From Bacteroidota bacterium (lineage in GTDB: Bacteria; Bacteroidota; Bacteroidia; Flavobacteriales_D; Sanyastnellaceae), in contig JAQBVN010000008.1 in NCBI GenBank assembly GCA_027622975.1, forward strand, positions 1-64,000: a stretch of DNA of 64,000 bases, given 5' to 3'. Shown here piece by piece: positions 1 to 64,000 of this stretch. How positions within the stretch are numbered: the stretch's first letter is position 1; the number at the start of each line of letters is the position of its first letter. Made by a program: the position numbers and the translations under genes. Under the pieces are notes generated by a model. The model saw only the letters and a list, made by a program, of their open reading frames with translations, was not told the DNA's origin and searched no databases.

Positions 1-83
1 CGCATGGCTTGTTCACGTGCGCTTCGCATGCACCTTCAAGCGAGCTTGATGCGCCTGCTTGCTCCGTGAATCCGCGCTTTGCG

Positions 84-99
84 TCGCCTGAAGAGGCGA
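84..99 (-). other. Hairpin just 3' of tmRNA
   Basis: A perfect 6-bp stem (TCGCCT / AGGCGA) with a 4-base loop lies 9 bases beyond the tmRNA 3' end. No T-tract follows on the minus strand, so it may be a processing or weak termination structure. Confidence 0.35.
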
Positions 100-107
100 T
101 CATCAAG

Positions 108-505
108 TGGAGCCGGGGGGAGTCGAACCCCCGTCCAAACAAGGCCACACCGGAGTTTCTACATGTTTATCTCGCGATTGATTGTCGGCTGAAGGCTGAC
201 CACGAGCAGCCTACCACACAGCGTAGTCCAGTAAGTTTCGCGCCGGGCGTCGGACACACCCTTAGCTAGTCCCATTTACCTGATGCCCTACGTTGCGACG
301 GAAGGGTCCGTACGCCGCAACAGGGCAGCTCGTTCCGTCACCTGGTGACTGGAATTAGGCGAATCGACTGAGTCGATTAAGCCGCGAGCGCGTAGGAAGT
401 GTTGTCATTTCTGACTGAAGATTTGAGATTAACGAGCGACATCTCCAAGAGCTCGACATGCTTCCCCGATTTGGTCATCTTGCTGTCAAATCCAAAATCG
501 GCCCC
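108..505 (-). ncRNA. ssrA: Transfer-messenger RNA (tmRNA)
   Basis: This RNA rescues stalled ribosomes by acting as an alanyl-tRNA and then as a template for a degradation tag. Read on the minus strand, the 5' end (505) begins GGGGCCGATTTTGGATT, the canonical tmRNA start. The 3' end (108) carries the T-arm GGGTTCGACTCCC and an acceptor strand GGCUCC pairing with GGGGCC. The CCA end is not encoded; the next genomic bases give CTT. The tag reading frame lies at 412-377, with an inferred resume codon AGA, giving (A)RNDNTSYALAA then TAA. The YALAA ending is the standard protease signal. Length (398 nt) is typical of a one-piece tmRNA. Confidence 0.96.
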
Positions 506-564
506 AAAATTCAAAGAACAATGCCCTGCCAGATCCCTCGCCTGAGCGTCCAAGACAGGACTTG

Positions 565-572
565 CAAAGCTA
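565..572 (-). promoter_or_regulatory. Predicted -7 element for tmRNA
   Basis: TAGCTTTG on the minus strand matches the Bacteroidota TAnnTTTG element. It lies about 60 nt upstream of the mature tmRNA 5' end, which fits a precursor trimmed by RNase P. I see no TTG at the usual upstream spacing. Confidence 0.5.
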
Positions 573-588
573 CGGAGGGTCCAGGGAT

Positions 589-620
589 TTGGAGGGGCAC
601 GGGAGTTTTTTGTATCTTAT
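589..620 (+). promoter_or_regulatory. Predicted promoter of the small membrane protein gene
   Basis: A TTG at 589-591 is followed after 21 bases by TATCTTAT (613-620), close to the Bacteroidota TTG-N17-23-TAnnTTTG layout. This leaves a leader of about 20 nt before the ATG at 642. Confidence 0.4.
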
Positions 621-641
621 TGAGAACCAAACGAGAGTGAC

Positions 642-845
642 ATGGGGATTTCGATTTTTGACTGGATGTGGATCACGCTGATTGCCGTGGCCACCGCAGG
701 GTCCATTTCTTACGGCATCGTGACGGGACGCAAAAGCGTGACCAAACAGATGTCCCGGCTGATGGAACGCGCAGAACATCAACGTCTGCGCAAAAAGTAT
801 TGGAAGGCACTCGCCAAAGGCAAAAAGATCCCGGGCGAGTCCTGA
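642..845 (+). CDS. Small single-pass membrane protein, function unknown
   Basis: This 67-residue protein has one hydrophobic segment (about residues 5-26) followed by a strongly basic, probably helical tail rich in Arg and Lys. That layout resembles small inner-membrane anchors with a cytoplasmic basic tail. I do not recognise the family. It is supported by a plausible promoter at 589-620, by its position between tmRNA and a well-defined gene, and by amino-acid composition typical of coding sequence. An overlapping frame at 668-856 is less protein-like and was discarded. Only 54 nt separate its stop from the next gene, which has its own promoter. Confidence 0.6.
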   Translation: MGISIFDWMWITLIAVATAGSISYGIVTGRKSVTKQMSRLMERAEHQRLRKKYWKALAKGKKIPGES

Positions 846-863
846 ATGGTCTGTGACTTTAGT

Positions 864-895
864 TGTCCAAACCAAGTTCCGCTCCGCTACATTTG
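864..895 (+). promoter_or_regulatory. Promoter of the dehydrogenase gene (leaderless type)
   Basis: TTG (864-866), 21 bases, then TACATTTG (888-895), then four bases and the ATG at 900. Transcription should start at or next to the start codon. Confidence 0.65.
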
Positions 896-899
896 AGGC

Positions 900-2114
900 A
901 TGAAGATTGGAGTTGTGCGCGAAGGAAAGGTGCCCCCAGATCAGCGGGTGCCCCTCACCCCTGCCCAATGTGCTGAATTGAAGAGGCTTTATCCCGAGGT
1001 CGAGCTCGTGGTGGAGGCGAGCGAAGTGCGACGCATCTCAGACGACGAATACCGTGCCGAGGGCATCGACGTGGTCGACACGCTTGTGGGAGCGAACTGC
1101 GACGTGCTTCTCGGCGTCAAGGAAGTGCCCTTGGACGAGTTGATTCCAGACACGACTTACCTGTTCTTCAGCCACACGTACAAGCTGCAACCGTACAACG
1201 CCAAGTTGCTGAAAACCATTGTGGACAAGCGAATCCGTTTGATTGATTACGAACTCATCAAACGGACTTCAGGAAAGCGGGTCATTGGCTTCGGAAAGTG
1301 GGCCGGCATCGTCGGGGCGTACAACGCCTTGAGGGCTTGGGGCCTCCGCGAACGTGCCTTAGACTTGCCCCGTGCCATAGAATGTCGGGACATGAAAGAG
1401 ATGGTTGAGCACGGGAAGGGCGTGGACCTGCCGTCTCGCATGAAAATCGTGCTCACTGGTGGAGGGCGCGTGGGTATGGGAGCGCACGAGTTGCTCACCA
1501 ATCTGGGACTTCGCGAGGTCCACAAAGAAGCTTTTCTCAAAGAGCCATTTGAAGAGGCTGTCTTCACGCGATTGGATGTTGAAGATTACAACGTACGTCG
1601 AGATGGCAAACCCTTCGCGATGAAGGATTTCATCGATGACCCCACAGATTTCAAGAGCTCTTTCCTGCCTTACGCAAGGGTCGCTGACCTATACATTGCC
1701 GGGCATTATTGGGCGGAGGGGTCTCCCTTCATCTTTACGCGTGAAGACATGAGGGATCCCGCATGGAAGGTGTGCGTTGTCGCAGACGTGAGCTGTGACA
1801 TTGATGGACCCGTGGCTTGCACGATTCGTCCGAGTACCATCTCAGACCCACTCTACGGGTATAACCCACGTGAAGAGCGCGAATGTGCCTTTGACGATCC
1901 TTCGGGTTTGACCGTGATGGCTGTAGACAACCTCCCCTGCGAGTTGCCACGTGACGCGAGCCATGGATTTGGGAAAGAAATGCTGGCGCACGTCATTCCA
2001 CTCCTTGTTGGAGGGGATCGCGACAACATGTTGACCAACGCCACGGAGACGACGTTGGATGGAGCCCTTGCACCCAAGTATCGATACCTCCAAGATTACA
2101 TTGACCGCGCCTGA
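900..2114 (+). CDS. Saccharopine dehydrogenase-like / alanine dehydrogenase-PNT family oxidoreductase
   Basis: The 404-residue protein opens with the MKIGVVREGKVPPDQRVPLTP signature of the alanine dehydrogenase/pyridine nucleotide transhydrogenase N-terminal domain. A Rossmann GGGRVGMGA loop lies near residue 188. Length and layout best fit NAD-dependent saccharopine dehydrogenases (L-lysine-forming type), which reversibly condense lysine and 2-oxoglutarate in the cytoplasm; the exact substrate cannot be fixed from sequence alone. The ATG at 900 is set by a promoter element four bases upstream. The gene stands alone, convergent with the TonB-like gene, and its last codons and stop form the first unit of a tandem repeat. 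Confidence 0.82.
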   Translation: MKIGVVREGKVPPDQRVPLTPAQCAELKRLYPEVELVVEASEVRRISDDEYRAEGIDVVDTLVGANCDVLLGVKEVPLDELIPDTTYLFFSHTYKLQPYNAKLLKTIVDKRIRLIDYELIKRTSGKRVIGFGKWAGIVGAYNALRAWGLRERALDLPRAIECRDMKEMVEHGKGVDLPSRMKIVLTGGGRVGMGAHELLTNLGLREVHKEAFLKEPFEEAVFTRLDVEDYNVRRDGKPFAMKDFIDDPTDFKSSFLPYARVADLYIAGHYWAEGSPFIFTREDMRDPAWKVCVVADVSCDIDGPVACTIRPSTISDPLYGYNPREERECAFDDPSGLTVMAVDNLPCELPRDASHGFGKEMLAHVIPLLVGGDRDNMLTNATETTLDGALAPKYRYLQDYIDRA

Positions 2115-2195
2115 GGGTGCGACATTGACCGCGCCTGACAGTGCGAGATTGACCGCGCCTGACAGTGCCAGAATGGCCGCGCCTCATGCAGCGAG
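2100..2195. repeat. Tandem repeat, about four 24-bp units, spanning a stop codon
   Basis: Units starting at 2100, 2124, 2148 and 2172 share the core TTGACCGCGCCTGA; the last unit is more diverged. The first unit contains the final codons and TGA stop of the upstream dehydrogenase. The array fills nearly all the space to the convergent gene ending at 2208. Confidence 0.9.
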
Positions 2196-2207
2196 AACCT
2201 GTCTCAT

Positions 2208-2918
2208 TCATTGAGCGACGAAGACGTAGGTCAGTCGACCCTCCTGTCTCTTAGGGGCTTCTTCGGACGCATTGAATCGCGCGCGCCGCGCACTTCGAAG
2301 AGCCGCTTTCCCGAAGCAACTCTCCGGGTCTCCTGACACCAAGGAAGCGCCGACAACACGACCGTTTTGGTCCACATCGATGGCTACCTCCAACTGCGCC
2401 CCACCGCGACAAGAATAGCCAGGGACATCGAGATCCAATCCTTGACGGTTGGTCAAACGATACCTGACCGTCACGAGACCATCGTATTGGGCATCCCACG
2501 CTTCATACGTGTTGTCCACTTGATGATGTGTCACATTGGCCCGCCCCGCCGTATCAAACTCCTTTCCCTGTGCCGACAACCGCGCAAATTCATCAGCTTC
2601 CATCGCACGCAGTTCTGCTTCGACTTGGGCCTCAAGAGCAGCCTGTTCTTGGGCAGAGAGCTGTGTGGATCGGGCTTCTGACGAGGTTTGGGCTTGGGCA
2701 TCAGCCCGAAGGTTGGCCACCCTCGCCGCGATGGCCTCACGCATGCGATCCTCATAGCTCTGGGAGGAATTTGGCGCAGGCTGTTCTTCCACCGTCCAAA
2801 CCTCCGCGTAGGTTTCACTCGGGGACAATCCTTCACTGACAGGAACCCACACCATGGCCCCAAGGACCACAACGTGGGCCAACAAGGTGTAGAGCACCGC
2901 CCGTCGAGCAATCCCCAT
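2208..2918 (-). CDS. TonB-family energy transducer-like protein
   Basis: The 236-residue protein has an N-terminal transmembrane anchor (about residues 6-25), a long Ala/Glu/Gln-rich helical periplasmic spacer, and a C-terminal domain with a GGAQLEVAIDVDQNGRV strand and a closing GRLTYVFVAQ strand. This is the layout of Bacteroidota TonB-like proteins, which couple the inner membrane to outer-membrane receptors. No proline-rich stretch is present; the helical spacer replaces it. It starts 3 nt after the stop of the upstream coiled-coil gene, so the two are almost certainly co-transcribed. No ExbB or ExbD gene lies nearby. Confidence 0.7.
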   Translation of the reverse strand: MGIARRAVLYTLLAHVVVLGAMVWVPVSEGLSPSETYAEVWTVEEQPAPNSSQSYEDRMREAIAARVANLRADAQAQTSSEARSTQLSAQEQAALEAQVEAELRAMEADEFARLSAQGKEFDTAGRANVTHHQVDNTYEAWDAQYDGLVTVRYRLTNRQGLDLDVPGYSCRGGAQLEVAIDVDQNGRVVGASLVSGDPESCFGKAALRSARRARFNASEEAPKRQEGRLTYVFVAQ

Positions 2919-2921
2919 GAA

Positions 2922-4835
2922 TCAGTCGTACGAGGGATTGGTTTTCAAATCCCAAATGGCCTTGGTGATGCTCTGATCTCCCTGGAAGTAATAGACCCCT
3001 GTCTTGGTCACAACCTTTCTGTAGCGGGTCACCACATCTCCTTCACGAACCGTTCGTTGGATCACAATGCCATTTTGGATGTCGTAGCTCGTTTCCTGAA
3101 CGCCTCGAGGAATGTCGCGATCCTCTGCAGCCAAGATGACTTCGCCTTGTGGATGTTTGGAGGCCTCTTCGATCAAGTTCAACTCCATTTTTGCCAAAGC
3201 ACCTCGGTTCCTCGTCAATTCGGCCTGACTGATCTCCTCTTCGGCCCAACGCGCCTTGTCATCTTCAAGACTGCCTTGGGTTTGGATGATGTGCTCACGG
3301 TGCTCCTCCGAACGACCCGCATATCCATCCTGCACATCTCGGCCTGTGGAACCATGTCCCCGATCTTGGGAGGTTGCATCGAGGCGTGCACGCTCCGCCC
3401 GCATGGCTGATTCAGCCTGCCATCGATCCGTTGCCATTTGCACCTCCTCCTTTTGGTCCTCCACAGCGGCAGCGGCGGCCCGGCGCTCAGATTCGACGGC
3501 TTGACGGTAGTACAACTCCGCCTCATCCTCGGCAGCCGCGTTCCTCAGGCCAGCCTCATTGGACCGACTTTGGGATTCCGCCTTTCGTTGAGCGCGAGCC
3601 TCCTCTTGGGCCTTCAGTCGTTCTTGCAACTCCAGCTCTTTGGCTTCAAGGGCCGCTCGGTTGGCATCCAGACGCGCCGCTTGTTCCGACGCAGCCTCCT
3701 CCGATTGCTTGGCACGTTCTTCTTCGGCCAAACGTCGGGCCTCACGCGCCGCATCTCCTTGAGCGCGTTCCTGCGCCTGCGCATCGGCTGCTGCTTGTTT
3801 TTCGGCAGCACGACGTTCCGCATCTCGCGATTTCTCCTCCGCAAGAGATCGCTCCCCATCGTCTGTTCCTTGGTCTTCTTGCCCCGCTTGAGATTGGGCT
3901 GAACGACGGGCTGCCTCCTCTGCACGGGCTGCGGCTTCTTCCGCGCGGGCCGCAGCCTCCGCTTCTTTGGCCGCATCGCGCGCAGCTTCCTCTTCAGCCT
4001 GAAGAGCGGCAGCCCTCGCCTCTTCCGCCGCGCGCTCCTCCGCCCGTTGCTGTTCGGCAGCCGCCTCTTCCGCCGCCAAGGCTTCCCTCTCCTCCCTTTG
4101 CAAGTCATTCAAGGCCGCATTCGCTCGATCCAACCCGGCTTGAGCACGGTCATCACCCGGGATGAAATTCAAGGCTATTTGATATTCGGTCTTGGCATCC
4201 TCCCAACGTTCCCGCACCTCTGCGCGCTCACCATCTTCCATGGCATTGTCGTAACGCATGCGGGCACGGGCCAAATCCTCTTCCATGTTGGCCAACCGAT
4301 CCAATTCCCTGTCGATGGCCCGCCTCATGTCTTGGGTGTGGGCCATGTCAAATTGCAGCTTGCCTCGGTCGTCCACATTTGCAATTCCTATGGGGCTATC
4401 CATGATCGTGAGGTCAAATCCCTCGACCATGTCAAACAAAGTCATGTCCAAATCAAAGGTGTAGCCATCGCTTTCGAGGGGGTTGGCCTCATTGCCAGCA
4501 TTGATTTGGACACGTTTGGTGACCATCCCATCACCCACGAATTCAATGGTGTAATTCTGATTCAAAGGGAGTTCCAAGAAGTACTGTCCGTTTCTGTCTG
4601 TGAGGATTTGATCAAACGATTCTCCATTCTGCAAAACCGAAACGGTGATGTCCACAAGTTTGGCATTGGAATCTTCATGACGCAAGGTGCCATTGACCAC
4701 AAGCATGTCGTCTTGGGCACACAATTCACCCGTATTCATCGCCACCGCCACACCCCAAAGCGCGACGATCCAGCTGAAGGTTTTCCCAAAGCGAACAGTG
4801 AGCTTCCCAAGGTTGACAAGTCGCGATGAAGGCAT
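2922..4835 (-). CDS. Secreted coiled-coil protein with carboxypeptidase-like regulatory domain
   Basis: The 637-residue protein has a signal peptide (hydrophobic core SWIVALWGVAVAM, then a cleavage-like CAQ), an N-terminal beta-sandwich of the carboxypeptidase regulatory type (NGQYFLELPL motif), a very long Ala/Glu/Arg/Gln-rich coiled coil (about residues 170-530), and a C-terminal region with the motif GVYYFQGDQSITKAIWD seen in Bacteroidota envelope proteins. The start is uncertain: ATG 4835 is preferred, but ATG 4859, which shares two bases with the divergent start codon at 4858, would add eight residues. It is followed at 3 nt by the TonB-like gene. An inferred role is a periplasmic or surface structural element working with that protein. 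Confidence 0.68.
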   Translation of the reverse strand: MPSSRLVNLGKLTVRFGKTFSWIVALWGVAVAMNTGELCAQDDMLVVNGTLRHEDSNAKLVDITVSVLQNGESFDQILTDRNGQYFLELPLNQNYTIEFVGDGMVTKRVQINAGNEANPLESDGYTFDLDMTLFDMVEGFDLTIMDSPIGIANVDDRGKLQFDMAHTQDMRRAIDRELDRLANMEEDLARARMRYDNAMEDGERAEVRERWEDAKTEYQIALNFIPGDDRAQAGLDRANAALNDLQREEREALAAEEAAAEQQRAEERAAEEARAAALQAEEEAARDAAKEAEAAARAEEAAARAEEAARRSAQSQAGQEDQGTDDGERSLAEEKSRDAERRAAEKQAAADAQAQERAQGDAAREARRLAEEERAKQSEEAASEQAARLDANRAALEAKELELQERLKAQEEARAQRKAESQSRSNEAGLRNAAAEDEAELYYRQAVESERRAAAAAVEDQKEEVQMATDRWQAESAMRAERARLDATSQDRGHGSTGRDVQDGYAGRSEEHREHIIQTQGSLEDDKARWAEEEISQAELTRNRGALAKMELNLIEEASKHPQGEVILAAEDRDIPRGVQETSYDIQNGIVIQRTVREGDVVTRYRKVVTKTGVYYFQGDQSITKAIWDLKTNPSYD

Positions 4836-4845
4836 GGTTCTCTCG

Positions 4846-4853
4846 TAGGTTTG
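4846..4853 (+). promoter_or_regulatory. -7 element, leaderless promoter of FAD oxidoreductase
   Basis: TAGGTTTG followed by exactly four bases and the ATG at 4858. No TTG is found at 17-23 bases upstream. The element lies within the 22-bp divergent gap. Confidence 0.55.
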
Positions 4854-4857
4854 TATC

Positions 4858-5997
4858 ATGGCAAGTTCGCCGAAAAATAAGGATTTCCGCTCAAACAGCC
4901 TTGACCCTGGACTGGGATTCAGCTGGTGGGAGCTTCGAGGTTGGCTGGGAGAATTGGATGCCTTGGTGGTGGGAGGAGGATTGGTGGGCATGACAGCCGC
5001 CTTGCACATGAAGACCCAAAGGCCTAAAGGACGGATTGTCATCATCGACAGGCAACCCTTGGGGGGGGGCGGATCCACCCGAAATGCGGGATTTGCATGC
5101 TTCGGCAGCCCCTCGGAACTCGCCGAGGACATCCTGACACTCGGTGAAGCCAGAACCGCAGAATTGGTGGCCATGCGGTGGCGAGGCCTGCAAGAGTTGC
5201 GGCATTCTTGGGGAGATGAGGCGTTGGGCTACCAGGCGAGCGGGAGTGTCGAATTGTTCACAAATTCGGAGCTTCAACGACAAGTCGAAGCCTTGCTTCC
5301 TCGCCTCAATGAGCTCCTGACACCCGTGTTGGGAGAGTCACCCTTTCACTTCGCATCGCAAGGGTCCCTCCCAGGCATCCAAAAGGGCGCAGGACTGGTG
5401 ACCAGTCCATGCGAAGGGCTCTTAGACACGGCAAAAACCATCCAAACCATGCGTCGGGCCCTTGTGGAACGTGACATTCCTTTCTTGCCGGGCCTCCCCA
5501 TGACATCCCTTGAATCAGGCGACCGAGGTTGGCGAATCGGCACACCCTCGGGGGTGCTGGAAAGCCGCCAAGTGCTTCTGGCAACCAACGCCTTGGCAGC
5601 TCAATGGCTGGACCTCGACGTCCAACCGGTGGACAACCACGTTTTGGTGTCTGCTCCCCTCCCCGAACTGACTTTGACACACACAGTGCATCACGACCGA
5701 GGCTATGTGTATGCACGCAGGGTTGAGGATCGATTGCTCATCGGGGGTGGCCGCCAGTGGGGACTCGATGCCCGAGGGGTGGTGGAGGCCTTGACGGCGT
5801 GGGCCCAAACCCACCTGCACGCAGGGTTCACACCATCCCACCACTGGGTTGGAACTCTGGGGGTGGGTCAAGAACGTTGGCCCATCGTGGACTCGCCTGC
5901 CCGAGGACTCCATGTGGGGGTTCGCATGGGAGGAATGGGCGTAGCCATTGGGAGTTTGGTGGGACGTCAGCTGGCAGAGCTCGCCTTGGGAGAGTGA
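4858..5997 (+). CDS. FAD-dependent oxidoreductase, DadA / glycine oxidase family
   Basis: The 379-residue flavoprotein has a dinucleotide-binding loop VVGGGLVGM near residues 38-46 and a downstream STRNAGFACFG segment, typical of the DAO family that oxidises amino acids or amines with FAD. A C-terminal RVEDRLLIGGG block and the VRMGGMGVAIG block complete the FAD fold. About 34 residues precede the FAD loop, longer than usual, but the promoter element four bases before ATG 4858 supports this start. The substrate is unknown, and no glycine cleavage or thiamine genes are nearby to suggest one. It is followed at 46 nt by the SPOR-like secreted protein. Confidence 0.78.
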   Translation: MASSPKNKDFRSNSLDPGLGFSWWELRGWLGELDALVVGGGLVGMTAALHMKTQRPKGRIVIIDRQPLGGGGSTRNAGFACFGSPSELAEDILTLGEARTAELVAMRWRGLQELRHSWGDEALGYQASGSVELFTNSELQRQVEALLPRLNELLTPVLGESPFHFASQGSLPGIQKGAGLVTSPCEGLLDTAKTIQTMRRALVERDIPFLPGLPMTSLESGDRGWRIGTPSGVLESRQVLLATNALAAQWLDLDVQPVDNHVLVSAPLPELTLTHTVHHDRGYVYARRVEDRLLIGGGRQWGLDARGVVEALTAWAQTHLHAGFTPSHHWVGTLGVGQERWPIVDSPARGLHVGVRMGGMGVAIGSLVGRQLAELALGE

Positions 5998-6043
5998 AAC
6001 CTTTTGGGGACTGCCTCCGTACGCTCGCACAACCCCATTTCTG

Positions 6044-7750
6044 ATGACCATGCGCTTCTTGAGCACCCCATTGTACGCAGCCACAATCACCGTGGTCGCT
6101 CTTTTTTGTTCCACCCTGGCATGGACCCAGGACCTGTCAACTGGTTCAGACACGCCGAAAGCAGCTCCATTCGTCGAAGGCCATGTGGGTCAATCCATTC
6201 AGTCCACACCAACACAACTCCGTGGTGTGATTGTAGGTCAACCCTTGGCATCGACATGGACCCTGGAAGTCGCCTATCTCTCCCTTCAGCGGGATGAAGA
6301 TTCTGGCGTGCAGGCATTCAGATCCACCTCTCAAAACCTTGGATTGGGACTTCGGTACTCCCCATGGTCCGTCCAACAAAAGGCGGTTCGACCTTTCGTC
6401 AGTGCAGGTTTGGCTTGGCAACAAGCGACAGTGATGGCCGACGCCCAAAGTGCGGACGGCCGCACCTACCACCTCTGGGAAGACGGACTTCTGTATGAAT
6501 TCGCCCAGCCCGAGCCCATGCCTGACACCGAACTCCCCACTCCCCTTCAGCGGGACAATGTGTATGAAACCCGCGTCTCAGATGCCAACCGCATGGTTGT
6601 GCCAGTGAAACTTGGTGTGGACCTCCAATTGACTCCACGCGTGCATGCCTCCGTGGCTGCATGGATGATGCCAGGCACATCAAACCCGGGTCTTCAAGCT
6701 GGTGTGGGCATGACTTTTGGCAAACGTGCACCAAGTGTTCGCACCTTGTTCCCAGAAGAATTTTTGGCCCTTGGTGATGATGCCGATGGCGACGGTGTGA
6801 AAGATGTGAAAGACTTGTGCGGAGGAACAGAGCGTGGAGCCATCGTGGATCAATTTGGTTGTGCCGTGGACACCGATGGAGATGGGGTACCCGACCACAG
6901 GGACCTCGAATTGAACAGCCCAGACATGCTCGTCAACACCGATGGCGTGAGCGTAACCTGGGAGGAATGGCAGGCCATGTGGGCTCCGGAACGCGGCGAC
7001 CCATCCCTCTTTGCCCAAGACAGTGCCGTGATTGTGGCCGAATTGAACGCCGCACAAATGGCCCAAATGCTGGGTCGTGTGGGCAACACAGCCGCCAACA
7101 CCGAAGCAAAAATGTTGCTCGAACTCCGCGAAAAAGTGTACAATCCGAGCATCACGTACCGCATCCAATACGGAGCCTACTTGGCCGATTTTGAGCCATC
7201 TGTTTCTACCTATGGAGCCGACGATGTCGAATCGATCCAAGGCGAACATGGCCTGACGCTTCATGTAGGTGGTGAATACATGCGTCTGTCAGAAGTCAGA
7301 CAAGTCTTGGCGACTGTCAAGTCGGAGGACCACCAGGATGCCTTCATCACAGCCTACCGAAACGGAAAGCGGATTTCATTGGAAGAAGCGGATCAATTTG
7401 AAAAACTGCGTCAAGAACGGGTCGCGGAAGCCGTCGATTTGTTTGACGCTCCGTCCATCCGGTTCCATGTCCAGCTCGGTCGGTACAGTGCAGGCGTTCC
7501 GGTGGACATCTTGAACAGTTTCCTTCAAATGGGCCATGTCGAGCAGCGTCTCGAATCGGATGGCACACATCGCTACATCACCCGTGGATTCGACAGCGAA
7601 GTTGAAGCGAGACAACATTTGTCAGATGCCATGTCGCGGGGATTTGAGGATGCCTTTTTGGTGGCCGAAGCCAACGGCAAACCTTGCAGCATCGCAGAGG
7701 CTCGTGCCAAGCGTTCAACATCCGATTGGAAATCCGTGGCTGAAGACTGA
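6044..7750 (+). CDS. Secreted/outer-membrane protein with thrombospondin-type-3 calcium repeats and SPOR-like C-terminus
   Basis: The 568-residue protein (ATG 6044; ATG 6050 also possible) has a signal peptide ending near TLAWTQD and an N-terminal beta-barrel-like region. Two Asp-rich calcium loops follow (DDADGDGVKDVKDLC and DTDGDGVPDHRDLE), as in type-3 thrombospondin repeats of OmpA-like proteins. The C-terminal half holds two segments resembling SPOR-type domains (YRIQYGAYLADF and IRFHVQLGRYSAGVP), which bind denuded peptidoglycan in known families. No OmpA peptidoglycan-binding motif is visible. It probably links the outer membrane to the cell wall. The longer frame starting at 5948 overlaps the upstream gene and was not used. 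Confidence 0.65.
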   Translation: MTMRFLSTPLYAATITVVALFCSTLAWTQDLSTGSDTPKAAPFVEGHVGQSIQSTPTQLRGVIVGQPLASTWTLEVAYLSLQRDEDSGVQAFRSTSQNLGLGLRYSPWSVQQKAVRPFVSAGLAWQQATVMADAQSADGRTYHLWEDGLLYEFAQPEPMPDTELPTPLQRDNVYETRVSDANRMVVPVKLGVDLQLTPRVHASVAAWMMPGTSNPGLQAGVGMTFGKRAPSVRTLFPEEFLALGDDADGDGVKDVKDLCGGTERGAIVDQFGCAVDTDGDGVPDHRDLELNSPDMLVNTDGVSVTWEEWQAMWAPERGDPSLFAQDSAVIVAELNAAQMAQMLGRVGNTAANTEAKMLLELREKVYNPSITYRIQYGAYLADFEPSVSTYGADDVESIQGEHGLTLHVGGEYMRLSEVRQVLATVKSEDHQDAFITAYRNGKRISLEEADQFEKLRQERVAEAVDLFDAPSIRFHVQLGRYSAGVPVDILNSFLQMGHVEQRLESDGTHRYITRGFDSEVEARQHLSDAMSRGFEDAFLVAEANGKPCSIAEARAKRSTSDWKSVAED

Positions 7751-7828
7751 CCCCGACAAGCTAGGCGGCACTGAGAACTTGGGGGCAAACTCAACATCTG
7801 AGGCTTGACCCAAGAATTGGGGCTGGAC

Positions 7829-9427
7829 CTACGAAAGTGGGCTTGAGGACAACATGTGGACGGAGGCCCATTGGGCGACACGACGACCGTCCATGGCGGC
7901 GGACAAAATGCCCCCGGCATATCCACCGCCCTCTCCAGTGGGAAACATGCCTTGAACTTCGGGATGCTGCAATGTCTCTGGATTTCGTGGAATGCGCACT
8001 GGGCTGCTTGTGCGCGATTCTGGGCCCACAACCACGGCCTCGGGATGAAGAAACCCTTTCATTTTTTGGCCAAACGTCCTGAACCCCTCCCGCAAACTGC
8101 GCGCCATCACCCCAGGGAGAACCTCATCGAGTCGCACGGGAACCACACCGGGGACGTACGACGTCGGAGGAACATTCGCTGAAGCACGGCCGTTGACAAA
8201 GTCGACCAGCCTTTGGGCTGGTGCAGCCTGTGTAGATCCTGCAGCTTCCCAACACGCTCTTTCAACGGACTGTTGAAACCTGAGTCCACCGAGCGACCCC
8301 TCAAATCCCAAGGGCTCCCAATCCTCAGGACCGAGCTGAACCACCATGCCAGAGTTGGCATACGGATTGTTTCTTTTGGACGGAGACCAGCCATTTGTCA
8401 CAACCTCCCCTGGTGATGTTGCACACGGCGCAATGATGCCTCCCGGGCACATGCAAAAGCTGTGGACTCCGCGACCATCGACTTGACAAACGAGGCTGTA
8501 ACTGGCCGGCGGAAGCCGCCCTTCCACTCTTTCTCCATGGTATTGTACTTGATCCACCCATGCCTGGGGATGCTCAACACGGAGTCCCATGGCGAAAGGT
8601 TTGGCCTCCAATGCCCAACCACGGTCGTGCAGCAACTCAAACACATCCCGTGCACTGTGACCCGTAGCAAGCACACATACCTGAGCCCGGAACTCGATGC
8701 GCTCACCTGAGATGGTATTCACCACGGAACACCCTTCAAAACGTCCTCCCGAACGTTGAAAGTCCACCACCCGATGGTTGAACAGTACATGTCCTCCGGC
8801 CCGCTCGAGGGTCTCGCGCATGGCCGTGACTACCTGAGGAAGTCGGTTGGTTCCGATGTGTGGATGTGCCTCCACGAGAATACCAGGGTCTGCCCCGTGT
8901 GCGACAAGCCACTGCAGCGCCTCCCTGATGTCTCCGCGCTTCTTGCTTCTCGTGTAGAGTTTGCCATCGCTGTAGGTTCCCGCCCCCCCCTCACCAAAGC
9001 AATAATTGGAATCGGGGTGCACAACGTGTTGTTTGTTCAGCAAGGCCAAATCTCTGCGCCTCGCCCGGACATCCTTCCCACGCTCCAACACAATCGGACG
9101 AACCCCATGGCGCAGGAATTCAAGGGCCGCGAACAACCCGGCGGGACCAGCCCCTACAACGAGGGCGATGGGCGCATCCTCAGGAACGGGATGCCAAACC
9201 CATGGCCTCGGAGCCTCAGACGGTCCCCACGAAACGACCACTTGGGCCATCACCGGTGATTTTCTAGCATCCCAACTGTGACGAAGGACCTCCAGGTGGG
9301 CCTCAACGGGCAATCTCGGGCGCCCTTCGTTGGCCAGCTGTCGCTCCACAGCGTGTCGCAGGGCCTCGGGGTTCTCGAGGACCTCAGGAAGGACACGAAC
9401 CTGAATTTGTGAAGAAGAAGCGTCCAT
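7829..9427 (-). CDS. NAD(P)/FAD-dependent dehydrogenase, COG2509 family
   Basis: The 532-residue protein matches the uncharacterised FAD-dependent dehydrogenases of COG2509. It has a roughly 95-residue N-terminal cap, an FAD loop VVGAGPAGLFAALEF near residue 98, a GEGGAGTYSDGKLYTR segment, a second ATGHSARDVFELL block and a C-terminal GEGGGYAGGILSAAMDG signature. Family members are cytoplasmic flavoproteins of unknown substrate. ATG 9427 is preferred over the in-frame ATG at 9493, which would run through the divergent promoter region. A TATCTTCG element lies 10 bases upstream. The gene diverges from the 2-oxoacid dehydrogenase E1 gene. Confidence 0.85.
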   Translation of the reverse strand: MDASSSQIQVRVLPEVLENPEALRHAVERQLANEGRPRLPVEAHLEVLRHSWDARKSPVMAQVVVSWGPSEAPRPWVWHPVPEDAPIALVVGAGPAGLFAALEFLRHGVRPIVLERGKDVRARRRDLALLNKQHVVHPDSNYCFGEGGAGTYSDGKLYTRSKKRGDIREALQWLVAHGADPGILVEAHPHIGTNRLPQVVTAMRETLERAGGHVLFNHRVVDFQRSGGRFEGCSVVNTISGERIEFRAQVCVLATGHSARDVFELLHDRGWALEAKPFAMGLRVEHPQAWVDQVQYHGERVEGRLPPASYSLVCQVDGRGVHSFCMCPGGIIAPCATSPGEVVTNGWSPSKRNNPYANSGMVVQLGPEDWEPLGFEGSLGGLRFQQSVERACWEAAGSTQAAPAQRLVDFVNGRASANVPPTSYVPGVVPVRLDEVLPGVMARSLREGFRTFGQKMKGFLHPEAVVVGPESRTSSPVRIPRNPETLQHPEVQGMFPTGEGGGYAGGILSAAMDGRRVAQWASVHMLSSSPLS

Positions 9428-9437
9428 GGTGGTGGTG

Positions 9438-9464
9438 CGAAGATACCTGCACATCCTACCTTCG
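9438..9464. promoter_or_regulatory. Back-to-back promoter elements between divergent genes
   Basis: Minus-strand TATCTTCG (9445-9438) lies 10 bases from the start at 9427. Plus-strand TACCTTCG (9457-9464) lies 6 bases from the start at 9471. The whole divergent gap is 43 bp. Confidence 0.5.
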
Positions 9465-9470
9465 TACGCC

Positions 9471-11486
9471 ATGTCGGAAATGTTCCCGCACAACCCTCTT
9501 CGCTTCGATGCCCAAGGCCTGAGCGAAGAAGCCCAGCGCCAATTGTTTGGTCAATTGTTGCTCCCCCGAATGATTGAGGAGAAAATGATGTCCCAGCTTC
9601 GCCAGGGAAAAATCAGCAAATGGTTCAGCGGCATGGGGCAAGAAGCCATCTCTGTCGGTGTGGCCGCTGCCATGCCTAGCGACAAATTCATCTTCCCCAT
9701 GCACAGGAACCTCGGGATTTTCACCACCCGGGGCATTCCCCTCTCCCGTTTGTTTGCCCAGTTTCAGGGCAAGGATGCGGGCTTCACCAAAGGAAGGGAT
9801 CGAAGCTTTCACTTCGGTAGCCGAGAGCACCACATCGTCGGCATGATCAGCCACCTCGGCCCTCAGCTTGGCCTGGCCGATGGCGTGGCGTTGGCTGAAA
9901 AGCTCGACAACACTGGAGGATGTTCATTTGTCTTCACCGGAGACGGTGGCGCCTCTGAAGGCGATTTCCACGAAGCAATCAACGTGGCTGCTGTTTGGCA
10001 GTTGCCCGTCCTGATCGGCATCGAAAACAATGCCTGGGGCTTGTCCACTCCGAGCGTTCAGCAGTTTCGATGCGCGCACTTCACAGACAAGGCCATCGGG
10101 TACGGAATCCCGGAAGAAGACGCCATTCAAGTGGACGGAAACGACTTGTTCGACGTGTACCACAAAGTGCGACAATGTGTTGAATCTTTAGTTGAAAGAC
10201 CAAGGCCTATCATATTAGAATTCAAGACCTTTAGAATGAGAGGTCACGAAGAAGCATCAGGCACAAAGTACTACCCGGAAGGTTTGATTGAGACTTGGGC
10301 ACAAGTGGATCCCGTGGAGCGGTTGCGCGCTCATCTGTACAGCACCGGGGTGCTCAATGAAAGCCAAGAAGAAGCCATGAGAGCGGCGATCAAATCACAG
10401 ATTGAAGAGGGACTTCGAGATGCCGCGTCTGAGCCGGTCATCGAAGCGTCCACGGTCGAAGAGTTGACCGACCGCTTCGCGCCCGGGACCCCGGTCGGAT
10501 TGAAGGAGGCCCCTTCTTCCAACCGCGAGCTCCGTTTCATCGACGCCATCCAAGAAGGGTTGCGCGAAAGCATGCGCCTCCATGACGGATTGGTCCTCAT
10601 GGGACAGGACATCGGTGCCTATGGCGGTGTATTCAAAGTGACTGAAGGCTTTGTGGAAGAATTTGGCGAGGACCGCGTTCGAAACACACCTCTCTGTGAA
10701 TCTGCGATTGTGGGTGCCGGATTGGGATTGTCCATTGCCGGCAAGAAGGCGATGGTGGAGATGCAATTCAGCGATTTCGTGACTTGTGGTTTCAATCAAA
10801 TTGTGAACAACCTGGCCAAAATTCACTGGCGTTGGGGACAAGCTGCAGATGTGGTGGTGAGGATGCCAACGGGAGGCGGTGTGGGTGCGGGGCCGTACCA
10901 CAGCCAAAGCACTGAAGCGTGGTTCTTTCACGTCCCCGGTTTGAAAATTGCCTACCCTTCCACCCCTGCAGACGCCAAGGGGCTGTTGCGCATGGCCATC
11001 GACGACCCCAACCCTGTGCTGTTCTTCGAGCACAAATACCTTTATCGTAGCCTGACCGGCCCTGTACCAGAGGAGGATTACCTCCTCGAATTTGGGGTGG
11101 GACGCATCGTTCGAGAAGGACGTGATGCGACGGTCATTACCTATGGTTTGGGCGTCCAATGGGCTGAACAGGTGCTCGACGCCCATCCGGAATGGAGCGT
11201 GGAGCTCATCGATTTGCGGACTCTTCTGCCTTGGGACGAAGCGTTGGTGATGTCGAGCGTTCAAAAAACAGGGAAAGCTTTGGTTCTGCACGAAGACACC
11301 ATGACGGGTGGAATCGGAGCGGAGATCAGCGCCCGCATCCATGAGCAATGCTTTGAAGCACTCGACGCCCCGGTGGCTCGCACGGCTAGCCTCGACACGG
11401 CCTTCCCTTTTGCTGCTGACCTGGAGCGCAACTTCATGGCCAATGCCCGCCTCGAGTCAGATTTGACCCATTTGTTGAGGCGCTGA
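9471..11486 (+). CDS. 2-oxoacid dehydrogenase E1, alpha-beta fusion (branched-chain type)
   Basis: The 671-residue protein fuses both E1 subunits of a thiamine-diphosphate 2-oxoacid dehydrogenase, as Bacteroidota commonly do. The alpha half carries the ThDP motif starting GDGGASEGDFHEAIN and ending ENN (residues 157-187). The beta half (from about residue 350) begins RELRFIDAIQEGLRE and holds GQDIGAYGGVFKVTEGF and PTGGGVGAGPYHSQS. The enzyme decarboxylates 2-oxo acids and passes the acyl group to E2. The sequence type resembles branched-chain or acetoin-like E1 rather than the AceE type. No E2 or E3 gene is adjacent. A TACCTTCG element 6 bases upstream supports ATG 9471. Confidence 0.9.
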   Translation: MSEMFPHNPLRFDAQGLSEEAQRQLFGQLLLPRMIEEKMMSQLRQGKISKWFSGMGQEAISVGVAAAMPSDKFIFPMHRNLGIFTTRGIPLSRLFAQFQGKDAGFTKGRDRSFHFGSREHHIVGMISHLGPQLGLADGVALAEKLDNTGGCSFVFTGDGGASEGDFHEAINVAAVWQLPVLIGIENNAWGLSTPSVQQFRCAHFTDKAIGYGIPEEDAIQVDGNDLFDVYHKVRQCVESLVERPRPIILEFKTFRMRGHEEASGTKYYPEGLIETWAQVDPVERLRAHLYSTGVLNESQEEAMRAAIKSQIEEGLRDAASEPVIEASTVEELTDRFAPGTPVGLKEAPSSNRELRFIDAIQEGLRESMRLHDGLVLMGQDIGAYGGVFKVTEGFVEEFGEDRVRNTPLCESAIVGAGLGLSIAGKKAMVEMQFSDFVTCGFNQIVNNLAKIHWRWGQAADVVVRMPTGGGVGAGPYHSQSTEAWFFHVPGLKIAYPSTPADAKGLLRMAIDDPNPVLFFEHKYLYRSLTGPVPEEDYLLEFGVGRIVREGRDATVITYGLGVQWAEQVLDAHPEWSVELIDLRTLLPWDEALVMSSVQKTGKALVLHEDTMTGGIGAEISARIHEQCFEALDAPVARTASLDTAFPFAADLERNFMANARLESDLTHLLRR

Positions 11487-11514
11487 TTCGTCAGCGGTAA
11501 GGGCAGGACAGTCG

Positions 11515-12048
11515 TCAGCGGCGCGCTCGCTGCACGACGCGCGGATTTTTAATCAAGGACTCCACTTGTTTGATGTCCTTCTTGAGCATGCCCTTGGTGT
11601 CGAGCCTTTTGGCTTCTTGGATCATCAACAAGGCCTTCTTTCGATCCTGCTTGGCGCTCAGACAAACCGCAAGGTTGAGCTTCACAGCGGCCTTGTCGTG
11701 ATCTTGGCGCAAGCCCAGAGACAAGGCCTTCCTCAAGTGGGACTCAGCCTCGACGAGGTTGTTTTGCATGGTCACACTGCCAAGCAAGAAGTGGTAGTAC
11801 CCACGTTGGCGTGGCCACAACTGGTCGGGGGAAATTCGACCAAGCCACTTGATGGCCTCCTCCATGCGCTGCATGCGCAGATTGGCAAACGCCACAACGA
11901 GTCGGACGCTACGCAGGTTGACCAACACCAACACAGCGGTGAGCAAGGTCATGCCAATGGCCGCACCCCAACTCCCTTGGATGTACAAATTGATGGTGGT
12001 TGCCAACGAGGCTGCGGCAATCAAAATTTTCAAGAGGCGGGTAAGCAT
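11515..12048 (-). CDS. Membrane protein with C-terminal TPR repeats
   Basis: The 177-residue protein has two transmembrane segments (about residues 5-24 and 28-50) followed by a tetratricopeptide-like helical region: AEAIKWLGRI-type, YYHFLLGSVTMQ, LVEAESHLRKALSLG and AAVKLNLAVCLSAKQDRKKAL helices. A basic tail ends the chain. TPR domains mediate protein contacts; the partner is unknown. A minus-strand TAGTTTTG element about 28 nt upstream could be its promoter. It is convergent with the E1 gene and divergent from the pRiA4b-ORF3 gene. Confidence 0.68.
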   Translation of the reverse strand: MLTRLLKILIAAASLATTINLYIQGSWGAAIGMTLLTAVLVLVNLRSVRLVVAFANLRMQRMEEAIKWLGRISPDQLWPRQRGYYHFLLGSVTMQNNLVEAESHLRKALSLGLRQDHDKAAVKLNLAVCLSAKQDRKKALLMIQEAKRLDTKGMLKKDIKQVESLIKNPRVVQRARR

Positions 12049-12098
12049 GGATTAATTTTTTGGACTGAACCGAGCGCAAAACTACTCCACAGGCGGTG

Positions 12099-12106
12099 TA
12101 CCTTCG
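12099..12106 (+). promoter_or_regulatory. -7 element, leaderless promoter of the ORF3/miaA/mutS2 operon
   Basis: TACCTTCG followed by exactly four bases and ATG 12111. No TTG lies at the usual spacing upstream. Confidence 0.55.
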
Positions 12107-12110
12107 TTTC

Positions 12111-12740
12111 ATGAGTCAAATCATGCGTTTGCGCGTCATCCTCGACACTGAAGAGGATGTGTTCCGGGACATTGAAATTGCCTTGGAGTCACCCCTGATG
12201 CACCTGCATTTTGCGGTGTTGGATGCCTTCGGCTGGGAGGCGGGAGAATTGGCATCCTTTTTCCAAAGTGATGACTCCTGGAGCCGAGGCCGCGAGTTTT
12301 CGCTCCTCGACATGAGTGACCCCATGATGGACATGGAAGGAGATGACGACAACGCAGCTGACTCTTCTCGCAAGGACCGAGAAATGACGCAACACACTGT
12401 AGGTGATCTCATCCCTGAACTTGGGGCACGGGCCATCTATGTGTACGATTTCTTGCGAATGTGGTGTTTCTACGTCGAGCCCCTCCAAGACGGACAGGCT
12501 GACCCCTCTGTCACCTACCCCCTTCTCTGCCATGAATTTGGGACCCCACCTGCTTTTGACAGCAAGGACGCGGACTTGTTGATGGGGATGGATCTCGATT
12601 TGGACGAAGACGGAGAAGATGATGAACCCTACAGAACGGGAGATCCGGAATTGGATGCCTACCTCGATGGCGACGATGACGACGATGACTATGGTGGGGA
12701 TGGGCATCTGTCGATTGATGATTTGGACGATTTGTATTGA
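12111..12740 (+). CDS. Plasmid pRiA4b ORF-3 family protein with acidic tail
   Basis: The 209-residue protein matches the pRiA4b ORF-3 family: MRLRVILDTEEDVFRDIEIALESPLMHLHFAVLDAFGW-type start, WSRGREFSLLDM and YVYDFLRMWCFYVE motifs. Members are small, of unknown function, and often chromosomal despite the name. The last 60 residues are extremely acidic (many Asp runs). It heads an operon: its TGA overlaps the miaA ATG (TGATG), and miaA overlaps mutS2. The start is fixed by a TACCTTCG element four bases upstream; ATG 12123 is an alternative. Confidence 0.83.
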   Translation: MSQIMRLRVILDTEEDVFRDIEIALESPLMHLHFAVLDAFGWEAGELASFFQSDDSWSRGREFSLLDMSDPMMDMEGDDDNAADSSRKDREMTQHTVGDLIPELGARAIYVYDFLRMWCFYVEPLQDGQADPSVTYPLLCHEFGTPPAFDSKDADLLMGMDLDLDEDGEDDEPYRTGDPELDAYLDGDDDDDDYGGDGHLSIDDLDDLY

Positions 12741-13726
12741 TGGCCGGGGCCGAGGCAGACATGCGTCGGAATGGCGTGGTGATCAGCGTGGTCGGACCCA
12801 CAGCCGCGGGGAAAACATCCTTGGCCATCCAATTGGCTCAAGCCCTTGGAACTGAAATTGTCAGCGCGGACGCACGACAGGTCTACCGCGGCATGGCCAT
12901 CGGTACGGCCCAACCCACCGAATCCGAGCGGGAGGCCGTGAAGCATCACTTGGTGGATTGTTTGGACCCCACGCAACTGTACAGCGCGGGAATGTTCGAA
13001 GCTGATGCCGTGCCTTTGTTGACCTCGCTCTGCGCGTCTCATGGATCTGCAGTGCTGGCAGGAGGGTCTGGGATGTATCTCAAAGCTGCGCTCGAGGGCC
13101 TGGATGACCTGCCTGCAGACCTCTCCATCCGGGCACAGCTCACCGAAGCCCTGCACGTCCAAGGCCTCTCAGCTTTGGTTCAACAGCTCAGGAGCTTGGA
13201 CCCCGACCATGTGGAACACATGGACATTCACAACCCACAACGGGTGGTGAGGGCCCTGGAGGTTTGTTTGGCCTCAGGCAAGCCATTCTCCAGCTTTCAC
13301 GCCCACGAGGCCAAAAAACGCCCCTGGCACCTTCTCCAGGTGGGACTCTTGCCCGACCGGGAGACCATGAGGTCCCGGATTGCACGGCGCACTCACGACA
13401 TGATGGCCAATGGCTGGCTCGATGAAGTTCGGGCCCTTTGGCCACTGCGGGAAGAGAATGCATTGAACACGGTGGGCTACAAAGAGTTGTTCATGCATTT
13501 GGAGGGAACGTGCACTTTGGAAGACGCCGTGAGCAACACCATCATTCACACGCAACAATTCGCCAAGCGCCAACTGACTTGGTTCAAGCGGGATTCAACC
13601 ACCAGGTGGTTCCCCTTCGAAGAAGGCACACAACGCCAAGCCATGGAGGACTGCTTGGAATTCGTCCTGAGTGAAATGAAGTCCTTGTCCGGTCTAAACG
13701 ACACCAACCAAGCACCAACTCCATGA
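12740..13726 (+). CDS. miaA: tRNA dimethylallyltransferase
   Basis: MiaA transfers a dimethylallyl group to N6 of A37 in tRNAs reading U-initial codons. The 328-residue protein shows the P-loop GPTAAGKT (residues 19-26), the SADARQVYRGMAIGTAQPT substrate motif, GGSGMYLKA, and the HNPQRVVRALEV and NTVGYKE C-terminal motifs, all diagnostic. The ATG at 12740 overlaps the upstream stop; a TTG at 12737 and an ATG at 12761 are alternatives. The 3' end overlaps mutS2 by four bases (ATGA), so translation of all three genes is probably coupled. Confidence 0.96.
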   Translation: MAGAEADMRRNGVVISVVGPTAAGKTSLAIQLAQALGTEIVSADARQVYRGMAIGTAQPTESEREAVKHHLVDCLDPTQLYSAGMFEADAVPLLTSLCASHGSAVLAGGSGMYLKAALEGLDDLPADLSIRAQLTEALHVQGLSALVQQLRSLDPDHVEHMDIHNPQRVVRALEVCLASGKPFSSFHAHEAKKRPWHLLQVGLLPDRETMRSRIARRTHDMMANGWLDEVRALWPLREENALNTVGYKELFMHLEGTCTLEDAVSNTIIHTQQFAKRQLTWFKRDSTTRWFPFEEGTQRQAMEDCLEFVLSEMKSLSGLNDTNQAPTP

Positions 13727-15819
13727 TGCCAGGTGCGCCCATTGACCACTTTGACGACCAGGTTTGCGAAGACTTGGAGTTTGATGTCATTCGCGGAATG
13801 CTGGTGAGCTTGGCCGGGTGTCCGACAAGTGAAGCACGGGCCGCAAATCTGGTGCCGAGCAAAGACAGACATTGGGTCATTGCCCGTTTGGAAGAGGCCG
13901 ATGAAATGAAACGTCTCCGTGCCTCGGGGATGGGATTTCCGTTGATTGAATTCGAAGAGTTGACGAGGGAAATTGCGATGTTGACCGTGCGAGACAGTGT
14001 CCTCGATGAACTTGGATTTCGTCGAATTTCCTCCGCATGTCGCATCATGAACCAAGTGCTCGAGGTGCTTGATACGTCTGACTTGCCTTGGCCCAGAATC
14101 GAAGCTGTCGTCGAAGGACAAACCCCCAACACGGAGCTCATTGAAGCCATCGACGCGGTATTTGACGCCAAAGGACAGGTTCGAGACGATGCTTCCCCTG
14201 AACTTTTGACCATTCGCGGGGACATGACTGCCGTTCGTCGCAAAATCAACCGAGCGTTCTTACGTGCCATGAAAGTCTTGCAAGACAAAGGACAGCTCGC
14301 GGACATCCGAGAGGGATTCGTCCAAGAACGTCGTGCCCTCGCTGTCATCAGCAGCTACAAGCGGCAGGTCCAAGGGGCTGTGCTTGGAAGTTCCAACACG
14401 GGATCTGTGACGTTCATCGAACCAGGACCGTGCATCCCTCTCAATCACGAGTTGGAGATGCTTCGGGATGATGAGCGCAAGGAGATTCGAAACATCTTGC
14501 GCTCGCTCACCCGAAGCATTCGCCGGCATCTCCCCGAAATCAAAGGGTACCAACGAAGCTTGACGGAACTGGATTGGATTGCGACCCGGGCGCGATTGGC
14601 CTCCAACATCCAGGGAAGCCTGCCACAAGTGCGCCGCAAGCCCGGGCTGCACCTTTTGTCGGCATACCATCCTCTGCTTCAGCTCGCCCATCAACAGGCA
14701 GGCAAGATCACCCACCCCCAACATGTGGAACTGCACGCCCGCCAGCGCATGCTTGTGATCAGCGGACCCAACGCCGGTGGGAAAAGCATCACCATGAAGA
14801 CCGTTGGCTTGCTTCAATTGATGGCTCAAAGCGGGCTCCTCATCCCCTGTCACAACGCTTCCGAGGTGGGCATTTTTGACGCCATCCTCCCAGACATCGG
14901 AGACCATCAAAGCATTGAAAACCAACTTTCTACGTACAGCTACCGCCTCGGTCGAATGCGTCACTTTCTCCACGTCGCCCACCCGCGTGCTTTGTTGCTG
15001 TTGGACGAATTCGGAACGGGATCCGACCCTGAGTTAGGCGGGGCGCTCGCAGAAGTGTTTTTTGAGGAGTTGTATGACAAAGGCGTTTTTGGCGTGGTCA
15101 CGACACACTACGCCAACATCAAAACCCGAGCTGCCAAATTGCCTGAAGCCTTCAATGGGAGCATGCTCTTTGACCGCGAATCCCTGTCCCCCAAATACCA
15201 ATTGGAAATCGGTCAACCAGGATCTTCGTTCACCTTTGAAGTGGCCGAAATCAATGGCATTCCTCCTGCCTTGATCAACCGCGCCAAAGGAAAACTCGAC
15301 AAACGACGGGTGGAATTGGATGGCCTCTTGTCCGATTTGCACAAGGAAAAGTCCAAACTGGCAAAGCTGACCAACCGACAATTGCGCGCAGAACTTGAAG
15401 CCGAGAAAGCCACGGCAGAAGCTGAGCGCATGAAGCAAGCGCTCGTGGATAAGGAACGAAGTTTGAACGAGCAGCTCGAAGCCTTGAATGTCGCGCGTGT
15501 GCGTGGCAGCAAATTGAGCCAATTCATTGACAAGTTTGCGTCCGGCCAATCAAACAAGGATCTATTCGAGGAGATCAAGACGTACCTCGCCAAAGAGAAG
15601 GCCCGAATGGAAAGCCAAGTCGGGAAATCCAAGGGTACCAAGTCCGCGAAGCGTCGACCCAATCACCAATCCGAAAAAATCGTCCGAGGTTCGCTCGTCA
15701 GACTCCGCACAGGTCAAGAGCGAGGCGATGTCATTGCCGTTGAAGGCGATCAAATCACGGTGATGTTTGGGGCCTTCAAAACCAAGGTGGAACGAAGCCG
15801 ACTGACCTGGCTGCGTTGA
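13723..15819 (+). CDS. MutS2-like DNA-binding ATPase lacking the Smr domain
   Basis: The 698-residue protein has the MutS core: Walker A GPNAGGKS (residues 348-355), Walker B LLLLDEFGTGSDPELGG (Asp428, Glu429), a QSIENQLSTY signature-like motif and VTTHYANIK. A long coiled-coil arm follows (about 540-640), then a small barrel ending VERSRLTWLR. Canonical MutS2 (about 780 residues) carries a C-terminal Smr nuclease domain with LDLHG; here the protein stops just after the KOW-like barrel. Known MutS2 proteins suppress recombination or split collided ribosomes, and the Smr-less form may act only as an ATPase. It is the last gene of the operon. Confidence 0.88.
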   Translation: MMPGAPIDHFDDQVCEDLEFDVIRGMLVSLAGCPTSEARAANLVPSKDRHWVIARLEEADEMKRLRASGMGFPLIEFEELTREIAMLTVRDSVLDELGFRRISSACRIMNQVLEVLDTSDLPWPRIEAVVEGQTPNTELIEAIDAVFDAKGQVRDDASPELLTIRGDMTAVRRKINRAFLRAMKVLQDKGQLADIREGFVQERRALAVISSYKRQVQGAVLGSSNTGSVTFIEPGPCIPLNHELEMLRDDERKEIRNILRSLTRSIRRHLPEIKGYQRSLTELDWIATRARLASNIQGSLPQVRRKPGLHLLSAYHPLLQLAHQQAGKITHPQHVELHARQRMLVISGPNAGGKSITMKTVGLLQLMAQSGLLIPCHNASEVGIFDAILPDIGDHQSIENQLSTYSYRLGRMRHFLHVAHPRALLLLDEFGTGSDPELGGALAEVFFEELYDKGVFGVVTTHYANIKTRAAKLPEAFNGSMLFDRESLSPKYQLEIGQPGSSFTFEVAEINGIPPALINRAKGKLDKRRVELDGLLSDLHKEKSKLAKLTNRQLRAELEAEKATAEAERMKQALVDKERSLNEQLEALNVARVRGSKLSQFIDKFASGQSNKDLFEEIKTYLAKEKARMESQVGKSKGTKSAKRRPNHQSEKIVRGSLVRLRTGQERGDVIAVEGDQITVMFGAFKTKVERSRLTWLR

Positions 15820-15835
15820 CGACGACACGCTTTGA

Positions 15836-15889
15836 TTTCCCAGCGCGAAGCGCTTTCCCAGCAAGAAGCACTTTCCCAGCACGAAGCGC
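15836..15889. repeat. Tandem repeat, three 18-bp units, between convergent genes
   Basis: Units at 15836-15853, 15854-15871 and 15872-15889 share TTTCCCAGCrmGAAGCrC. The array starts 16 bases after the mutS2-like stop and ends exactly next to the stop codon of the minus-strand protease gene. Confidence 0.92.
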
Positions 15890-17596
15890 TTACTCGACAA
15901 CCACCTTTCGGGTCACAACCCAACCTTCCACCGTCGTCAACGTCAGGTAATGGATACCCGATTCCCAGCCTGAAACATCGAGGGTCCACGCAAGGGGCTG
16001 CCCTGGTACATCCACAGATTCTTGCAAACGCCCCAAACCGTCAAAAGCTCTCAGCCCGGCCAGGGCAAAACCCGCGGGCATCGACACAACCAAAGCATCC
16101 GTGGCTGGATTGGGAGAAACAACCAATCCCCTGATCAGCTCGTGCTCAACATAGGTCGCCTCGCAATATGCAAAGGCATCGCACTGCAGCGAACCGTCGT
16201 CACCTTGAACCATGTAACTCCCGTGCTGCACCTCTTGTCCGGTGCCATTGGGGTCCAAGAATGCCGCCAATTTCATATGGTCTGGGATGGGATTGTTGCC
16301 GGACCAATGGTAGCTCAACTTGCCATAGTAGTCGGCACCAGATGGATTGGCACAAAAGGACGAACCGCCCGACAAAGTACCCACGATGTGATGGTTTTCA
16401 TTGAAAATGGGAGAACCTGACGACCCTGTTTCAGTCACCCCATGGTTGGTCTGAGTAGACATCCACGTGACGCGCCAATGAGCTCCCGGAGCGTACACAC
16501 CCGAAGTTGTCAATTGGGCGCCATAGGTCGAAATCTTCTTGCGGTCACCTGATGGATGGTGGATTCCAACCCCGGAATGTCCATTGAACCCAGTGGCATC
16601 CCAACCTGCAAAATAGGGATGCCACGCACTGTCAATCGGATCTTCAACCTCGACAAGGAGAAAGTCGCTGCCATTGATTTGGCTTCCCACCATGTCATCA
16701 CTGTCCGTCAAATGAATGACGCCGGTTCGGGTGCGCGAATTGATCGAAGAAGTCCCTCCACAGGTGGAAAACTCATAGTTAAACTGCACCTTGAAATATG
16801 GCCATTCGTCCTCTTGAACGCCGTCGGCACAATGAAATGAGCTGAGCATCAGCTGTCGGCAATCTTGCTCGACGTTGTTTACCATGGATCCAGAACAAAG
16901 ATAAATTCCCCCATTCTGAGTGATTCGAAGCTTCACCACCGCATCGCGATCACATTGCCAACTGTCCCCTTCCGGGCACATGACATCCACCTGACAAGCC
17001 TCGGCCCCTCCTCGTTGGAGATGGGCGTCAAACGGCGGTAAAAACCGCGTGTGCCTGGCGAAAAACCCCACACCTTCGGCGTGAAGAACCGGCTCTTCGA
17101 CGGTTCCAGCTGGCAAGGTCAAGCGAATCACAACATCGTCGCCTGGGACTTCATCATTTGTCCATCGTCCATGTGCGTTGTTTTCAAAGGATGTGATTGG
17201 ACCTTCCACCCAGATGTCGTCGAAGACACCGCGAGGTGTTTCAAAAAACAACTCGGCACCCACGGGGAGGTAAAACGCATCGAAATAGACGCTCATCGCC
17301 TCGGCTCCAGGGGCTTGAATCCGAAGTGTCCAAACCTCTCCTTCGGACGTCACCACGTGATCGGCCAATTCGAGAACATCCGCAACCCAAGGCAGGACAA
17401 TTCCCACCTTGTCGCGGCCCTCCTCGTCAGATGCGAGCTCCAACGCATGCGTTGTTTTGGCCAAATCTGGGGTGTCCAACACCACGACTTGCTGCGCGTG
17501 AAGGGTCCCCGTCCCTCCAAGGGAAATCACGGTTCCAAGGGACAAGCCACAAGCCCCTGCCAAATCCCAAAATCCTTGAATCTTCTTGCCTTTCAT
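15890..17596 (-). CDS. Secreted trypsin-like (S1) serine protease with T9SS sorting domain
   Basis: The 568-residue protein has a signal peptide, an N-terminal pro-region, a trypsin-fold catalytic domain resembling lysyl endopeptidases, and a C-terminal T9SS sorting domain (VSPNPATDALVVS to the end VTRKVVVE). Probable triad: His255 in SSFHCADG, Asp311 in GSDFLLVEV, Ser393 in TGSSGSPIF. Many paired cysteines suggest disulfides. It would be secreted across the outer membrane and attached to the surface or released. ATG 17596 is preferred, with a TAACTTGC element five bases upstream; the ORF extension to 17665 crosses the divergent S41 protease start. Confidence 0.87.
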   Translation of the reverse strand: MKGKKIQGFWDLAGACGLSLGTVISLGGTGTLHAQQVVVLDTPDLAKTTHALELASDEEGRDKVGIVLPWVADVLELADHVVTSEGEVWTLRIQAPGAEAMSVYFDAFYLPVGAELFFETPRGVFDDIWVEGPITSFENNAHGRWTNDEVPGDDVVIRLTLPAGTVEEPVLHAEGVGFFARHTRFLPPFDAHLQRGGAEACQVDVMCPEGDSWQCDRDAVVKLRITQNGGIYLCSGSMVNNVEQDCRQLMLSSFHCADGVQEDEWPYFKVQFNYEFSTCGGTSSINSRTRTGVIHLTDSDDMVGSQINGSDFLLVEVEDPIDSAWHPYFAGWDATGFNGHSGVGIHHPSGDRKKISTYGAQLTTSGVYAPGAHWRVTWMSTQTNHGVTETGSSGSPIFNENHHIVGTLSGGSSFCANPSGADYYGKLSYHWSGNNPIPDHMKLAAFLDPNGTGQEVQHGSYMVQGDDGSLQCDAFAYCEATYVEHELIRGLVVSPNPATDALVVSMPAGFALAGLRAFDGLGRLQESVDVPGQPLAWTLDVSGWESGIHYLTLTTVEGWVVTRKVVVE

Positions 17597-17646
17597 GGTT
17601 CGCAAGTTACCCCCGGTTCCCCTTTGGCCCGTACATTCACGGTCCC

Positions 17647-19257
17647 ATGAAATGTTCTTCAACACTTGTCCTGCTGATTCTGTGCTTCTTGAGTTGTCCC
17701 TTGGCTTCTAGAGCACAATCCATCTCACCTCAAGATGGGGCCCAAAAGTTTGGCACGCTCATGCGTTACATCGACCAATTGTATGTCGATTCGGTAGACT
17801 TGGAAGCGTTGTTGGAGTCTTCCATTGTGCACATGTTGGAAGAACTCGATCCTCATTCGGTGTACTTCTCTGCAGAGGAACTCAAAGAAGCAGACGAACC
17901 GCTGAATGGAAACTTCGAAGGCATCGGGGTGCAGTTCAACATTTTCCGTGACACCATCCTTGTTGTTTCACCGATCAGTGGAGGCCCGAGCGAACGTTTG
18001 GGCATTCGTGCAGGGGATCGCATCGTCGAGGTGGATGGCGAGAACGTGGCCGGCATAGGCATCACCAACAAGGACGTGATGGGTCTGCTGAAAGGCCCCA
18101 AAGGGACCATCGTGCAGGTGGGTATTGCCAGGGAAGGCATCGGCGGGTTGTTGGATTTTGACATCACGCGAGACCAAATCCCCATCTACAGCATCGACGC
18201 GGTGCACATGGTGGATGATCACACGGGCTATGTCAAAGTGAGTCGATTTGCCAAAACCACGATGGACGAATTCCGCGAAGCCCTTGTCGATCTTCAAGGA
18301 CAAGGCATGAAGGATTTGATCTTGGACCTTCAGGGCAACGGTGGCGGGATGTTGCAAACGGCCGTGGACATGTCCGATGAGTTCTTGAGTGGGGACAAAC
18401 TCATCGTCTACACCGAAGGCCGCGCGTTTGAACGGGAAGATCGCGACTCGCAATACAAGGGTTTGTTTGAGAAAGGGAGCCTTGTCGTGCTCATTGACGA
18501 GGCTTCGGCAAGCGCCAGTGAAATTGTCTCCGGCGCAGTTCAGGATTGGGACCGAGGCCTGATTGTGGGGCGTCGCAGCTTTGGCAAAGGGTTGGTTCAA
18601 CGTCCCATGCGCTTGCCGGATGGCAGCGCCGTGCGTTTGACGGTCCAGAAGTACTACACTCCTTCTGGTCGTTGCATTCAAAAGCCCTACGACGACGGTG
18701 TGGAGGCCTATCGGAAAGAGAAGTTTGAACGATACGCCAAGGGTGAATTCATGAGCCTTGACAGCCTCGATTTGCCTGACAGCCTCATGTACACCACGCG
18801 CCTTCAAGGGAGAGAAGTGTATGGCGGAGGAGGCATATTGCCCGACATCTTCGTGCCACTTGACACCACGTACAACTCCGAAACCTTCGCGCGCATCCTC
18901 CGAAAAGGGCTTTGTTCCAAATACGCGCTGGAACAGGTCGATGGCAATCGCGCCGACTGGGAGTCGAGGCACACGAACGAGGATGACTTCGTGCGCAACA
19001 TGGCATTCTCAGCGCAAGAACTGGAGGAATTCAAGTCCTTCGTCTCCGCAGAAGGAGTGGAAATCATGGAGGATGAGTGGTCGACATCCCTCCCTGCCAT
19101 TGAACTTCGTCTGAAGGCCTTTTACGGCAGAAACATCTACAACAGCCGAACTTTTTACCGCGTCATCGGAGGGTTGAATGAAAGCCTTCAAACTGCCATT
19201 CGCGTTTTGAACGACGGCACGTTCAAGGAGATGAACCTGGCTCATAAAACTTTTTGA
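17647..19257 (+). CDS. S41-family C-terminal processing peptidase
   Basis: The 536-residue protein has a signal peptide (MKCSSTLVLLILCFLSC, possibly lipidated at Cys17), a PDZ domain (GIGVQFNIF to GDRIVEVDG) and the S41 catalytic core. The nucleophile is predicted as Ser289 in the ASASASE motif and the general base as Lys314 in FGKG, 25 residues apart as in E. coli Tsp. An extended C-terminal region lacks a known domain. Such enzymes trim or degrade periplasmic proteins from their C-termini. It diverges from the S1 protease across only 50 bp and is followed closely by the DUF1573 lipoprotein. Confidence 0.92.
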   Translation: MKCSSTLVLLILCFLSCPLASRAQSISPQDGAQKFGTLMRYIDQLYVDSVDLEALLESSIVHMLEELDPHSVYFSAEELKEADEPLNGNFEGIGVQFNIFRDTILVVSPISGGPSERLGIRAGDRIVEVDGENVAGIGITNKDVMGLLKGPKGTIVQVGIAREGIGGLLDFDITRDQIPIYSIDAVHMVDDHTGYVKVSRFAKTTMDEFREALVDLQGQGMKDLILDLQGNGGGMLQTAVDMSDEFLSGDKLIVYTEGRAFEREDRDSQYKGLFEKGSLVVLIDEASASASEIVSGAVQDWDRGLIVGRRSFGKGLVQRPMRLPDGSAVRLTVQKYYTPSGRCIQKPYDDGVEAYRKEKFERYAKGEFMSLDSLDLPDSLMYTTRLQGREVYGGGGILPDIFVPLDTTYNSETFARILRKGLCSKYALEQVDGNRADWESRHTNEDDFVRNMAFSAQELEEFKSFVSAEGVEIMEDEWSTSLPAIELRLKAFYGRNIYNSRTFYRVIGGLNESLQTAIRVLNDGTFKEMNLAHKTF

Positions 19258-19267
19258 GCGAGACTCT

Positions 19268-19275
19268 TATTTTTG
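19268..19275 (+). promoter_or_regulatory. -7 element for the DUF1573 gene
   Basis: TATTTTTG matches TAnnTTTG and leaves a leader of about 20 nt. No TTG lies at 17-23 bases upstream, so read-through from the protease gene is also possible. Confidence 0.45.
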
Positions 19276-19298
19276 CAACACAAATCAACACATACAAC

Positions 19299-19817
19299 AT
19301 GCGTTTTACTCTTACCACAATGGCTGTAGCCGCCCTGATGGTTGGCTTCACGTCATGCAGCGAAGGCGGAACAGAGACCACTGCCAAAGCAATTGAAGGG
19401 AGCACTCCAACTGCAGAGACTCCAGTGAATGCCAAACCTGAAAAGTTTGACCCCGCCAAGTCGGAGGCCCAGGCCCCTGCCGGACCAACCACTTCCATGG
19501 TGTTTGACTCCTATGAGCATGATTTTGGAACGCTCGATGAAGGGGAGTCTGTGACTCACGTCTTCTCCTTCACCAACACAGGCTCCGAGCCTCTCCTTCT
19601 CGACAATTGCAAGGGTTCATGCGGTTGCACTGTCCCCCAATGTCCCAAGGAACCTATTGCACCAGGTGCGAAGGGTGAAATTGAAGTGAAATTCAACTCC
19701 AAGGGCAAGAAGAACTCACAGACCAAGACTGTGACAATCAATGCCAACACGGATCCAGGCCAGACCATTTTGAAAATCAAGGCCTTCGTGAATCCCGCTG
19801 AAGACGCGAGCAAATAA
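19299..19817 (+). CDS. DUF1573 domain lipoprotein
   Basis: The 172-residue protein has a lipoprotein signal (hydrophobic AVAALMVGFTSC, Cys20 lipidated), a low-complexity Thr/Glu/Pro linker and a DUF1573 immunoglobulin-like domain: HDFGTLDEGESVTHVFSFTNTGSEPL then SCGCTVPQCPKEPIAPGAKGEIEVKF. DUF1573 proteins are abundant, small periplasmic or surface proteins of Bacteroidota with unknown function; the CGC motif is typical. The start was set at the ATG that begins the signal peptide; the frame itself opens at 19254, overlapping the upstream stop. A strong terminator follows. Confidence 0.88.
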   Translation: MRFTLTTMAVAALMVGFTSCSEGGTETTAKAIEGSTPTAETPVNAKPEKFDPAKSEAQAPAGPTTSMVFDSYEHDFGTLDEGESVTHVFSFTNTGSEPLLLDNCKGSCGCTVPQCPKEPIAPGAKGEIEVKFNSKGKKNSQTKTVTINANTDPGQTILKIKAFVNPAEDASK

Positions 19818-19834
19818 GCCCACTTCATATCGGC

Positions 19835-19864
19835 AAAAAAGGCACCCGACGAGGTGCCTTTTTT
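19835..19864. terminator. Bidirectional intrinsic terminator
   Basis: A perfect GGCACC / GGTGCC stem with a six-base loop is flanked by A6 on the left and T6 on the right, so it can act for the DUF1573 gene (+) and for the pterin dehydratase gene (-). Confidence 0.92.
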
Positions 19865-19933
19865 GATGCTCAAGAATTTAGACCTTCAATCCAATCTTGT
19901 TGGCCAGACGCATTTCACACGTCTCCACGTGAC

Positions 19934-20167
19934 TCACTTCAACAACTCATCAATGTCAGCCGCCAAGGCTTGATCTTTGCGCGTGACCACTCCGCCCGCG
20001 TCATGTGTGTGCAATTCGATGCGCACGTAGGAATAGGTGTTGACCAAGGTCGGGTGGTGATCATGACTTTCCGCCAAAAAGGCCACACGGGTCATGAACG
20101 TGAACGCCTCTTGAAAGTCCTTGAAGCGAAATTCTCGGATGAGTTTGTTGTCTCTTTCAGTCCACAT
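19934..20167 (-). CDS. 4a-hydroxytetrahydrobiopterin dehydratase
   Basis: This 77-residue protein carries the pterin-4a-carbinolamine dehydratase core: [19 protein letters not shown], then [16 protein letters not shown], then [20 protein letters not shown]. The enzyme recycles pterin cofactor for aromatic amino acid hydroxylases. It is at the short end of the family, lacking about 20 N-terminal residues, as in several Bacteroidota. No phenylalanine hydroxylase gene is in the window. A TAATTTGG element about 24 nt upstream may be its promoter. Between its stop and the terminator lies a short protein-like frame in another phase. Confidence 0.88.
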
Positions 20168-20232
20168 GGGTCAAGCCTTTAGAGGGCCAAATTAAGGAGA
20201 AGTACCATCAACACGGCAAGGCATATGCTCCC

Positions 20233-21186
20233 TCAATACATTCCACCCTCCTCTCCGTCGGCGTCATGGGCGGAGGAATCCGTGGAAGGCGTCTCGGTCG
20301 CCCCACTTTCCACAAACATGAGCAGTTCACGCATCTTTTCTGCCTGACGAATGTAGCCATTGCGCTCGTAGCCGTATGCTACGTTGCCAATCAACCTTCG
20401 CACGATGTCCACACTTCCGCATGGCCCACAATTTTTCTCATCGACTGGCAATTCGAGATGACTTAAAAACTCGCTCACCTCTGCCTTGTTGATGACGGTC
20501 CCTTGGCTGAACGGATTGATGTAGAACAGCACGCCTCCCGGGGTTTCGTCATCCGCCGTATGCGGCTCATGATGCACGTGATGCTCATCACAGTAGCACA
20601 GGATGAAGTGGTTGGGAAGGTTGACACCATGGATGGGAAGGTTGAGATCCTGGGCCAAACTCAAGTACAAAATGCCCAAACCCAGGGGATTGCCGCGACG
20701 ATCTGACAACACCTCACCGAGCAAAGCATGCTTGGGGTCTGGCTGTCCGCTTTTGGCATTCACATAACCCTCAATGTCATAGAGAATGTGGTTCAAAATA
20801 CGAACCTGCTCAAGGGCTGTGAATTCCTCGTTCAACTCGAGCCATACATTTCGTTTCAAGACCTCGTAGGCTTCAAGAAGCGCCTGCATGTCCAGCAAAG
20901 GATCAGCTGCCTTGTGAACCCAAAGGGCACCTTCAAACACCCGATCGGCACCTGTATCAAACCAATCTCGCAATCCCGTGTGCACGTAGGATCCATGCAG
21001 TCCATCCACCAGTTCATCCATGCGGCGCTCATGTTCCTCACAGTATGCATGGGATTCGCGTGATTCAATCAGTGCGGGCAACACCTCCGTGCCTTTGGCG
21101 AGCAATTGCTCCCGGACATGTTGGTAGACCGATTCATCGGGATCATCAAGCAATTGAATGAGTGCGTGAATTTCGTTGGGTTGCAT
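20233..21186 (-). CDS. SirB1/transglutaminase-like family protein
   Basis: The 317-residue protein matches the Transglut_core2 (SirB1) family: an N-terminal HEAT-like helical region (IHALIQLLDDPDESVYQHVREQLL), then LLEAYEVLKRN, LNHILYDIEGY, RRGNPLGLGILYLSLAQDLNLPIHGVNLPNHFIL and a TPR-like tail. The family has a transglutaminase-like fold, with unproven enzymatic role. The canonical nucleophile position is not an obvious Cys. ATG 21186 was preferred to the extension at 21234. A TAGTTTTG element about 35 nt upstream is a candidate promoter. Confidence 0.82.
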   Translation of the reverse strand: MQPNEIHALIQLLDDPDESVYQHVREQLLAKGTEVLPALIESRESHAYCEEHERRMDELVDGLHGSYVHTGLRDWFDTGADRVFEGALWVHKAADPLLDMQALLEAYEVLKRNVWLELNEEFTALEQVRILNHILYDIEGYVNAKSGQPDPKHALLGEVLSDRRGNPLGLGILYLSLAQDLNLPIHGVNLPNHFILCYCDEHHVHHEPHTADDETPGGVLFYINPFSQGTVINKAEVSEFLSHLELPVDEKNCGPCGSVDIVRRLIGNVAYGYERNGYIRQAEKMRELLMFVESGATETPSTDSSAHDADGEEGGMY

Positions 21187-21317
21187 GGAGCGTGCGATTG
21201 TAAGAGTGCAGACGATTCCAAAACTACCCGACACCCTTGGGCTCTTGAGGGGGGATGCTCGGCAGTTTTCACACCTGTTGTGTTAATCGCATCACAACCT
21301 CTTGAGAATTCGAGGAT

Positions 21318-21325
21318 TATCTTGG
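21318..21325 (+). promoter_or_regulatory. -7 element, leaderless promoter of rhomboid gene
   Basis: TATCTTGG followed by exactly four bases and the GTG at 21330. It supports the GTG start over the in-frame ATG at 21387. Confidence 0.5.
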
Positions 21326-21329
21326 GAAT

Positions 21330-22115
21330 GTGAAACTGAAGTCCTCACCTCCCCCTCCACTCGGGCCCGCCCATGTCACCGATGCCATGAGGTTGACCTA
21401 TGCGCTTTGGTTCACCATGGCCTTCTTGGTCGCCATGTGGTCCGTGTATGTGCTCAATGAAGTCTTGGACCTCGGGTGGCGAAAACATGGGGTTCATCCT
21501 CGTTCCGTCCAGGGACTGACCGGCATCCTCACCTACCCGTTTTTGCACGGAGATTGGGGTCATTTGTGGAACAACACCATGAGTTTCTTCACCCTGAACG
21601 GGTTTCTGTTCTATTTCTACCGGTCCATTGCGCTCAGGGTTTGGCTTTGGTTGTTCCTGCTCAGCGGCCTCATGCTGTGGGGCCTCGCAGTGGACGGCAA
21701 CCACATCGGAGCGAGTGGCATCATTTATGGCTTGGCGGCCTTTTTGTTTACCAGTGGGGTCATTCGAAACAACCGCCTTCTTCTTCGTGTATCCTTGGCC
21801 GTGGCCTTTTTGTACGGAGGAATTGTGTGGTGGATGCTACCCATTGACGATCATGTCAGTTGGGAGGGTCACCTCAGCGGGGCCGTCACAGGCACCCTGC
21901 TGGCCCTAGCATTCAGACGGCAGGGTCCCAAAGACCCTGTGTACGCGTTTGAACGGGAATCCGAGGATGCAACACTCCCTGAATGGTGGATGGCTGCCCA
22001 TCCCAACCATCCTGACACGTTGGCCCAACGCGAGAGAGATTCACACAAACAGGACGCTCCAATGACGACAACCTCGACGCCACCACCTAGGTTTGGCCAC
22101 AGCAGTCAATCCTGA
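21330..22115 (+). CDS. Rhomboid-family intramembrane serine protease
   Basis: The 261-residue protein has six predicted transmembrane segments with rhomboid hallmarks: GDWGHLWNNTMSFF (HLxxN), the nucleophile Ser129 in GASGIIYG, and His181 in GHLSGAVTG. Rhomboids cleave transmembrane helices within the membrane. A hydrophilic cytoplasmic tail of about 70 residues follows the last segment. Start GTG 21330 is favoured by its promoter spacing. It is convergent with dnaN, with 50 bp between. Confidence 0.9.
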   Translation: MKLKSSPPPPLGPAHVTDAMRLTYALWFTMAFLVAMWSVYVLNEVLDLGWRKHGVHPRSVQGLTGILTYPFLHGDWGHLWNNTMSFFTLNGFLFYFYRSIALRVWLWLFLLSGLMLWGLAVDGNHIGASGIIYGLAAFLFTSGVIRNNRLLLRVSLAVAFLYGGIVWWMLPIDDHVSWEGHLSGAVTGTLLALAFRRQGPKDPVYAFERESEDATLPEWWMAAHPNHPDTLAQRERDSHKQDAPMTTTSTPPPRFGHSSQS

Positions 22116-22165
22116 CCCTGTCTCTGGAGGATGAACCCCGAGATGCGTCGTGAACCCCAGAAAAC

Positions 22166-23287
22166 TTATTGGTTGTTCAGCATCACGGGCATGACGAGCA
22201 TCAGCACATCTTCTCCCGGCTCCTCAGGCTCGCTTGGGCGAATGATTCCCGCCCGGTTGGGGGCACTCAACTCGAGATTCACCTCTTCCGCATTGAGGTT
22301 GTTCAGCATGTCCACCAAAAATTTGCTGTTGAATCCGATTTCCATGTCCTCGCCATGATAGCTGCAAGCCAAGCGCTCAACCGCTTCATTGGCGAAGTCC
22401 AAATCCTCCGCACTCACCGTCAGCTCGCTTCCGGCGATGCGCAGGCGAACCTGATGCGTGGTTTTGTTGGCAAAAATGGCTGCACGCCGAATGGACTGCA
22501 AAAAGGCACCCCGGTTGATTGTCATGCGGTTGGGGTTGTCCTTAGGGATGACCGCCTCGTAGTTGGGATACTTGCCTTCGATCAAACGGCATGAAATGGT
22601 CACATCGTCGAAGGTGAAACATGCATTGCTGTCGGTGAAGGAGATGCTCACAGACTCGGCTGAAGAAGCCGCATTTTTCAACAAATTCAGCGGCTTCTTC
22701 GGGACGATGAACGAGGCCGTTTCAGGGGCCGACGCATCCGTTCGCGCATATCGAACCAACCTATGCGCATCCGTCGCCACAAACCTGACGTTGTCTGCAT
22801 AGAGTTCGAAGAAGATTCCGCTCATCACAGGACGCAGGTCGTCACTGCCGGCCGCGAACAACGTTCGGTTGATGGCCGACACCAAGGTGTGGGCCGAAAG
22901 CTCCACCGCCGAAGCCCCTTCCAACGCTGGGTTCTGAGGGAATTCATCCCCGTTGGCACCCGTGAGCTTGTACTTGCCAGCATCACTGGTCAATTCCACA
23001 GCGTGGCTCGCTGCGTCGACTTTCACTGTGAGTGGAATGTCGGGGAACGCCTTCAAGATGTCGACGAGCATGCGGGCAGGAATCGCAATGGTGCCGGTGT
23101 CATCCGAGCGCACCTCCATTTTGGTGGACATGGTGGTCTCCAAATCAGACGCCGTCATGACCAATTCACCGGGGGCCAAATCAAACAAGAAGTGGTCGAG
23201 AATGGGCAACGTGTTGCTGCTGCTCAGAATACCGCTGAGCGTTTGGAGGTGGCGAAGAAGCTGGTTGCTGGATACGATGAACTGCAT
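22166..23287 (-). CDS. dnaN: DNA polymerase III beta subunit (sliding clamp)
   Basis: The 373-residue protein shows the clamp signatures: MQFIVSSNQLLRHLQTLSGIL at the start, LPILDHFLFDL, the TDAHRLVRY block and the C-terminal MLVMPVMLN that contacts clamp-binding peptides. The ring tethers DNA polymerase to its template. ATG 23287 is used; a GTG lies one codon upstream. dnaA and recF are not adjacent and no origin-like DnaA-box cluster is visible, which is usual in Bacteroidota where dnaN is often dispersed. No clear promoter was found in the 116 bp upstream. Confidence 0.97.
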   Translation of the reverse strand: MQFIVSSNQLLRHLQTLSGILSSSNTLPILDHFLFDLAPGELVMTASDLETTMSTKMEVRSDDTGTIAIPARMLVDILKAFPDIPLTVKVDAASHAVELTSDAGKYKLTGANGDEFPQNPALEGASAVELSAHTLVSAINRTLFAAGSDDLRPVMSGIFFELYADNVRFVATDAHRLVRYARTDASAPETASFIVPKKPLNLLKNAASSAESVSISFTDSNACFTFDDVTISCRLIEGKYPNYEAVIPKDNPNRMTINRGAFLQSIRRAAIFANKTTHQVRLRIAGSELTVSAEDLDFANEAVERLACSYHGEDMEIGFNSKFLVDMLNNLNAEEVNLELSAPNRAGIIRPSEPEEPGEDVLMLVMPVMLNNQ

Positions 23288-23403
23288 CACACTTAGAAAT
23301 TAGTCAAGGTCAAAGATGCCAACAGATCCCTAGGAATGACGAGAACAGGCTTTCGAATTTTCCACACTTCATCCCCATTGATGGCGACTCTGACGGTCCA
23401 ACA

Positions 23404-24399
23404 TCATCCCATGGCAGCGACCCTGCGAAGAGACTGAAGCACTTGGGCCACAGAAAGCTCCCATCCACACCGAAAATGTCCCTCAGGGCATCGCTTTCTT
23501 CCATGCATTCCGCAAGGCCTGCATGGCAATTCCACAGAGGTTTCCTCCACGGCGTGCGGCTGGTTCCGGGGACCAAACCCAAAACGCGGAACGGTGCTGA
23601 CAAACAGGGCTACCGTGGGGGTTCCCATCGCCGAAGCCATGTGCAGGGGAGCGCTGTCATGGACCAGGACCACCCGAGCCATGTGGATGGCAGCGGCCAG
23701 CCCCAACAGCGACAATCTGCCAGAGGCGTCCTGGACGTGAGGGTTCCCCTCGGCCAGTCTCGCGCACAAGGCTTGTTCTGAGGGCGACCCCAGCAACAAC
23801 ACCCCTTCATTCATCTCGGAGAGCAGTTTCGAAAATTGACCTTCTGGCCAAGTTTTGGTGGCCCATTGAGATCCTGGGAACACCAGAATGGAGCCGCGAG
23901 CCCCTACGGCTTCTGCTTCAGCCACATGGTTTGGCAGGGGATACAACCGAGGTTCACAGGAAACCCCTTGGACAAAGGGAGCCACCAGCGAGGCATGGCG
24001 TTCCACCTCATGAACACCTGTCCCCCAAACGTGAGGCAAACGATGGGTGAACCGCCACGCCAACGGGTTGTTGGCGTAACCGATCCGCACTTCCGCCATG
24101 CTCAAAGCCGTCAAGATGCCAGACGACGCATGTCGATGCAAATTCACCACGACGTCATAACGACGTGACCGGATCACCTTGATCAGTCGACGCCAATCCT
24201 TTCCCTTGACTCTCGGCCGTTTGTCCCATGCGTGCACCTCTCGCAACCAAGGATGCCCCTCAAAAAGTGTTTGCATGGGCTTGCGAACCAAAATATCCAC
24301 CGCATCCCCAGGGTGAGCTGCGTGCCACGCCTCCATCGCCGAGGTGGAAAGCACGACATCTCCGAGAAACGCGGTTTGGATGAAGAGAACCTTGCGCAT
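23404..24399 (-). CDS. Glycosyltransferase family 9 (heptosyltransferase-like)
   Basis: The 331-residue protein has the GT9 fold: FIQTAFLGDVVLSTSAMEAW at the N-terminus, the central VFPGSQWATKTWPEGQFSKLL block and the ADP-sugar-binding VLVHDSAPLHMASAMGTPTVALF motif. Such enzymes add heptose to the lipopolysaccharide core. The C-terminus has a Cys-rich CRPCGMHGRKRCPEGHFRC segment also seen in this family. A TAACTTGC element lies 7 bases upstream of ATG 24399. dapD ends 20 nt upstream, so read-through is likely as well. Confidence 0.9.
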   Translation of the reverse strand: MRKVLFIQTAFLGDVVLSTSAMEAWHAAHPGDAVDILVRKPMQTLFEGHPWLREVHAWDKRPRVKGKDWRRLIKVIRSRRYDVVVNLHRHASSGILTALSMAEVRIGYANNPLAWRFTHRLPHVWGTGVHEVERHASLVAPFVQGVSCEPRLYPLPNHVAEAEAVGARGSILVFPGSQWATKTWPEGQFSKLLSEMNEGVLLLGSPSEQALCARLAEGNPHVQDASGRLSLLGLAAAIHMARVVLVHDSAPLHMASAMGTPTVALFVSTVPRFGFGPRNQPHAVEETSVELPCRPCGMHGRKRCPEGHFRCGWELSVAQVLQSLRRVAAMG

Positions 24400-24419
24400 A
24401 GTACGTGCAAGTTACGAGG

Positions 24420-25241
24420 TCAAACCGCCACATCATGCGCACGCAGCGCATCGTTTAAGGAAGTCTTTCGGTCGGTGCTCTCCTTTCGTTCTCCAATGAT
24501 CAAAGCGCAAGGAACCTGGTAAGTTCCCGCAGGAAAGGCCTTGGGCTTGGTGCCAGGAATGACGACAGCCCTCGGTGGAATCTCGCCCTTCATCTCCACG
24601 GGTTGTTCCCCTCGCACATCCACGATTGGTGTGCTGGCTGTCAGCACCACATTGGCTCCCAACACCGCTTCACGCCCCACCCGGACACCTTCCACCACAA
24701 TGCACCGAGAACCCAGAAATGCGCCATCTTCGACAATGACGGGAGCCGCCTGAAGTGGTTCGAGGACCCCTCCTATGCCGACCCCCCCGCTGAGATGAAC
24801 GTCTGCCCCAATTTGAGCACATGACCCCACGGTTGCCCACGTATCGACCATGGTTCTCTCGCCGACGTAGGCTCCCAAGTTCACATAAGACGGCATCAAG
24901 ATGCAATCTTTGGCCACATAGGCCCCATACCGAACCACGGCATGTGGAACCACGCGAACACCTGCCGCTGCGTACCCCTTCTTCAATGGCATTTTGTCAT
25001 GGAATTCAAACGGTCCCACCTCCATCGTGACCATGGATTGCAGCGAAAAATTCAGCAGGACGGCTTGTTTGACCCACTCATTCACAACCCACCCTTGTGC
25101 AGTGGGATTCGCGACGCGCAACTGACCGGAATCGAGCGCGGCCATCACTCCGGAGACAGCTGATTTGAGTTGTTCAGAGGAGAGTCGTGTCCTGTCGTCC
25201 CATGCCGCCTCCACCAGCGACCGCCATTCGTTGTGAATCAT
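24420..25241 (-). CDS. dapD: Tetrahydrodipicolinate N-succinyltransferase
   Basis: DapD succinylates tetrahydrodipicolinate in lysine and meso-diaminopimelate synthesis, which supplies cell-wall precursor. The 273-residue protein shows the N-terminal helical domain and the left-handed beta-helix of hexapeptide repeats (MPSYVNLGAYVGERTMVDTWATVGSCAQIG, GGVLEP, FLGSRCIVVEGVRVG). Length is typical. The start codon is preceded by a TACCTTCG element four bases upstream inside the divergent gap to ruvX. Confidence 0.96.
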   Translation of the reverse strand: MIHNEWRSLVEAAWDDRTRLSSEQLKSAVSGVMAALDSGQLRVANPTAQGWVVNEWVKQAVLLNFSLQSMVTMEVGPFEFHDKMPLKKGYAAAGVRVVPHAVVRYGAYVAKDCILMPSYVNLGAYVGERTMVDTWATVGSCAQIGADVHLSGGVGIGGVLEPLQAAPVIVEDGAFLGSRCIVVEGVRVGREAVLGANVVLTASTPIVDVRGEQPVEMKGEIPPRAVVIPGTKPKAFPAGTYQVPCALIIGERKESTDRKTSLNDALRAHDVAV

Positions 25242-25270
25242 GCTGCGAAGGTAGGTCGTACCTTGCCTGC
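25242..25270. promoter_or_regulatory. Mirror-image divergent leaderless promoters, dapD / ruvX
   Basis: The 29-bp gap holds TACCTTCG on the minus strand (25253-25246) and TACCTTGC on the plus strand (25259-25266). Each is followed by exactly four bases and an ATG. The gap is a near-perfect inverted repeat around its centre. Confidence 0.6.
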
Positions 25271-25696
25271 ATGGGAAGATTGATTGGTCTCGACGTTGGT
25301 GCCAAACGCACGGGTTTGGCCACCACAGACAGCCTCCACCTCATCGCCTCTCCCCTCGAAACAGTCGAGACGAACAAGTTGATTGACATCCTCAAGAACT
25401 TGCATGCCAAGGAGTCAATCGACGCCTTGGTCGTAGGTGTTCCCATGCTCATCGTGGGCGGAACGACTGACAGTCATCCCCACATCCATCGCGTGATTCA
25501 AGATTGCACCCAAGCGTTTCCAGGCCTTCCTATTCATCAAGTGGACGAAGGTTTGACCTCCTTGGAAGCCTCAACCATTCAACGACTTGGTGGCATGAAA
25601 AAATCCAAGCGGCAAATCAAAGGAAGCCTCGATGCCATCGCAGCCTCACTCATCTTGCAACGGCATCTCGATGCTCTCGCCCTTCAGCGTAGGTAG
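25271..25696 (+). CDS. ruvX: YqgF/RuvX family putative pre-16S rRNA nuclease / Holliday junction resolvase
   Basis: The 141-residue protein has the RNase H-like core of the YqgF family: GLDVGAKRTGLATTD (first catalytic Asp), the VVGVPMLIVGG block, DEGLTSLEA (catalytic Glu region) and a C-terminal SLDAIAASLILQ (the family Asp of the DAxAA motif). In E. coli YqgF processes pre-16S rRNA; resolvase activity has also been proposed. The ATG at 25271 is fixed by its promoter; the ORF extends upstream through dapD. Confidence 0.92.
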   Translation: MGRLIGLDVGAKRTGLATTDSLHLIASPLETVETNKLIDILKNLHAKESIDALVVGVPMLIVGGTTDSHPHIHRVIQDCTQAFPGLPIHQVDEGLTSLEASTIQRLGGMKKSKRQIKGSLDAIAASLILQRHLDALALQRR

Positions 25697-25740
25697 CATG
25701 TGGTGTGACGAGGTCGAAGGGCTTCAGCCCACCTGCTTCG

Positions 25741-26175
25741 TCAAGATTTGAAGACCTCCACGGTCTTCTGCTCCCTCACCAAATCCGTGAACCGACCCTC
25801 GTAGCGGGTGGCGCGAACGATGTGATTGTCCACCCAATGGTAATTACCACCTCGAGGCTTGCCCATGAGGAGCCCATGGTAATTGAACCCATGACGAATC
25901 AGCCATTCCTCCGTGACTTCGCGATGTTCTTCGGTGCGAGACGTGAAAAAGGTGATGATGTGTCCCTCGTCATACCATTTGTTCAGGGTCTCCAAGGCGT
26001 CGGGAAAAGGCATGCACGTGGCCATGCGTTGGGGCTCTTCGTTGGGCACATCCTCCGTGATCGTCCCGTCAATGTCAATCAGGTAATTCTTCACGCCTTG
26101 CGGCAGTTGAGGTGAAGCGTTGTGTCCTTGCGCGTCGCGCGCGGGTTCAAGGTGGTGCTGGTTGTTGGATGCCAT
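25741..26175 (-). CDS. HAD-superfamily phosphatase
   Basis: The 144-residue protein has the HAD motif I DIDGT (nucleophile and acid/base Asp), motif II FFTSRTEEHREVTEEWL, and a C-terminal WVDNHIVRATRYEGRF instead of a classic DD motif. Similar Bacteroidota proteins are sometimes named phosphoheptose isomerase, which the motifs do not support. Likely a small cytoplasmic phosphatase of unknown substrate. ATG 26175 was chosen; a TAAATTTG element lies about 33 nt upstream. It is convergent with ruvX; a weak imperfect inverted repeat lies between the stops. Confidence 0.78.
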   Translation of the reverse strand: MASNNQHHLEPARDAQGHNASPQLPQGVKNYLIDIDGTITEDVPNEEPQRMATCMPFPDALETLNKWYDEGHIITFFTSRTEEHREVTEEWLIRHGFNYHGLLMGKPRGGNYHWVDNHIVRATRYEGRFTDLVREQKTVEVFKS

Positions 26176-26275
26176 CTCCTGAAGTTCTCTCGTGTTCTCA
26201 GAAGCCCGCAAATTTACCGGGCAGAACAATGGCGTCCTAATGTTTTGGGAGATGTTTGGGCAGCGAATGGGAAGC

Positions 26276-27856
26276 TCAGAGCTCCAACCACCAAACCTGA
26301 GGTGTCAACCCATCATCGACGTCCTTCAGCCAAGACTCCGACCACACCTCGGCAGAGACCCCACCCAACGTGTGCGCCAAAACGTGCCAATTGGCAAACC
26401 GATCCTGGGGCACGTTGTGTGCACAAAGCCAAAGACCCGCCTCCACAGCTGCAGCCCATTCCGCACCACGAGACCCTCGCAACACATTGCGAAATTTCTT
26501 GCGCCACTGAATCCAAGCCTTGTCCAAGGATGCACCCAATGCCCCTGAGGCACCCGCCATTTGATCGGATTCATTGACACCCCATGCCGCTATTTCTGCG
26601 ACAGCTCTCTCCAGACCTCGTCCGAGAGCTTCGAGATGACGCTGATGCGGTTTCTCCCACACATCCAGAACCCACCTCTCCCAAGCCTCTTTGTGGAGAA
26701 AACCCAGTTCTCCCTTCCAGCCAAATTCTCTGGCAAGGGCTGGAACAACCAACGCGTGATCCCGCATTCGCAAGGGTGGAAACGTCAACCCATGAGCTGC
26801 AAAGGCCGCTGGCAACTGGTGCCAGTACGCCCATTCCCCTGGCCCCACAACGACGGCAATGCTCTGCAGAAGCCACTCTTGATACAACGGCCGCAACAAC
26901 ACCCCTGGGCTGCAATTGGGTGCCGCCTCTCGTACCCAAGGGGACCAGCCCTCGCTTGGACGAGACCAAGACAAATCTCCTGCACGCCAACCATCCCCCC
27001 CATCTGTCACCAGGCCCACCCGTCCACGGGTAGAATCCAGCCAAAACAACTGGTTGTCTCGAACATGCGCAGGACCCTGATCCATGCCGGAATTTCGAAG
27101 GGCCTCTGCCACTCCCACTCCCTCCATTTCAGCTTGCCAAAGGGGCAGGCACAGGCGTTTGAACGCTGCTTCATCTGGATCCAAGGCCACCACCCCATGC
27201 TTTCCATACCACGCGTGGATCAACCTTCTCGTGAATCCAGCCCAAGATTCATTCCGTTGCTGGGCTTGCTGAAATGCCGACAGAATCACCTCGGCGTCTC
27301 GTGCATGAACACCATCTTTCATCCAAGCCGCCAAAACTTCCTCTGCCCCCTCCAAAGAACGTCGGCCCACGGGGTGAGGAATCTCCTTATCCATGGGGCG
27401 CCATTGATGGGCATCCGAGCAACCATAGACCTTCGATATTTCGGCCAGATCATGGTCTTCACTTGCCATCCAAAAGAGTGGGACCACGGGAATGTCCCAC
27501 AACTCGGACAACCGCCGTGCCACGCGAATGGCCGACAGAATTTTGTGATGAAAAAAAGCCGCTCCCCCGGCCAACACCAGTTGATGTCCGACGGTCACCA
27601 CCCTCGCGTCGTGAGAGGCCAAAGGCTCCAAGACACCGAGGTCGAGCCCTGCTGTGGTGTATTGACGTGACAGAACATCAACCACCGCTTCCTTCAATCG
27701 CCAAGGATGTAGACCTTCGGTCTCAAGGCCTTCTCCCAGGAATGGACCCGAGGTCTTTCCCGGTGCTTTCGACCACCCTGACCAAGCCGGGTCCCCGCCA
27801 GATGGCAAGGATGTAGGCCAAGAAGACAAGGAAAGACGCTTCCAATCAGGTTCCAT
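26276..27856 (-). CDS. bshC: Bacillithiol biosynthesis cysteine-adding enzyme
   Basis: BshC adds cysteine to glucosaminyl-malate in the last step of bacillithiol synthesis, the thiol buffer used by many Bacteroidota. The 526-residue protein shows the family motifs VVTVGHQLVLAGGAAFFHHKILSAI, PVVPLFWMASEDHDLAEIS and a C-terminal long coiled coil. Length is typical. It starts 19 nt after the T9SS protein stop, so it is probably transcribed with it. The other bacillithiol genes, bshA and bshB, are not in the window. Confidence 0.93.
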   Translation of the reverse strand: MEPDWKRLSLSSWPTSLPSGGDPAWSGWSKAPGKTSGPFLGEGLETEGLHPWRLKEAVVDVLSRQYTTAGLDLGVLEPLASHDARVVTVGHQLVLAGGAAFFHHKILSAIRVARRLSELWDIPVVPLFWMASEDHDLAEISKVYGCSDAHQWRPMDKEIPHPVGRRSLEGAEEVLAAWMKDGVHARDAEVILSAFQQAQQRNESWAGFTRRLIHAWYGKHGVVALDPDEAAFKRLCLPLWQAEMEGVGVAEALRNSGMDQGPAHVRDNQLFWLDSTRGRVGLVTDGGDGWRAGDLSWSRPSEGWSPWVREAAPNCSPGVLLRPLYQEWLLQSIAVVVGPGEWAYWHQLPAAFAAHGLTFPPLRMRDHALVVPALAREFGWKGELGFLHKEAWERWVLDVWEKPHQRHLEALGRGLERAVAEIAAWGVNESDQMAGASGALGASLDKAWIQWRKKFRNVLRGSRGAEWAAAVEAGLWLCAHNVPQDRFANWHVLAHTLGGVSAEVWSESWLKDVDDGLTPQVWWLEL

Positions 27857-27875
27857 GGAATTCCTATTCGGGCAA

Positions 27876-28937
27876 TCAGCGCATCACATTCAACCACCCC
27901 TTCCACTCACTGGCGAGCTCCAAAGGGTTGTCGAGAACCAAGCGCCACACATAAACACCCGCAGGACAATCTTGTCCTGAAGGGTCCTTCCCATCCCAAC
28001 CAACCTGCCAATTCCCATCGCTTGCCATGCTCCAAACCTCATGTCCCCATCGATTCAACACAACACATTGACCCGACATCCCCTCGGGCAACACTGGAAC
28101 CCATTGATCATTCACAAAGTCGCCATCCGGAGTGAAAGCATTGGGGATGTAAACACCCTCAGGCAAGGGAGTTCCTGGTGTTCCTCGGTCAGCTGCCATG
28201 TCTGCGGACAACGCCTGATCCACGACCGCCACTTGAAAGTCATCCACGAAGTAATACGCCATGGTTCTGTCACCGTTCACATCTTGTCTCTTTCGAACCT
28301 CACCTTCAAACACACCCAATGTGAAATGCGTGAACGCTTCTGTGGCGGTAAAGACGAATTCAACCTTCTTCCAAGTCTTGTTGTACACCACCTGATGGAT
28401 TTGGAATTGGGTGTGCAAATTCAACGGATCATGTCCCACTTGTTCTGGAATGCCATACCCAATTGAGACTCCCAATCCGCTCACTCCAATGCCAGCCTGA
28501 ACCCAATCATGGACCCGACCCGATGTAATGGCAAACGACATGGCATAGCGCACCCCTTCCTCGAGAGGTCGTGTGAATTGACCGTTGAGGTATTCATGCT
28601 GGGCATTGGCCTCATCCGTCCATGCCACAAACCCTGCAATCCCACGACCATCATAAGCCGACACCTTGGCCAAAGGCGTTTGGGGCAAATCACCACCATT
28701 GCTTCCGTTGAGATGGTAAAAATCTGGGACTGCAACACCATTGCAACCCGACCACCCCGGCGCCAAATGAATCTGTCCCGACGCGCTGGGCAAGGCCTCA
28801 AAGACCTCAAATCCAGCGTTGACCACACCGACTTCGTTTTGGGCGAAAGACGGCTCCCAAGCTCCCAAAACGAGGAACCAAGAAACCATCCAAGTCGAAA
28901 AATGCGGGAGAGGAGCCCTTTTGTTCGCCATCATCAT
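27876..28937 (-). CDS. Secreted protein with gliding motility-associated C-terminal (T9SS type B) domain
   Basis: The 353-residue protein has a signal peptide ending PSFAQ, a jelly-roll-like central region (residues about 25-250) and a C-terminal CHU_C-type domain: GVYIPNAFTPDGDFVNDQW, NRWGHEVWS, GWDGKDPSGQDCPAGVYVWRL. This domain directs export by the type IX system in proteins such as gliding adhesins. A TACTTTGC element four bases upstream fixes the first of three consecutive ATG codons as start. The gene is likely a surface adhesin or enzyme-carrying protein, with unknown substrate. Confidence 0.86.
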   Translation of the reverse strand: MMMANKRAPLPHFSTWMVSWFLVLGAWEPSFAQNEVGVVNAGFEVFEALPSASGQIHLAPGWSGCNGVAVPDFYHLNGSNGGDLPQTPLAKVSAYDGRGIAGFVAWTDEANAQHEYLNGQFTRPLEEGVRYAMSFAITSGRVHDWVQAGIGVSGLGVSIGYGIPEQVGHDPLNLHTQFQIHQVVYNKTWKKVEFVFTATEAFTHFTLGVFEGEVRKRQDVNGDRTMAYYFVDDFQVAVVDQALSADMAADRGTPGTPLPEGVYIPNAFTPDGDFVNDQWVPVLPEGMSGQCVVLNRWGHEVWSMASDGNWQVGWDGKDPSGQDCPAGVYVWRLVLDNPLELASEWKGWLNVMR

Positions 28938-28941
28938 CGAG

Positions 28942-28949
28942 GCAAAGTA
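28942..28949 (-). promoter_or_regulatory. -7 element, leaderless promoter of T9SS protein gene
   Basis: TACTTTGC, four bases, then ATG 28937. A variant of TAnnTTTG in which the last two positions are G and C. Confidence 0.45.
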
Positions 28950-29011
28950 CAACAAATCCTCTCAATGACGGCCATGAATGCACTTGCATTCATCCACAAG
29001 CACACACAGAA

Positions 29012-29866
29012 TCAACGCCTTGTGGGTGACGCCGCGAAAGAAATCCAAAAGCCAGAGCCCACGCCTGGCGTCCATCGAACCTGCATTCGAATTTGTGACG
29101 CAGAACGTGCTCCATTGCCAGGCGGTCGCAAATCCACCACCCCACCTGCATCGATGGACAACCGCGCATGCATCCAACCCATTTCACGCATGGTATCCTG
29201 GGCATCAATCATTTGCCAAGTCGCAGGGTCCGGGGGAGACAACAAAGACCAAACATTGGGACGAAACAACCCCACATTCACATCCACACGCGGCCTGACA
29301 CCATGCCAATCGTGTCCCTCCCAAAGAATGCCCAAACGTAGACCATGACCGGCCCCTATAGGTGCAGCCAACGTGTCCCTTTCGTAAGCCAAACTGTCCG
29401 GAATCAGGGCCACTTGACGCAGAAAGGACAGAGAACCGGCAGTTTCATCCACAACCCATCCCTTGGTACCCTCCAAGACATCGTCAGCCATGAACTTCCA
29501 AGGTTGGTGATACATCAGTTTGGCCCCCCACCTCCTTCCTGTTTGGGCATCTGTCCGGTGATGTTCCACCACAAATTCCGGTCGATTCTCGGCCAATTGC
29601 GCCACGCTGAATGCATCCGCATTGACAAGCAAAAGATCGAGAGGCGCCACCCATCCGGCCCCAAACCACCAATCCTTGCGGACTGGAAAAGTCGACGAGG
29701 CAATGGAATCGATTCGAATGTCCGCAATGTACGTCAGGGGTCTGCCGTCCACCACCACACTGTCCTGCACTGTCCCATCATGGGATGAAGCCCACAAAGC
29801 AGGTGACAATGCAAAGCACGCCAACACACTCCACACCCTGAAATGCATGTTTGACAAGAGCCCCAT
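29012..29866 (-). CDS. Exported protein of unknown function in ECF sigma operon
   Basis: The 284-residue protein has a signal peptide (LLSNMHFRVWSVLACFALSPALWAS; ATG 29848 is an alternative start) and a rest rich in alternating aromatic and polar residues, suggesting a beta-rich or outer-membrane barrel-like protein. I do not recognise the family. It starts 12 nt after the likely anti-sigma gene and therefore belongs to the sigma factor operon. It may be the sensor or effector of that system, by inference only. Confidence 0.6.
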   Translation of the reverse strand: MGLLSNMHFRVWSVLACFALSPALWASSHDGTVQDSVVVDGRPLTYIADIRIDSIASSTFPVRKDWWFGAGWVAPLDLLLVNADAFSVAQLAENRPEFVVEHHRTDAQTGRRWGAKLMYHQPWKFMADDVLEGTKGWVVDETAGSLSFLRQVALIPDSLAYERDTLAAPIGAGHGLRLGILWEGHDWHGVRPRVDVNVGLFRPNVWSLLSPPDPATWQMIDAQDTMREMGWMHARLSIDAGGVVDLRPPGNGARSASQIRMQVRWTPGVGSGFWISFAASPTRR

Positions 29867-29878
29867 GAGGCCCTGAAG

Positions 29879-30502
29879 TTACTCCTTGACTTCGATGCTC
29901 GCAGGACGGCGCTCCGTTTGGGGCAGTCCCGGATCTGTCTTGAGCCCCTGTGAGCCTGGATGTTGCAGATCCAAACCCTTCGCATCTCGCTCTCCCATGG
30001 CGCGCATGGGTTGAGGCTTGACAACATCACTGGAGCCTTGGTCCGTGACAACAGAGGCCTTTGAAGACCCGGGAGAATCCTCGGTTTCTCCAGACTCAAT
30101 CTCAACCAGACCCTCCTTCATCTCTTCAGATACACCGCCGTCGGCCACAGACATCTGAGGTGAACCTTCGAACGATGTCCCCACCTCAGGCGATGCCAAC
30201 TCCGTTTCAACGGACAGCCCCTCCAAAGATGTTGCGGGATGGTTGGAAGGACCCTGGGCGGAGGGATTCACCGCCAACCACACCAGCCCTGCACAGACCG
30301 CAGCACCAACGCCCCACAGCCAAGTACGCCTTTCTGAAGATTCGTGGGACTCACTTTGTGATTCCAATGCGTCCCAAATTCCTTGCTCAAGACCTTCAGG
30401 AGCAGAAATTTCCTCAGACAGAGCTGCCCCACGGAGTGTCCTTTCCATGGCAGTCAAGTCAGCATGCGCAAAATTTTCGAGATGTGTATTCGAAGTAGTC
30501 AC
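29879..30502 (-). CDS. Probable anti-sigma-like single-pass membrane protein
   Basis: The 207-residue protein (GTG start at 30502) has a cytoplasmic N-terminal segment of about 70 residues with helices (NFAHADLTAMERTL, PEGLEQGIWDALESQ), a transmembrane segment (WLWGVGAAVCAGLVWLAV) and an acidic, low-complexity periplasmic tail. This layout and the position right after an ECF sigma factor fit an anti-sigma factor, though no classic zinc-finger HxxxCxxC motif is seen. The start is uncertain: a TTG at 30604 abuts the sigma stop, but its N-terminal extension looks non-coding; ATG 30448 is another option. Confidence 0.6.
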   Translation of the reverse strand: MTTSNTHLENFAHADLTAMERTLRGAALSEEISAPEGLEQGIWDALESQSESHESSERRTWLWGVGAAVCAGLVWLAVNPSAQGPSNHPATSLEGLSVETELASPEVGTSFEGSPQMSVADGGVSEEMKEGLVEIESGETEDSPGSSKASVVTDQGSSDVVKPQPMRAMGERDAKGLDLQHPGSQGLKTDPGLPQTERRPASIEVKE

Positions 30503-30600
30503 TGGGAGAGAATGTCGGTCTTGGTACCCAAGAGGGGTCTGACAACAGAAACGAGATGCAGAATGAAAGGTTGCTCGAAGCCTCAAAAAAAAATGGAATT

Positions 30601-31194
30601 TCAATCCTTGGGGAGGGAATTGACACCGGACGCCCCCGGCGGAACAGGTTTTGCGCGCTGTCCCATGGATGCCAATGTGGCCTGCAGCAGCTTGCGACCC
30701 CGGGACAATTGGCTTTTGGACGTGTTGACATCCACTCCGAGTTGTTCGGCGATTTCCTTGTGACTGAAACCCTCGATGATGTAAAGTTGAATCACGGTCC
30801 GGTATCCGCGCGGGAGTGACCGCAATGCTTTTTGAATCTCCTTCATCGTGAATTCAGCCTCTTTGGCTGATTCCAAATCTTGGGGCAAAGACAAGGATTC
30901 GGCAGCATCCTCGTGGTAACGATGCTTGAGGTTGCGGCGATAATGCGTGATGGCCGTGTTGACTGTGATGCGCCTGACCCAACCCTCAAAACTGTTGAAT
31001 TCAGTGAATTTGGAAAGGTGACGGAACACCTTGATCCAACTCTCTTGAGCGATGTCAGCGGCTTCGTCAGGACTGTCCGTGTAACGAAGGGCCGTGGCAT
31101 ACACCTTGGATGAAAATCGCTGGTACAACGACGACTGCGCGGAGCGATCCGCGTTTTGGCATCGTTGCAACAGTTCTTTCAATTCATCCTCCAT
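30601..31194 (-). CDS. ECF-type RNA polymerase sigma-70 factor
   Basis: The 197-residue protein has region 2 (SLYQRFSSKVYATALRYTDSPDEAADIAQESWIKVFRHL) and region 4 helix-turn-helix (LPRGYRTVIQLYIIEGFSHKEIAEQLGVDVNTSKSQLSRGRKLL). ECF factors redirect RNA polymerase in response to envelope signals. The start ATG 31194 follows the ACMSD stop by 20 nt, so the sigma factor is co-transcribed with ACMSD. Downstream sits a candidate anti-sigma gene. The last 30 residues after region 4 are proline-rich. Confidence 0.92.
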   Translation of the reverse strand: MEDELKELLQRCQNADRSAQSSLYQRFSSKVYATALRYTDSPDEAADIAQESWIKVFRHLSKFTEFNSFEGWVRRITVNTAITHYRRNLKHRYHEDAAESLSLPQDLESAKEAEFTMKEIQKALRSLPRGYRTVIQLYIIEGFSHKEIAEQLGVDVNTSKSQLSRGRKLLQATLASMGQRAKPVPPGASGVNSLPKD

Positions 31195-31214
31195 GGTTCT
31201 TCAAGACTTGTGAT

Positions 31215-32231
31215 TCATTCAAACGCCGACAATTCCAATCCCAACCAAGACAACGTTGAACCAGCGAAGAGTTGCTTGAGGGCGGCTTCATTCAAATCCA
31301 TTCCCTCCATGAATTGTCCAAACTCCAAATCCCCCAATGGAAATGGATAATCGGTTCCCATGCAGATCCTATCCGCTCCTTGCATTTCGAGTATGTAGCG
31401 GAGGAGGCGCGGATCATGGGTGATGCTGTCCACCCAAAACTTACCCAAATAATGATCTGGAGGCGTTGGGTTGTCGACGGCAACGAGGTCTGGACGGCAA
31501 GCATGTCCGTGCTTAATTCGGCCGATGGTCGGGAGGAATGACCCACCCGCATGCGAGAACAAAATGCGCAAATCCGGGAACTTGTCGAGGACACCAGAAA
31601 AAATCATGGAACACGCCGCCCGGCTGGTCTCAGCAGGCATTCCCACGAGCCATGGCAACCAATAGCGCTCCATCTCGTTTTTCCCCATCATGTCCCATGG
31701 GTGGATGAAAAGCGACATGTTCAATCGCTGGCAAGCCTCATAGAATGAAAAAAACCGAGAGTCCCCCAAATTCAATCCATTGACATTGGAACCGATTTGA
31801 ACTCCCCGATGGCCTTGATTGCAAGCTTCTTCGAGTACATCAATGGCCAATTCAGGATCTTGCATAGGCACGGAACACAGGCCTATGTAATGCTTTGGAT
31901 GGTCGCGAACAATTTCTGCAATGTGCGCATTCAAGAAACGCGCAAGGTCCGCAGCATCCTGGCTTTTGGCCCAATAAGAGAACATCACAGGGATGGTGGA
32001 AATCACTTGAACCTGAACCCCCGCCTTGCCATATTCATCGATTCTCTCCTCCGCATCCCAGCAGTTGGAGGCAATCTCCCGAAAGAACACATCATCGCGC
32101 ATCATGTTGGCAAAACCGGGGCGACTCACTTCCAATTGGATGAATCCACCGTATCCAAACTTCTCTGCCCAATTGGGCATGATACGAGGTAAAATGTGCG
32201 TGTGGCTGTCAATTTTGAGCATGAGATGCAT
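31215..32231 (-). CDS. 2-amino-3-carboxymuconate-6-semialdehyde decarboxylase (ACMSD) family amidohydrolase
   Basis: ACMSD decarboxylates 2-amino-3-carboxymuconate semialdehyde in kynurenine/tryptophan and 2-nitrobenzoate catabolism, diverting it from NAD synthesis. The 338-residue protein shows the metal-binding IDSHTHI start, GVQVQVISTIPVMFSYW, the GVQIGSNVNG block, FIHPWDMMG, FSHAGGSFLP and MGTDYPFPLG motifs, as in proven ACMSDs. The start (ATG 32231 or 32222) is uncertain; a TATCTTGG element 14 bases upstream is a candidate promoter. No other kynurenine pathway gene is in the window. Confidence 0.9.
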   Translation of the reverse strand: MHLMLKIDSHTHILPRIMPNWAEKFGYGGFIQLEVSRPGFANMMRDDVFFREIASNCWDAEERIDEYGKAGVQVQVISTIPVMFSYWAKSQDAADLARFLNAHIAEIVRDHPKHYIGLCSVPMQDPELAIDVLEEACNQGHRGVQIGSNVNGLNLGDSRFFSFYEACQRLNMSLFIHPWDMMGKNEMERYWLPWLVGMPAETSRAACSMIFSGVLDKFPDLRILFSHAGGSFLPTIGRIKHGHACRPDLVAVDNPTPPDHYLGKFWVDSITHDPRLLRYILEMQGADRICMGTDYPFPLGDLEFGQFMEGMDLNEAALKQLFAGSTLSWLGLELSAFE

Positions 32232-32273
32232 TCCTTGATGCTCCGCCAAGATACTTGAAGTCCCTCCCTCCTC

Positions 32274-33890
32274 TCAAAGTGATTTGTCCACAATTCCGGG
32301 GTTCTTGGACACCCGTCGAAGGTCCAAACGATTGACCGGGTGCACAGTCCATCCCTTCACACGGTGGGAAACAAAATGGGTCACTTGGTCGTGAAAGAGC
32401 GGGATGACAGGCATGGAAGCATGGACAAGACTGTCCATGGAGACATACAGCTTTCGTCGGGTTGCTTCGTCCTGTGACTGAAGGGCTGCTTGAAACAAGG
32501 CCTCAAATTCTGGATGCTCAAAATGGGTGTAATTCGGACCTCCAGGAGCAAAGTTGGCGGCCAAAAACAATCCGAGGAAATTCTCCGCATCCGCATGGTC
32601 GGCTAGCCAAGACTTGTAGAACATGGCTGCCTCACCCTGAGCCACGCGCTCGCGGTGCACGGATGCCGGCACCACATCGACCTTTACATCCAATCCAAGG
32701 ATGGCCCAATCATGTTGAAAGGCCGCGCACAAATCGACGTAATCCGAGGTCGTGCTGAGCACGATGGGTCCGATGCCGCGACCCTCGGGATAGCCCGCCT
32801 CCGCCAGAAGACGACGGGCGAGATTCAGGTCTTGTTTGACCGGAGGAGGCTGGCGGAATCCAAGCATCGAAGGAGGAACGACATGATCAGAAGGGACCAC
32901 GGCATTGCGTCTGAGGTGCTCCACCATTCCTGCACGATCGAGTGCCAGACTCATCGCTTGTCGCACACGCTTGTCGCGCAGGGCCTCGGGGGTTGTTGAA
33001 CCGTCGAGTGCCACACCGAGATAATCCGTTTTGAGAAAAGGCACGTGCTCGTAGGAAAGCGCGGATTGATGGATGGTGCGCAACTGCCCCTCCTCGTCGA
33101 GCAGACTTTCCATCGACGCTGGATGCAATCCACTCATGAAGTCATATCGACCCTGCAACAGTCCCAAGTATTCGGCACCCATGTCCTGCACCACATCCAC
33201 ATGGATCGCTTCGAGGTAAGGCAGCTGCCTCCCTCGTTCATCACGCTCCCAATAGGCTGCATTGCGATGCAACACCATTCCTGCATCAGCGAGCCACCAG
33301 GCCAACTGAAATGGTCCTGATCCTACGGGCCTCGATCTCAAGGAGTCAGGATGAGCCTGGGCAGCTTCCGCATCCAAGACACTTCCATATGCTGTCGTCA
33401 GAAGCCCCAAAAATGCCGGGTACGAATCCGTCAACGTGATTCGCACCTCGTTTGGACTCAAAGCTTCGATGCCCCCGGGCTTCACGGCGTCTAGAATCCA
33501 GCCACCAGAAGACACCACAGAGGGGTCCCTCAATCGTTCCAACGAATACACCACATCCGAGGCTTCCAACCCTTTTCCCGTGGTGAAAACCACATCGTCC
33601 CGCAGATGGAATGTGTATGCTTGTGCTTCTTGGTCAAACGTCCAAGACTCTGCGAGGCAGGGTAACACCTCGAGATCGGGACCCAATTCCACCAACCCAT
33701 CGTAAAGCTGATCCACCACCCACATGTGCTCCAAACTGCGCGCTGCCGCGGGATCGAGGCTTGTGATGGAGGCACTTTCGTTGTATCGAAACACCCGAGG
33801 ATCATCCCAGTCCTCGGGACTTCCGCAAGAAGCGAGGGCCACCAGACACAACGTCCCCACTCGACACCCCGTCCACTTCCCTGCCTCCAC
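32274..33890 (-). CDS. Peptide-type ABC transporter substrate-binding lipoprotein (SBP family 5)
   Basis: The 538-residue lipoprotein has a signal with lipobox CLVALASC (Cys22) and the family 5 fold: SITSLDPAAARSLEHMWVVDQLYDGLVEL, PCLAESW, FHLRDDVVFTTGKGLEASDVVYSLERL, LDRAGMVEHL and the C-terminal PVIPLFHDQVTHFVSHRVKGW. Such proteins deliver oligopeptides or dipeptides to ABC permeases. No permease or ATPase gene is nearby. GTG 33890 was chosen because a TTG-N17-TATTTCTG promoter ends six bases upstream. Translation may start further in. Confidence 0.85.
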   Translation of the reverse strand: MEAGKWTGCRVGTLCLVALASCGSPEDWDDPRVFRYNESASITSLDPAAARSLEHMWVVDQLYDGLVELGPDLEVLPCLAESWTFDQEAQAYTFHLRDDVVFTTGKGLEASDVVYSLERLRDPSVVSSGGWILDAVKPGGIEALSPNEVRITLTDSYPAFLGLLTTAYGSVLDAEAAQAHPDSLRSRPVGSGPFQLAWWLADAGMVLHRNAAYWERDERGRQLPYLEAIHVDVVQDMGAEYLGLLQGRYDFMSGLHPASMESLLDEEGQLRTIHQSALSYEHVPFLKTDYLGVALDGSTTPEALRDKRVRQAMSLALDRAGMVEHLRRNAVVPSDHVVPPSMLGFRQPPPVKQDLNLARRLLAEAGYPEGRGIGPIVLSTTSDYVDLCAAFQHDWAILGLDVKVDVVPASVHRERVAQGEAAMFYKSWLADHADAENFLGLFLAANFAPGGPNYTHFEHPEFEALFQAALQSQDEATRRKLYVSMDSLVHASMPVIPLFHDQVTHFVSHRVKGWTVHPVNRLDLRRVSKNPGIVDKSL

Positions 33891-34015
33891 AACTGTCAGA
33901 AATAGGGTTGAGAGCGAGCCACAACTTGAATGCCTCTCTTGGTGAACATTCAACGCTTTTTGGGATTTAAAGGTCACGGGCCCGAAGGTACGCGGGTACC
34001 TTTGCAACCCCTCAC
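33891..34015. promoter_or_regulatory. Divergent promoter region, SBP gene and TonB receptor
   Basis: Minus strand: a TTG and TATTTCTG 17 bases apart, the latter six bases from GTG 33890. Plus strand: TACCTTTG at 33997-34004, then 11 bases to ATG 34016, giving a leader of a few nucleotides. Confidence 0.55.
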
Positions 34016-36472
34016 ATGACCATGTCATCGCATCCACATTCCACCGCAAGTTTTCAGCCTTTCCATCGCCCGAGAAAGGCAGGCTTCGTGCCCAAACAAG
34101 GCTGGCCCCTTGGCCCGTGGATGGTCGTGGCATTCATGGGGTTCATGACCATGTCGGCAACTGCCCAATCCTTCACTGTCAGTGGTCGAGTGACCGACGC
34201 CTCCACAGGCGAGTACGTCCTAGGCGCCAACGTCGTCCACATCGACAAAGGACGCGGTGTGTCCACCAACATTTACGGGTTTTTCAGTTTGACTGTGCCC
34301 GCTGGTGAAACGACCTTGCAATGCACCTTTGTTGGCTATGTGCCCCAGACGCGCACATTTTCAGGAACTGAAGATGAAGTCTGGAATGTCGAGCTTCTCA
34401 CGCAATCCATTGAGGTGGATGTGGTCGAGGTCGTAGGGACAGCAGGCCAAAACACCCAAAGCACCAACCTTGGCAAAGCCGAAGTGGAAATGGCAACCAT
34501 CCAACGGCTACCTGCATTGATGGGAGAAGTCGACGTTTTGAAAGCCATTCAATTGCTCCCAGGAATTCAATCTGCAGGGGAAGGCAACAGTGGATATTAC
34601 GTCCGAGGAGGAGGCCCGGACCAAAACCTGCTTCTCCTCGACAATGCCGCCATTTACAACGCGAGCCACCTTTTTGGGTTTTTCAGTGTGTTCAACGCTG
34701 ATGCCATCCAAAGCGTGGAAGTGTACAAAGGGAGCATGCCCGCGCGCTTCGGCGGCCGGGTGTCCAGCGTGCTTGACTTGGCCATGAAAGAAGGAAACCG
34801 CAAGGAATTCAAGGGAAGTGGCGGCATTGGACTGATCAGCTCCCGACTGACCCTCGAAGGCCCTGTGAAGAAGGGCGTGTCGAGCTTTTTGGTCTCTGGG
34901 CGTCGAACCTACATCGATGTGCTGACCAAGCCCTATGTCCAAACCACAGAAGCTGCAGGATCCGGGTACTACTTCTACGACCTCAACGCCAAATTCAACC
35001 ACAAATTCAGCGACCGAGATGAGGTGTTTGTCTCGAGCTACTTTGGCCGGGACGTGTTCAGTTTTCAGAGTGCTGATGCTGGATTTGGAGCCTCCATACC
35101 GTGGGGCAATGCCATGGTGTCCGCGCGATGGAACCACATCTTGTCCGACAGGGCGTTCCTCAATGTCAATGCAACGTTCAGCGACTATGAATTTGCCTTC
35201 GAATCGGGGCAAGACGATTTCGAATTTGGATTTGAATCCGGGGTTCGAGATTGGAGCGGCAAGGCTCAATTGAGTTGGTATCCCAACCTCCGGCATGACA
35301 TCCGTGCGGGTGTAGACTATGTGCGTCACACATTTGTACCCACCTCATTCTTCGCTCGGCAAGGGGACACAGAGTTTGATTTTGGTCAAGCAGTGGTGAC
35401 AACCAGTCACGAAACTGCGCTGTACATGGAAGACGCCTTCGACTTGTCCGATGCTTTAAGAATCCATGCCGGTCTGCGGGGCAGTGATTTCAGACATGTG
35501 GGTCCATTCACTCGCGTAACCCCAGGCCAAGGCCCCGGTGCACTGCCAGACTCCGTGACCTACGGTGCAGGGGAACTGGTGAAGCGCTATGGAAATTGGG
35601 AACCTCGCGTGAGTGCCCGGTTGATCACGGGCCCCCGAAGCAGCGTCAAGGCAGGTTGGTCAATCAACGCCCAATACGTTCACCTCGCCTCGCTGTCGGC
35701 CACAACCACCCCTACCGACGTGTGGGTCCCGAGTTCTGATTTGGTCGCCCCCCAAACTGGCCGGCAGATCAACGCGGGGTATTTCATGGATTTGGGCGCC
35801 AACCGCGAATGGGAATGTTCTGTCGAAGCATACCACAAGCAGCTTCAAAACCTTGTCGAATATGCTGAAAACACCAGGCCTGACGAGAACATTGGAACCA
35901 ATCCGGACAACAACTTGGTCTTTGGCGAAGGGACATCCTACGGTCTGGAGTTGTTTGTCAAGCGGAAGTTTGGTGAATTGAATGGCTGGGTGGGCTACAC
36001 GTGGAGTAAGACGGACCGTCAGTTTGATGAACTCAACGGTGGAAATCCTTTTCCTGCGAAGTTTGATCGTCGGCACGACTTGAGTGTGATCGCGGATTGG
36101 ACGCCTTCCCCCCGGTGGAACTTCTCAGGGGCTTTTGTCTATGCCACGGGCAACACATTGACCTTGCCTGTTCAGCGCTATTTCCTTGAAGGACGAATCA
36201 CCGATGTCTACGGTCCGAGAAATGGATACCGCATGGTCCCTTACCACAGGGCGGATGTCAGTGCGACTTTCTACCCGAAGAAAAATGACAAAGACCAAAA
36301 GGTTGAACGCCGCTGGGTATTCAGCGTATACAACCTTTACAACCGAGCCAACCCCTTCTTCTTGTTCTTTGACAATGAAGGGGATCTTTTGGAAGGAACA
36401 CTTCAAATCCAGGCGAAACAAGTGAGCTTGTTCCCCATCTTGCCTTCGATTTCTTGGAATTTCAGTTTTTGA
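34016..36472 (+). CDS. TonB-dependent receptor with carboxypeptidase-like N-terminal domain
   Basis: The 818-residue outer-membrane receptor has a signal peptide (hydrophobic core WMVVAFMGFMTMSATAQ), a carboxypeptidase regulatory-like domain (SFTVSGRVTDASTGEYVLGANV to TFVGYVPQTR), a plug (LPALMGEVDVLKAIQLLPGIQSAGEGNSGYYVRGGGPDQNLLLLDNA) and a C-terminal barrel. Such receptors import siderophores, peptides or glycans using TonB energy. A SusD partner is not adjacent, and the C-terminus resembles the non-Sus, RagA-independent type. It is followed at 22 nt by an ABC exporter. Confidence 0.93.
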   Translation: MTMSSHPHSTASFQPFHRPRKAGFVPKQGWPLGPWMVVAFMGFMTMSATAQSFTVSGRVTDASTGEYVLGANVVHIDKGRGVSTNIYGFFSLTVPAGETTLQCTFVGYVPQTRTFSGTEDEVWNVELLTQSIEVDVVEVVGTAGQNTQSTNLGKAEVEMATIQRLPALMGEVDVLKAIQLLPGIQSAGEGNSGYYVRGGGPDQNLLLLDNAAIYNASHLFGFFSVFNADAIQSVEVYKGSMPARFGGRVSSVLDLAMKEGNRKEFKGSGGIGLISSRLTLEGPVKKGVSSFLVSGRRTYIDVLTKPYVQTTEAAGSGYYFYDLNAKFNHKFSDRDEVFVSSYFGRDVFSFQSADAGFGASIPWGNAMVSARWNHILSDRAFLNVNATFSDYEFAFESGQDDFEFGFESGVRDWSGKAQLSWYPNLRHDIRAGVDYVRHTFVPTSFFARQGDTEFDFGQAVVTTSHETALYMEDAFDLSDALRIHAGLRGSDFRHVGPFTRVTPGQGPGALPDSVTYGAGELVKRYGNWEPRVSARLITGPRSSVKAGWSINAQYVHLASLSATTTPTDVWVPSSDLVAPQTGRQINAGYFMDLGANREWECSVEAYHKQLQNLVEYAENTRPDENIGTNPDNNLVFGEGTSYGLELFVKRKFGELNGWVGYTWSKTDRQFDELNGGNPFPAKFDRRHDLSVIADWTPSPRWNFSGAFVYATGNTLTLPVQRYFLEGRITDVYGPRNGYRMVPYHRADVSATFYPKKNDKDQKVERRWVFSVYNLYNRANPFFLFFDNEGDLLEGTLQIQAKQVSLFPILPSISWNFSF

Positions 36473-36493
36473 CCAAGCATCGGACGGCACCGA

Positions 36494-38395
36494 ATGAAGT
36501 CTCTGCAAGCACTCAATGGCATGATTTGGCGTTACAAGGGGCATGTCCTCCTTGGCATCGCATTCATCGTGCTGACGAATGTCTTTGCAGTTTGGGCTCC
36601 GTCCATGATCGGAGAGGGAGTGAACACCTTGCGAAGTGCCCAGTCCACCTACCTGATCCCACTGGCTGATGGAACGAATTTTGAAGAGATTGATGGGACC
36701 AAACTGACAACGCCTGGCAACTTGACATGGCTGTCCAAGGCGTTGGGTATCGGCGCAATCTCTGCCCCGACACAGGAAAGTGAGGTCTTGGATTGGATTG
36801 TGTGGGTGGGAGCGATGCAGGCCGTCCTGTTCCTCGTGGCCTACTTCATCAAGGGCATCTTTTCCTTCCTCACGCGTCAGACCATCATCGTGATGAGCCG
36901 GCACGTGGAATACGACTTGAAAGCGCGCATCTACGACCAATACCAACGCTTGGATGCTCAATTCTATCGTGCCAACGACACGGGGGATTTGATGAATCGA
37001 ATCAGCGAAGACGTCAGCAATGTTCGCATGTATCTCGGGCCGGCCATCATGTATTCGCTGAATTTGGTGGTCCTTGTGTTGATGGTGGTTGGGGTGATGT
37101 GGTACATCGACCCCGTGCTGACAGCTTTTGCCCTGCTCCCCCTTCCATTCATGTCGTTGGGAATCTATTGGATTTCCGCCAACATCCACCGAAAGAGCGA
37201 TGCCAAACAACGCGCCCAAAGTGCCGTGTCAAGCTTCGTGCAACAACACATGGCAGGCATCCGCGTGCTCAAGAGCTTTCACCGAGAGTCCGCGTCGGCC
37301 GACAGGTTTGACGAAGAAACGGGCGTGTACAAAAGGCGCGTGCTTGAGCTTGTCAAGGTGGAGGCCATGTTCATGCCCTTGATTGTCTTGCTCGTGGGTT
37401 TGAGCACCATCCTGACCATCTATGTCGGGGGGATTCGGGTGGATCGAGGCATCTTGGAATTGGGAGACATTTTTCAATTCGTCTTCTATGTGAACTTGTT
37501 GACGTGGCCTTTCGCTTCTGTGGGATGGGTCACTTCGCTCGTCCAAAAAGCCGAGGCCTCCATGGCACGCATCCTCGACTTCATGGAGGCGCGACCTTCC
37601 GTCACCGAACCAGCCTCTGACGGACGAATGCAAGGTGTGAACCCAGGGTTTGTCCTCTCCTTTCAAAACGTCTCTTGGACCTACCCAGAGACAGGCATTG
37701 AAGCCGTTCATGACCTGAGCTTCACACTGAAGGAGGGTGAGAAAGTTGGCATCACTGGCCGGACGGGATCAGGCAAATCCACTGTGTTGCAGTTGGCCAT
37801 GCGCATCATGGATCCCACCGAGGGCACCATCTCGTTGGACGGAACGTCCCTGCACGAATGGAAGCTCGAGACCTTTCGTTCTCACATGGCCTATGTGCCC
37901 CAGGATGTGTTCCTGTTCTCAGACACCATTGGAGAAAACATTGCCTTTGGCCGAGAAAACGTGGATGCCGATGACATTCAGGTCTCTCTGGCGGCTCGGG
38001 CAGCCGGTGTCTCTGAGGATGTTGAGGCTTTTGACAAGGGATACCATACCCTGTTGGGAGAGCGTGGCGTCAATTTGAGCGGTGGCCAAAAACAACGCGT
38101 CAGCATAGCCCGGGCCCTGATCCGTCAATCTCCCATTCTTTTGCTCGACGACTGTCTCAGTGCTGTTGATTCTGAAACTGAACATGCCATCTTGTCTGGT
38201 CTCTCAGCCTCGGGGAGCACAACGTCTTTGATGGTGAGTCATCGACTGTCTTCGCTGAGGGGAGCGGAACGGATTTTGGTCTTGGATGAAGGCCGACTCG
38301 TGGAAGAAGGAACCCATGAATCCTTGGTCGAAGCTGGCGGTTTGTACGCCACGATGTACGCACAGCAACAGGCTCAAGACGATCAAGAGTTTTGA
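36494..38395 (+). CDS. ABC transporter, fused permease and ATP-binding protein (MsbA/MdlB-like)
   Basis: The 633-residue half-transporter has six transmembrane segments (residues about 15-370) and an ATPase domain with Walker A GRTGSGKST, the LSGGQKQR signature, Walker B ILLLDDCLSAVD and the H-loop VSHRLSSL. Homodimers of this type export lipids, peptides or drugs. It lies 22 nt after the TonB receptor, suggesting co-transcription. An unusual long periplasmic loop between TM1 and TM2 (about residues 40-105) contains the TYLIPLADGTNFEEIDGTK segment. It is convergent with the LVIVD/MopE-type gene (16 bp apart). Confidence 0.93.
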   Translation: MKSLQALNGMIWRYKGHVLLGIAFIVLTNVFAVWAPSMIGEGVNTLRSAQSTYLIPLADGTNFEEIDGTKLTTPGNLTWLSKALGIGAISAPTQESEVLDWIVWVGAMQAVLFLVAYFIKGIFSFLTRQTIIVMSRHVEYDLKARIYDQYQRLDAQFYRANDTGDLMNRISEDVSNVRMYLGPAIMYSLNLVVLVLMVVGVMWYIDPVLTAFALLPLPFMSLGIYWISANIHRKSDAKQRAQSAVSSFVQQHMAGIRVLKSFHRESASADRFDEETGVYKRRVLELVKVEAMFMPLIVLLVGLSTILTIYVGGIRVDRGILELGDIFQFVFYVNLLTWPFASVGWVTSLVQKAEASMARILDFMEARPSVTEPASDGRMQGVNPGFVLSFQNVSWTYPETGIEAVHDLSFTLKEGEKVGITGRTGSGKSTVLQLAMRIMDPTEGTISLDGTSLHEWKLETFRSHMAYVPQDVFLFSDTIGENIAFGRENVDADDIQVSLAARAAGVSEDVEAFDKGYHTLLGERGVNLSGGQKQRVSIARALIRQSPILLLDDCLSAVDSETEHAILSGLSASGSTTSLMVSHRLSSLRGAERILVLDEGRLVEEGTHESLVEAGGLYATMYAQQQAQDDQEF

Positions 38396-38411
38396 ATCCT
38401 CAGTGCGCTGT

Positions 38412-40478
38412 TTAGGGACAAGACGTGCCAAAAACCGACAAATAGAGCAGCAAATCAACGATGCTCACCATGTCCAACTCATTCATGCTTGTGACGCAAC
38501 CCATGTCACAACCAAAATAGGACAACAACTGAAGCATGTCGCTGACACTGCGTTGACCGTCTTGGTTGAAGTCGCCCATGCAAGCCGACAATTCCGCCTC
38601 ATCAATGATGCCGTCGCAATTGTTGTCCACACCCGCTGCCAGGGCCTCCGCATTGGGGTACATGGTGGCTTCTCCATCGTTGCAGTCACCTGGCATCAAG
38701 GTCCGATTGATCAAGGCCGTGCAACTCCATATGGGCGGCACCAATGAAGTTCCGTATCCATCACCATCTGCATCGAGGTACCAAGCCAATTGAGAGGTTC
38801 CCTCATCCATGAGGCCATTGCAATCGTTGTCCCACCCATCGCAGAGCTCTGGTGCGCTTGGGTAAGTGTTGACATTCCAATCCTGACAGTCCAACGGCAG
38901 GCTGGAGGTTCCCATGACCTCTCCACACCCCCACACAGGAAGGTCTGGGTTGCCATAGCCGTCTCCATCTTCATCTGCGTAATGCGCTGGCCACAAGGCA
39001 TCGTCAGTCAAAATGGCAAGAGGCCAAGAACTTCGCTGACTGTTCACAATCAACTGAGGCTGCTTGCCCCCGACACCCCAACCAAAGAATGTGAGCATCA
39101 CGCTTCCTGGCTCTTGAACAATCCAAGTGCCTGACTCACCTTCCGCCAGTTCCACCCCATCCAACTCCAGGGTCAAGGGAAATGACCATCCCTCTTCCAC
39201 GTGAAGCACCATGCTCCAAAACCCCGGATCTCCCTCTCCTTGGGCATTGCAACCTGTGATAGACACATTGGTGAGGCGCGCAAATTCAGGTCGCACCATC
39301 CACACGCCTTGTTCGATGTGGGACATCGCCACCAATCCCAACTCTTCGAGGATGACGTGTGACCATGCGCCGTGAAATCCGGGGGCATTGGAGAGGGGAT
39401 CGGGATCAAAAAAACCTCGTTCCACCAACACTGGCGACGCCGGCCATCCATCACTCAACATCCGCAGGCCCGCCCGGTAGTTGCTCTGAAACAACCATTC
39501 TCCATGGGTGTATTGGTTGTGATCCGTTGCCATCACGGAAGAATGGTAGGTCTCTGCCAGCCATGGAGCATCGAGATCGGTCAAATCAAACACGAGCGTT
39601 CGCGTGCCAGACCCCGAAGACGATTCGTCCAATTCATCCCCCATGAAAGCGTGATCATGGCTGTCCGAGACCCAGACCTGGTGCGCAAACACCGGTGAAG
39701 GGTATGTGGCATGGGCAATCTCTGCGATGTCTGTGGGATCTGTCACGTCGAGGATCCAGAGTTTTTGATTGCCCGCAGCAAACAAGAGATCCTTCCCTTG
39801 GTGCTCGACATCGGGGCCGGCGTAACGCAAAGCATGGGCATCATGAAACGTACCCCATTCAGCGGCAACGCCATAAATTTCAGGAACTCCAGGGTCGTTG
39901 CCATCAAAAATCACTGCTCCGGGACTCATTCCCGATGCACCCAATTGAATCACTTGGCCCGCCATGGGATTCACCGCAAGATTGTGGGCTGTTGCCGGAG
40001 CCGCAATGACCGTATCGGCCGCCCACATGGCCACTCCATCGGAAGGACTCCATTCCCGCAACGCCTCCAAATTGAACACTTGCATCCCGTGTTCAGATGC
40101 CTCGCTCACCACATACATGGTGTTGCCCAACACCTTGATGTCTCTCCACAAACTGACGACAGACTGGGTCGGCAACTTCCCCATGTACAACATCTTGCCA
40201 CCAGGCAAGACCTTCAAAAAAGCGGTTCCGTTGGAGCATCCCTCCAACAAATACGTTTGTTCATGTTCTTCATCCCGCCAACTCGCGATGTCGTTGACCT
40301 TTTCAGTCATCAAGGAACTCACACCCACAAAATCTACAGCCTCCACATTCCATGACTCTGCCCCTGTGATCAATTCCAAAGAGGTTTGGGCGTTGGCAAG
40401 CCTTGTCCAATTCAACCACATCACAACAACACACGCCCCGTGAATCCAGCACATCCAAAAAGGAGGAACAGAGAACAT
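38412..40478 (-). CDS. Large secreted protein: LVIVD/choice-of-anchor-type region, MopE-like metal-binding repeats, dockerin-like C-terminus
   Basis: The 688-residue protein has a signal peptide ending NAQT and a beta-propeller-like region with LVIVD-type repeats (residues about 80-380). An Asp-rich block follows with paired MopE-like metal-binding motifs: LDCQDWNVNTYPSAPELCDGWDNDCNG and GDCNDGEATMYPNAEALAAGVDNNCDG. Near the end, DFNQDGQRSVSDMLQLLSYFG resembles dockerin/EF-hand repeats. The MopE motif is a copper-binding, secreted element in Methylococcus; function here is unknown. A canonical T9SS type A C-terminus is not visible. ATG 40478 was chosen; no clear promoter was seen in the 65-bp divergent gap. 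Confidence 0.75.
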   Translation of the reverse strand: MFSVPPFWMCWIHGACVVVMWLNWTRLANAQTSLELITGAESWNVEAVDFVGVSSLMTEKVNDIASWRDEEHEQTYLLEGCSNGTAFLKVLPGGKMLYMGKLPTQSVVSLWRDIKVLGNTMYVVSEASEHGMQVFNLEALREWSPSDGVAMWAADTVIAAPATAHNLAVNPMAGQVIQLGASGMSPGAVIFDGNDPGVPEIYGVAAEWGTFHDAHALRYAGPDVEHQGKDLLFAAGNQKLWILDVTDPTDIAEIAHATYPSPVFAHQVWVSDSHDHAFMGDELDESSSGSGTRTLVFDLTDLDAPWLAETYHSSVMATDHNQYTHGEWLFQSNYRAGLRMLSDGWPASPVLVERGFFDPDPLSNAPGFHGAWSHVILEELGLVAMSHIEQGVWMVRPEFARLTNVSITGCNAQGEGDPGFWSMVLHVEEGWSFPLTLELDGVELAEGESGTWIVQEPGSVMLTFFGWGVGGKQPQLIVNSQRSSWPLAILTDDALWPAHYADEDGDGYGNPDLPVWGCGEVMGTSSLPLDCQDWNVNTYPSAPELCDGWDNDCNGLMDEGTSQLAWYLDADGDGYGTSLVPPIWSCTALINRTLMPGDCNDGEATMYPNAEALAAGVDNNCDGIIDEAELSACMGDFNQDGQRSVSDMLQLLSYFGCDMGCVTSMNELDMVSIVDLLLYLSVFGTSCP

Positions 40479-40543
40479 GCGGGAACTTGTATGGTTATGA
40501 GAACACATTGGGGGCAAACCAAAGAAGAGGAATTAAGATACGA

Positions 40544-41452
40544 ATGAAATCTCAAATCAAGATAGCCATCACAGGCGCTTCTGGATTGTTGGGGCGAGCC
40601 ATGGTTGATCACTTCGCTACCCGAGGCCATCAGATTTGGACAATCGGCCGCGGAAAGACCTCTTCCCCCCTGGCGACGGGCCATATTCCGTGGGACCCAG
40701 CCCAAGGGATGCTCGAGTCTGATGGGTTGAAAACCATGGACGTCGTGATTCACCTTGCCGGCGCCAATGTGGGACAGCGCTGGACAGCTCGACATCGCCG
40801 AGCCATCTTGGAGAGCCGAGTCCTTGGAACGCGGCTTTTGATGCATGCTCTGAAAGAACAAGACTTCAGAGGCACCCTCCTTTGTGCATCGGCCGTTGGG
40901 CTGTTTGGGGACAGCGACATGCTTCATGTCGAACGGGATGAGGCCGGTACAGGATTCTTGGCCGATGTGGTGAAAGCATGGGAACAAGAAATGACTTGGG
41001 ATGATCCCCTTGATTTTCGCGTTGTGGGACTGCGCCTAGGTGTGGTGCTCTCCCCGGATGGAGGGTCTCTTCAACGCATGAAACCCATCTACCGATGCGG
41101 ACTTGGTGCACCCTTGGGAACAGGAATGCAATGGATGAGTTGGATTCACATCGACGATGCCGTGGGAGCCTTTGACTGGTGCTTGCAGCAAACCCATCTC
41201 CGAGGCCCTGTGCATGTGGTGGCACCCCAACCTGTTCAAAACCGGAACTTCTCAAAGGCCCTCGCCCGGGTCTTGGGGAGTCCTCATGTGGCACCTCGGG
41301 TCCCATCTTGGGTCCTTCGAATGATGCTGGGCGATCTGGCTGATGTCGTTTTGCACTCTCAACGGGTCTCACCCAGCCTTTTGGAACAATCGGGGTTCAT
41401 CTGGAGACATCCCGATTTGGAAGGAGCCTTGAAAGATTGTCTCTGCCCCTGA
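40544..41452 (+). CDS. TIGR01777-family NAD-dependent epimerase/dehydratase
   Basis: The 302-residue protein has the Rossmann glycine loop ITGASGLLGRAMVDHF near residue 8, VVIHLAGANVGQRWTARHRRAILESRVLGT and the C-terminal DUF1731-type segment (APRVPSWVLRMMLGDLADVVL). TIGR01777 proteins are SDR-like, named YfcH in E. coli, with unknown substrate; some affect cell division or plastid phenotypes. The ORF extends upstream through the divergent gene, so ATG 40544, with a purine-rich stretch upstream, was chosen. A strong terminator lies 64 nt downstream. Confidence 0.85.
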   Translation: MKSQIKIAITGASGLLGRAMVDHFATRGHQIWTIGRGKTSSPLATGHIPWDPAQGMLESDGLKTMDVVIHLAGANVGQRWTARHRRAILESRVLGTRLLMHALKEQDFRGTLLCASAVGLFGDSDMLHVERDEAGTGFLADVVKAWEQEMTWDDPLDFRVVGLRLGVVLSPDGGSLQRMKPIYRCGLGAPLGTGMQWMSWIHIDDAVGAFDWCLQQTHLRGPVHVVAPQPVQNRNFSKALARVLGSPHVAPRVPSWVLRMMLGDLADVVLHSQRVSPSLLEQSGFIWRHPDLEGALKDCLCP

Positions 41453-41515
41453 GCATTGCGGGTCATGTGGGTCCATCGTGCCTCCTCGAGAAAGGGATTA
41501 GCGCTCCCAACAGAA

Positions 41516-41547
41516 AATAAAAAGGGCCTCCGAAGAGGCCCTTTCTC
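41516..41547. terminator. Bidirectional intrinsic terminator
   Basis: Stem AAAGGGCCTC / GAGGCCCTTT with loop CGAA (41521-41544), preceded by A-rich and followed by TC sequence. It separates the convergent epimerase and FAS1 genes. Confidence 0.85.
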
Positions 41548-41585
41548 ATGCTGAAATGCGGCGAAAGACTCGCCACAGACGAGCA

Positions 41586-43460
41586 TCACTTCACCACGAG
41601 CTTTTGTGTCATATGCATGGATCCTTGGCTCCATTCTACAAAATACACTCCCGAAGTCCACCCTTGGACATCCAAGGTTTGGGCTCCTTGAGGCAACGTT
41701 GCCAACACCCGACCGGTCATGTCTCGAACGAGAACCACCGCGGTCGAAGGAACGTTCATCAAGCGCACTTGGCCCTGAGCAGGGTTAGGTGCCAACGTCC
41801 ACGCGACGTTCATCTCTTGGACATCATCCGTCGGAGGCAACAACACAGCATCAATCACGTGAACCACGCCGTTGTCAGCTGTCAAATCTGCAACCGTCAC
41901 GAGTGCTGTGCCATTGATGATGACACCTTCGGCCGTGATGTTGATCGTGATGTCTTGACCGTTCAGAGTCGTGACTGTCATGCCATCGCTCAAGTCGGTG
42001 CTCATGACTGTGCCGCTGGCGACATGGTAAAGCAGAATTCCGGCTAAATCCGGATTCGCCAACAAATCCTCAGCCGTCACCTCCAGCGTTTCGAACAATG
42101 TGGTGAAGGCCGCGTCCGTCGGGGCAAAGACCGTGAACGGACCTTCGCCTTCGAGGTTGACATCGAGACCAGCCGCGACGACAGCCAATTCCAGGACCGT
42201 GTGGTCCTCGCTGTTGGTGATGATGTCTGCAACTGTTGTGGTCTGAGGTGGTGCTGGCAACAAAACTGCATCAATCACGTGAACCACGCCGTTGTCGGCT
42301 GTCAAATCCGCAACCGTCACGAGTGCCGTGCCGTTGATCACAACGCCTTCTGCCGTGATGTTGAGCGTGATGTCCTGACCATTGAGCATGGTCACCATCA
42401 TACCGTCGGTGATGTCTCCACTCATCACACTCCCTGCCGCAGCGTGGTAAGTCAACACCACTTCGAGCATCGGGCTCGCCAAGAACATCTCCAAAGTCAC
42501 GCCCAACCCTTCGAGCGCCGTTTCAAGCGCGTCATTCGTCGGAGCGAAAACCGTGAAAGGTCCTTCACCGGCGAGATCATCGTCAAGACCCGCTGCCACG
42601 ACAGCCTGAGCGAGGTACGTGTGTTCTGGGCTTCCCGCAATGATGTCGACTACAGTATTCGTCTGAGGCGCTGCAGGCAACAAAACCGCATCAATCACGT
42701 GAACCACGCCGTTGTCAGCCACAATGTCCGCCACAATCACTTGGGCATTGTTCACAAACACGCCATCCGCTGTGATCGTGATGGTGACGTCCTCACCGAG
42801 CAAGGTCGTGATGACCTGGCCGTCGCTCAAATCAGCACTCATCGCCAAGCCCGCCACAACGTGGTAGCTCAAAATGTCTCCCAAGGTGGGCAATGCCAAA
42901 AGTTGTTCCGCTGTGATGCCCAGAGCAGTGGTCAATACCGTGATGGCCGAATCCGTGGGCGCAAACACCGTAAAGGGGCCTTCACCGCTCAACGCATCCA
43001 CCAAGCCAGCAGCGACCACTGCTGCTTCGAGCAAGGTGTGGTCTGGGCTGTCCACAATGATGTCAACCACAGTTGTGTCAGACACAACCACGGGGTTGAC
43101 CGTGATGGAGGCCACCATGCCATTCAAGGCATGCTGTCCAACGCTGCAATCGTAGTTGTAGGTTCCAGGCACATCAAAAGTGACTGTGCCCATGCATACA
43201 CCTGACGCCATGCCGGACACGACAGGCAGGTAAAACTCTGCCGGGTTGCCAAAATTCTCACCTGAGATGGTGCTGGCAATGCCGTTTACATCGTGGTTTC
43301 CGGCAAAATTGATGAATGCCACACTCTCTCCTTGGTTGATCACAAGATCTGAGGGTGTGTATGAAAAGCTCTGGACGTTGATCGTATGGTCAGCTTCACA
43401 TTGCGCGATGGCCAAGGGAGCGAGAAGCATACCCAAAGCCCAAATGAACATGTGTTTCAT
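41586..43460 (-). CDS. Secreted cupredoxin plus three FAS1 domains with T9SS sorting domain
   Basis: The 624-residue protein has a signal peptide (ending IAQ), a plastocyanin-like domain (residues about 25-122) with all type-1 copper ligands visible (His56, Cys105, His110, Met115), three fasciclin (FAS1) domains of exactly 140 residues repeat spacing (from about residue 130 to 548), and a C-terminal T9SS sorting domain (NPAQGQVRLMNVP to HMTQKLVVK). FAS1 domains mediate adhesion. The joint copper and adhesion layout suggests a surface protein; an electron-transfer or copper-linked role is inference. An adjacent hairpin, but no canonical promoter, lies upstream. Confidence 0.88.
   Translation of the reverse strand: MKHMFIWALGMLLAPLAIAQCEADHTINVQSFSYTPSDLVINQGESVAFINFAGNHDVNGIASTISGENFGNPAEFYLPVVSGMASGVCMGTVTFDVPGTYNYDCSVGQHALNGMVASITVNPVVVSDTTVVDIIVDSPDHTLLEAAVVAAGLVDALSGEGPFTVFAPTDSAITVLTTALGITAEQLLALPTLGDILSYHVVAGLAMSADLSDGQVITTLLGEDVTITITADGVFVNNAQVIVADIVADNGVVHVIDAVLLPAAPQTNTVVDIIAGSPEHTYLAQAVVAAGLDDDLAGEGPFTVFAPTNDALETALEGLGVTLEMFLASPMLEVVLTYHAAAGSVMSGDITDGMMVTMLNGQDITLNITAEGVVINGTALVTVADLTADNGVVHVIDAVLLPAPPQTTTVADIITNSEDHTVLELAVVAAGLDVNLEGEGPFTVFAPTDAAFTTLFETLEVTAEDLLANPDLAGILLYHVASGTVMSTDLSDGMTVTTLNGQDITINITAEGVIINGTALVTVADLTADNGVVHVIDAVLLPPTDDVQEMNVAWTLAPNPAQGQVRLMNVPSTAVVLVRDMTGRVLATLPQGAQTLDVQGWTSGVYFVEWSQGSMHMTQKLVVK
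41836..43095. repeat. Three direct 420-bp repeats inside the FAS1 gene
   Basis: Homologous blocks start at 41836, 42256 and 42676, spaced exactly 420 bp (140 codons). A 30-bp stretch around CATCAATCACGTGAACCACG is virtually identical in all three. The two units nearest the 3' end are the most alike. Confidence 0.85.
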
Positions 43461-43709
43461 GAAACAGGGTTTGAAGGTTGATGACCTGACAACACTCTAA
43501 GGCTGGGAATGTTCTTCTTTGATTTTTTTTTGACCCCATTGAACCACGTTCCTCAAAGAGTGTTGTGAGGTTGTGGTGTTCAAAACCACGAGATCGTAAG
43601 GTGTTTTGATCCAACTCATTTGGAACAAAGGGCGGCCCACTTCGGTGGGCCGTTTCCTTGACCAATGTTGAGGGCAACCCTCCATCACATGAACTTTGAA
43701 GATGCAGCC
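43461..43709. other. 249-bp divergent intergenic region with an orphan hairpin
   Basis: The region separates the FAS1 gene and photolyase. A T9 run lies near 43525. A strong stem-loop (CGGCCCAC / GTGGGCCG, loop TTCG, 43633-43652) is followed by TTT on the plus strand, as in a terminator, although no annotated plus-strand gene precedes it. A short minus-strand frame (43619-43497, 40 codons) is not convincing. A small plus-strand RNA ending at the hairpin is possible but unproven. I see no canonical promoter for either flanking gene. Confidence 0.5.
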
Positions 43710-45035
43710 ATGACCCTCCCTCCCTCTCTTTGTTCAGGTCCCATTGCCATTCACTGGTTTCGGCGTGACTTGAGGTGGCAGGATAACCGTGCGCTTCATG
43801 CCGCGCTTCAATCGGACCTTCCCGTGGTCCCCATCTTCATTTTTGACCGTCACATTTTGGAGCGACTTGAAGGACCCGAAGACCGTCGGGTGCAATTCCT
43901 TCACGACCGCTTGGACCAACTCCGCTTGCACGTCCAAGGATGGAGCGATGTGTGGGTTGTACACTCCACACCCGAAGAGGTCATGACCGCCTTGGCGGAA
44001 CAGGCGGATGTCAAGGCTGTGTATGCCAACGAGGATTATGAACCATATGCCGTCAAACGAGACCACAAGGTGGCCAATTTTTGGGAGGAGCGCGGCGTAC
44101 CTTTTCATCGTTTCAAGGACCATGTAATCAAAGCACCGGGTGAGGTACTCAAGCCTGACGGCACGCCTTACACTGTGTTCACTCCGTTCAGCCGTCGTTG
44201 GCAGGCTGAGGTCCGCGCCGACGATGTCGCTCCCGCCCCATCGGAACACCACCTTGGCAATCTTCACCGATTCAGTGCTCCACCCACGCCTGCCTTGACT
44301 GATTTGGGATTTTCCGCCATCAAGGTCTCGTTTCCCGATCCGCACATCGACGCCAAGGTGTTGGCATCCTACGCCGAACGGAGAGACCTCCCTGCCATCT
44401 CTGGGACATCGCGCATCAGTGTTCACCTTCGCTTTGGAACCCTCAGTGTAAGAGAAGCCTACGCCCAAGGAATCAAGCACAGCGATAAATGGGTGACCGA
44501 ACTGGTTTGGAGAGAGTTCTACCAAGCCATCATGGCTGCCTTTCCACACAGCATGGAAAGCGCGTTCAAGCCTGCCTATGACAGGGTGCCGTGGCGGCAT
44601 GATGGGGAGCAATTCGAGGCTTGGAAAGAAGGCCAAACAGGCTATCCTCTCGTGGATGCAGGCATGCGGGAGTTGAAACACACGGGATTCATGCACAACC
44701 GTGTCCGGATGGTCGTGGCTTCTTTTCTGTGCAAGCATTTGTTGCTGGATTGGCGATTGGGCGAGCGTCATTTTGCCGCCCAATTGCTCGATTTTGAACT
44801 TGCGAGCAATGTGGGCGGCTGGCAATGGGCAGCCGGAACTGGATGCGATGCTGCTCCCTATTTTCGGGTCTTCAACCCCACCTCACAGTGGACCAAATTC
44901 GACCCCAAAAGCGACTATGTTCGCCGGTGGGTCCCCGAGTTTGAAAGCCTCTCATACGCTCGCCCCATTGTCGACCATGCCTTTGCGCGTCAACGAGCCA
45001 TAGACACCTACAAACAAGCGTTGACTTCCGAGTGA
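43710..45035 (+). CDS. phrB: Deoxyribodipyrimidine photolyase (class I, cryptochrome/photolyase family)
   Basis: Photolyase uses FAD and light to split UV-induced cyclobutane pyrimidine dimers. The 441-residue protein begins IAIHWFRRDLRWQDNRAL and shows the FAD-binding region ISVHLRFGTLSVREA, the ELVWREFYQAIMAAFP block, and GYPLVDAGMRELKHTGFMHNRVRMVVASFLCKHLLLDWRLGE, with the DNA-binding motif WQWAAGTGCDAAPYFRVFNP. A cryptochrome-DASH type is less likely. Start 43710 is close to the usual N-terminus; ATG 43689 is the alternative. The gene implies sunlight exposure of the host. Confidence 0.95.
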   Translation: MTLPPSLCSGPIAIHWFRRDLRWQDNRALHAALQSDLPVVPIFIFDRHILERLEGPEDRRVQFLHDRLDQLRLHVQGWSDVWVVHSTPEEVMTALAEQADVKAVYANEDYEPYAVKRDHKVANFWEERGVPFHRFKDHVIKAPGEVLKPDGTPYTVFTPFSRRWQAEVRADDVAPAPSEHHLGNLHRFSAPPTPALTDLGFSAIKVSFPDPHIDAKVLASYAERRDLPAISGTSRISVHLRFGTLSVREAYAQGIKHSDKWVTELVWREFYQAIMAAFPHSMESAFKPAYDRVPWRHDGEQFEAWKEGQTGYPLVDAGMRELKHTGFMHNRVRMVVASFLCKHLLLDWRLGERHFAAQLLDFELASNVGGWQWAAGTGCDAAPYFRVFNPTSQWTKFDPKSDYVRRWVPEFESLSYARPIVDHAFARQRAIDTYKQALTSE

Positions 45036-45052
45036 ACCAAGGCGTACCTTGG
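45021..45052 (+). promoter_or_regulatory. Promoter of CoA-transferase gene (leaderless type)
   Basis: TTG (45021-45023), 21 bases, TACCTTGG (45045-45052), four bases, ATG 45057. The promoter overlaps the last codons of the photolyase gene. Confidence 0.6.
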
Positions 45053-45056
45053 ACCC

Positions 45057-46118
45057 ATGCAGGGAATGTTTCAGGGTTTGAAAGTCTTGGACCTGTCCAC
45101 CGTGTTGGCAGGGCCACTTGCCGGGACATTCCTGGCTGAAGGAGGTGCCAGGGTACTCAAAATTGAACCCCCTACTGGGGATGTAACACACACCTGGAAA
45201 TCAAGCTCAGAGAACCACGTTGGCACCTCTGCCTACTACGAATCAGCCAATGAAGGAAAAGAAGTCTTTCGGGTGGATTTGAAAACTCCCCAAGGTCAGA
45301 GTTGGCTCAAGCACGAGCTCGAAGACACCGACGTCTTGATCCAAAACATGAAATGGAGGGATCTTCAAAGCATGGGGTTGATGCCCGATGCTCTAGCCCG
45401 TGATTTCCCGAAGTTGGTTCATGCGCGCCTCGTGGGCTACGAATGGGACACCGACCGATTGGCCTACGACGTCGTGGTTCAAGCTGAAACCGGATTCATG
45501 GCCATGAATGGCCATGCAGAGACTCCCCCTTGCCGTCTGCCCGTGGCCTTGATGGACATCTTGGCCTCACACCAGTTGCGATGTGCCGTGTTGACGGGAC
45601 TCTGGAAACGTGCGGAAGGCTCCGGGGGATGCTATGCCGAAGTCAGTTTGTTGGGTTCTGGCCTGACCGCCTTGGCCAACCAAGGGACAGCCGTGTTGAT
45701 GAACCAAGCCCGCCCCCAAAGAATGGGGTCGCAACATCCCCACATCGCTCCCTATGGAGATTTGCTACCCACCTTGGACGGGGATGTGGTTTTGGCTGTG
45801 GGGAGCGATGTTCAGTTCCTGCACCTTTGTGAGGTCCTTGGATTGGACGAATTGGCCCACGATGCCAAATACAAGGACAACACGCGCAGGCTCGAGCATC
45901 GGGCGCAGCTCATGGCCGTGTTGTCCGAGGCTTCCAAATCTCTGTCTCGCCCGGACCTATTGAAGGCCCTGCACAAGGCCAAAGTGCCTGCTGGCGCCGT
46001 GTTCAATGTGGATGAAGCGCTGAATCAACCCCACGTTCAAGAGGCCTACGTGGTGGGAAAACCAGGTCGACGCAAACTGAAAACCTCAGCCTTCCAGCTG
46101 CACCATTTGTTGCCCTGA
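45057..46118 (+). CDS. CaiB/BaiF family CoA-transferase
   Basis: The 353-residue protein belongs to the class III CoA-transferases: VLDLSTVLAGPLAGTFLAEGGARVLKIEPPTGD at the N-terminus, ESANEGKEVFRVDLKTPQG, and a YDVVVQAETGFMAMNG block. Such enzymes move CoA between carboxylic acids, as in carnitine, bile acid or alpha-methylacyl metabolism. The substrate is not predictable here, and length is a little short of the usual 380-400. Its own promoter makes it independent of photolyase. The 3' end leads into a tandem repeat array. Confidence 0.88.
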   Translation: MQGMFQGLKVLDLSTVLAGPLAGTFLAEGGARVLKIEPPTGDVTHTWKSSSENHVGTSAYYESANEGKEVFRVDLKTPQGQSWLKHELEDTDVLIQNMKWRDLQSMGLMPDALARDFPKLVHARLVGYEWDTDRLAYDVVVQAETGFMAMNGHAETPPCRLPVALMDILASHQLRCAVLTGLWKRAEGSGGCYAEVSLLGSGLTALANQGTAVLMNQARPQRMGSQHPHIAPYGDLLPTLDGDVVLAVGSDVQFLHLCEVLGLDELAHDAKYKDNTRRLEHRAQLMAVLSEASKSLSRPDLLKALHKAKVPAGAVFNVDEALNQPHVQEAYVVGKPGRRKLKTSAFQLHHLLP

Positions 46119-46128
46119 GAAAGAATCC

Positions 46129-46216
46129 TTGGCTCCAACCTCGGCTCCAACCTCGGCTCCAACCTCGGCTCCAACCTCGGCTCCGAAACAAAGGCTCCGA
46201 AACAGAGGCTCCAACC
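46129..46216. repeat. Short tandem repeat array, 12- and 14-bp units, between convergent genes
   Basis: Four 12-bp units (TTGGCTCCAACC, then TCGGCTCCAACC three times) are followed by variant units based on GGCTCCGAAACA and a final GGCTCCAACC. It occupies almost the entire gap between the CoA-transferase stop and the lytic transglycosylase stop. Confidence 0.92.
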
Positions 46217-46240
46217 CTTTGCGATCGCCTTTCTTGTTCC

Positions 46241-47179
46241 TTACGGTTGGACTGGAATCCTGACCTCGTACCGTTTCCCCGTGGGAACCTCGAGGTAGTC
46301 CTTGCGCATCCAAGGATTGAAAGCCTTCAGCTCTCGAAGAGTGGTGTGATGGTCTAAAGCAAACGTCGACAAATCAGTCACAGAGGTCGTCACGTCTACT
46401 TTGTCGTACACCAAAGGACTGTAGACATCCTTGGACGACAAATGAAAACCATATCGCTCTGGAGTTTCCATCACCTCCCTCAATGCAAGCAGGCGATACA
46501 CATACCGCGCCGTTTCAGAATTGAGATGAAGATCCCAGTACGTTTGGACGTGCTGATCATCCAATGCATTTTCCACCCCTGCCTGCCCCATGTTGTACGA
46601 AGCGGCAGCCAGCACCCAACTTCCAAAGCGCGCTTGGGCCTTTTTGAGATATGCACATGCGGCTCGCGTGGATTTTTCAACGTGATAACGCTCATCGACT
46701 GTGCCTGACACTTCCAATCCAAACTCTGGCGCAGTTCCTTTCATGAACTGCCAAAACCCCGTAGCACCCGCAGAACTCACGGCTTGGCTCAACCCACTTT
46801 CAATGACTGCGAGGTATTTGAAATCCTCGGGCACCCCTTCCTCAGCCAAAATCGGCTCAATCACAGGAAACCAACGCGATGCACGCTTCAAGTACAGAAT
46901 GGTGGAACTGTGACGGTAGGTGTTGACCACCAGCTCCATGTCCAATGCTTCACGGACCCCAAAATCATGCATGGGGACGGGTTCTCCAAACAACGTCAAT
47001 TCTCCCGGCACCGCGGGCGCGATCACTGGTGCATGACGGGGTGTGACGACGGCAAACTCAGGAACCTTGCTGGCCTCGGTGGTGTTGGCTGTCCATGCCA
47101 TCATTCCACCGAGGATTGCGATTGTTCCAACAAACTTCCAACCCAGTGAGGATTGAGCAGGGGTATTCAATGCATCCAT
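46241..47179 (-). CDS. Lytic transglycosylase (SLT domain, MltD-like)
   Basis: The 312-residue protein has a signal/anchor (FVGTIAILGGMMAW), an SLT domain with catalytic Glu in AVIESGLSQAVSSAGATGFWQFM and the AAASYNMGQAG motif, and a C-terminal LysM-like segment (TTLRELKAFNPW). It cleaves peptidoglycan glycan strands between MurNAc and GlcNAc, forming 1,6-anhydro ends. Upstream of ATG 47179, GACATTTG lies 7 bases away, a one-base variant of the promoter element. rfbC ends 112 nt upstream. Confidence 0.9.
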   Translation of the reverse strand: MDALNTPAQSSLGWKFVGTIAILGGMMAWTANTTEASKVPEFAVVTPRHAPVIAPAVPGELTLFGEPVPMHDFGVREALDMELVVNTYRHSSTILYLKRASRWFPVIEPILAEEGVPEDFKYLAVIESGLSQAVSSAGATGFWQFMKGTAPEFGLEVSGTVDERYHVEKSTRAACAYLKKAQARFGSWVLAAASYNMGQAGVENALDDQHVQTYWDLHLNSETARYVYRLLALREVMETPERYGFHLSSKDVYSPLVYDKVDVTTSVTDLSTFALDHHTTLRELKAFNPWMRKDYLEVPTGKRYEVRIPVQP

Positions 47180-47291
47180 CAGACCTCAAATGTCAACGTC
47201 ATCCACCCCGTTTGGGCTGTGCTTCTCACAGACTTTCAACAGCCGATGACGCACAACTCCAGTTGCAATTCAACCACGAATTGACAGGGGG

Positions 47292-47837
47292 TCAAAATGG
47301 AGATTGAAAGTCCAAAAATCCGGGAGCCGCCGCATCCTTGACACTCAATGACGGTTCCGTCGTCCCCCAATCAATGGCGAGGTTTGGATCATCCCAACGC
47401 AGAGCGCCTTCTGCTGTGGGCTCGTACAGTCCCGTGCACAGGTAGTGAAAGATGGTTTGGTCTTCGAGCGCCAAAAATCCGTGCCCAAATCCCGGGGGAA
47501 TCCAATATTGCCAACCCTCCTCGCCGGACAACCGCACAGCGTGGTGCTGTCCGTACGTGGGGCTGTCCTTCCGGAGGTCCACCGCCACATCCAAGACTGA
47601 ACCACTCACCACCCGGACCAATTTGCCTTGCTCATGAGGTGGGGCTTGAAAATGCAGCCCCCGTAGCACCCCCTTCGAGGAACGACTTTCGTTGGCCTGC
47701 ACAAATTGCACCTCGGATCCAACGGCCTGATTGAACAGGGTTTGATTCCACGTCTCAGAAAAGCTTCCACGGCTGTCACCAAACACCCTTGGCTTCACCA
47801 AGAGCAGTCCGGCAATGGGGAGTTGTTGAATTTCCAT
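47292..47837 (-). CDS. rfbC: dTDP-4-dehydrorhamnose 3,5-epimerase
   Basis: RfbC/RmlC converts dTDP-4-keto-6-deoxyglucose to dTDP-4-keto-rhamnose for L-rhamnose in surface polysaccharide. The 181-residue protein has the cupin fold motifs: VKPRVFGDSRGSFSETWN, SRSSKGVLRGLHFQ (catalytic His), GSVLDVAVDLRKDSPTYG and WIPPGFGHGFLAL. The other rml genes are absent from the window. It is downstream of a Wza-like gene, separated by 113 nt, consistent with an export/polysaccharide locus edge. Confidence 0.95.
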   Translation of the reverse strand: MEIQQLPIAGLLLVKPRVFGDSRGSFSETWNQTLFNQAVGSEVQFVQANESRSSKGVLRGLHFQAPPHEQGKLVRVVSGSVLDVAVDLRKDSPTYGQHHAVRLSGEEGWQYWIPPGFGHGFLALEDQTIFHYLCTGLYEPTAEGALRWDDPNLAIDWGTTEPSLSVKDAAAPGFLDFQSPF

Positions 47838-47950
47838 GGCTCAATCAGCGTCACAATGCGATGGCTTCCGACGACACCCGCGATCTTGACTCCCAGGCAG
47901 AGGGATGCATCGCACAAGCGCACTCAAAGCCTGGAGACCGACCTCTCTTC

Positions 47951-48742
47951 TCATTGGGAAACCAACACTTGGTAGGTCAACCACAAGGAAGTGAACGTGG
48001 TGATGAGCTGCGCCACAGGGGCGACATCACTCAAGACCTCCCGGACAATCTGGGGATTGGATTCGACGTAGATGATGTCATTCGCTTGGACCACGGTTCG
48101 GGCTGCCCTCATCCCTTCGATGGTGCTCAGGTCCATGGAAAAAATTTGGTTGTCATCCTCGACTTGGCGAATCAACTTCACCCGGCTAGAGCGACCTCTT
48201 TGGCGGATCCCGCCGGCCTGGGCCAACACTTCGACCACAGTTGTATTTTGATTCTCCAGTGTGATCACCGCCGCCTGTCCGGCCTCTCCTGGGAACACCA
48301 GGACTCGGTTGTTCACCACGGCAATCAAGGCATAAGGATCAACATATTCGGCAGCGTATGCTTCTTGAACCCTTTCCTCGGCCTCTTCCATCGTCAAGCC
48401 CTCCAGCAACACCGGACCGACCTCCGGCAAATCCACTGTCCCGTTGGGCTCCACCCGATACACCACCCCGCCACGTTGCTGTTGTTGTAGCATTTGCTGT
48501 CCCCCTCCTTCCTCGAGCGCCCCAGCCGTCATGGCCATCAGGCGCTGTCCCTTGTTGGAATAAAGTTGCACGGTCAAACGATCGTTTGGCGCGATTGTGT
48601 ACTCTACACCTTGTGCCTTGGACAAATCATCGAAGACAAATTCGGCCGAGGTTTTGAACATCAAATCACGGTTGACGTTGCATCCTGCCAACAGAGCACC
48701 TAGCACCGAAAGCAGCACAATGGGAACGACGTTTCTCATCAT
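47951..48742 (-). CDS. Polysaccharide biosynthesis/export lipoprotein (Wza-like)
   Basis: The 263-residue protein has a lipoprotein signal (LSVLGALLAGC, Cys21) and the poly-export plus SLBB domains: YTIAPNDRLTVQLYSNKGQRL and NRVLVFPGEAGQAAVITLENQNTTVVEVLAQAGG. Wza proteins form the outer-membrane channel for capsule or exopolysaccharide. The C-terminus is a membrane-spanning-type helix (FTSLWLTYQVLVSQ). ATG 48742 is fixed by TACCTTCG five bases upstream; the gene diverges from GNAT/mltG. Confidence 0.9.
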   Translation of the reverse strand: MMRNVVPIVLLSVLGALLAGCNVNRDLMFKTSAEFVFDDLSKAQGVEYTIAPNDRLTVQLYSNKGQRLMAMTAGALEEGGGQQMLQQQQRGGVVYRVEPNGTVDLPEVGPVLLEGLTMEEAEERVQEAYAAEYVDPYALIAVVNNRVLVFPGEAGQAAVITLENQNTTVVEVLAQAGGIRQRGRSSRVKLIRQVEDDNQIFSMDLSTIEGMRAARTVVQANDIIYVESNPQIVREVLSDVAPVAQLITTFTSLWLTYQVLVSQ

Positions 48743-48771
48743 GTGCCCGAAGGTACGGCTATCTTCGCGCT
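48743..48771. promoter_or_regulatory. Mirror-image divergent leaderless promoters, Wza-like / GNAT genes
   Basis: The 29-bp gap holds TACCTTCG on the minus strand (48755-48748) five bases from ATG 48742, and TATCTTCG on the plus strand (48760-48767) four bases from GTG 48772. The layout repeats that of the dapD/ruvX gap, also 29 bp. Confidence 0.58.
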
Positions 48772-49308
48772 GTGTTGAATTCTGCCCATCACAGATTGCG
48801 CGCCATGGAGCCTCAAGACTTGGAGTTGCTCTTCGACTGGGAAAATGACAGTGCGCACTGGTGGATGGGGGCGACCAACCTCCCCATCAGCCGCGAAGCC
48901 ATGCGCAATTTCATCGCTGGGAATCACGACGTGTATCGCGATCGTCAGCTTCGTTGGATGCTGGATGCCCAGGTGGACGAGGCGTGGCAAACCATCGGGG
49001 CCCTCGACCTTTACGATGTGGATCCCAGGCACTTGAGGGCAGGCACCGCCATTCACATCGTAGAGCCCGCACGCCGTCAAGGTCATGGATTGGAAGGCCT
49101 GCGTTTGTTGAAGGCTTATGCCCACCATCACTTGGGCCTCCGACAAGTCTATGCCGAAATCCCGAGCGGCCATGTTGCCTCCGAGGCTCTGTTTGGTGCT
49201 GCCGGTTTTGAAATGTCTGGCATGATGGCCTCGTGGATTCGATCACCTCATGGGTGGAAGGATGTTTCCGTTTGGCAATGTTTGTTTGACAAACCCTGCG
49301 ACCCATGA
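48772..49308 (+). CDS. GNAT-family N-acetyltransferase
   Basis: The 178-residue protein has the Gcn5-related acetyltransferase layout: RAMEPQDLELLFDWENDSAHWW, IGALDLYDVDPRHLRAGTAIHI, RRQGHGLEGLRLLKAYAHHHLGLRQVYAEI and the FGAAGFEMSG end. Such enzymes acetylate small molecules or protein amines from acetyl-CoA. The substrate is unknown; it resembles the RimJ/RimL-type GNATs. GTG 48772 is supported by promoter spacing, although the ATG at 48805 is possible. Its stop overlaps the mltG start by four bases. Confidence 0.85.
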   Translation: MLNSAHHRLRAMEPQDLELLFDWENDSAHWWMGATNLPISREAMRNFIAGNHDVYRDRQLRWMLDAQVDEAWQTIGALDLYDVDPRHLRAGTAIHIVEPARRQGHGLEGLRLLKAYAHHHLGLRQVYAEIPSGHVASEALFGAAGFEMSGMMASWIRSPHGWKDVSVWQCLFDKPCDP

Positions 49309-50318
49309 CACGAAAACGTCGTGCCTCGCTTTCCACATGGATCGTGGGAATCTTGGGATGCATGGTCCTGGTTGGAACCTGCGCTTGGTGGGGTTACAAC
49401 CGATGCTTCTCGACCCCTTGGTTGTCGTCACCGACTTGTGTGGACATCTCACCCCACACCGCAGCCCCTGAGCGTCTTCAAATCGTCATGACTCAACTCG
49501 AAGCAGTGGACCATGCATCGATGCTGCATACGTACCTCTCTGTGCGGGGTTGGCAGGACCGTCTCAAGGTCGGTCGTTACTGCCTTCATCCCGACGAGTC
49601 CATCGCAACAAGCGCCGCGAGAATGGTCTCGGGAGACCGAGAAGTGGTACGCGTGGTTGTGAGATCTGGACGTGATTTGGGACCCATTGCAGGCACCATG
49701 ACACGGCGCTTGTTTGCCGACAGCATCGCGATGATGGAGGTGCTAGGGCGCGACAGCATGTTGTGGCGCATTCTTCCCAATACCTACGAATTGTGGTGGG
49801 AAACCGATGAAACTGGCTTGGCACAACGTTTAATCCGGGAACATGACACATGGTGGACCGAAGAGCGACTGGCAAGGGCCAGGGCCTTGGGACTGACCCC
49901 GCGAGAAGCCACCATTCTAGCCTCCATCGTCCAAGCTGAAACTGCCGCCTTGTCTGAAGCGCCCATGGTCGCTGGCCTCTACCTCAACCGTCTGAGGATT
50001 GGCATGGCCTTGCAGGCCGATCCAACCTTGATTTTTGCGCTGAATGATCCGAGCATTCGCCGCGTCCTGGACGTCCACAAAGAAGTGGACTCTCCCTACA
50101 ACACCTACAAGAATGCAGGCCTCCCTCCCGGACCGATTCGGGTTGTTGACCCCCGATACATCCAGAGTGTGTTGCATCCCGCCGAGCATGACCACCTGTA
50201 CATGTGTGCCGAGCCCGGTGGTGAAGGAACCCACCGTTTTGCAACCACCTACCGAGAACATCTCCGCAATGCCCGGGCGTACCAACGGTGGCTGAATCAA
50301 CAACGCATCTTTCGATGA
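49305..50318 (+). CDS. mltG: Endolytic transglycosylase MltG
   Basis: MltG cuts nascent peptidoglycan strands near the inner membrane and helps end glycan chain growth. The 337-residue protein has an N-terminal membrane anchor (LSTWIVGILGCMVLVGTCAWW), a LysM-like segment, and the catalytic YceG domain: ATILASIVQAETAALSEAP (catalytic Glu), LYLNRLRIGMALQADPTLIFAL, SPYNTYKNAGLPPGPI and a C-terminal GTHRFATTYREH. ATGA overlaps on both sides link it to the GNAT and DUF5916 genes. Confidence 0.95.
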   Translation: MTRKRRASLSTWIVGILGCMVLVGTCAWWGYNRCFSTPWLSSPTCVDISPHTAAPERLQIVMTQLEAVDHASMLHTYLSVRGWQDRLKVGRYCLHPDESIATSAARMVSGDREVVRVVVRSGRDLGPIAGTMTRRLFADSIAMMEVLGRDSMLWRILPNTYELWWETDETGLAQRLIREHDTWWTEERLARARALGLTPREATILASIVQAETAALSEAPMVAGLYLNRLRIGMALQADPTLIFALNDPSIRRVLDVHKEVDSPYNTYKNAGLPPGPIRVVDPRYIQSVLHPAEHDHLYMCAEPGGEGTHRFATTYREHLRNARAYQRWLNQQRIFR

Positions 50319-52744
50319 GGAAGGGCATTTCTGGCATTTGTCGAGGCCTCATGGCCTTGGGTGCTTTGTCAGCATGGTGTTTGGACGACCTTCAGGCCCA
50401 AACGCCCTACAATTTGCGCAACCAAGAGGCCACTGCCTACCGGCTTCAATCGCCTCCCACCCGTGATGGATTCTTGGACGAAGAGGTATGGCGGACTCAC
50501 CCCGGAGCGACTCATTTCACCCAAAACTCCCCTTTTCCCAACACCGCACCTCACCACAAGACCACGTTCTGGGTTGCCTATGACGACCACAACCTCTATG
50601 TGGCTGCCTTCATGGAGGACAATGCCCCTGATTCTATTTTACAACAGCTCAGCGAGCGCGACTTCATTGAGAATTCAGATGAATTCGGGTTTTGGGTAAG
50701 CCCTTACAACGATGGCATCAACGCGGTGGGATTTGTCACCACCCCTCGCGGGCTGATGTCGGATTTCATCCTGACCGCCAATGGCGATGACCCTGCTTGG
50801 AATGGTGTCTGGGAGGCCAAAAGCGCCATCCATGCCGGTGGATGGTCCACAGAGATTCGAATCCCTTGGAGTCAATTTCGGATGCCCAAACGGGAAAGCA
50901 ACGAGACCCAAACATGGGGGATGAACGCATGGCGGATTGTGCGTCGGACACGTGAAGAATCTGTTTGGAATGCGCTTGACCCCACCCAAGATGGATGGGT
51001 GAACCAAGGCGGGGTGCTGCGAGGCATTCAAGGCGTCAACACCCCTCCTCGCGTCGCGGTCTTTCCCTACCTAAGCACCTACGCGCAGACGGCATTGGAT
51101 GACAATGGAACGCGGCAATGGGCGCTTCCATTCAATGGTGGTCTCGACGCCAAGGTCGGCCTTGGAGACGCCTTCACTGTGGACATGACGTTGGTGCCCG
51201 ATTTTGGCCAAGTGGTGGCGGACAACCTCGTGCTCAACTTGAGTCCCTATGAGGTGCGTTTTGACGAAAACCGCCCTTTCTTCTTAGAAGGGACTGACCT
51301 GTTCAACAAGGGCGGGCTCTTCTACAGCCGACGCGTAGGATCCGAGGGTCAACTGTTCAATGCCACCAAGTTCAGCGGAAGAACATCTTCGAGCACGGGG
51401 CTGGGCGTGTTTCAAGCCTTGGCAAGAGATTCCACCTTGGAGGGCGAAGGACTTACGTCTTACACCGTGGCTGTTGTAGACCAAAACCTCCCCAACAATG
51501 GATACATCACGGCCTTGAGCACTGCCACGGTCCGGACCGGTTCGCGTCGCGATGCCTATGTCCAAGGCGCCGAGTTCAATGTCCGCAACAAAGCGAACAG
51601 CCTCATGGTGGGCGGGAGTGCTGCTGTGAACACCATGGAACAAGGGGACACACTCAGCCATGAGGAGGGACACAAGTGGTCCCTCATGGCTGCACGAACC
51701 TCCGGCAATTTCAGATGGAATTTGGGGCATTACAGAGAATCGGAATCGTTCAACCCCAACGACCTTGGATACCTCGCAGCTCCCAATGAAGTCGTGTCTT
51801 TTGGCGGTTTGGAATATGCCCTGTATCAACCCTTCGGCGGGTTCAACCGCATGTGGTGGGAAGTCAACACTGAACACACCCAGCTGTTCGAACCTCGCGC
51901 TTTCAGCAATTGGACCATGCAAAGTGAATGGGGGGCAATCACCCGGCGTTTCTGGTTCAACAAATTGACTTTGGAATGGCAACCGCGTCAAGGCCAGGAT
52001 TTCTTTGCCTCCCGCATCGATGGCATCCCTTGGACCACACCGTCATCGGGGGGAATCGGTGCTGTGACCTCCACCGACTACCGAAAGGCCATCGCCCTCG
52101 ATGCGTTTGTGAAGCGCGTTTGGCGCCCAAACCACCCGGATTGGCAGGAATTCTATGTTCGCGTGGCGCCTCGCTTTCGGTTTTCCGACCACTTCAGTGC
52201 CAACTACGTGTGGAGCTGGCAAGTGCGAAAAAACGAACAAGGCTGGGCAGATCTTTTCGAGGACGACATCTGGGGTGGTCCCGTGAGTTTGTTTGGACAA
52301 CGAGAAAACACGAGTCACACCCACGTGCTTTCAGCATCTTACCTGTTCAATCCGCGGCTGAGTCTTTCGGCCCGCATTCGCCACTACTGGAGTGTTGTCG
52401 ACTACCACAACTTCTTTGAACTGCAAAGCGATGGGAGTTTGGTCCAAACACCTTGGGCAGACACCTTCATGAATGCTGATGGCATCACCTCACCGCAGGA
52501 CGTCAATTACAACGCATGGAGCGTGGACTGGGTGTGTCGGTGGATTTTTTCGCCAGGCAGCGAAATGAACGTCGTGTGGAAGAACACCCTGAACAGCAGA
52601 GGCAACGTGCTCGCCTCTTCTTATGCTGACAATTGGGAATTGATGCTGCAAGAAGGGTTCGTCAACTCACTGTCTATGAGGGTATTATACTACCTTGATT
52701 ACAGCATGATTGACCCCAAAAGAGCCCCCACCAACCGGCAATGA
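50315..52744 (+). CDS. DUF5916 outer-membrane protein with CBM9-like domain
   Basis: The 809-residue protein has a signal peptide (GLMALGALSAWCLDDLQAQ), an N-terminal carbohydrate-binding family 9-like domain (DGFLDEEVWRTHPGATHF, FWVAYDDHNLYVAAFMED) and a DUF5916 domain predicted as an outer-membrane beta barrel (MTLVPDFGQVVADNLVLNLSPYEVRFDENRPFFLEGTDLF). These proteins are common in Bacteroidota and Gemmatimonadota and probably bind or take up glycans or other ligands; no function is proven. Its ATG (50315) overlaps the mltG stop. Confidence 0.88.
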   Translation: MRKGISGICRGLMALGALSAWCLDDLQAQTPYNLRNQEATAYRLQSPPTRDGFLDEEVWRTHPGATHFTQNSPFPNTAPHHKTTFWVAYDDHNLYVAAFMEDNAPDSILQQLSERDFIENSDEFGFWVSPYNDGINAVGFVTTPRGLMSDFILTANGDDPAWNGVWEAKSAIHAGGWSTEIRIPWSQFRMPKRESNETQTWGMNAWRIVRRTREESVWNALDPTQDGWVNQGGVLRGIQGVNTPPRVAVFPYLSTYAQTALDDNGTRQWALPFNGGLDAKVGLGDAFTVDMTLVPDFGQVVADNLVLNLSPYEVRFDENRPFFLEGTDLFNKGGLFYSRRVGSEGQLFNATKFSGRTSSSTGLGVFQALARDSTLEGEGLTSYTVAVVDQNLPNNGYITALSTATVRTGSRRDAYVQGAEFNVRNKANSLMVGGSAAVNTMEQGDTLSHEEGHKWSLMAARTSGNFRWNLGHYRESESFNPNDLGYLAAPNEVVSFGGLEYALYQPFGGFNRMWWEVNTEHTQLFEPRAFSNWTMQSEWGAITRRFWFNKLTLEWQPRQGQDFFASRIDGIPWTTPSSGGIGAVTSTDYRKAIALDAFVKRVWRPNHPDWQEFYVRVAPRFRFSDHFSANYVWSWQVRKNEQGWADLFEDDIWGGPVSLFGQRENTSHTHVLSASYLFNPRLSLSARIRHYWSVVDYHNFFELQSDGSLVQTPWADTFMNADGITSPQDVNYNAWSVDWVCRWIFSPGSEMNVVWKNTLNSRGNVLASSYADNWELMLQEGFVNSLSMRVLYYLDYSMIDPKRAPTNRQ

Positions 52745-52772
52745 CCAATCGTTGACGAGGCTGTTGATGGGC

Positions 52773-54638
52773 TCAAGGGCGCCATTGCAACGATCCATTC
52801 CATGAGGTTTGGTTGCCCACGGAATCTGTCACTCGAAGGGACACCGGCACGGAAATGCCGGTGGGATGCACGCCGTCCGAAGCTTGGTAAGTCACCATGT
52901 GGCGCTTAGGATCCCACACCACCCGAGCCCATTTCCCATCAATGCGCAAATCCAAATCATCGACACCCGAAAGCGCATCATCCACCCACCACACAGCATC
53001 CCCATTCCCCACCAAGGGTGATCCACTGTGATAAGGCTTTACTTCGGGCCGGAGGGTGTCACGCTGAACGTGCCAATGACCACCTTCACTCAAAGTCCCG
53101 TGCAAGAGTCCCCTCTCAAACGAAGCGATTTCAACCTCGGTGGGTTCCCCAGCCTGGTTTGTTTGAACGAACACCCATCGATCCGTGGGCCACGATTCAG
53201 CTGGCACGCTGCCGTGGAATGTCGAAAGGGTCTCGACGCGGACTGGCAACCGCCAAGAAACCCCCATGCCTTTGCGATACGGAACCGTGGTGGGTTCGAG
53301 GTGGAGCGACATTCCATCCAAAGCCATGTCGCAACTGACTTGCTCCGGCTCGTAAAACACGTTGGCAGGCCAAGTCACCTTGGCATGGGCTCCACTGGCG
53401 GACTCCACCTCCACCCCGCCCGATTCTTGGGGAGTGGCCAGCACCCCAGAGGGTCGGAGCAAGGAATCACCGGTCCATACACGTCCCTTCAACTTCCACA
53501 CAGCCAACGACGCATTGCCTGCCGCATCGGTCACCTCAACTCTGACCAAGGCACACTGCCCCTCTTTGAGGTGAATCCATCCATCCGAAGGTGCTGTTTG
53601 ATAAATGGGCAACGCATTGGTTGACAGGCGATGCAAGCGGTGAACTTGCCTCTTGGTTTCTGCCCACACAGGATACAAGGTGTGGGCATTCATGTCTTTG
53701 TTGACCCCAAAATCCAACGATTCCAGTTCGAATTCGTGGGTGGATACGACACGGCCATCTACTTCAATTTGGCTGGAAAGTGTGCGGATGCCGCACACAT
53801 TGTTTGCCCCATTCAACAAGTCATATGCCTCCACAGATGCCCTCCACGTCAAAGGCACTTCTACTGTATCCGCCATCGGGTCGATTCTGTCGCGCTGCCC
53901 CCTGAATCCTTCGATCCAGAGGCCTCCGAGCACCGGGGGCCTTGAGTCCTCCTTCACAATCCAGCCATCGAGGGGGTTCAAAGGGTGCTGGGTGTTCGTT
54001 GAACGAATTTCAAAATGCAAGTGGGGTCCCCCACTCCCGCCCGTGTTTCCACTCCAACCCAAGGTGTCACCTGCCTGAAAACACAGTGAGTCCAAAGGCA
54101 TGGGGTTGGCATCCAAACCCAAGGTTCGTCCCTTGTAGGTTCGAGCCACAGCCCACGTTTGCACTGCGGATTCGAAGGATTGGAGATGGGCGTAAACCGT
54201 GGTCACTCCGTCGGGTCCTTCAAGGTACAGGGCATTCCCGTAGCCCCAAGGGGACATCTTGACACGACCCACACATCCAGCGGTTGCGGCGAGCACAGGC
54301 AACCCTTCGCGTCCCTCTGTTTTCAGGTCAACCCCCGTGTGAAAATGATTGCCACGCAATTCTCCAAAATTCCCACTCAAGTACAAGGGAATGTCGAGTG
54401 GATTCACCCATTCATGCTTCGCTTTGAACGAGACCGGGTCGAGGGTTTGTCCTCTGAGCATTCCCGAGACCAAGGCCATTCCTAGACAGAGCAACAAGCG
54501 GGACCGAACTCGGAAAACCAGACAAGGATGGTGGGCCAAACCCAAGGCGAACACCCTGGCATCGCACCCACAAAATCCCTTGTTAAGTGGCCCCCACAAC
54601 GAGGGATTGAAACGCGCGTGTGCCTGTTCATGAAGCAT
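52773..54638 (-). CDS. M23-family (LytM) peptidase
   Basis: The 621-residue protein has an N-terminal secretion signal (LLLCLGMALVSGMLRGQ; about 45 residues precede it from ATG 54638) and an M23 domain near residues 85-200: GNFGELRGNHFHTGVDLKT, the catalytic HxxxD, and SGGPHLHFEIRST with the second His. The remainder is a long beta-rich region of unknown type. M23 enzymes hydrolyse peptidoglycan peptide crosslinks. TAGTTTTA followed by four bases and ATG 54638 is a weak promoter match; a GTG at 54554 is an alternative start. Confidence 0.85.
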   Translation of the reverse strand: MLHEQAHARFNPSLWGPLNKGFCGCDARVFALGLAHHPCLVFRVRSRLLLCLGMALVSGMLRGQTLDPVSFKAKHEWVNPLDIPLYLSGNFGELRGNHFHTGVDLKTEGREGLPVLAATAGCVGRVKMSPWGYGNALYLEGPDGVTTVYAHLQSFESAVQTWAVARTYKGRTLGLDANPMPLDSLCFQAGDTLGWSGNTGGSGGPHLHFEIRSTNTQHPLNPLDGWIVKEDSRPPVLGGLWIEGFRGQRDRIDPMADTVEVPLTWRASVEAYDLLNGANNVCGIRTLSSQIEVDGRVVSTHEFELESLDFGVNKDMNAHTLYPVWAETKRQVHRLHRLSTNALPIYQTAPSDGWIHLKEGQCALVRVEVTDAAGNASLAVWKLKGRVWTGDSLLRPSGVLATPQESGGVEVESASGAHAKVTWPANVFYEPEQVSCDMALDGMSLHLEPTTVPYRKGMGVSWRLPVRVETLSTFHGSVPAESWPTDRWVFVQTNQAGEPTEVEIASFERGLLHGTLSEGGHWHVQRDTLRPEVKPYHSGSPLVGNGDAVWWVDDALSGVDDLDLRIDGKWARVVWDPKRHMVTYQASDGVHPTGISVPVSLRVTDSVGNQTSWNGSLQWRP

Positions 54639-54687
54639 GGTGTAAAACTACACGTTGGTGTCCCCCTCACACTTCTTGGCAATGCCC

Positions 54688-54695
54688 TACTTTTG
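54688..54695 (+). promoter_or_regulatory. -7 element for the zapA/rny operon
   Basis: TACTTTTG matches TAnnTTTG and leaves about 17 nt before ATG 54713. No TTG is found at 17-23 bases upstream. Confidence 0.5.
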
Positions 54696-54712
54696 TCTAC
54701 AGCAACGCGTTC

Positions 54713-54976
54713 ATGACTAAAGATCAATCCCAACTGACTTCGCTCTTGGAAGCCACCGACGCACTTCTTCAGGCCCACGTGCTCCTGAAAGAAGAACATC
54801 GGGTGGTGAAGGAACGGCTTGAGGAGGCATTGTCGGCACTGGATGAGCTGAAATCTGAACGGGAAGCGAACAACCCACATTCACCCCCAACGACAGAATC
54901 TTCCCCGCTCTCTGCGGATGAACTGGACGCGTTGGTGGAGGAAATCGATTCTTGCATCGCACTTCTCAATCCTTGA
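54713..54976 (+). CDS. Small coiled-coil protein upstream of zapA
   Basis: The 87-residue protein is an almost pure coiled coil (residues about 5-55, LLEATDALLQAHVLLKEEHRVVKERLEEALSALDELK), with a short acidic C-terminal helix (ELDALVEEIDSCIALL). I do not recognise the family. Its position 11 nt before zapA suggests a cell-division partner, similar in size and shape to ZapB, but there is no sequence basis for that name. The start was chosen after a TACTTTTG element. Confidence 0.6.
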   Translation: MTKDQSQLTSLLEATDALLQAHVLLKEEHRVVKERLEEALSALDELKSEREANNPHSPPTTESSPLSADELDALVEEIDSCIALLNP

Positions 54977-54987
54977 GAACAGGCACC

Positions 54988-55290
54988 ATGGAAACCCACA
55001 ACATCCACATCGGCGGACGAACATACCCCATGACCTTGGAGGTCGATGAGGTGAACAAAGTTCAGGAAGCTGCCAGGCTTGTGGACCGCCACATCGCAAC
55101 CTTGAAATCGCAATATGCCATCAGTGACCGCATCGATTTGATGGCCATGGCTGCACTTCAAATTGCTGCACAAACTGGTTCCAGCCCATCGAAAGTATCT
55201 TCTCCGTCATCGGAGAGCAGCACCTTTGATTGGCCTGTCGACCGCATGGATCAACTCCTTCTCCGCATCCAAGAAGTCCTCGCTCGGTGA
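54988..55290 (+). CDS. zapA: Cell division protein ZapA
   Basis: ZapA cross-links FtsZ filaments at midcell. The 100-residue protein shows the family features: IHIGGRTYPMTLEVDEVNKVQEAARLVDRHI, YAISDRIDLMAMAALQIAAQ and a C-terminal coiled coil (DRMDQLLLRIQEVL). Length is typical. It lies between the coiled-coil gene and rny, an order commonly seen in Bacteroidota. Confidence 0.9.
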   Translation: METHNIHIGGRTYPMTLEVDEVNKVQEAARLVDRHIATLKSQYAISDRIDLMAMAALQIAAQTGSSPSKVSSPSSESSTFDWPVDRMDQLLLRIQEVLAR

Positions 55291-55316
55291 CGGTTCTGTA
55301 TTGAACCTATCCATCC

Positions 55317-56849
55317 ATGACACCAATCATTGCCGCAGCCCTGGGAATCGTCCTCGGTTCAGGTCTAGGCTACTTCCTGTTTTTAAAGGTCCTCACAGGC
55401 AAAGCGGACAGCATTGTTCGCGAAGCTGAATTGCGCGGAGAGGCCATCAAAGAGAAAAAAATTCTTCAAGCCAAAGAGAAGTTCATCGAGCTGAAAGAGA
55501 AGCAAGCGAACCAGCGGAAGGATCTCGACCGCAAATTGAATGAACGCGAAGAGCGCATCAAACGAACAGAAAGCAATCTGCAACGATCCATCGATCAAAA
55601 CAAAAGTGCAGAACGCAAACTTCAGCAAGACCAAGAAAAAGTCGAACAGCGACTCCAAGTCCTCGAGAAGAAGCAAAAAGAACTCGATGGAGATCAGCAG
55701 AAAGCTCTCGAAGTACTCGAGAAGTTAAGCGGTATGACCGTGGAAGATGCCAAGACATCCATGGTGGAGCAGGTCAAAGGAGAAGCACGAGCCATGGCTG
55801 CCTCTGTGGCCCAAGAGATCATTGACGAAGCCAAGGAACGCGCCAATGCCGACGCGAAGAAGATTGTGATCCAGACCATTCAAAGGGTTGCCACGGAACA
55901 CAGCGTCGAAAATTCGGTTTCGGTTTTCCAAATCAAAAACGACGATGTCAAGGGACGGATCATCGGGCGGGAAGGACGCAACATTCGTGCGCTAGAAGCA
56001 GCCACTGGGGTCGAATTCATTGTGGACGACACGCCAGAAGCCATCATTCTGTCCTGCTTTGATCCAGTGCGTCGCGAAATTGCCCGTTTGAGCTTGCACC
56101 AATTGGTCACAGACGGCCGAATCCACCCAGCGCGCATTGAGGAAGTGGTGGAGAAAGTGACCAAGAAATTGGAGGAAGAAATTGCGGAAACGGGCAAGCG
56201 AACCTTGATTGATTTGGGCATTCACAACATGAAAAGTGAATTGGTTCGCATGGTGGGTCGGATGAAATACAGGTCCTCTTATGGCCAAAACCTGTTGCAG
56301 CACAGCCGAGAGGTTGCCAACCTTTGTGCATCCATGGCGGCCGAATTGGGCTTGGATGCCAAAGCTGCCAAACGGGCGGGACTTCTTCACGACATCGGCA
56401 AGGTGAGCGACGAAGAAAGTGAATTGCCACACGCACTTCTCGGAATGAAGATCGCCGAGAAGTTTGGTGAACGTGGGGACGTGCTGAATGCCATTGGAGC
56501 CCACCATGACGAGATTGAAATGACCAGCCTGCTCTCCCCCATCATCCAAGTCTGTGACGCCATCAGTGGCGCACGTCCAGGTGCACGTCGGGAAATGGTG
56601 GAAGCGTACATCCAACGGCTCCGTGACTTGGAGAATCTGGCCTTGGAATATCCAGGAGTGACCAAATCATTTGCCATCCAAGCAGGCCGTGAATTGCGCG
56701 TGCTCGTGGAAAGTGACCAGGTCAGTGATGAACAAGCCGATCAGTTGTCGTTTGAAATTAGCCAGCGCATCATGAACGAAATGACCTACCCCGGTCAGGT
56801 GAAAATCACCGTGATTCGTGAACGTCGCGCGGTGAGCATCGCACGCTGA
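55317..56849 (+). CDS. rny: Ribonuclease Y
   Basis: RNase Y is a membrane-anchored endoribonuclease that starts mRNA decay. The 510-residue protein has an N-terminal transmembrane segment (residues about 4-23), a long coiled coil (30-180), a KH RNA-binding domain ([19 protein letters not shown] near 212) and an HD domain with the metal-binding pair His358-Asp359 ([12 protein letters not shown]). It starts 26 nt after zapA and its stop overlaps the flippase ATG. Confidence 0.96.
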
Positions 56850-58333
56850 TGACACAGGAGGGATCCACACCCTCCATGGGCGTTTCCCTGAGTTGGCAGA
56901 CGCTCAATGTGATGCTGCAAGTGGGGTTGCAGTTGATCTACATGGCCCTGCTGGCACGGTGGATTGCCCCAGAAGACTTTGGCGTGATGGCCATTGCTTT
57001 GGTGGTCGTGGGTGTGGTTGAAATCTTCGCCCAGGTAGGCATTGGCCCATCGATTGTTCAGCAACCCCATCTCACCCCTTCCCACATTGCCACAGCATGG
57101 TGGTTCAGTGCCGGTTTGGGTCTGGTGTTCTTTGCGGGCATGTACCTCGCCGCACCCGCCCTTTCCGCGCATTACGAGACTCCGGCACTATGCCAAGTGC
57201 TGCGTTGGATCTCACTCAGTTTTGTCATCTCGGGCTTCAGTGTGGTGTCCAGAAGTCTGTTGATCAAACGCATGGATTTTCGCGCGCTCACCGCGTGTGC
57301 CTTGGCTGGCATGGTGGTAGGGAACTTGGGAATTGGATTGTGGATGGCCTCCCAAGGCGCAGGTTTGTGGGCCTATGTCACGGCGCTTCTGGTCCAAAAC
57401 GGAGTTCTGAGCCTCGGATATGTGTGGTTTGCCCGAATCCCCCTGCATGCGAGATGGGATGGAGCTGCTTTAGGCTCCCTGTTGACTTATGGTGGCCGTA
57501 GCACCGTCTTCAACCTGCTCACCTATGCCGGGGCGAAAGTGGACATGCTGATGGTGAAGGAATCCCTCGGCTGGCGGGACGTAGGATGGTACGACAGGGC
57601 GGTGTATTTGATGGGGCTCCCGGTCACAGTGCTGGGAAAGCTTGGTGACAGTGTGCTTTTTAGCGGGCTTTCTGCCATGCAAGACAACCGTGACCAACTA
57701 CGAGCCACATCCCTGCGTGGTTTGCATTTGATCTCCCTCCTCACCCTTCCGATGACCATTGTGCTTGTGTGGCAGGCCGAGGGAATCACGAGGTTGATCT
57801 TGGGGCCCAAGTTTGATGGAGCGGCACCCCTAGCCCAAACGCTGTTTCTCGCAGTGGCCCTTCGTGCACTCACCAAATTGGGAGACGCAAACATTCGAGC
57901 CTTGGACGGACTTCGCTGGGGGATCACCATCAAGTTGGTGTTCCTCGGAACCTTGGCGGTCGGGGTTCAATGGGCCCTGACCCGAGGACACGGGTCTCAG
58001 GGCGCCGCGTGGGCTGTCGTCGCGGCATCAGGTGTTCAGTGGCTGCTGACCATGGGATGGATGACCCAAACATTGGGCATCTCATGGCCGGAGTTGTTAC
58101 GCTTCGTGCGTCCAGGCATCGGCATGGCGATTGCAGTGGCCATTCCCATGGGGGCTATCCCCTCCTCGGCTTGGTGGGTGTCCACAGCGATTGCGGTGTG
58201 TCTGGCCGTGTGTGCAGCCCTAGTCTTTCCCGGATTGGCCTTGCCCAAGGCCGTGGATCCTCAAGGGACCCTTCGCTCATGGGTTGCAGCGCGCTTGCCC
58301 ATGCGCGGTTTGCGTTCGCGTTGGGAGTCATGA
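56849..58333 (+). CDS. Oligosaccharide flippase (Wzx-like, MATE superfamily)
   Basis: The 494-residue protein has about 12-14 hydrophobic helices and the polysaccharide-synthase (Wzx) start LNVMLQVGLQLIYMALLARWIAPEDFGVMAIALVVVGV, close to WzxC/lipopolysaccharide flippases. These move undecaprenyl-linked sugars across the inner membrane. The start ATG overlaps the rny stop (TGATG). The 3' end opens into a 37-bp tandem repeat array that begins four bases after the stop. Confidence 0.9.
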   Translation: MTQEGSTPSMGVSLSWQTLNVMLQVGLQLIYMALLARWIAPEDFGVMAIALVVVGVVEIFAQVGIGPSIVQQPHLTPSHIATAWWFSAGLGLVFFAGMYLAAPALSAHYETPALCQVLRWISLSFVISGFSVVSRSLLIKRMDFRALTACALAGMVVGNLGIGLWMASQGAGLWAYVTALLVQNGVLSLGYVWFARIPLHARWDGAALGSLLTYGGRSTVFNLLTYAGAKVDMLMVKESLGWRDVGWYDRAVYLMGLPVTVLGKLGDSVLFSGLSAMQDNRDQLRATSLRGLHLISLLTLPMTIVLVWQAEGITRLILGPKFDGAAPLAQTLFLAVALRALTKLGDANIRALDGLRWGITIKLVFLGTLAVGVQWALTRGHGSQGAAWAVVAASGVQWLLTMGWMTQTLGISWPELLRFVRPGIGMAIAVAIPMGAIPSSAWWVSTAIAVCLAVCAALVFPGLALPKAVDPQGTLRSWVAARLPMRGLRSRWES

Positions 58334-58336
58334 CGC

Positions 58337-58459
58337 GGCCCGAGGGTCGTGACGCACCCCAAGGGTCATCCAAGACCCGAGGGTCGTGACGCACCCCAAG
58401 GGTCACCCAAGACCCGAGGGTCGTGACGCACCCCAAGGGTCACCCAAGGCCCGGGGTTG
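58337..58459. repeat. Tandem repeat, about three 37-bp units with internal hairpins
   Basis: Units at 58337-58373, 58374-58410 and 58411-58447 share GACCCGAGGGTCGTGACGC and ACCCCAAGGGTCACCCAA. A partial fourth follows. Each unit contains the palindrome GACCC-GA-GGGTC, so the transcript could form a row of hairpins. Bases around the upstream TGA stop resemble the unit. Confidence 0.93.
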
Positions 58460-58522
58460 GAAGAACCGCGCGGGTAACGAACAGGTGATGAACAATTGAG
58501 GCTATCCAAGGGTTTTCGACAC

Positions 58523-59116
58523 ATGAAACTTATGATGAATACATTCCTGATCGTTTTGGTGCTTGTCGGCGTTGGAGCCCTCGTGGCTTGGAAAGCCTTC
58601 AATGCCAACCACCACTACACACCACAACCTGCCATGGCCTCTTTTCACGATTTGGTTGCAACCACCCTCGAAGGAGATGAATTTGCGTTTGACCAGCTTG
58701 CAGGCAAGCGCGTGTTGATCGTGAACACCGCCTCCAAGTGCGGTTTCACTCCGCAGTACGAATCCCTCGAAACGCTGCACCAGCGGTATGGTGACCAAGG
58801 TTTGGTGATTCTCGGATTTCCTTGCAACCAATTTGGGAAACAAGAACCTGGTTCTTCCGATGACATTCGATCGTTCTGCAGCAAGAATTATGGGGTGAGT
58901 TTCCAAATGATGGAAAAAATCGACGTCAAAGGTGACAACCAGCACTCAGTGTATGCTTGGCTCACTCGCAAGGAACTCAATGGGGCGGGTGACCACTCTG
59001 TTCGTTGGAACTTTCACAAGTTTCTCGTGAATGAACAAGGAGAATTGGTGGCAGCCTTGGGAAGTGGCGCAGACCCTCTTGGGGATGAAATTCTGTCCTT
59101 CGCGGCAGGTCGCTGA
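58523..59116 (+). CDS. Glutathione peroxidase-family thiol peroxidase with N-terminal membrane anchor
   Basis: The 197-residue protein has an N-terminal transmembrane anchor (about residues 5-24), then a glutathione peroxidase domain: NTASKCGFT with peroxidatic Cys73 (Cys, not selenocysteine), FPCNQFGKQEPGS, and RWNFHKFLV. Such Cys-type enzymes reduce peroxides, usually with thioredoxin. In a BshC-containing organism bacillithiol may be relevant, by inference only. The anchor implies action at the periplasmic face. A strong terminator follows. Confidence 0.9.
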   Translation: MKLMMNTFLIVLVLVGVGALVAWKAFNANHHYTPQPAMASFHDLVATTLEGDEFAFDQLAGKRVLIVNTASKCGFTPQYESLETLHQRYGDQGLVILGFPCNQFGKQEPGSSDDIRSFCSKNYGVSFQMMEKIDVKGDNQHSVYAWLTRKELNGAGDHSVRWNFHKFLVNEQGELVAALGSGADPLGDEILSFAAGR

Positions 59117-59136
59117 GCATGCCAAGCCTCAACGTG

Positions 59137-59166
59137 GAAAAAGCGTGCCTCTGGGTGCGCTTTTTT
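59137..59166 (+). terminator. Intrinsic terminator after glutathione peroxidase
   Basis: A stem of about 12 pairs (AAAAAGCGTGCC with GGTGCGCTTTTT, loop TCTG) followed by T6. Confidence 0.9.
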
Positions 59167-59227
59167 CATGTTTGAATGAGGGAGACCTCCTTTCAAATCC
59201 TGAACTTTGCCTCACAAGGAACCCATC

Positions 59228-60301
59228 ATGTCCAAGATTCACAACTATTCCGCAGGCCCCTGCATTCTTCCCCCCGAAGTCCTCCAAGAAGCCGCTGATG
59301 CGGTTCGCCAATGGGAGGGTCAAGGGCTTTCATTGATCGAGATGTCCCACCGCAGCAAACCTTTTGTGGCAGTGATGGACGAATGTCGGGCGTTGACCAA
59401 AGAATTGCTCGGGCTTCCCGACAGGTTTGAGGTGCTTTATCTCCAAGGTGGAGCGAGTTTGGGATTCCTGACCGCTGCGTACAACTTCTTGCCTGAAGGT
59501 GGGCGCGCGGCCTACACAGATACAGGAACGTGGGCAGCCAATGCCATCAAAGAGGCCAGACACCTCGGCGACGTCGATGTGGTGGCTTCCTCCAAGGCTG
59601 AGAATTACAACCACATCCCCACCCTTGGTGAGGTCCATTCGGGTCATGCGTACCTCCACATCACCACCAACAACACCATCTACGGAACCCAATATGCTGA
59701 GATGCCAAAGGTTCCCGTGCCCTTGGTGGCAGACATGAGCTCCGACATCATGAGTCGAACCTTTGATCCAGAACCATTCGCCTTGATTTATGGTGGGGTG
59801 CAGAAAAACATGGGCCCCGCGGGAGCGGTCATGTACGCTGTGGATCGTGAACGTCTCGGTGCCACAGGACGGAACATTCCATCGTACCTCGATTTGAATG
59901 TTCACTTGAGCAAGGACAGCATGTTCAACACACCCCCTGTGTTTTCGGTATTCACCACCTTGCTTACGCTGCGCTGGCTTCAGGCCCAAGGCGGGGTAGC
60001 AGCCATTCAACAGGTCAATGAAGCGAAAAGCGCACTCCTGTACAGTGAAATTGATCGCAACCCCTTGTTTGTGGGGCACGCCTTGATGGGAAGCCGCTCT
60101 CACATGAATGTCACTTTCCGTCTCAACCACGAAGAACATGCCGCCGCCTTTGACAAGTCGTGGAATGAAGCTGGGATCAGTGGACTGAAGGGTCACAGAA
60201 GCGTGGGTGGATACCGCGCATCCATGTACAATGCCTTGCCTCTAGAAAGCGTGCAGGTGTTGGTGGATGTCATGAAAGAACTTGAACGAACCCAAGGCTG
60301 A
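59228..60301 (+). CDS. serC: Phosphoserine aminotransferase
   Basis: SerC makes 3-phosphoserine from 3-phosphohydroxypyruvate and glutamate using pyridoxal phosphate. The 357-residue protein shows the start IHNYSAGPCILPPEVLQEAADAV, the LYLQGGASLGF block, DMSSDIMSR and the PLP-lysine motif GGVQKNMGPAG. It begins the serine operon after a terminator. The likely promoter is unclear; GAACTTTG about 20 bases upstream is a one-position variant. Confidence 0.96.
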   Translation: MSKIHNYSAGPCILPPEVLQEAADAVRQWEGQGLSLIEMSHRSKPFVAVMDECRALTKELLGLPDRFEVLYLQGGASLGFLTAAYNFLPEGGRAAYTDTGTWAANAIKEARHLGDVDVVASSKAENYNHIPTLGEVHSGHAYLHITTNNTIYGTQYAEMPKVPVPLVADMSSDIMSRTFDPEPFALIYGGVQKNMGPAGAVMYAVDRERLGATGRNIPSYLDLNVHLSKDSMFNTPPVFSVFTTLLTLRWLQAQGGVAAIQQVNEAKSALLYSEIDRNPLFVGHALMGSRSHMNVTFRLNHEEHAAAFDKSWNEAGISGLKGHRSVGGYRASMYNALPLESVQVLVDVMKELERTQG

Positions 60302-60372
60302 CCTTTAGGGTAAGCCCTCCCTCCCCTGTGTTGCAACTTGCCATTGAAAACCCAACCACAAACCAAGCACCC

Positions 60373-61323
60373 ATGAACATTCTCGCCAACGACGGCATCA
60401 GCCCTTCTGGAGCGCAGGCCTTGCTCGATGCCGGCCATCATTTGCACACCTCTTTTGTGGAGGCCGACCAACTCGAAGCGTTCATTCACGAGCACGACAT
60501 TCACGGAATTTTGGTGAGATCAGCCACCCAAGTACGCCAGCCTCTGATTGACGCTTGTCCCGGATTGAAGTTCATCGGACGGGGCGGAGTGGGCATGGAC
60601 AACATCGACGTTGAATACGCCCGCAACAAGGGAATTGCAGTCTTCAACACGCCAGCGTCTTCATCGCAAAGTGTGGCTGAGCTTGTGATGGGCCATTTGT
60701 TCACCCTTGCAAGGTTTTTGCATCACAGCAATCGCGCGATGCCCACCGACGGCCAAACCGGCTTCAAGGCTCTGAAAAAGGCCTACGGAAAGGGCACAGA
60801 GTTGCGCGGCAAAACCCTTGGCATTGTGGGCTTTGGTCGCATTGGAAGGTCTTTGGCCTCGTACGCCCTTGGCTGTGGCATGGATGTGGTGGCGCATGAT
60901 CCGTTTGTAGAGCATGGAAATGTGTCTTTGACCATTGGAGGCCAAACGCTTGAGGTGGACTGCCCCTTGCTTTCCCTGCAAGACTTGCTCGCTCAATCGG
61001 ACATGGTCAGCATTCACGTTCCCGCCCAAGCGGATGGAAGCGCCGTGATTGGATCGGGAGAATTGGCCAAAATGAAGCGTGGGGCTTTCTTGGTCAATGC
61101 GGCCCGCGGTGGTTCCGTGGACGAAGATGCCTTGATGGCTGCTCTTGACAGCGGCCACTTGGCGGGAGCCGCATTGGACGTGTTTGTGGGAGAGCCCTCA
61201 CCACGTGCTGATGTCACGACCCATGCCCAATTGTCATTGACCCCTCACATTGGCGCTGCCACGGAGGAGGCACAGGATCGCATCGGACTGGAATTGGCAG
61301 CCCAAATCGAAGCCTTGTCATGA
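60373..61323 (+). CDS. D-3-phosphoglycerate dehydrogenase-type 2-hydroxyacid dehydrogenase
   Basis: The 316-residue protein is a D-2-hydroxyacid dehydrogenase like SerA without ACT domain: IGRGGVGMDNIDVEYA, the NAD loop GIVGFGRIGRSLASYALG, VNAARGGSVDEDALMAAL and a C-terminal LTPHIGAATEEAQDRIG with catalytic His. Its position after serC indicates oxidation of 3-phosphoglycerate in serine synthesis. It lacks the regulatory domain, implying no classic serine feedback binding. Its stop overlaps DUF1015 by four bases. Confidence 0.9.
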   Translation: MNILANDGISPSGAQALLDAGHHLHTSFVEADQLEAFIHEHDIHGILVRSATQVRQPLIDACPGLKFIGRGGVGMDNIDVEYARNKGIAVFNTPASSSQSVAELVMGHLFTLARFLHHSNRAMPTDGQTGFKALKKAYGKGTELRGKTLGIVGFGRIGRSLASYALGCGMDVVAHDPFVEHGNVSLTIGGQTLEVDCPLLSLQDLLAQSDMVSIHVPAQADGSAVIGSGELAKMKRGAFLVNAARGGSVDEDALMAALDSGHLAGAALDVFVGEPSPRADVTTHAQLSLTPHIGAATEEAQDRIGLELAAQIEALS

Positions 61324-62576
61324 CCAAGACCCGGGCCTTGATGGTGCCCTTGGCCGCTGTGACTCCACCGCGGCACATGGCCCATCTGGTGGCTTCGCGG
61401 TCCTATTTGAGCTACAACCGGGCAGAGCTTCAAGACAAATTGAAGCACAATCCCTATTCCTACATTCAGGTCATCAATCCCGATGCCTCGCGTGAGGTGG
61501 AGGAGCCGCGGGGCACGCCCGAATTTTTCAAAGAAGTTCGGGCGGGCTACGATGATTTCAAGGCCAAAGGTTGGCTTGTGGATGCTGATGAGGTGGAGTG
61601 GCTGGTCTATCGACAAAGCACTGAAGCCCATGCTTGGACCGGGGTGGTGTGCAACTTGGATTTGGCGCGATGCGCATCAGGCGGTTTGCGCACCCATGAA
61701 CAAACCCTGGAAACCCGGGAGTCTCTGTTCGCATCCTTTTTGGAGGCCGTTGGTTTTCATGCTGAGCCCATTTTGGTGGCCCTCCCTGACGACGCCCTCG
61801 GTGCTTCTGAATCCTTGGCCCGCCTCGAGGAGGTGGTGGCCCACAGGCCTCACACGGATTTCATGACTGCGGATGGGGTGCGGCACGAATTGTGGCGCGT
61901 CCCTGCTCATGGTGATTCGGGCCAAGCTTTTGGTCAGGCTTGGAGTCAGGCTGAGGTCCTGTACTTAGCCGATGGCCATCACCGGTTGGCCTCTTCCCAA
62001 CGCCTCGCGCACGCCAGACCTGATTTGCCTGGAGCTGGTTTGATTTTGGCCTACGTTGTGCCCCAACGTGACCTCACCATCCTAGGCTATCACAAAGAAA
62101 TCAAGGATGTCCAAATGTCAACCGAAGCATTGGGCAAGGCATTGGAAGGGTGTCCGGATGCCGAGGTGATTGGCGGTGATTCCGCCTCTATCGATGTCTC
62201 ACTGCCCGACTCACCGGGTGAAATCGTAGTGGAATACCAAGGCTTGGTTTGGCGCATTCGACGATCCTCGGAGAGTCCCGAGGCGACCGATGCCGATTGG
62301 GTACAAAACCACCTCATTCGGGATGTGTTTGGGATTTCTGATGCCAGAAACGACGTCAGGCTCAATCATCTGCCTGAAGCACAACGTCCTGAAGGTGGAT
62401 GGAGGGTTCGTGCGGCACAACATCCCAACCGTGCGCTGGTGCTTTTGCATGCCATTCCGTTTGAGCAAATCCGCGATGTCGCCGACGCCCATGGGACCCT
62501 CCCGCCCAAAAGCACTTGGGTGGAGCCCAAAATCCGGAGTGCCCTGTTCATCCATGAATTCGACCCTCCGCGATGA
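61320..62576 (+). CDS. DUF1015 family protein
   Basis: The 418-residue protein matches DUF1015: SRSYLSYNRAELQDKLKHNPYSYIQVINPD, the YLADGHHRLASS motif with the conserved DGHHR, and VVPQRDLTILGYHK. The family is cytoplasmic, of unknown function. Conservation of the serC-serA-DUF1015 arrangement across Bacteroidota suggests a role in serine or PLP-linked metabolism. ATGA overlaps on both sides indicate coupled translation. Confidence 0.9.
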   Translation: MTKTRALMVPLAAVTPPRHMAHLVASRSYLSYNRAELQDKLKHNPYSYIQVINPDASREVEEPRGTPEFFKEVRAGYDDFKAKGWLVDADEVEWLVYRQSTEAHAWTGVVCNLDLARCASGGLRTHEQTLETRESLFASFLEAVGFHAEPILVALPDDALGASESLARLEEVVAHRPHTDFMTADGVRHELWRVPAHGDSGQAFGQAWSQAEVLYLADGHHRLASSQRLAHARPDLPGAGLILAYVVPQRDLTILGYHKEIKDVQMSTEALGKALEGCPDAEVIGGDSASIDVSLPDSPGEIVVEYQGLVWRIRRSSESPEATDADWVQNHLIRDVFGISDARNDVRLNHLPEAQRPEGGWRVRAAQHPNRALVLLHAIPFEQIRDVADAHGTLPPKSTWVEPKIRSALFIHEFDPPR

Positions 62577-63280
62577 GTGTGGCTGAACAGCTCACCCAGG
62601 TGCGTCGAGACGTGGAGGAACTGTCCAATCGAACAGGCCAGGATGTCGTGCTCGTCGCTGTCAGCAAAACCAAACCCGACGAGGATGTGATGGCCGCCTA
62701 TGAGGCAGGACAACGTGATTTTGGCGAAAATCGAGTGCAGGAATTGGTCGGCAAGGCACAGCGGTTGCCCAAAGACATTCGATGGCACATGATTGGACAC
62801 GTCCAAACCAACAAAATCAAGGACTTCCTTCCATGGGTTCACCTTGTGCACGGGGTGGACCGGATGAAGGTGTTGGAAGTGTTGGAAAGGGAATGTGCCA
62901 AACTCAGCCGCAACGTAGACATCCTGCTTCAAGTCCACATTGCAGAGGAATCCACCAAATTCGGGTGGGACGCCTCTGAAATTGCCGATTTGGCGCGGCC
63001 TGAGGTTTGGGAAGAATTCCCCCACGTGAGGCCTGTCGGAATGATGGGAATGGCCACGTTCACGGATGATGAACAGCAGGTTCGGAGGGAATTTGCTCTG
63101 CTCGCCGCGCTCTTCAAGACCCATGGCAAAGCATTCGATCAATTGGCCCGTTCACGTGGCGCCTCCTGGGAGGCCCTGAGCATGGGAATGAGCGGCGATT
63201 GGGCTTGGGCTTTGGAGGAAGGAAGCTCCATGGTGAGAATTGGCAGTGCCATTTTTGGAGACCGAAACCTTCCGCTGTGA
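62573..63280 (+). CDS. YggS/PROSC family pyridoxal phosphate-binding protein
   Basis: The 235-residue protein has the PLP-lysine motif LVAVSKTKPDEDV, the FGENRVQELVGKA block, WHMIGHVQTNKIKDF, VGMMGMATF and a C-terminal LSMGMSGDWAWALEEGSSMVRIGSAIFG. These proteins bind PLP in a TIM barrel and maintain vitamin B6 homeostasis without known catalytic activity. The final GSAIFG is characteristic. It is translationally coupled to DUF1015 and to the following gene. Confidence 0.95.
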   Translation: MSVAEQLTQVRRDVEELSNRTGQDVVLVAVSKTKPDEDVMAAYEAGQRDFGENRVQELVGKAQRLPKDIRWHMIGHVQTNKIKDFLPWVHLVHGVDRMKVLEVLERECAKLSRNVDILLQVHIAEESTKFGWDASEIADLARPEVWEEFPHVRPVGMMGMATFTDDEQQVRREFALLAALFKTHGKAFDQLARSRGASWEALSMGMSGDWAWALEEGSSMVRIGSAIFGDRNLPL

Positions 63281-63615
63281 TGAACGATTCACCGACAAGT
63301 TCACCCACAAATTCAGCCACAAATCCACCCGCAGGCTGGCGCGTCTGGGAACCTTGGTTTCAAGGTTGGATGGTGCTGGCTCCATTGGTGGGATTGGGCA
63401 GCACGGCCTTGGTTCGGAACCAATTGTTTCGAATTTGGAAACTCACCCATGGCATCACGGATGGAGTCACCGCCGCTGAGGCGCGTGACATGGGGCTCGC
63501 ACCTCCCGATTGGTCAGGTGCAGCTCTATACGGCCTTGCAACGCTTTGCATTTTCAGCGTGTTCTATCTCTTAGCTGCCCGAACATGGGTGAATCATTCA
63601 AACCAACGCACGTGA
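63280..63615 (+). CDS. Small two-pass membrane protein, function unknown
   Basis: The 111-residue protein has a Ser/Thr/Asn-rich N-terminus and two hydrophobic segments (about residues 28-48 and 84-103). I do not recognise it. The ATG overlaps the yggS stop (TGATG) and the stop overlaps the next start, indicating translational coupling. A longer frame from 63199 was rejected because it runs through yggS. Confidence 0.65.
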   Translation: MNDSPTSSPTNSATNPPAGWRVWEPWFQGWMVLAPLVGLGSTALVRNQLFRIWKLTHGITDGVTAAEARDMGLAPPDWSGAALYGLATLCIFSVFYLLAARTWVNHSNQRT

Positions 63616-64000
63616 ACCTCATCAAGTTTGACCGCCACTTGTTCTTGGCCCCTGTGGGATTGTGGGGCATTCTTCTTTGTTTGACCTCATGCGAAGGTGC
63701 CACGTACGTGAACCAGCACTTCATCAACAATACCCAGGACACTTTGCACCTCGGGGTTCGGATCAAAGAGTCTCAAACAGGATGGTCCATGGACACCCTG
63801 TGGCACATTCCACCCGGTGCCATTCAACCCCACTACGCGGTGGACCGCTGGGGCAAATGCTCCGATTGCACCGAGTATGAAACGGCTCCTTTTGGTTTGG
63901 ATACGATTTGGCTTGAGAACGACACGTTGAATGTCAGCTTGATGGATCCAACGGTGTGGGTTGTCGTCGTGGATGAAGGCGTGTCGTGGATTGAATTTGA
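63612..64000 (+). CDS. Lipoprotein, partial, cut by window end
   Basis: The frame stays open to the end of the window (129 codons seen). A lipoprotein signal is visible: hydrophobic FLAPVGLWGILLCLTSC, then GATYVNQHFINNTQDTLHLG. The segment beyond resembles a small beta-rich domain with a CSDCTEYE pair. GTG 63612 forms a GTGA overlap with the previous stop; an in-frame ATG at 63585 is an alternative. I do not recognise the family. Confidence 0.6.
   Translation, partial: MNLIKFDRHLFLAPVGLWGILLCLTSCEGATYVNQHFINNTQDTLHLGVRIKESQTGWSMDTLWHIPPGAIQPHYAVDRWGKCSDCTEYETAPFGLDTIWLENDTLNVSLMDPTVWVVVVDEGVSWIEF

Follow-up and report, generated by a model that had tools for sequence, protein, structure and literature searches.

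A probable compact bidirectional promoter with -7 elements set against both start codons between a Wza-like and a GNAT gene in a Flavobacteriales genome

The 29-bp gap between a Wza-like gene and a divergently oriented GNAT acetyltransferase gene in the window (the whole stretch of 64,000 nucleotides that was analysed) very probably serves the primary sigma factor of Bacteroidota as a compact bidirectional promoter, from which both mRNAs would be leaderless. In the proposed arrangement two putative -7 elements of the form TAnnTTYG stand back to back, 4 bp apart and each 4-5 bp from a start codon (Table 1); RNA polymerase would start on each start codon or no more than one base away from it, and the ribosome would read that codon at the 5' end of a leaderless mRNA. 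Because the two sites overlap, the gap would presumably hold only one polymerase at a time. The initial annotation had described two opposed promoter-like elements in a 29-bp gap between these two genes, and the sequence confirms them; in our reading it missed the main point, namely that the -7 boxes are set against the start codons, which would imply leaderless messages. Two details agree less well with this explanation: the minus spacer is 5 bp, not 4, and the plus gene starts with GTG, from which leaderless translation is presumed.

Table 1. Coordinates of the intergenic gap, its flanking genes and the comparison site within the window
Feature	Position	Strand	Basis or detail
Divergent intergenic gap with two back-to-back putative -7 elements	48743-48771		sequence
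Putative -7 element TACCTTCG of the Wza-like gene	48748-48755	-	5 bp (GGCAC) to ATG
4-bp centre CGGC separating the -7 elements	48756-48759		invariant in 11 of 11 genus genomes
Putative -7 element TATCTTCG of the GNAT gene	48760-48767	+	4 bp (CGCT) to GTG
Wza-like polysaccharide export lipoprotein gene (Poly_export, SLBB)	47951-48742	-	domain match
GNAT acetyltransferase gene, GTG on the predicted +1	48772-49308	+	domain match, homologue starts
Predicted plus transcription start (first base of GTG)	48772	+	from published -7-to-start spacing (PMC6847099, PMC9723704)
Predicted minus transcription start (on the A of ATG or 1 base upstream)	48742-48743	-	from published -7-to-start spacing
Comparison site	25242-25270		sequence; minus -7 at 25246-25253, plus TACCTTGC at 25259-25266, centre 5 bp

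Read on the plus strand, the gap is GTGCC-CGAAGGTA-CGGC-TATCTTCG-CGCT followed by the GTG of the GNAT gene, which gives TATCTTCG-CGCT-GTG in the plus direction (spacer 4) and TACCTTCG-GGCAC-ATG in the minus direction (spacer 5), where the ATG occupies 48742-48740. The Wza-like partner matches Poly_export (PF02563, 3.7e-14) and the GNAT partner matches PF13302 (3.3e-14). The length of 29 bp holds if the GNAT gene starts at GTG 48772; a coding-score gene caller placed the start at ATG 48805. We take GTG 48772 as the better start because homologues from other genera start at the codon aligned with it (ATG in L014 and L016, GTG in L015) and because GTG stands at this position in all 11 genomes of the genus; the internal ATG 48805 was ruled out by the homologues. 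Named relatives comprise four loci of uncultured Flavobacteriales, of which one carries the label Crocinitomicaceae, and a more distant Flavobacterium. An Rfam search of the whole window returned no known RNA family at the gap at the gathering threshold; the only match in the window is a tmRNA gene (RF00023, 105-505, minus strand, 142 bits).

Judged by their bases, both elements fit TAnnTTTG, the -7 element recognised by the Bacteroidota primary sigma factor, and both carry its TA-n2-TT-n-G core. In probable promoters of Flavobacterium johnsoniae, 4 or 5 nt separate the box from the start site (PMC6847099), and in F. psychrophilum the box spans -12 to -5 (PMC9723704). The boxes described here lie 4-5 bp from the start codons, and transcription is therefore predicted at or within one base of each codon; at the sequence level the core promoter puts the start codon at or near +1, and by the published box-to-start spacing both mRNAs are predicted to be leaderless. 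With only 4 bp between the -7 elements, the core elements of the two strands fall within one polymerase footprint, and both are present in 11 of 11 genus genomes. Among 74 aligned strict sites, G is scarce at -9 (2%, versus 13% at -10), in agreement with the -7 consensus. No signal of a -33 element was seen in these 74 sites; that element is also weak in F. johnsoniae (PMC6847099), and its absence was thus not treated as excluding a promoter. In core bases, scarcity of G at -9 and lack of a clear -33 element the sites resemble the described primary-sigma promoter (-7 TAnnTTTG, with the TAnnTTGY variant SM5 of F. psychrophilum), whereas they differ from it in a mixed position -6 (T 47%, C 28%, G 24%; n=74) and in that many copies abut the start codon. 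Directly before ATG, at -1, 58-66% of starts in the 430-kb sample have C and 2-3% have T, which holds for operon-internal starts as well; at strict leaderless sites from three members of the genus, 83% have C.

The element has a preferred distance to ATG in the three members of the genus that were sampled. In 430,408 bases of the window's genome (G000; window included, 19% of the genome, whose assembly is 2.27 Mb), 18 of the 85 copies of TAnnTTTG have an ATG at spacer 4, with 0-4 at the other spacers from 0 to 31; for TAnnTTCG the figure is 9 of 72, the next highest count being 6, at spacer 7. For TAnnTTYG the counts at spacer 4 are 27 of 157 in this sample, 21 of 102 in G006 (350 kb) and 21 of 103 in G008 (360 kb), and the means over spacers 10-39 are 3.0, 2.3 and 2.1, respectively. 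Such a preferred distance would also be expected if the motif by the start codon were a translation-initiation (Kozak-like) signal and not a promoter, an explanation that gains from reports that Bacteroidota lack Shine-Dalgarno sites and that F. johnsoniae uses a Kozak-like context. We consider it very unlikely because of the genes before which the motif occurs. We sought the strict element with a spacer of 4 or 5, accepting any in-frame start close to the machine-called one and treating control spacers 9 and 10 alike; the three samples pooled gave 29 of 92 divergent starts with gaps below 70 bp (control 3), 27 of 140 divergent starts with longer gaps (control 6), 19 of 112 codirectional starts at 20-59 bp (control 4), 21 of 211 codirectional starts at 60 bp or more (control 4), and 12 of 256 operon-internal starts, that is, below 20 bp (control 2). 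By these counts the motif is tied to likely transcription-unit starts. Likewise, a logo built from 87 divergent ATG starts shows raised T-12, A-11, T-8 and T-7, and one from 71 operon-internal starts does not, G-5 being non-discriminating in the unselected logo (0.33 divergent versus 0.41 operon-internal), and the scarcity of G at -9 in the strict sites is a further trait of the -7 consensus that argues against a translation signal. From the logo we estimate that about a quarter of divergent genes may be leaderless.

The site is strongly conserved within the genus. The 16-mer AAGGTACGGCTATCTT is present exactly, and in single copy, at the GNAT start of all 11 genus genomes, and 20 of the 21 columns of the surrounding block are invariant, the sole varying column being -6 of the minus -7 element (C, G or T), whose other seven positions are unchanged. 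The GNAT proteins of the other ten genomes are 53-59% identical to that of the window, the four-fold sites of their genes agree with the window's gene at only 0.32-0.47, and 2 of the 18 four-fold columns that could be compared show the same base throughout the 11. Since some of these genomes are closer kin (GNAT identity 0.94 between L007 and L010, and 0.79-0.88 among the four that have no Wza-like gene), the eleven represent a smaller number of independent lineages. Of the 10 loci compared in the family's other genera, 4 (L014, L015, L016, L029) have a -7 element at spacer 4-5 before the GNAT start; the remaining 6 have none at that start, which counts against the explanation. For four other genes a -7-like element lies 4-6 bp before the aligned start in all of the 10, 9, 9 and 7 loci compared, partial or paralogous loci (L099-L101 for 9471; L109 and L110 for 4858) having been left out.

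Unlike the invariant CGGC found here, the sequence that separates the two elements is variable at RuvX and 9471. The full conservation of this 4-bp centre appears to exceed the obvious need of two -7 elements, so that an additional regulator may have a place here. One could read the imperfect inverted repeat CGAAGGTA-CGGC-TATCTTCG as an operator, perhaps superimposed on the promoters, through which a regulator controls both genes by repression or activation; the dyad symmetry of the repeat has one mismatch, and its centre is constant in 11 of 11 genomes, more so than at the two genes just named. We nevertheless find an operator unlikely: its halves are of the same -7 type found at many other starts, variation within the block is confined to the degenerate -6 of the element on the minus strand, and no second copy at one mismatch or fewer occurs in the 11 genus genomes, so that there is no close family of sites (a looser operator would escape this search). 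The same search led us to reject a multi-copy element; one-mismatch copies do occur in two other genomes of the family (G018 and G020), away from their GNAT gene. As an extension of the bidirectional promoter reading, the invariant 20-bp block might work as one orientation switch and not as two adjacent promoters, with the centre setting which way a single polymerase faces and the expression of export lipoprotein and acetyltransferase being opposed. On a wider scale, this family of Flavobacteriales might have a large leaderless share, carried by a -7 element that Pribnow-box searches would miss; we offer this reading as a tentative one that is possible, if doubtful.

Loss of the Wza-like partner bears on the choice between promoter and translation signal. 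In four genomes (G001, G003, G005 and G008; 78-80% complete) rmlC adjoins the GNAT gene in place of the Wza-like gene, and no relative of the Wza-like protein was found in them at E 0.001; G009 likewise has no Wza-like match, and its contig ends inside the gene there. The minus element is kept as TACCTTGG in all four, 54-56 bp before the ATG of rmlC, which would fit a promoter retained for the rest of the operon. All four also have a GTG 4-5 bp after the minus element (loci L053-L056, L008 and L011-L013), as a translation signal would have it; in three of the species the frame that this GTG opens ends after 13 codons, which argues against that signal, and in the fourth the GTG is in frame with rmlC. 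Because of the nearby GTG, the lost-gene case fails to distinguish cleanly between a promoter and a start-codon context. The species concerned are also close kin by GNAT identity, and the loss is probably one event.

A two-sided arrangement of this kind is seldom expected by chance. The strict two-sided pattern occurs once in 430 kb of G000, not at all in 350 kb of G006 and twice in 360 kb of G008, and the wide pattern 2, 0 and 2 times; third-order Markov DNA yielded one strict and one wide case in 20 Mb, and a smaller simulation of 2 Mb yielded none. The two-sided pattern misses the RuvX site because of the TTGC element of the latter. The one-sided motif followed by [AG]TG gave 42 matches in 430 kb versus about 17 implied by simulation, and many single sites elsewhere may therefore be due to chance. 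A loose pattern for pairs was not clean against its reversed control (37 versus 54 reversed in G000; 37 versus 38 reversed in G006), and we therefore relied on the compact-pair pattern AAGGTA-N(0-12)-TAHCTTNG-N(3-6)-ATG, searched on both strands, with a pair that has ATG on both sides counted twice. In the 11 genus genomes it had 88 matches and its reversed control 0; the corresponding counts were 40 and 7 for 20 further genomes of the family, and 12 and 12 for 19 genomes from the order's other families. The site at 48743-48771, which has GTG and AAGATA, is not among the 88. Among the matches listed, several compact pairs look orthologous across species, judged by sequence. The other compact promoters were judged by ATG adjacency only, because few or no genes were called in many of the 20 fetched loci, for which the gene calls used another species' codon table. 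Further divergent -7 pairs with ATG on both sides lie at G000:C35 7770-7805, G000:C16 108155-108196 and G000:C28 79605-79644, with similar ones in congeners.

That two motif-like octamers met in a short gap by mere coincidence is, given these counts, extremely improbable: a single strict two-sided case in 20 Mb of simulated DNA, 88 compact pairs against none reversed, and exact conservation in 11 genomes refute chance for the motifs. For the shared length, chance stands. The initial annotation had likened the gap to a second one, at 25242-25270, and had taken the same length of 29 bp at both as pointing to a minimal divergent promoter unit. The comparison site is indeed 29 bp long in the window's genome, and there only: it measures 40, 41 (four genomes) and 49 bp (four genomes) in nine congeners, and G010 has no match. 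Its plus element is TACCTTGC, not TTCG. Six genomes, counting the window's, have the Wza-like partner in view at the Wza-like/GNAT locus; five of them show a gap of 29 bp and one a gap of 28 bp, and a seventh, G009, where the contig ends inside the Wza-like gene, again shows 29 bp. Called divergent gaps range from -25 to 931 bp in the 45 pairs from the window's genome, and with the 32 and 39 pairs from two other members of the genus they show no peak at 25-35 bp in these samples with machine-called starts. We therefore reject a fixed 29-bp divergent unit, as gap lengths do not cluster at 29 bp and the length of the comparison site is not kept. What holds of the earlier proposal is the compact unit, which is well supported and recurs in the genus; the step from identical lengths fails. 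The length of 29 is a matter of arithmetic, being the sum of two promoter ends of 12-13 bp and a further 4-5 bp; two such ends with a short centre add up to about 24 bp or more.

Bidirectional promoters are already known, and the putatively leaderless back-to-back -7 layout is a variant of them. Those described in Escherichia coli (PMC12825309) are alike in their pseudo-symmetric core elements, and opposed polymerases cannot bind them together; they differ in that divergent start sites there are most often 18 bp apart, with 10 and 23 also common, as against about 30 bp predicted here, and in that the present gap has two separate -7 elements of another sigma type with start codons at about +1. 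For the bidirectional promoters tested in E. coli, basal activity was reported as too low for polymerase competition (PMC12825309), and compact conserved pairs such as these would suit testing that competition outside E. coli. Leaderless genes of Deinococcus-Thermus (PMC12340547) have a -10 element abutting the ORF and resemble the present case in a core promoter a few bp from the start codon and in the leaderless mRNA that is predicted here; their element is TANNNT, unlike the -7 element here.

Mapped transcripts of Flavobacterium and Bacteroides are reported to be mostly leadered, whereas leaderless ones are predicted here: leaderless messages make up 5.5% in F. psychrophilum, about 3.7% in Bacteroides thetaiotaomicron have leaders below 10 nt, and 87% of the predicted leaders in F. 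johnsoniae exceed 10 nt. A survey of leaderless genes found them in 1 of 37 Bacteroidetes/Chlorobi genomes (2.4%) and judged a high leaderless share in such genomes unlikely; as described, it sought Pribnow-like boxes only (PMC3160421). We found no paper, by title or abstract in the open-access literature, on leaderless bidirectional promoters in Bacteroidota. If our reading is true, a Flavobacteriales lineage puts the promoter directly against the start codon at about one quarter to one third of close divergent genes (the 29 of 92 above, control 3), and would differ from the Bacteroidota mapped so far, in which leaderless messages are reported as uncommon. Start-codon calls would then be corrected, and a simple rule for reading the promoters of this lineage would follow.

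Beyond the divergent sites, TANNTTTGNNNNATG outnumbers its reversed pattern by 685 to 81 in the 11 genus genomes, 2244 to 686 in 26 other members of the family and 1871 to 1140 in 23 genomes of the order's other families, two of which are at parity; the leaderless-type motif is patchy and not private to the window's genus. In a draw of 198 genomes across the phylum, some members of a family outside the class (f34) also scored high, with counts for TAnnTTTG-N4-ATG of 28 versus 4, 38 versus 6 and 56 versus 8 reversed in, for example, G170, G193 and G201.
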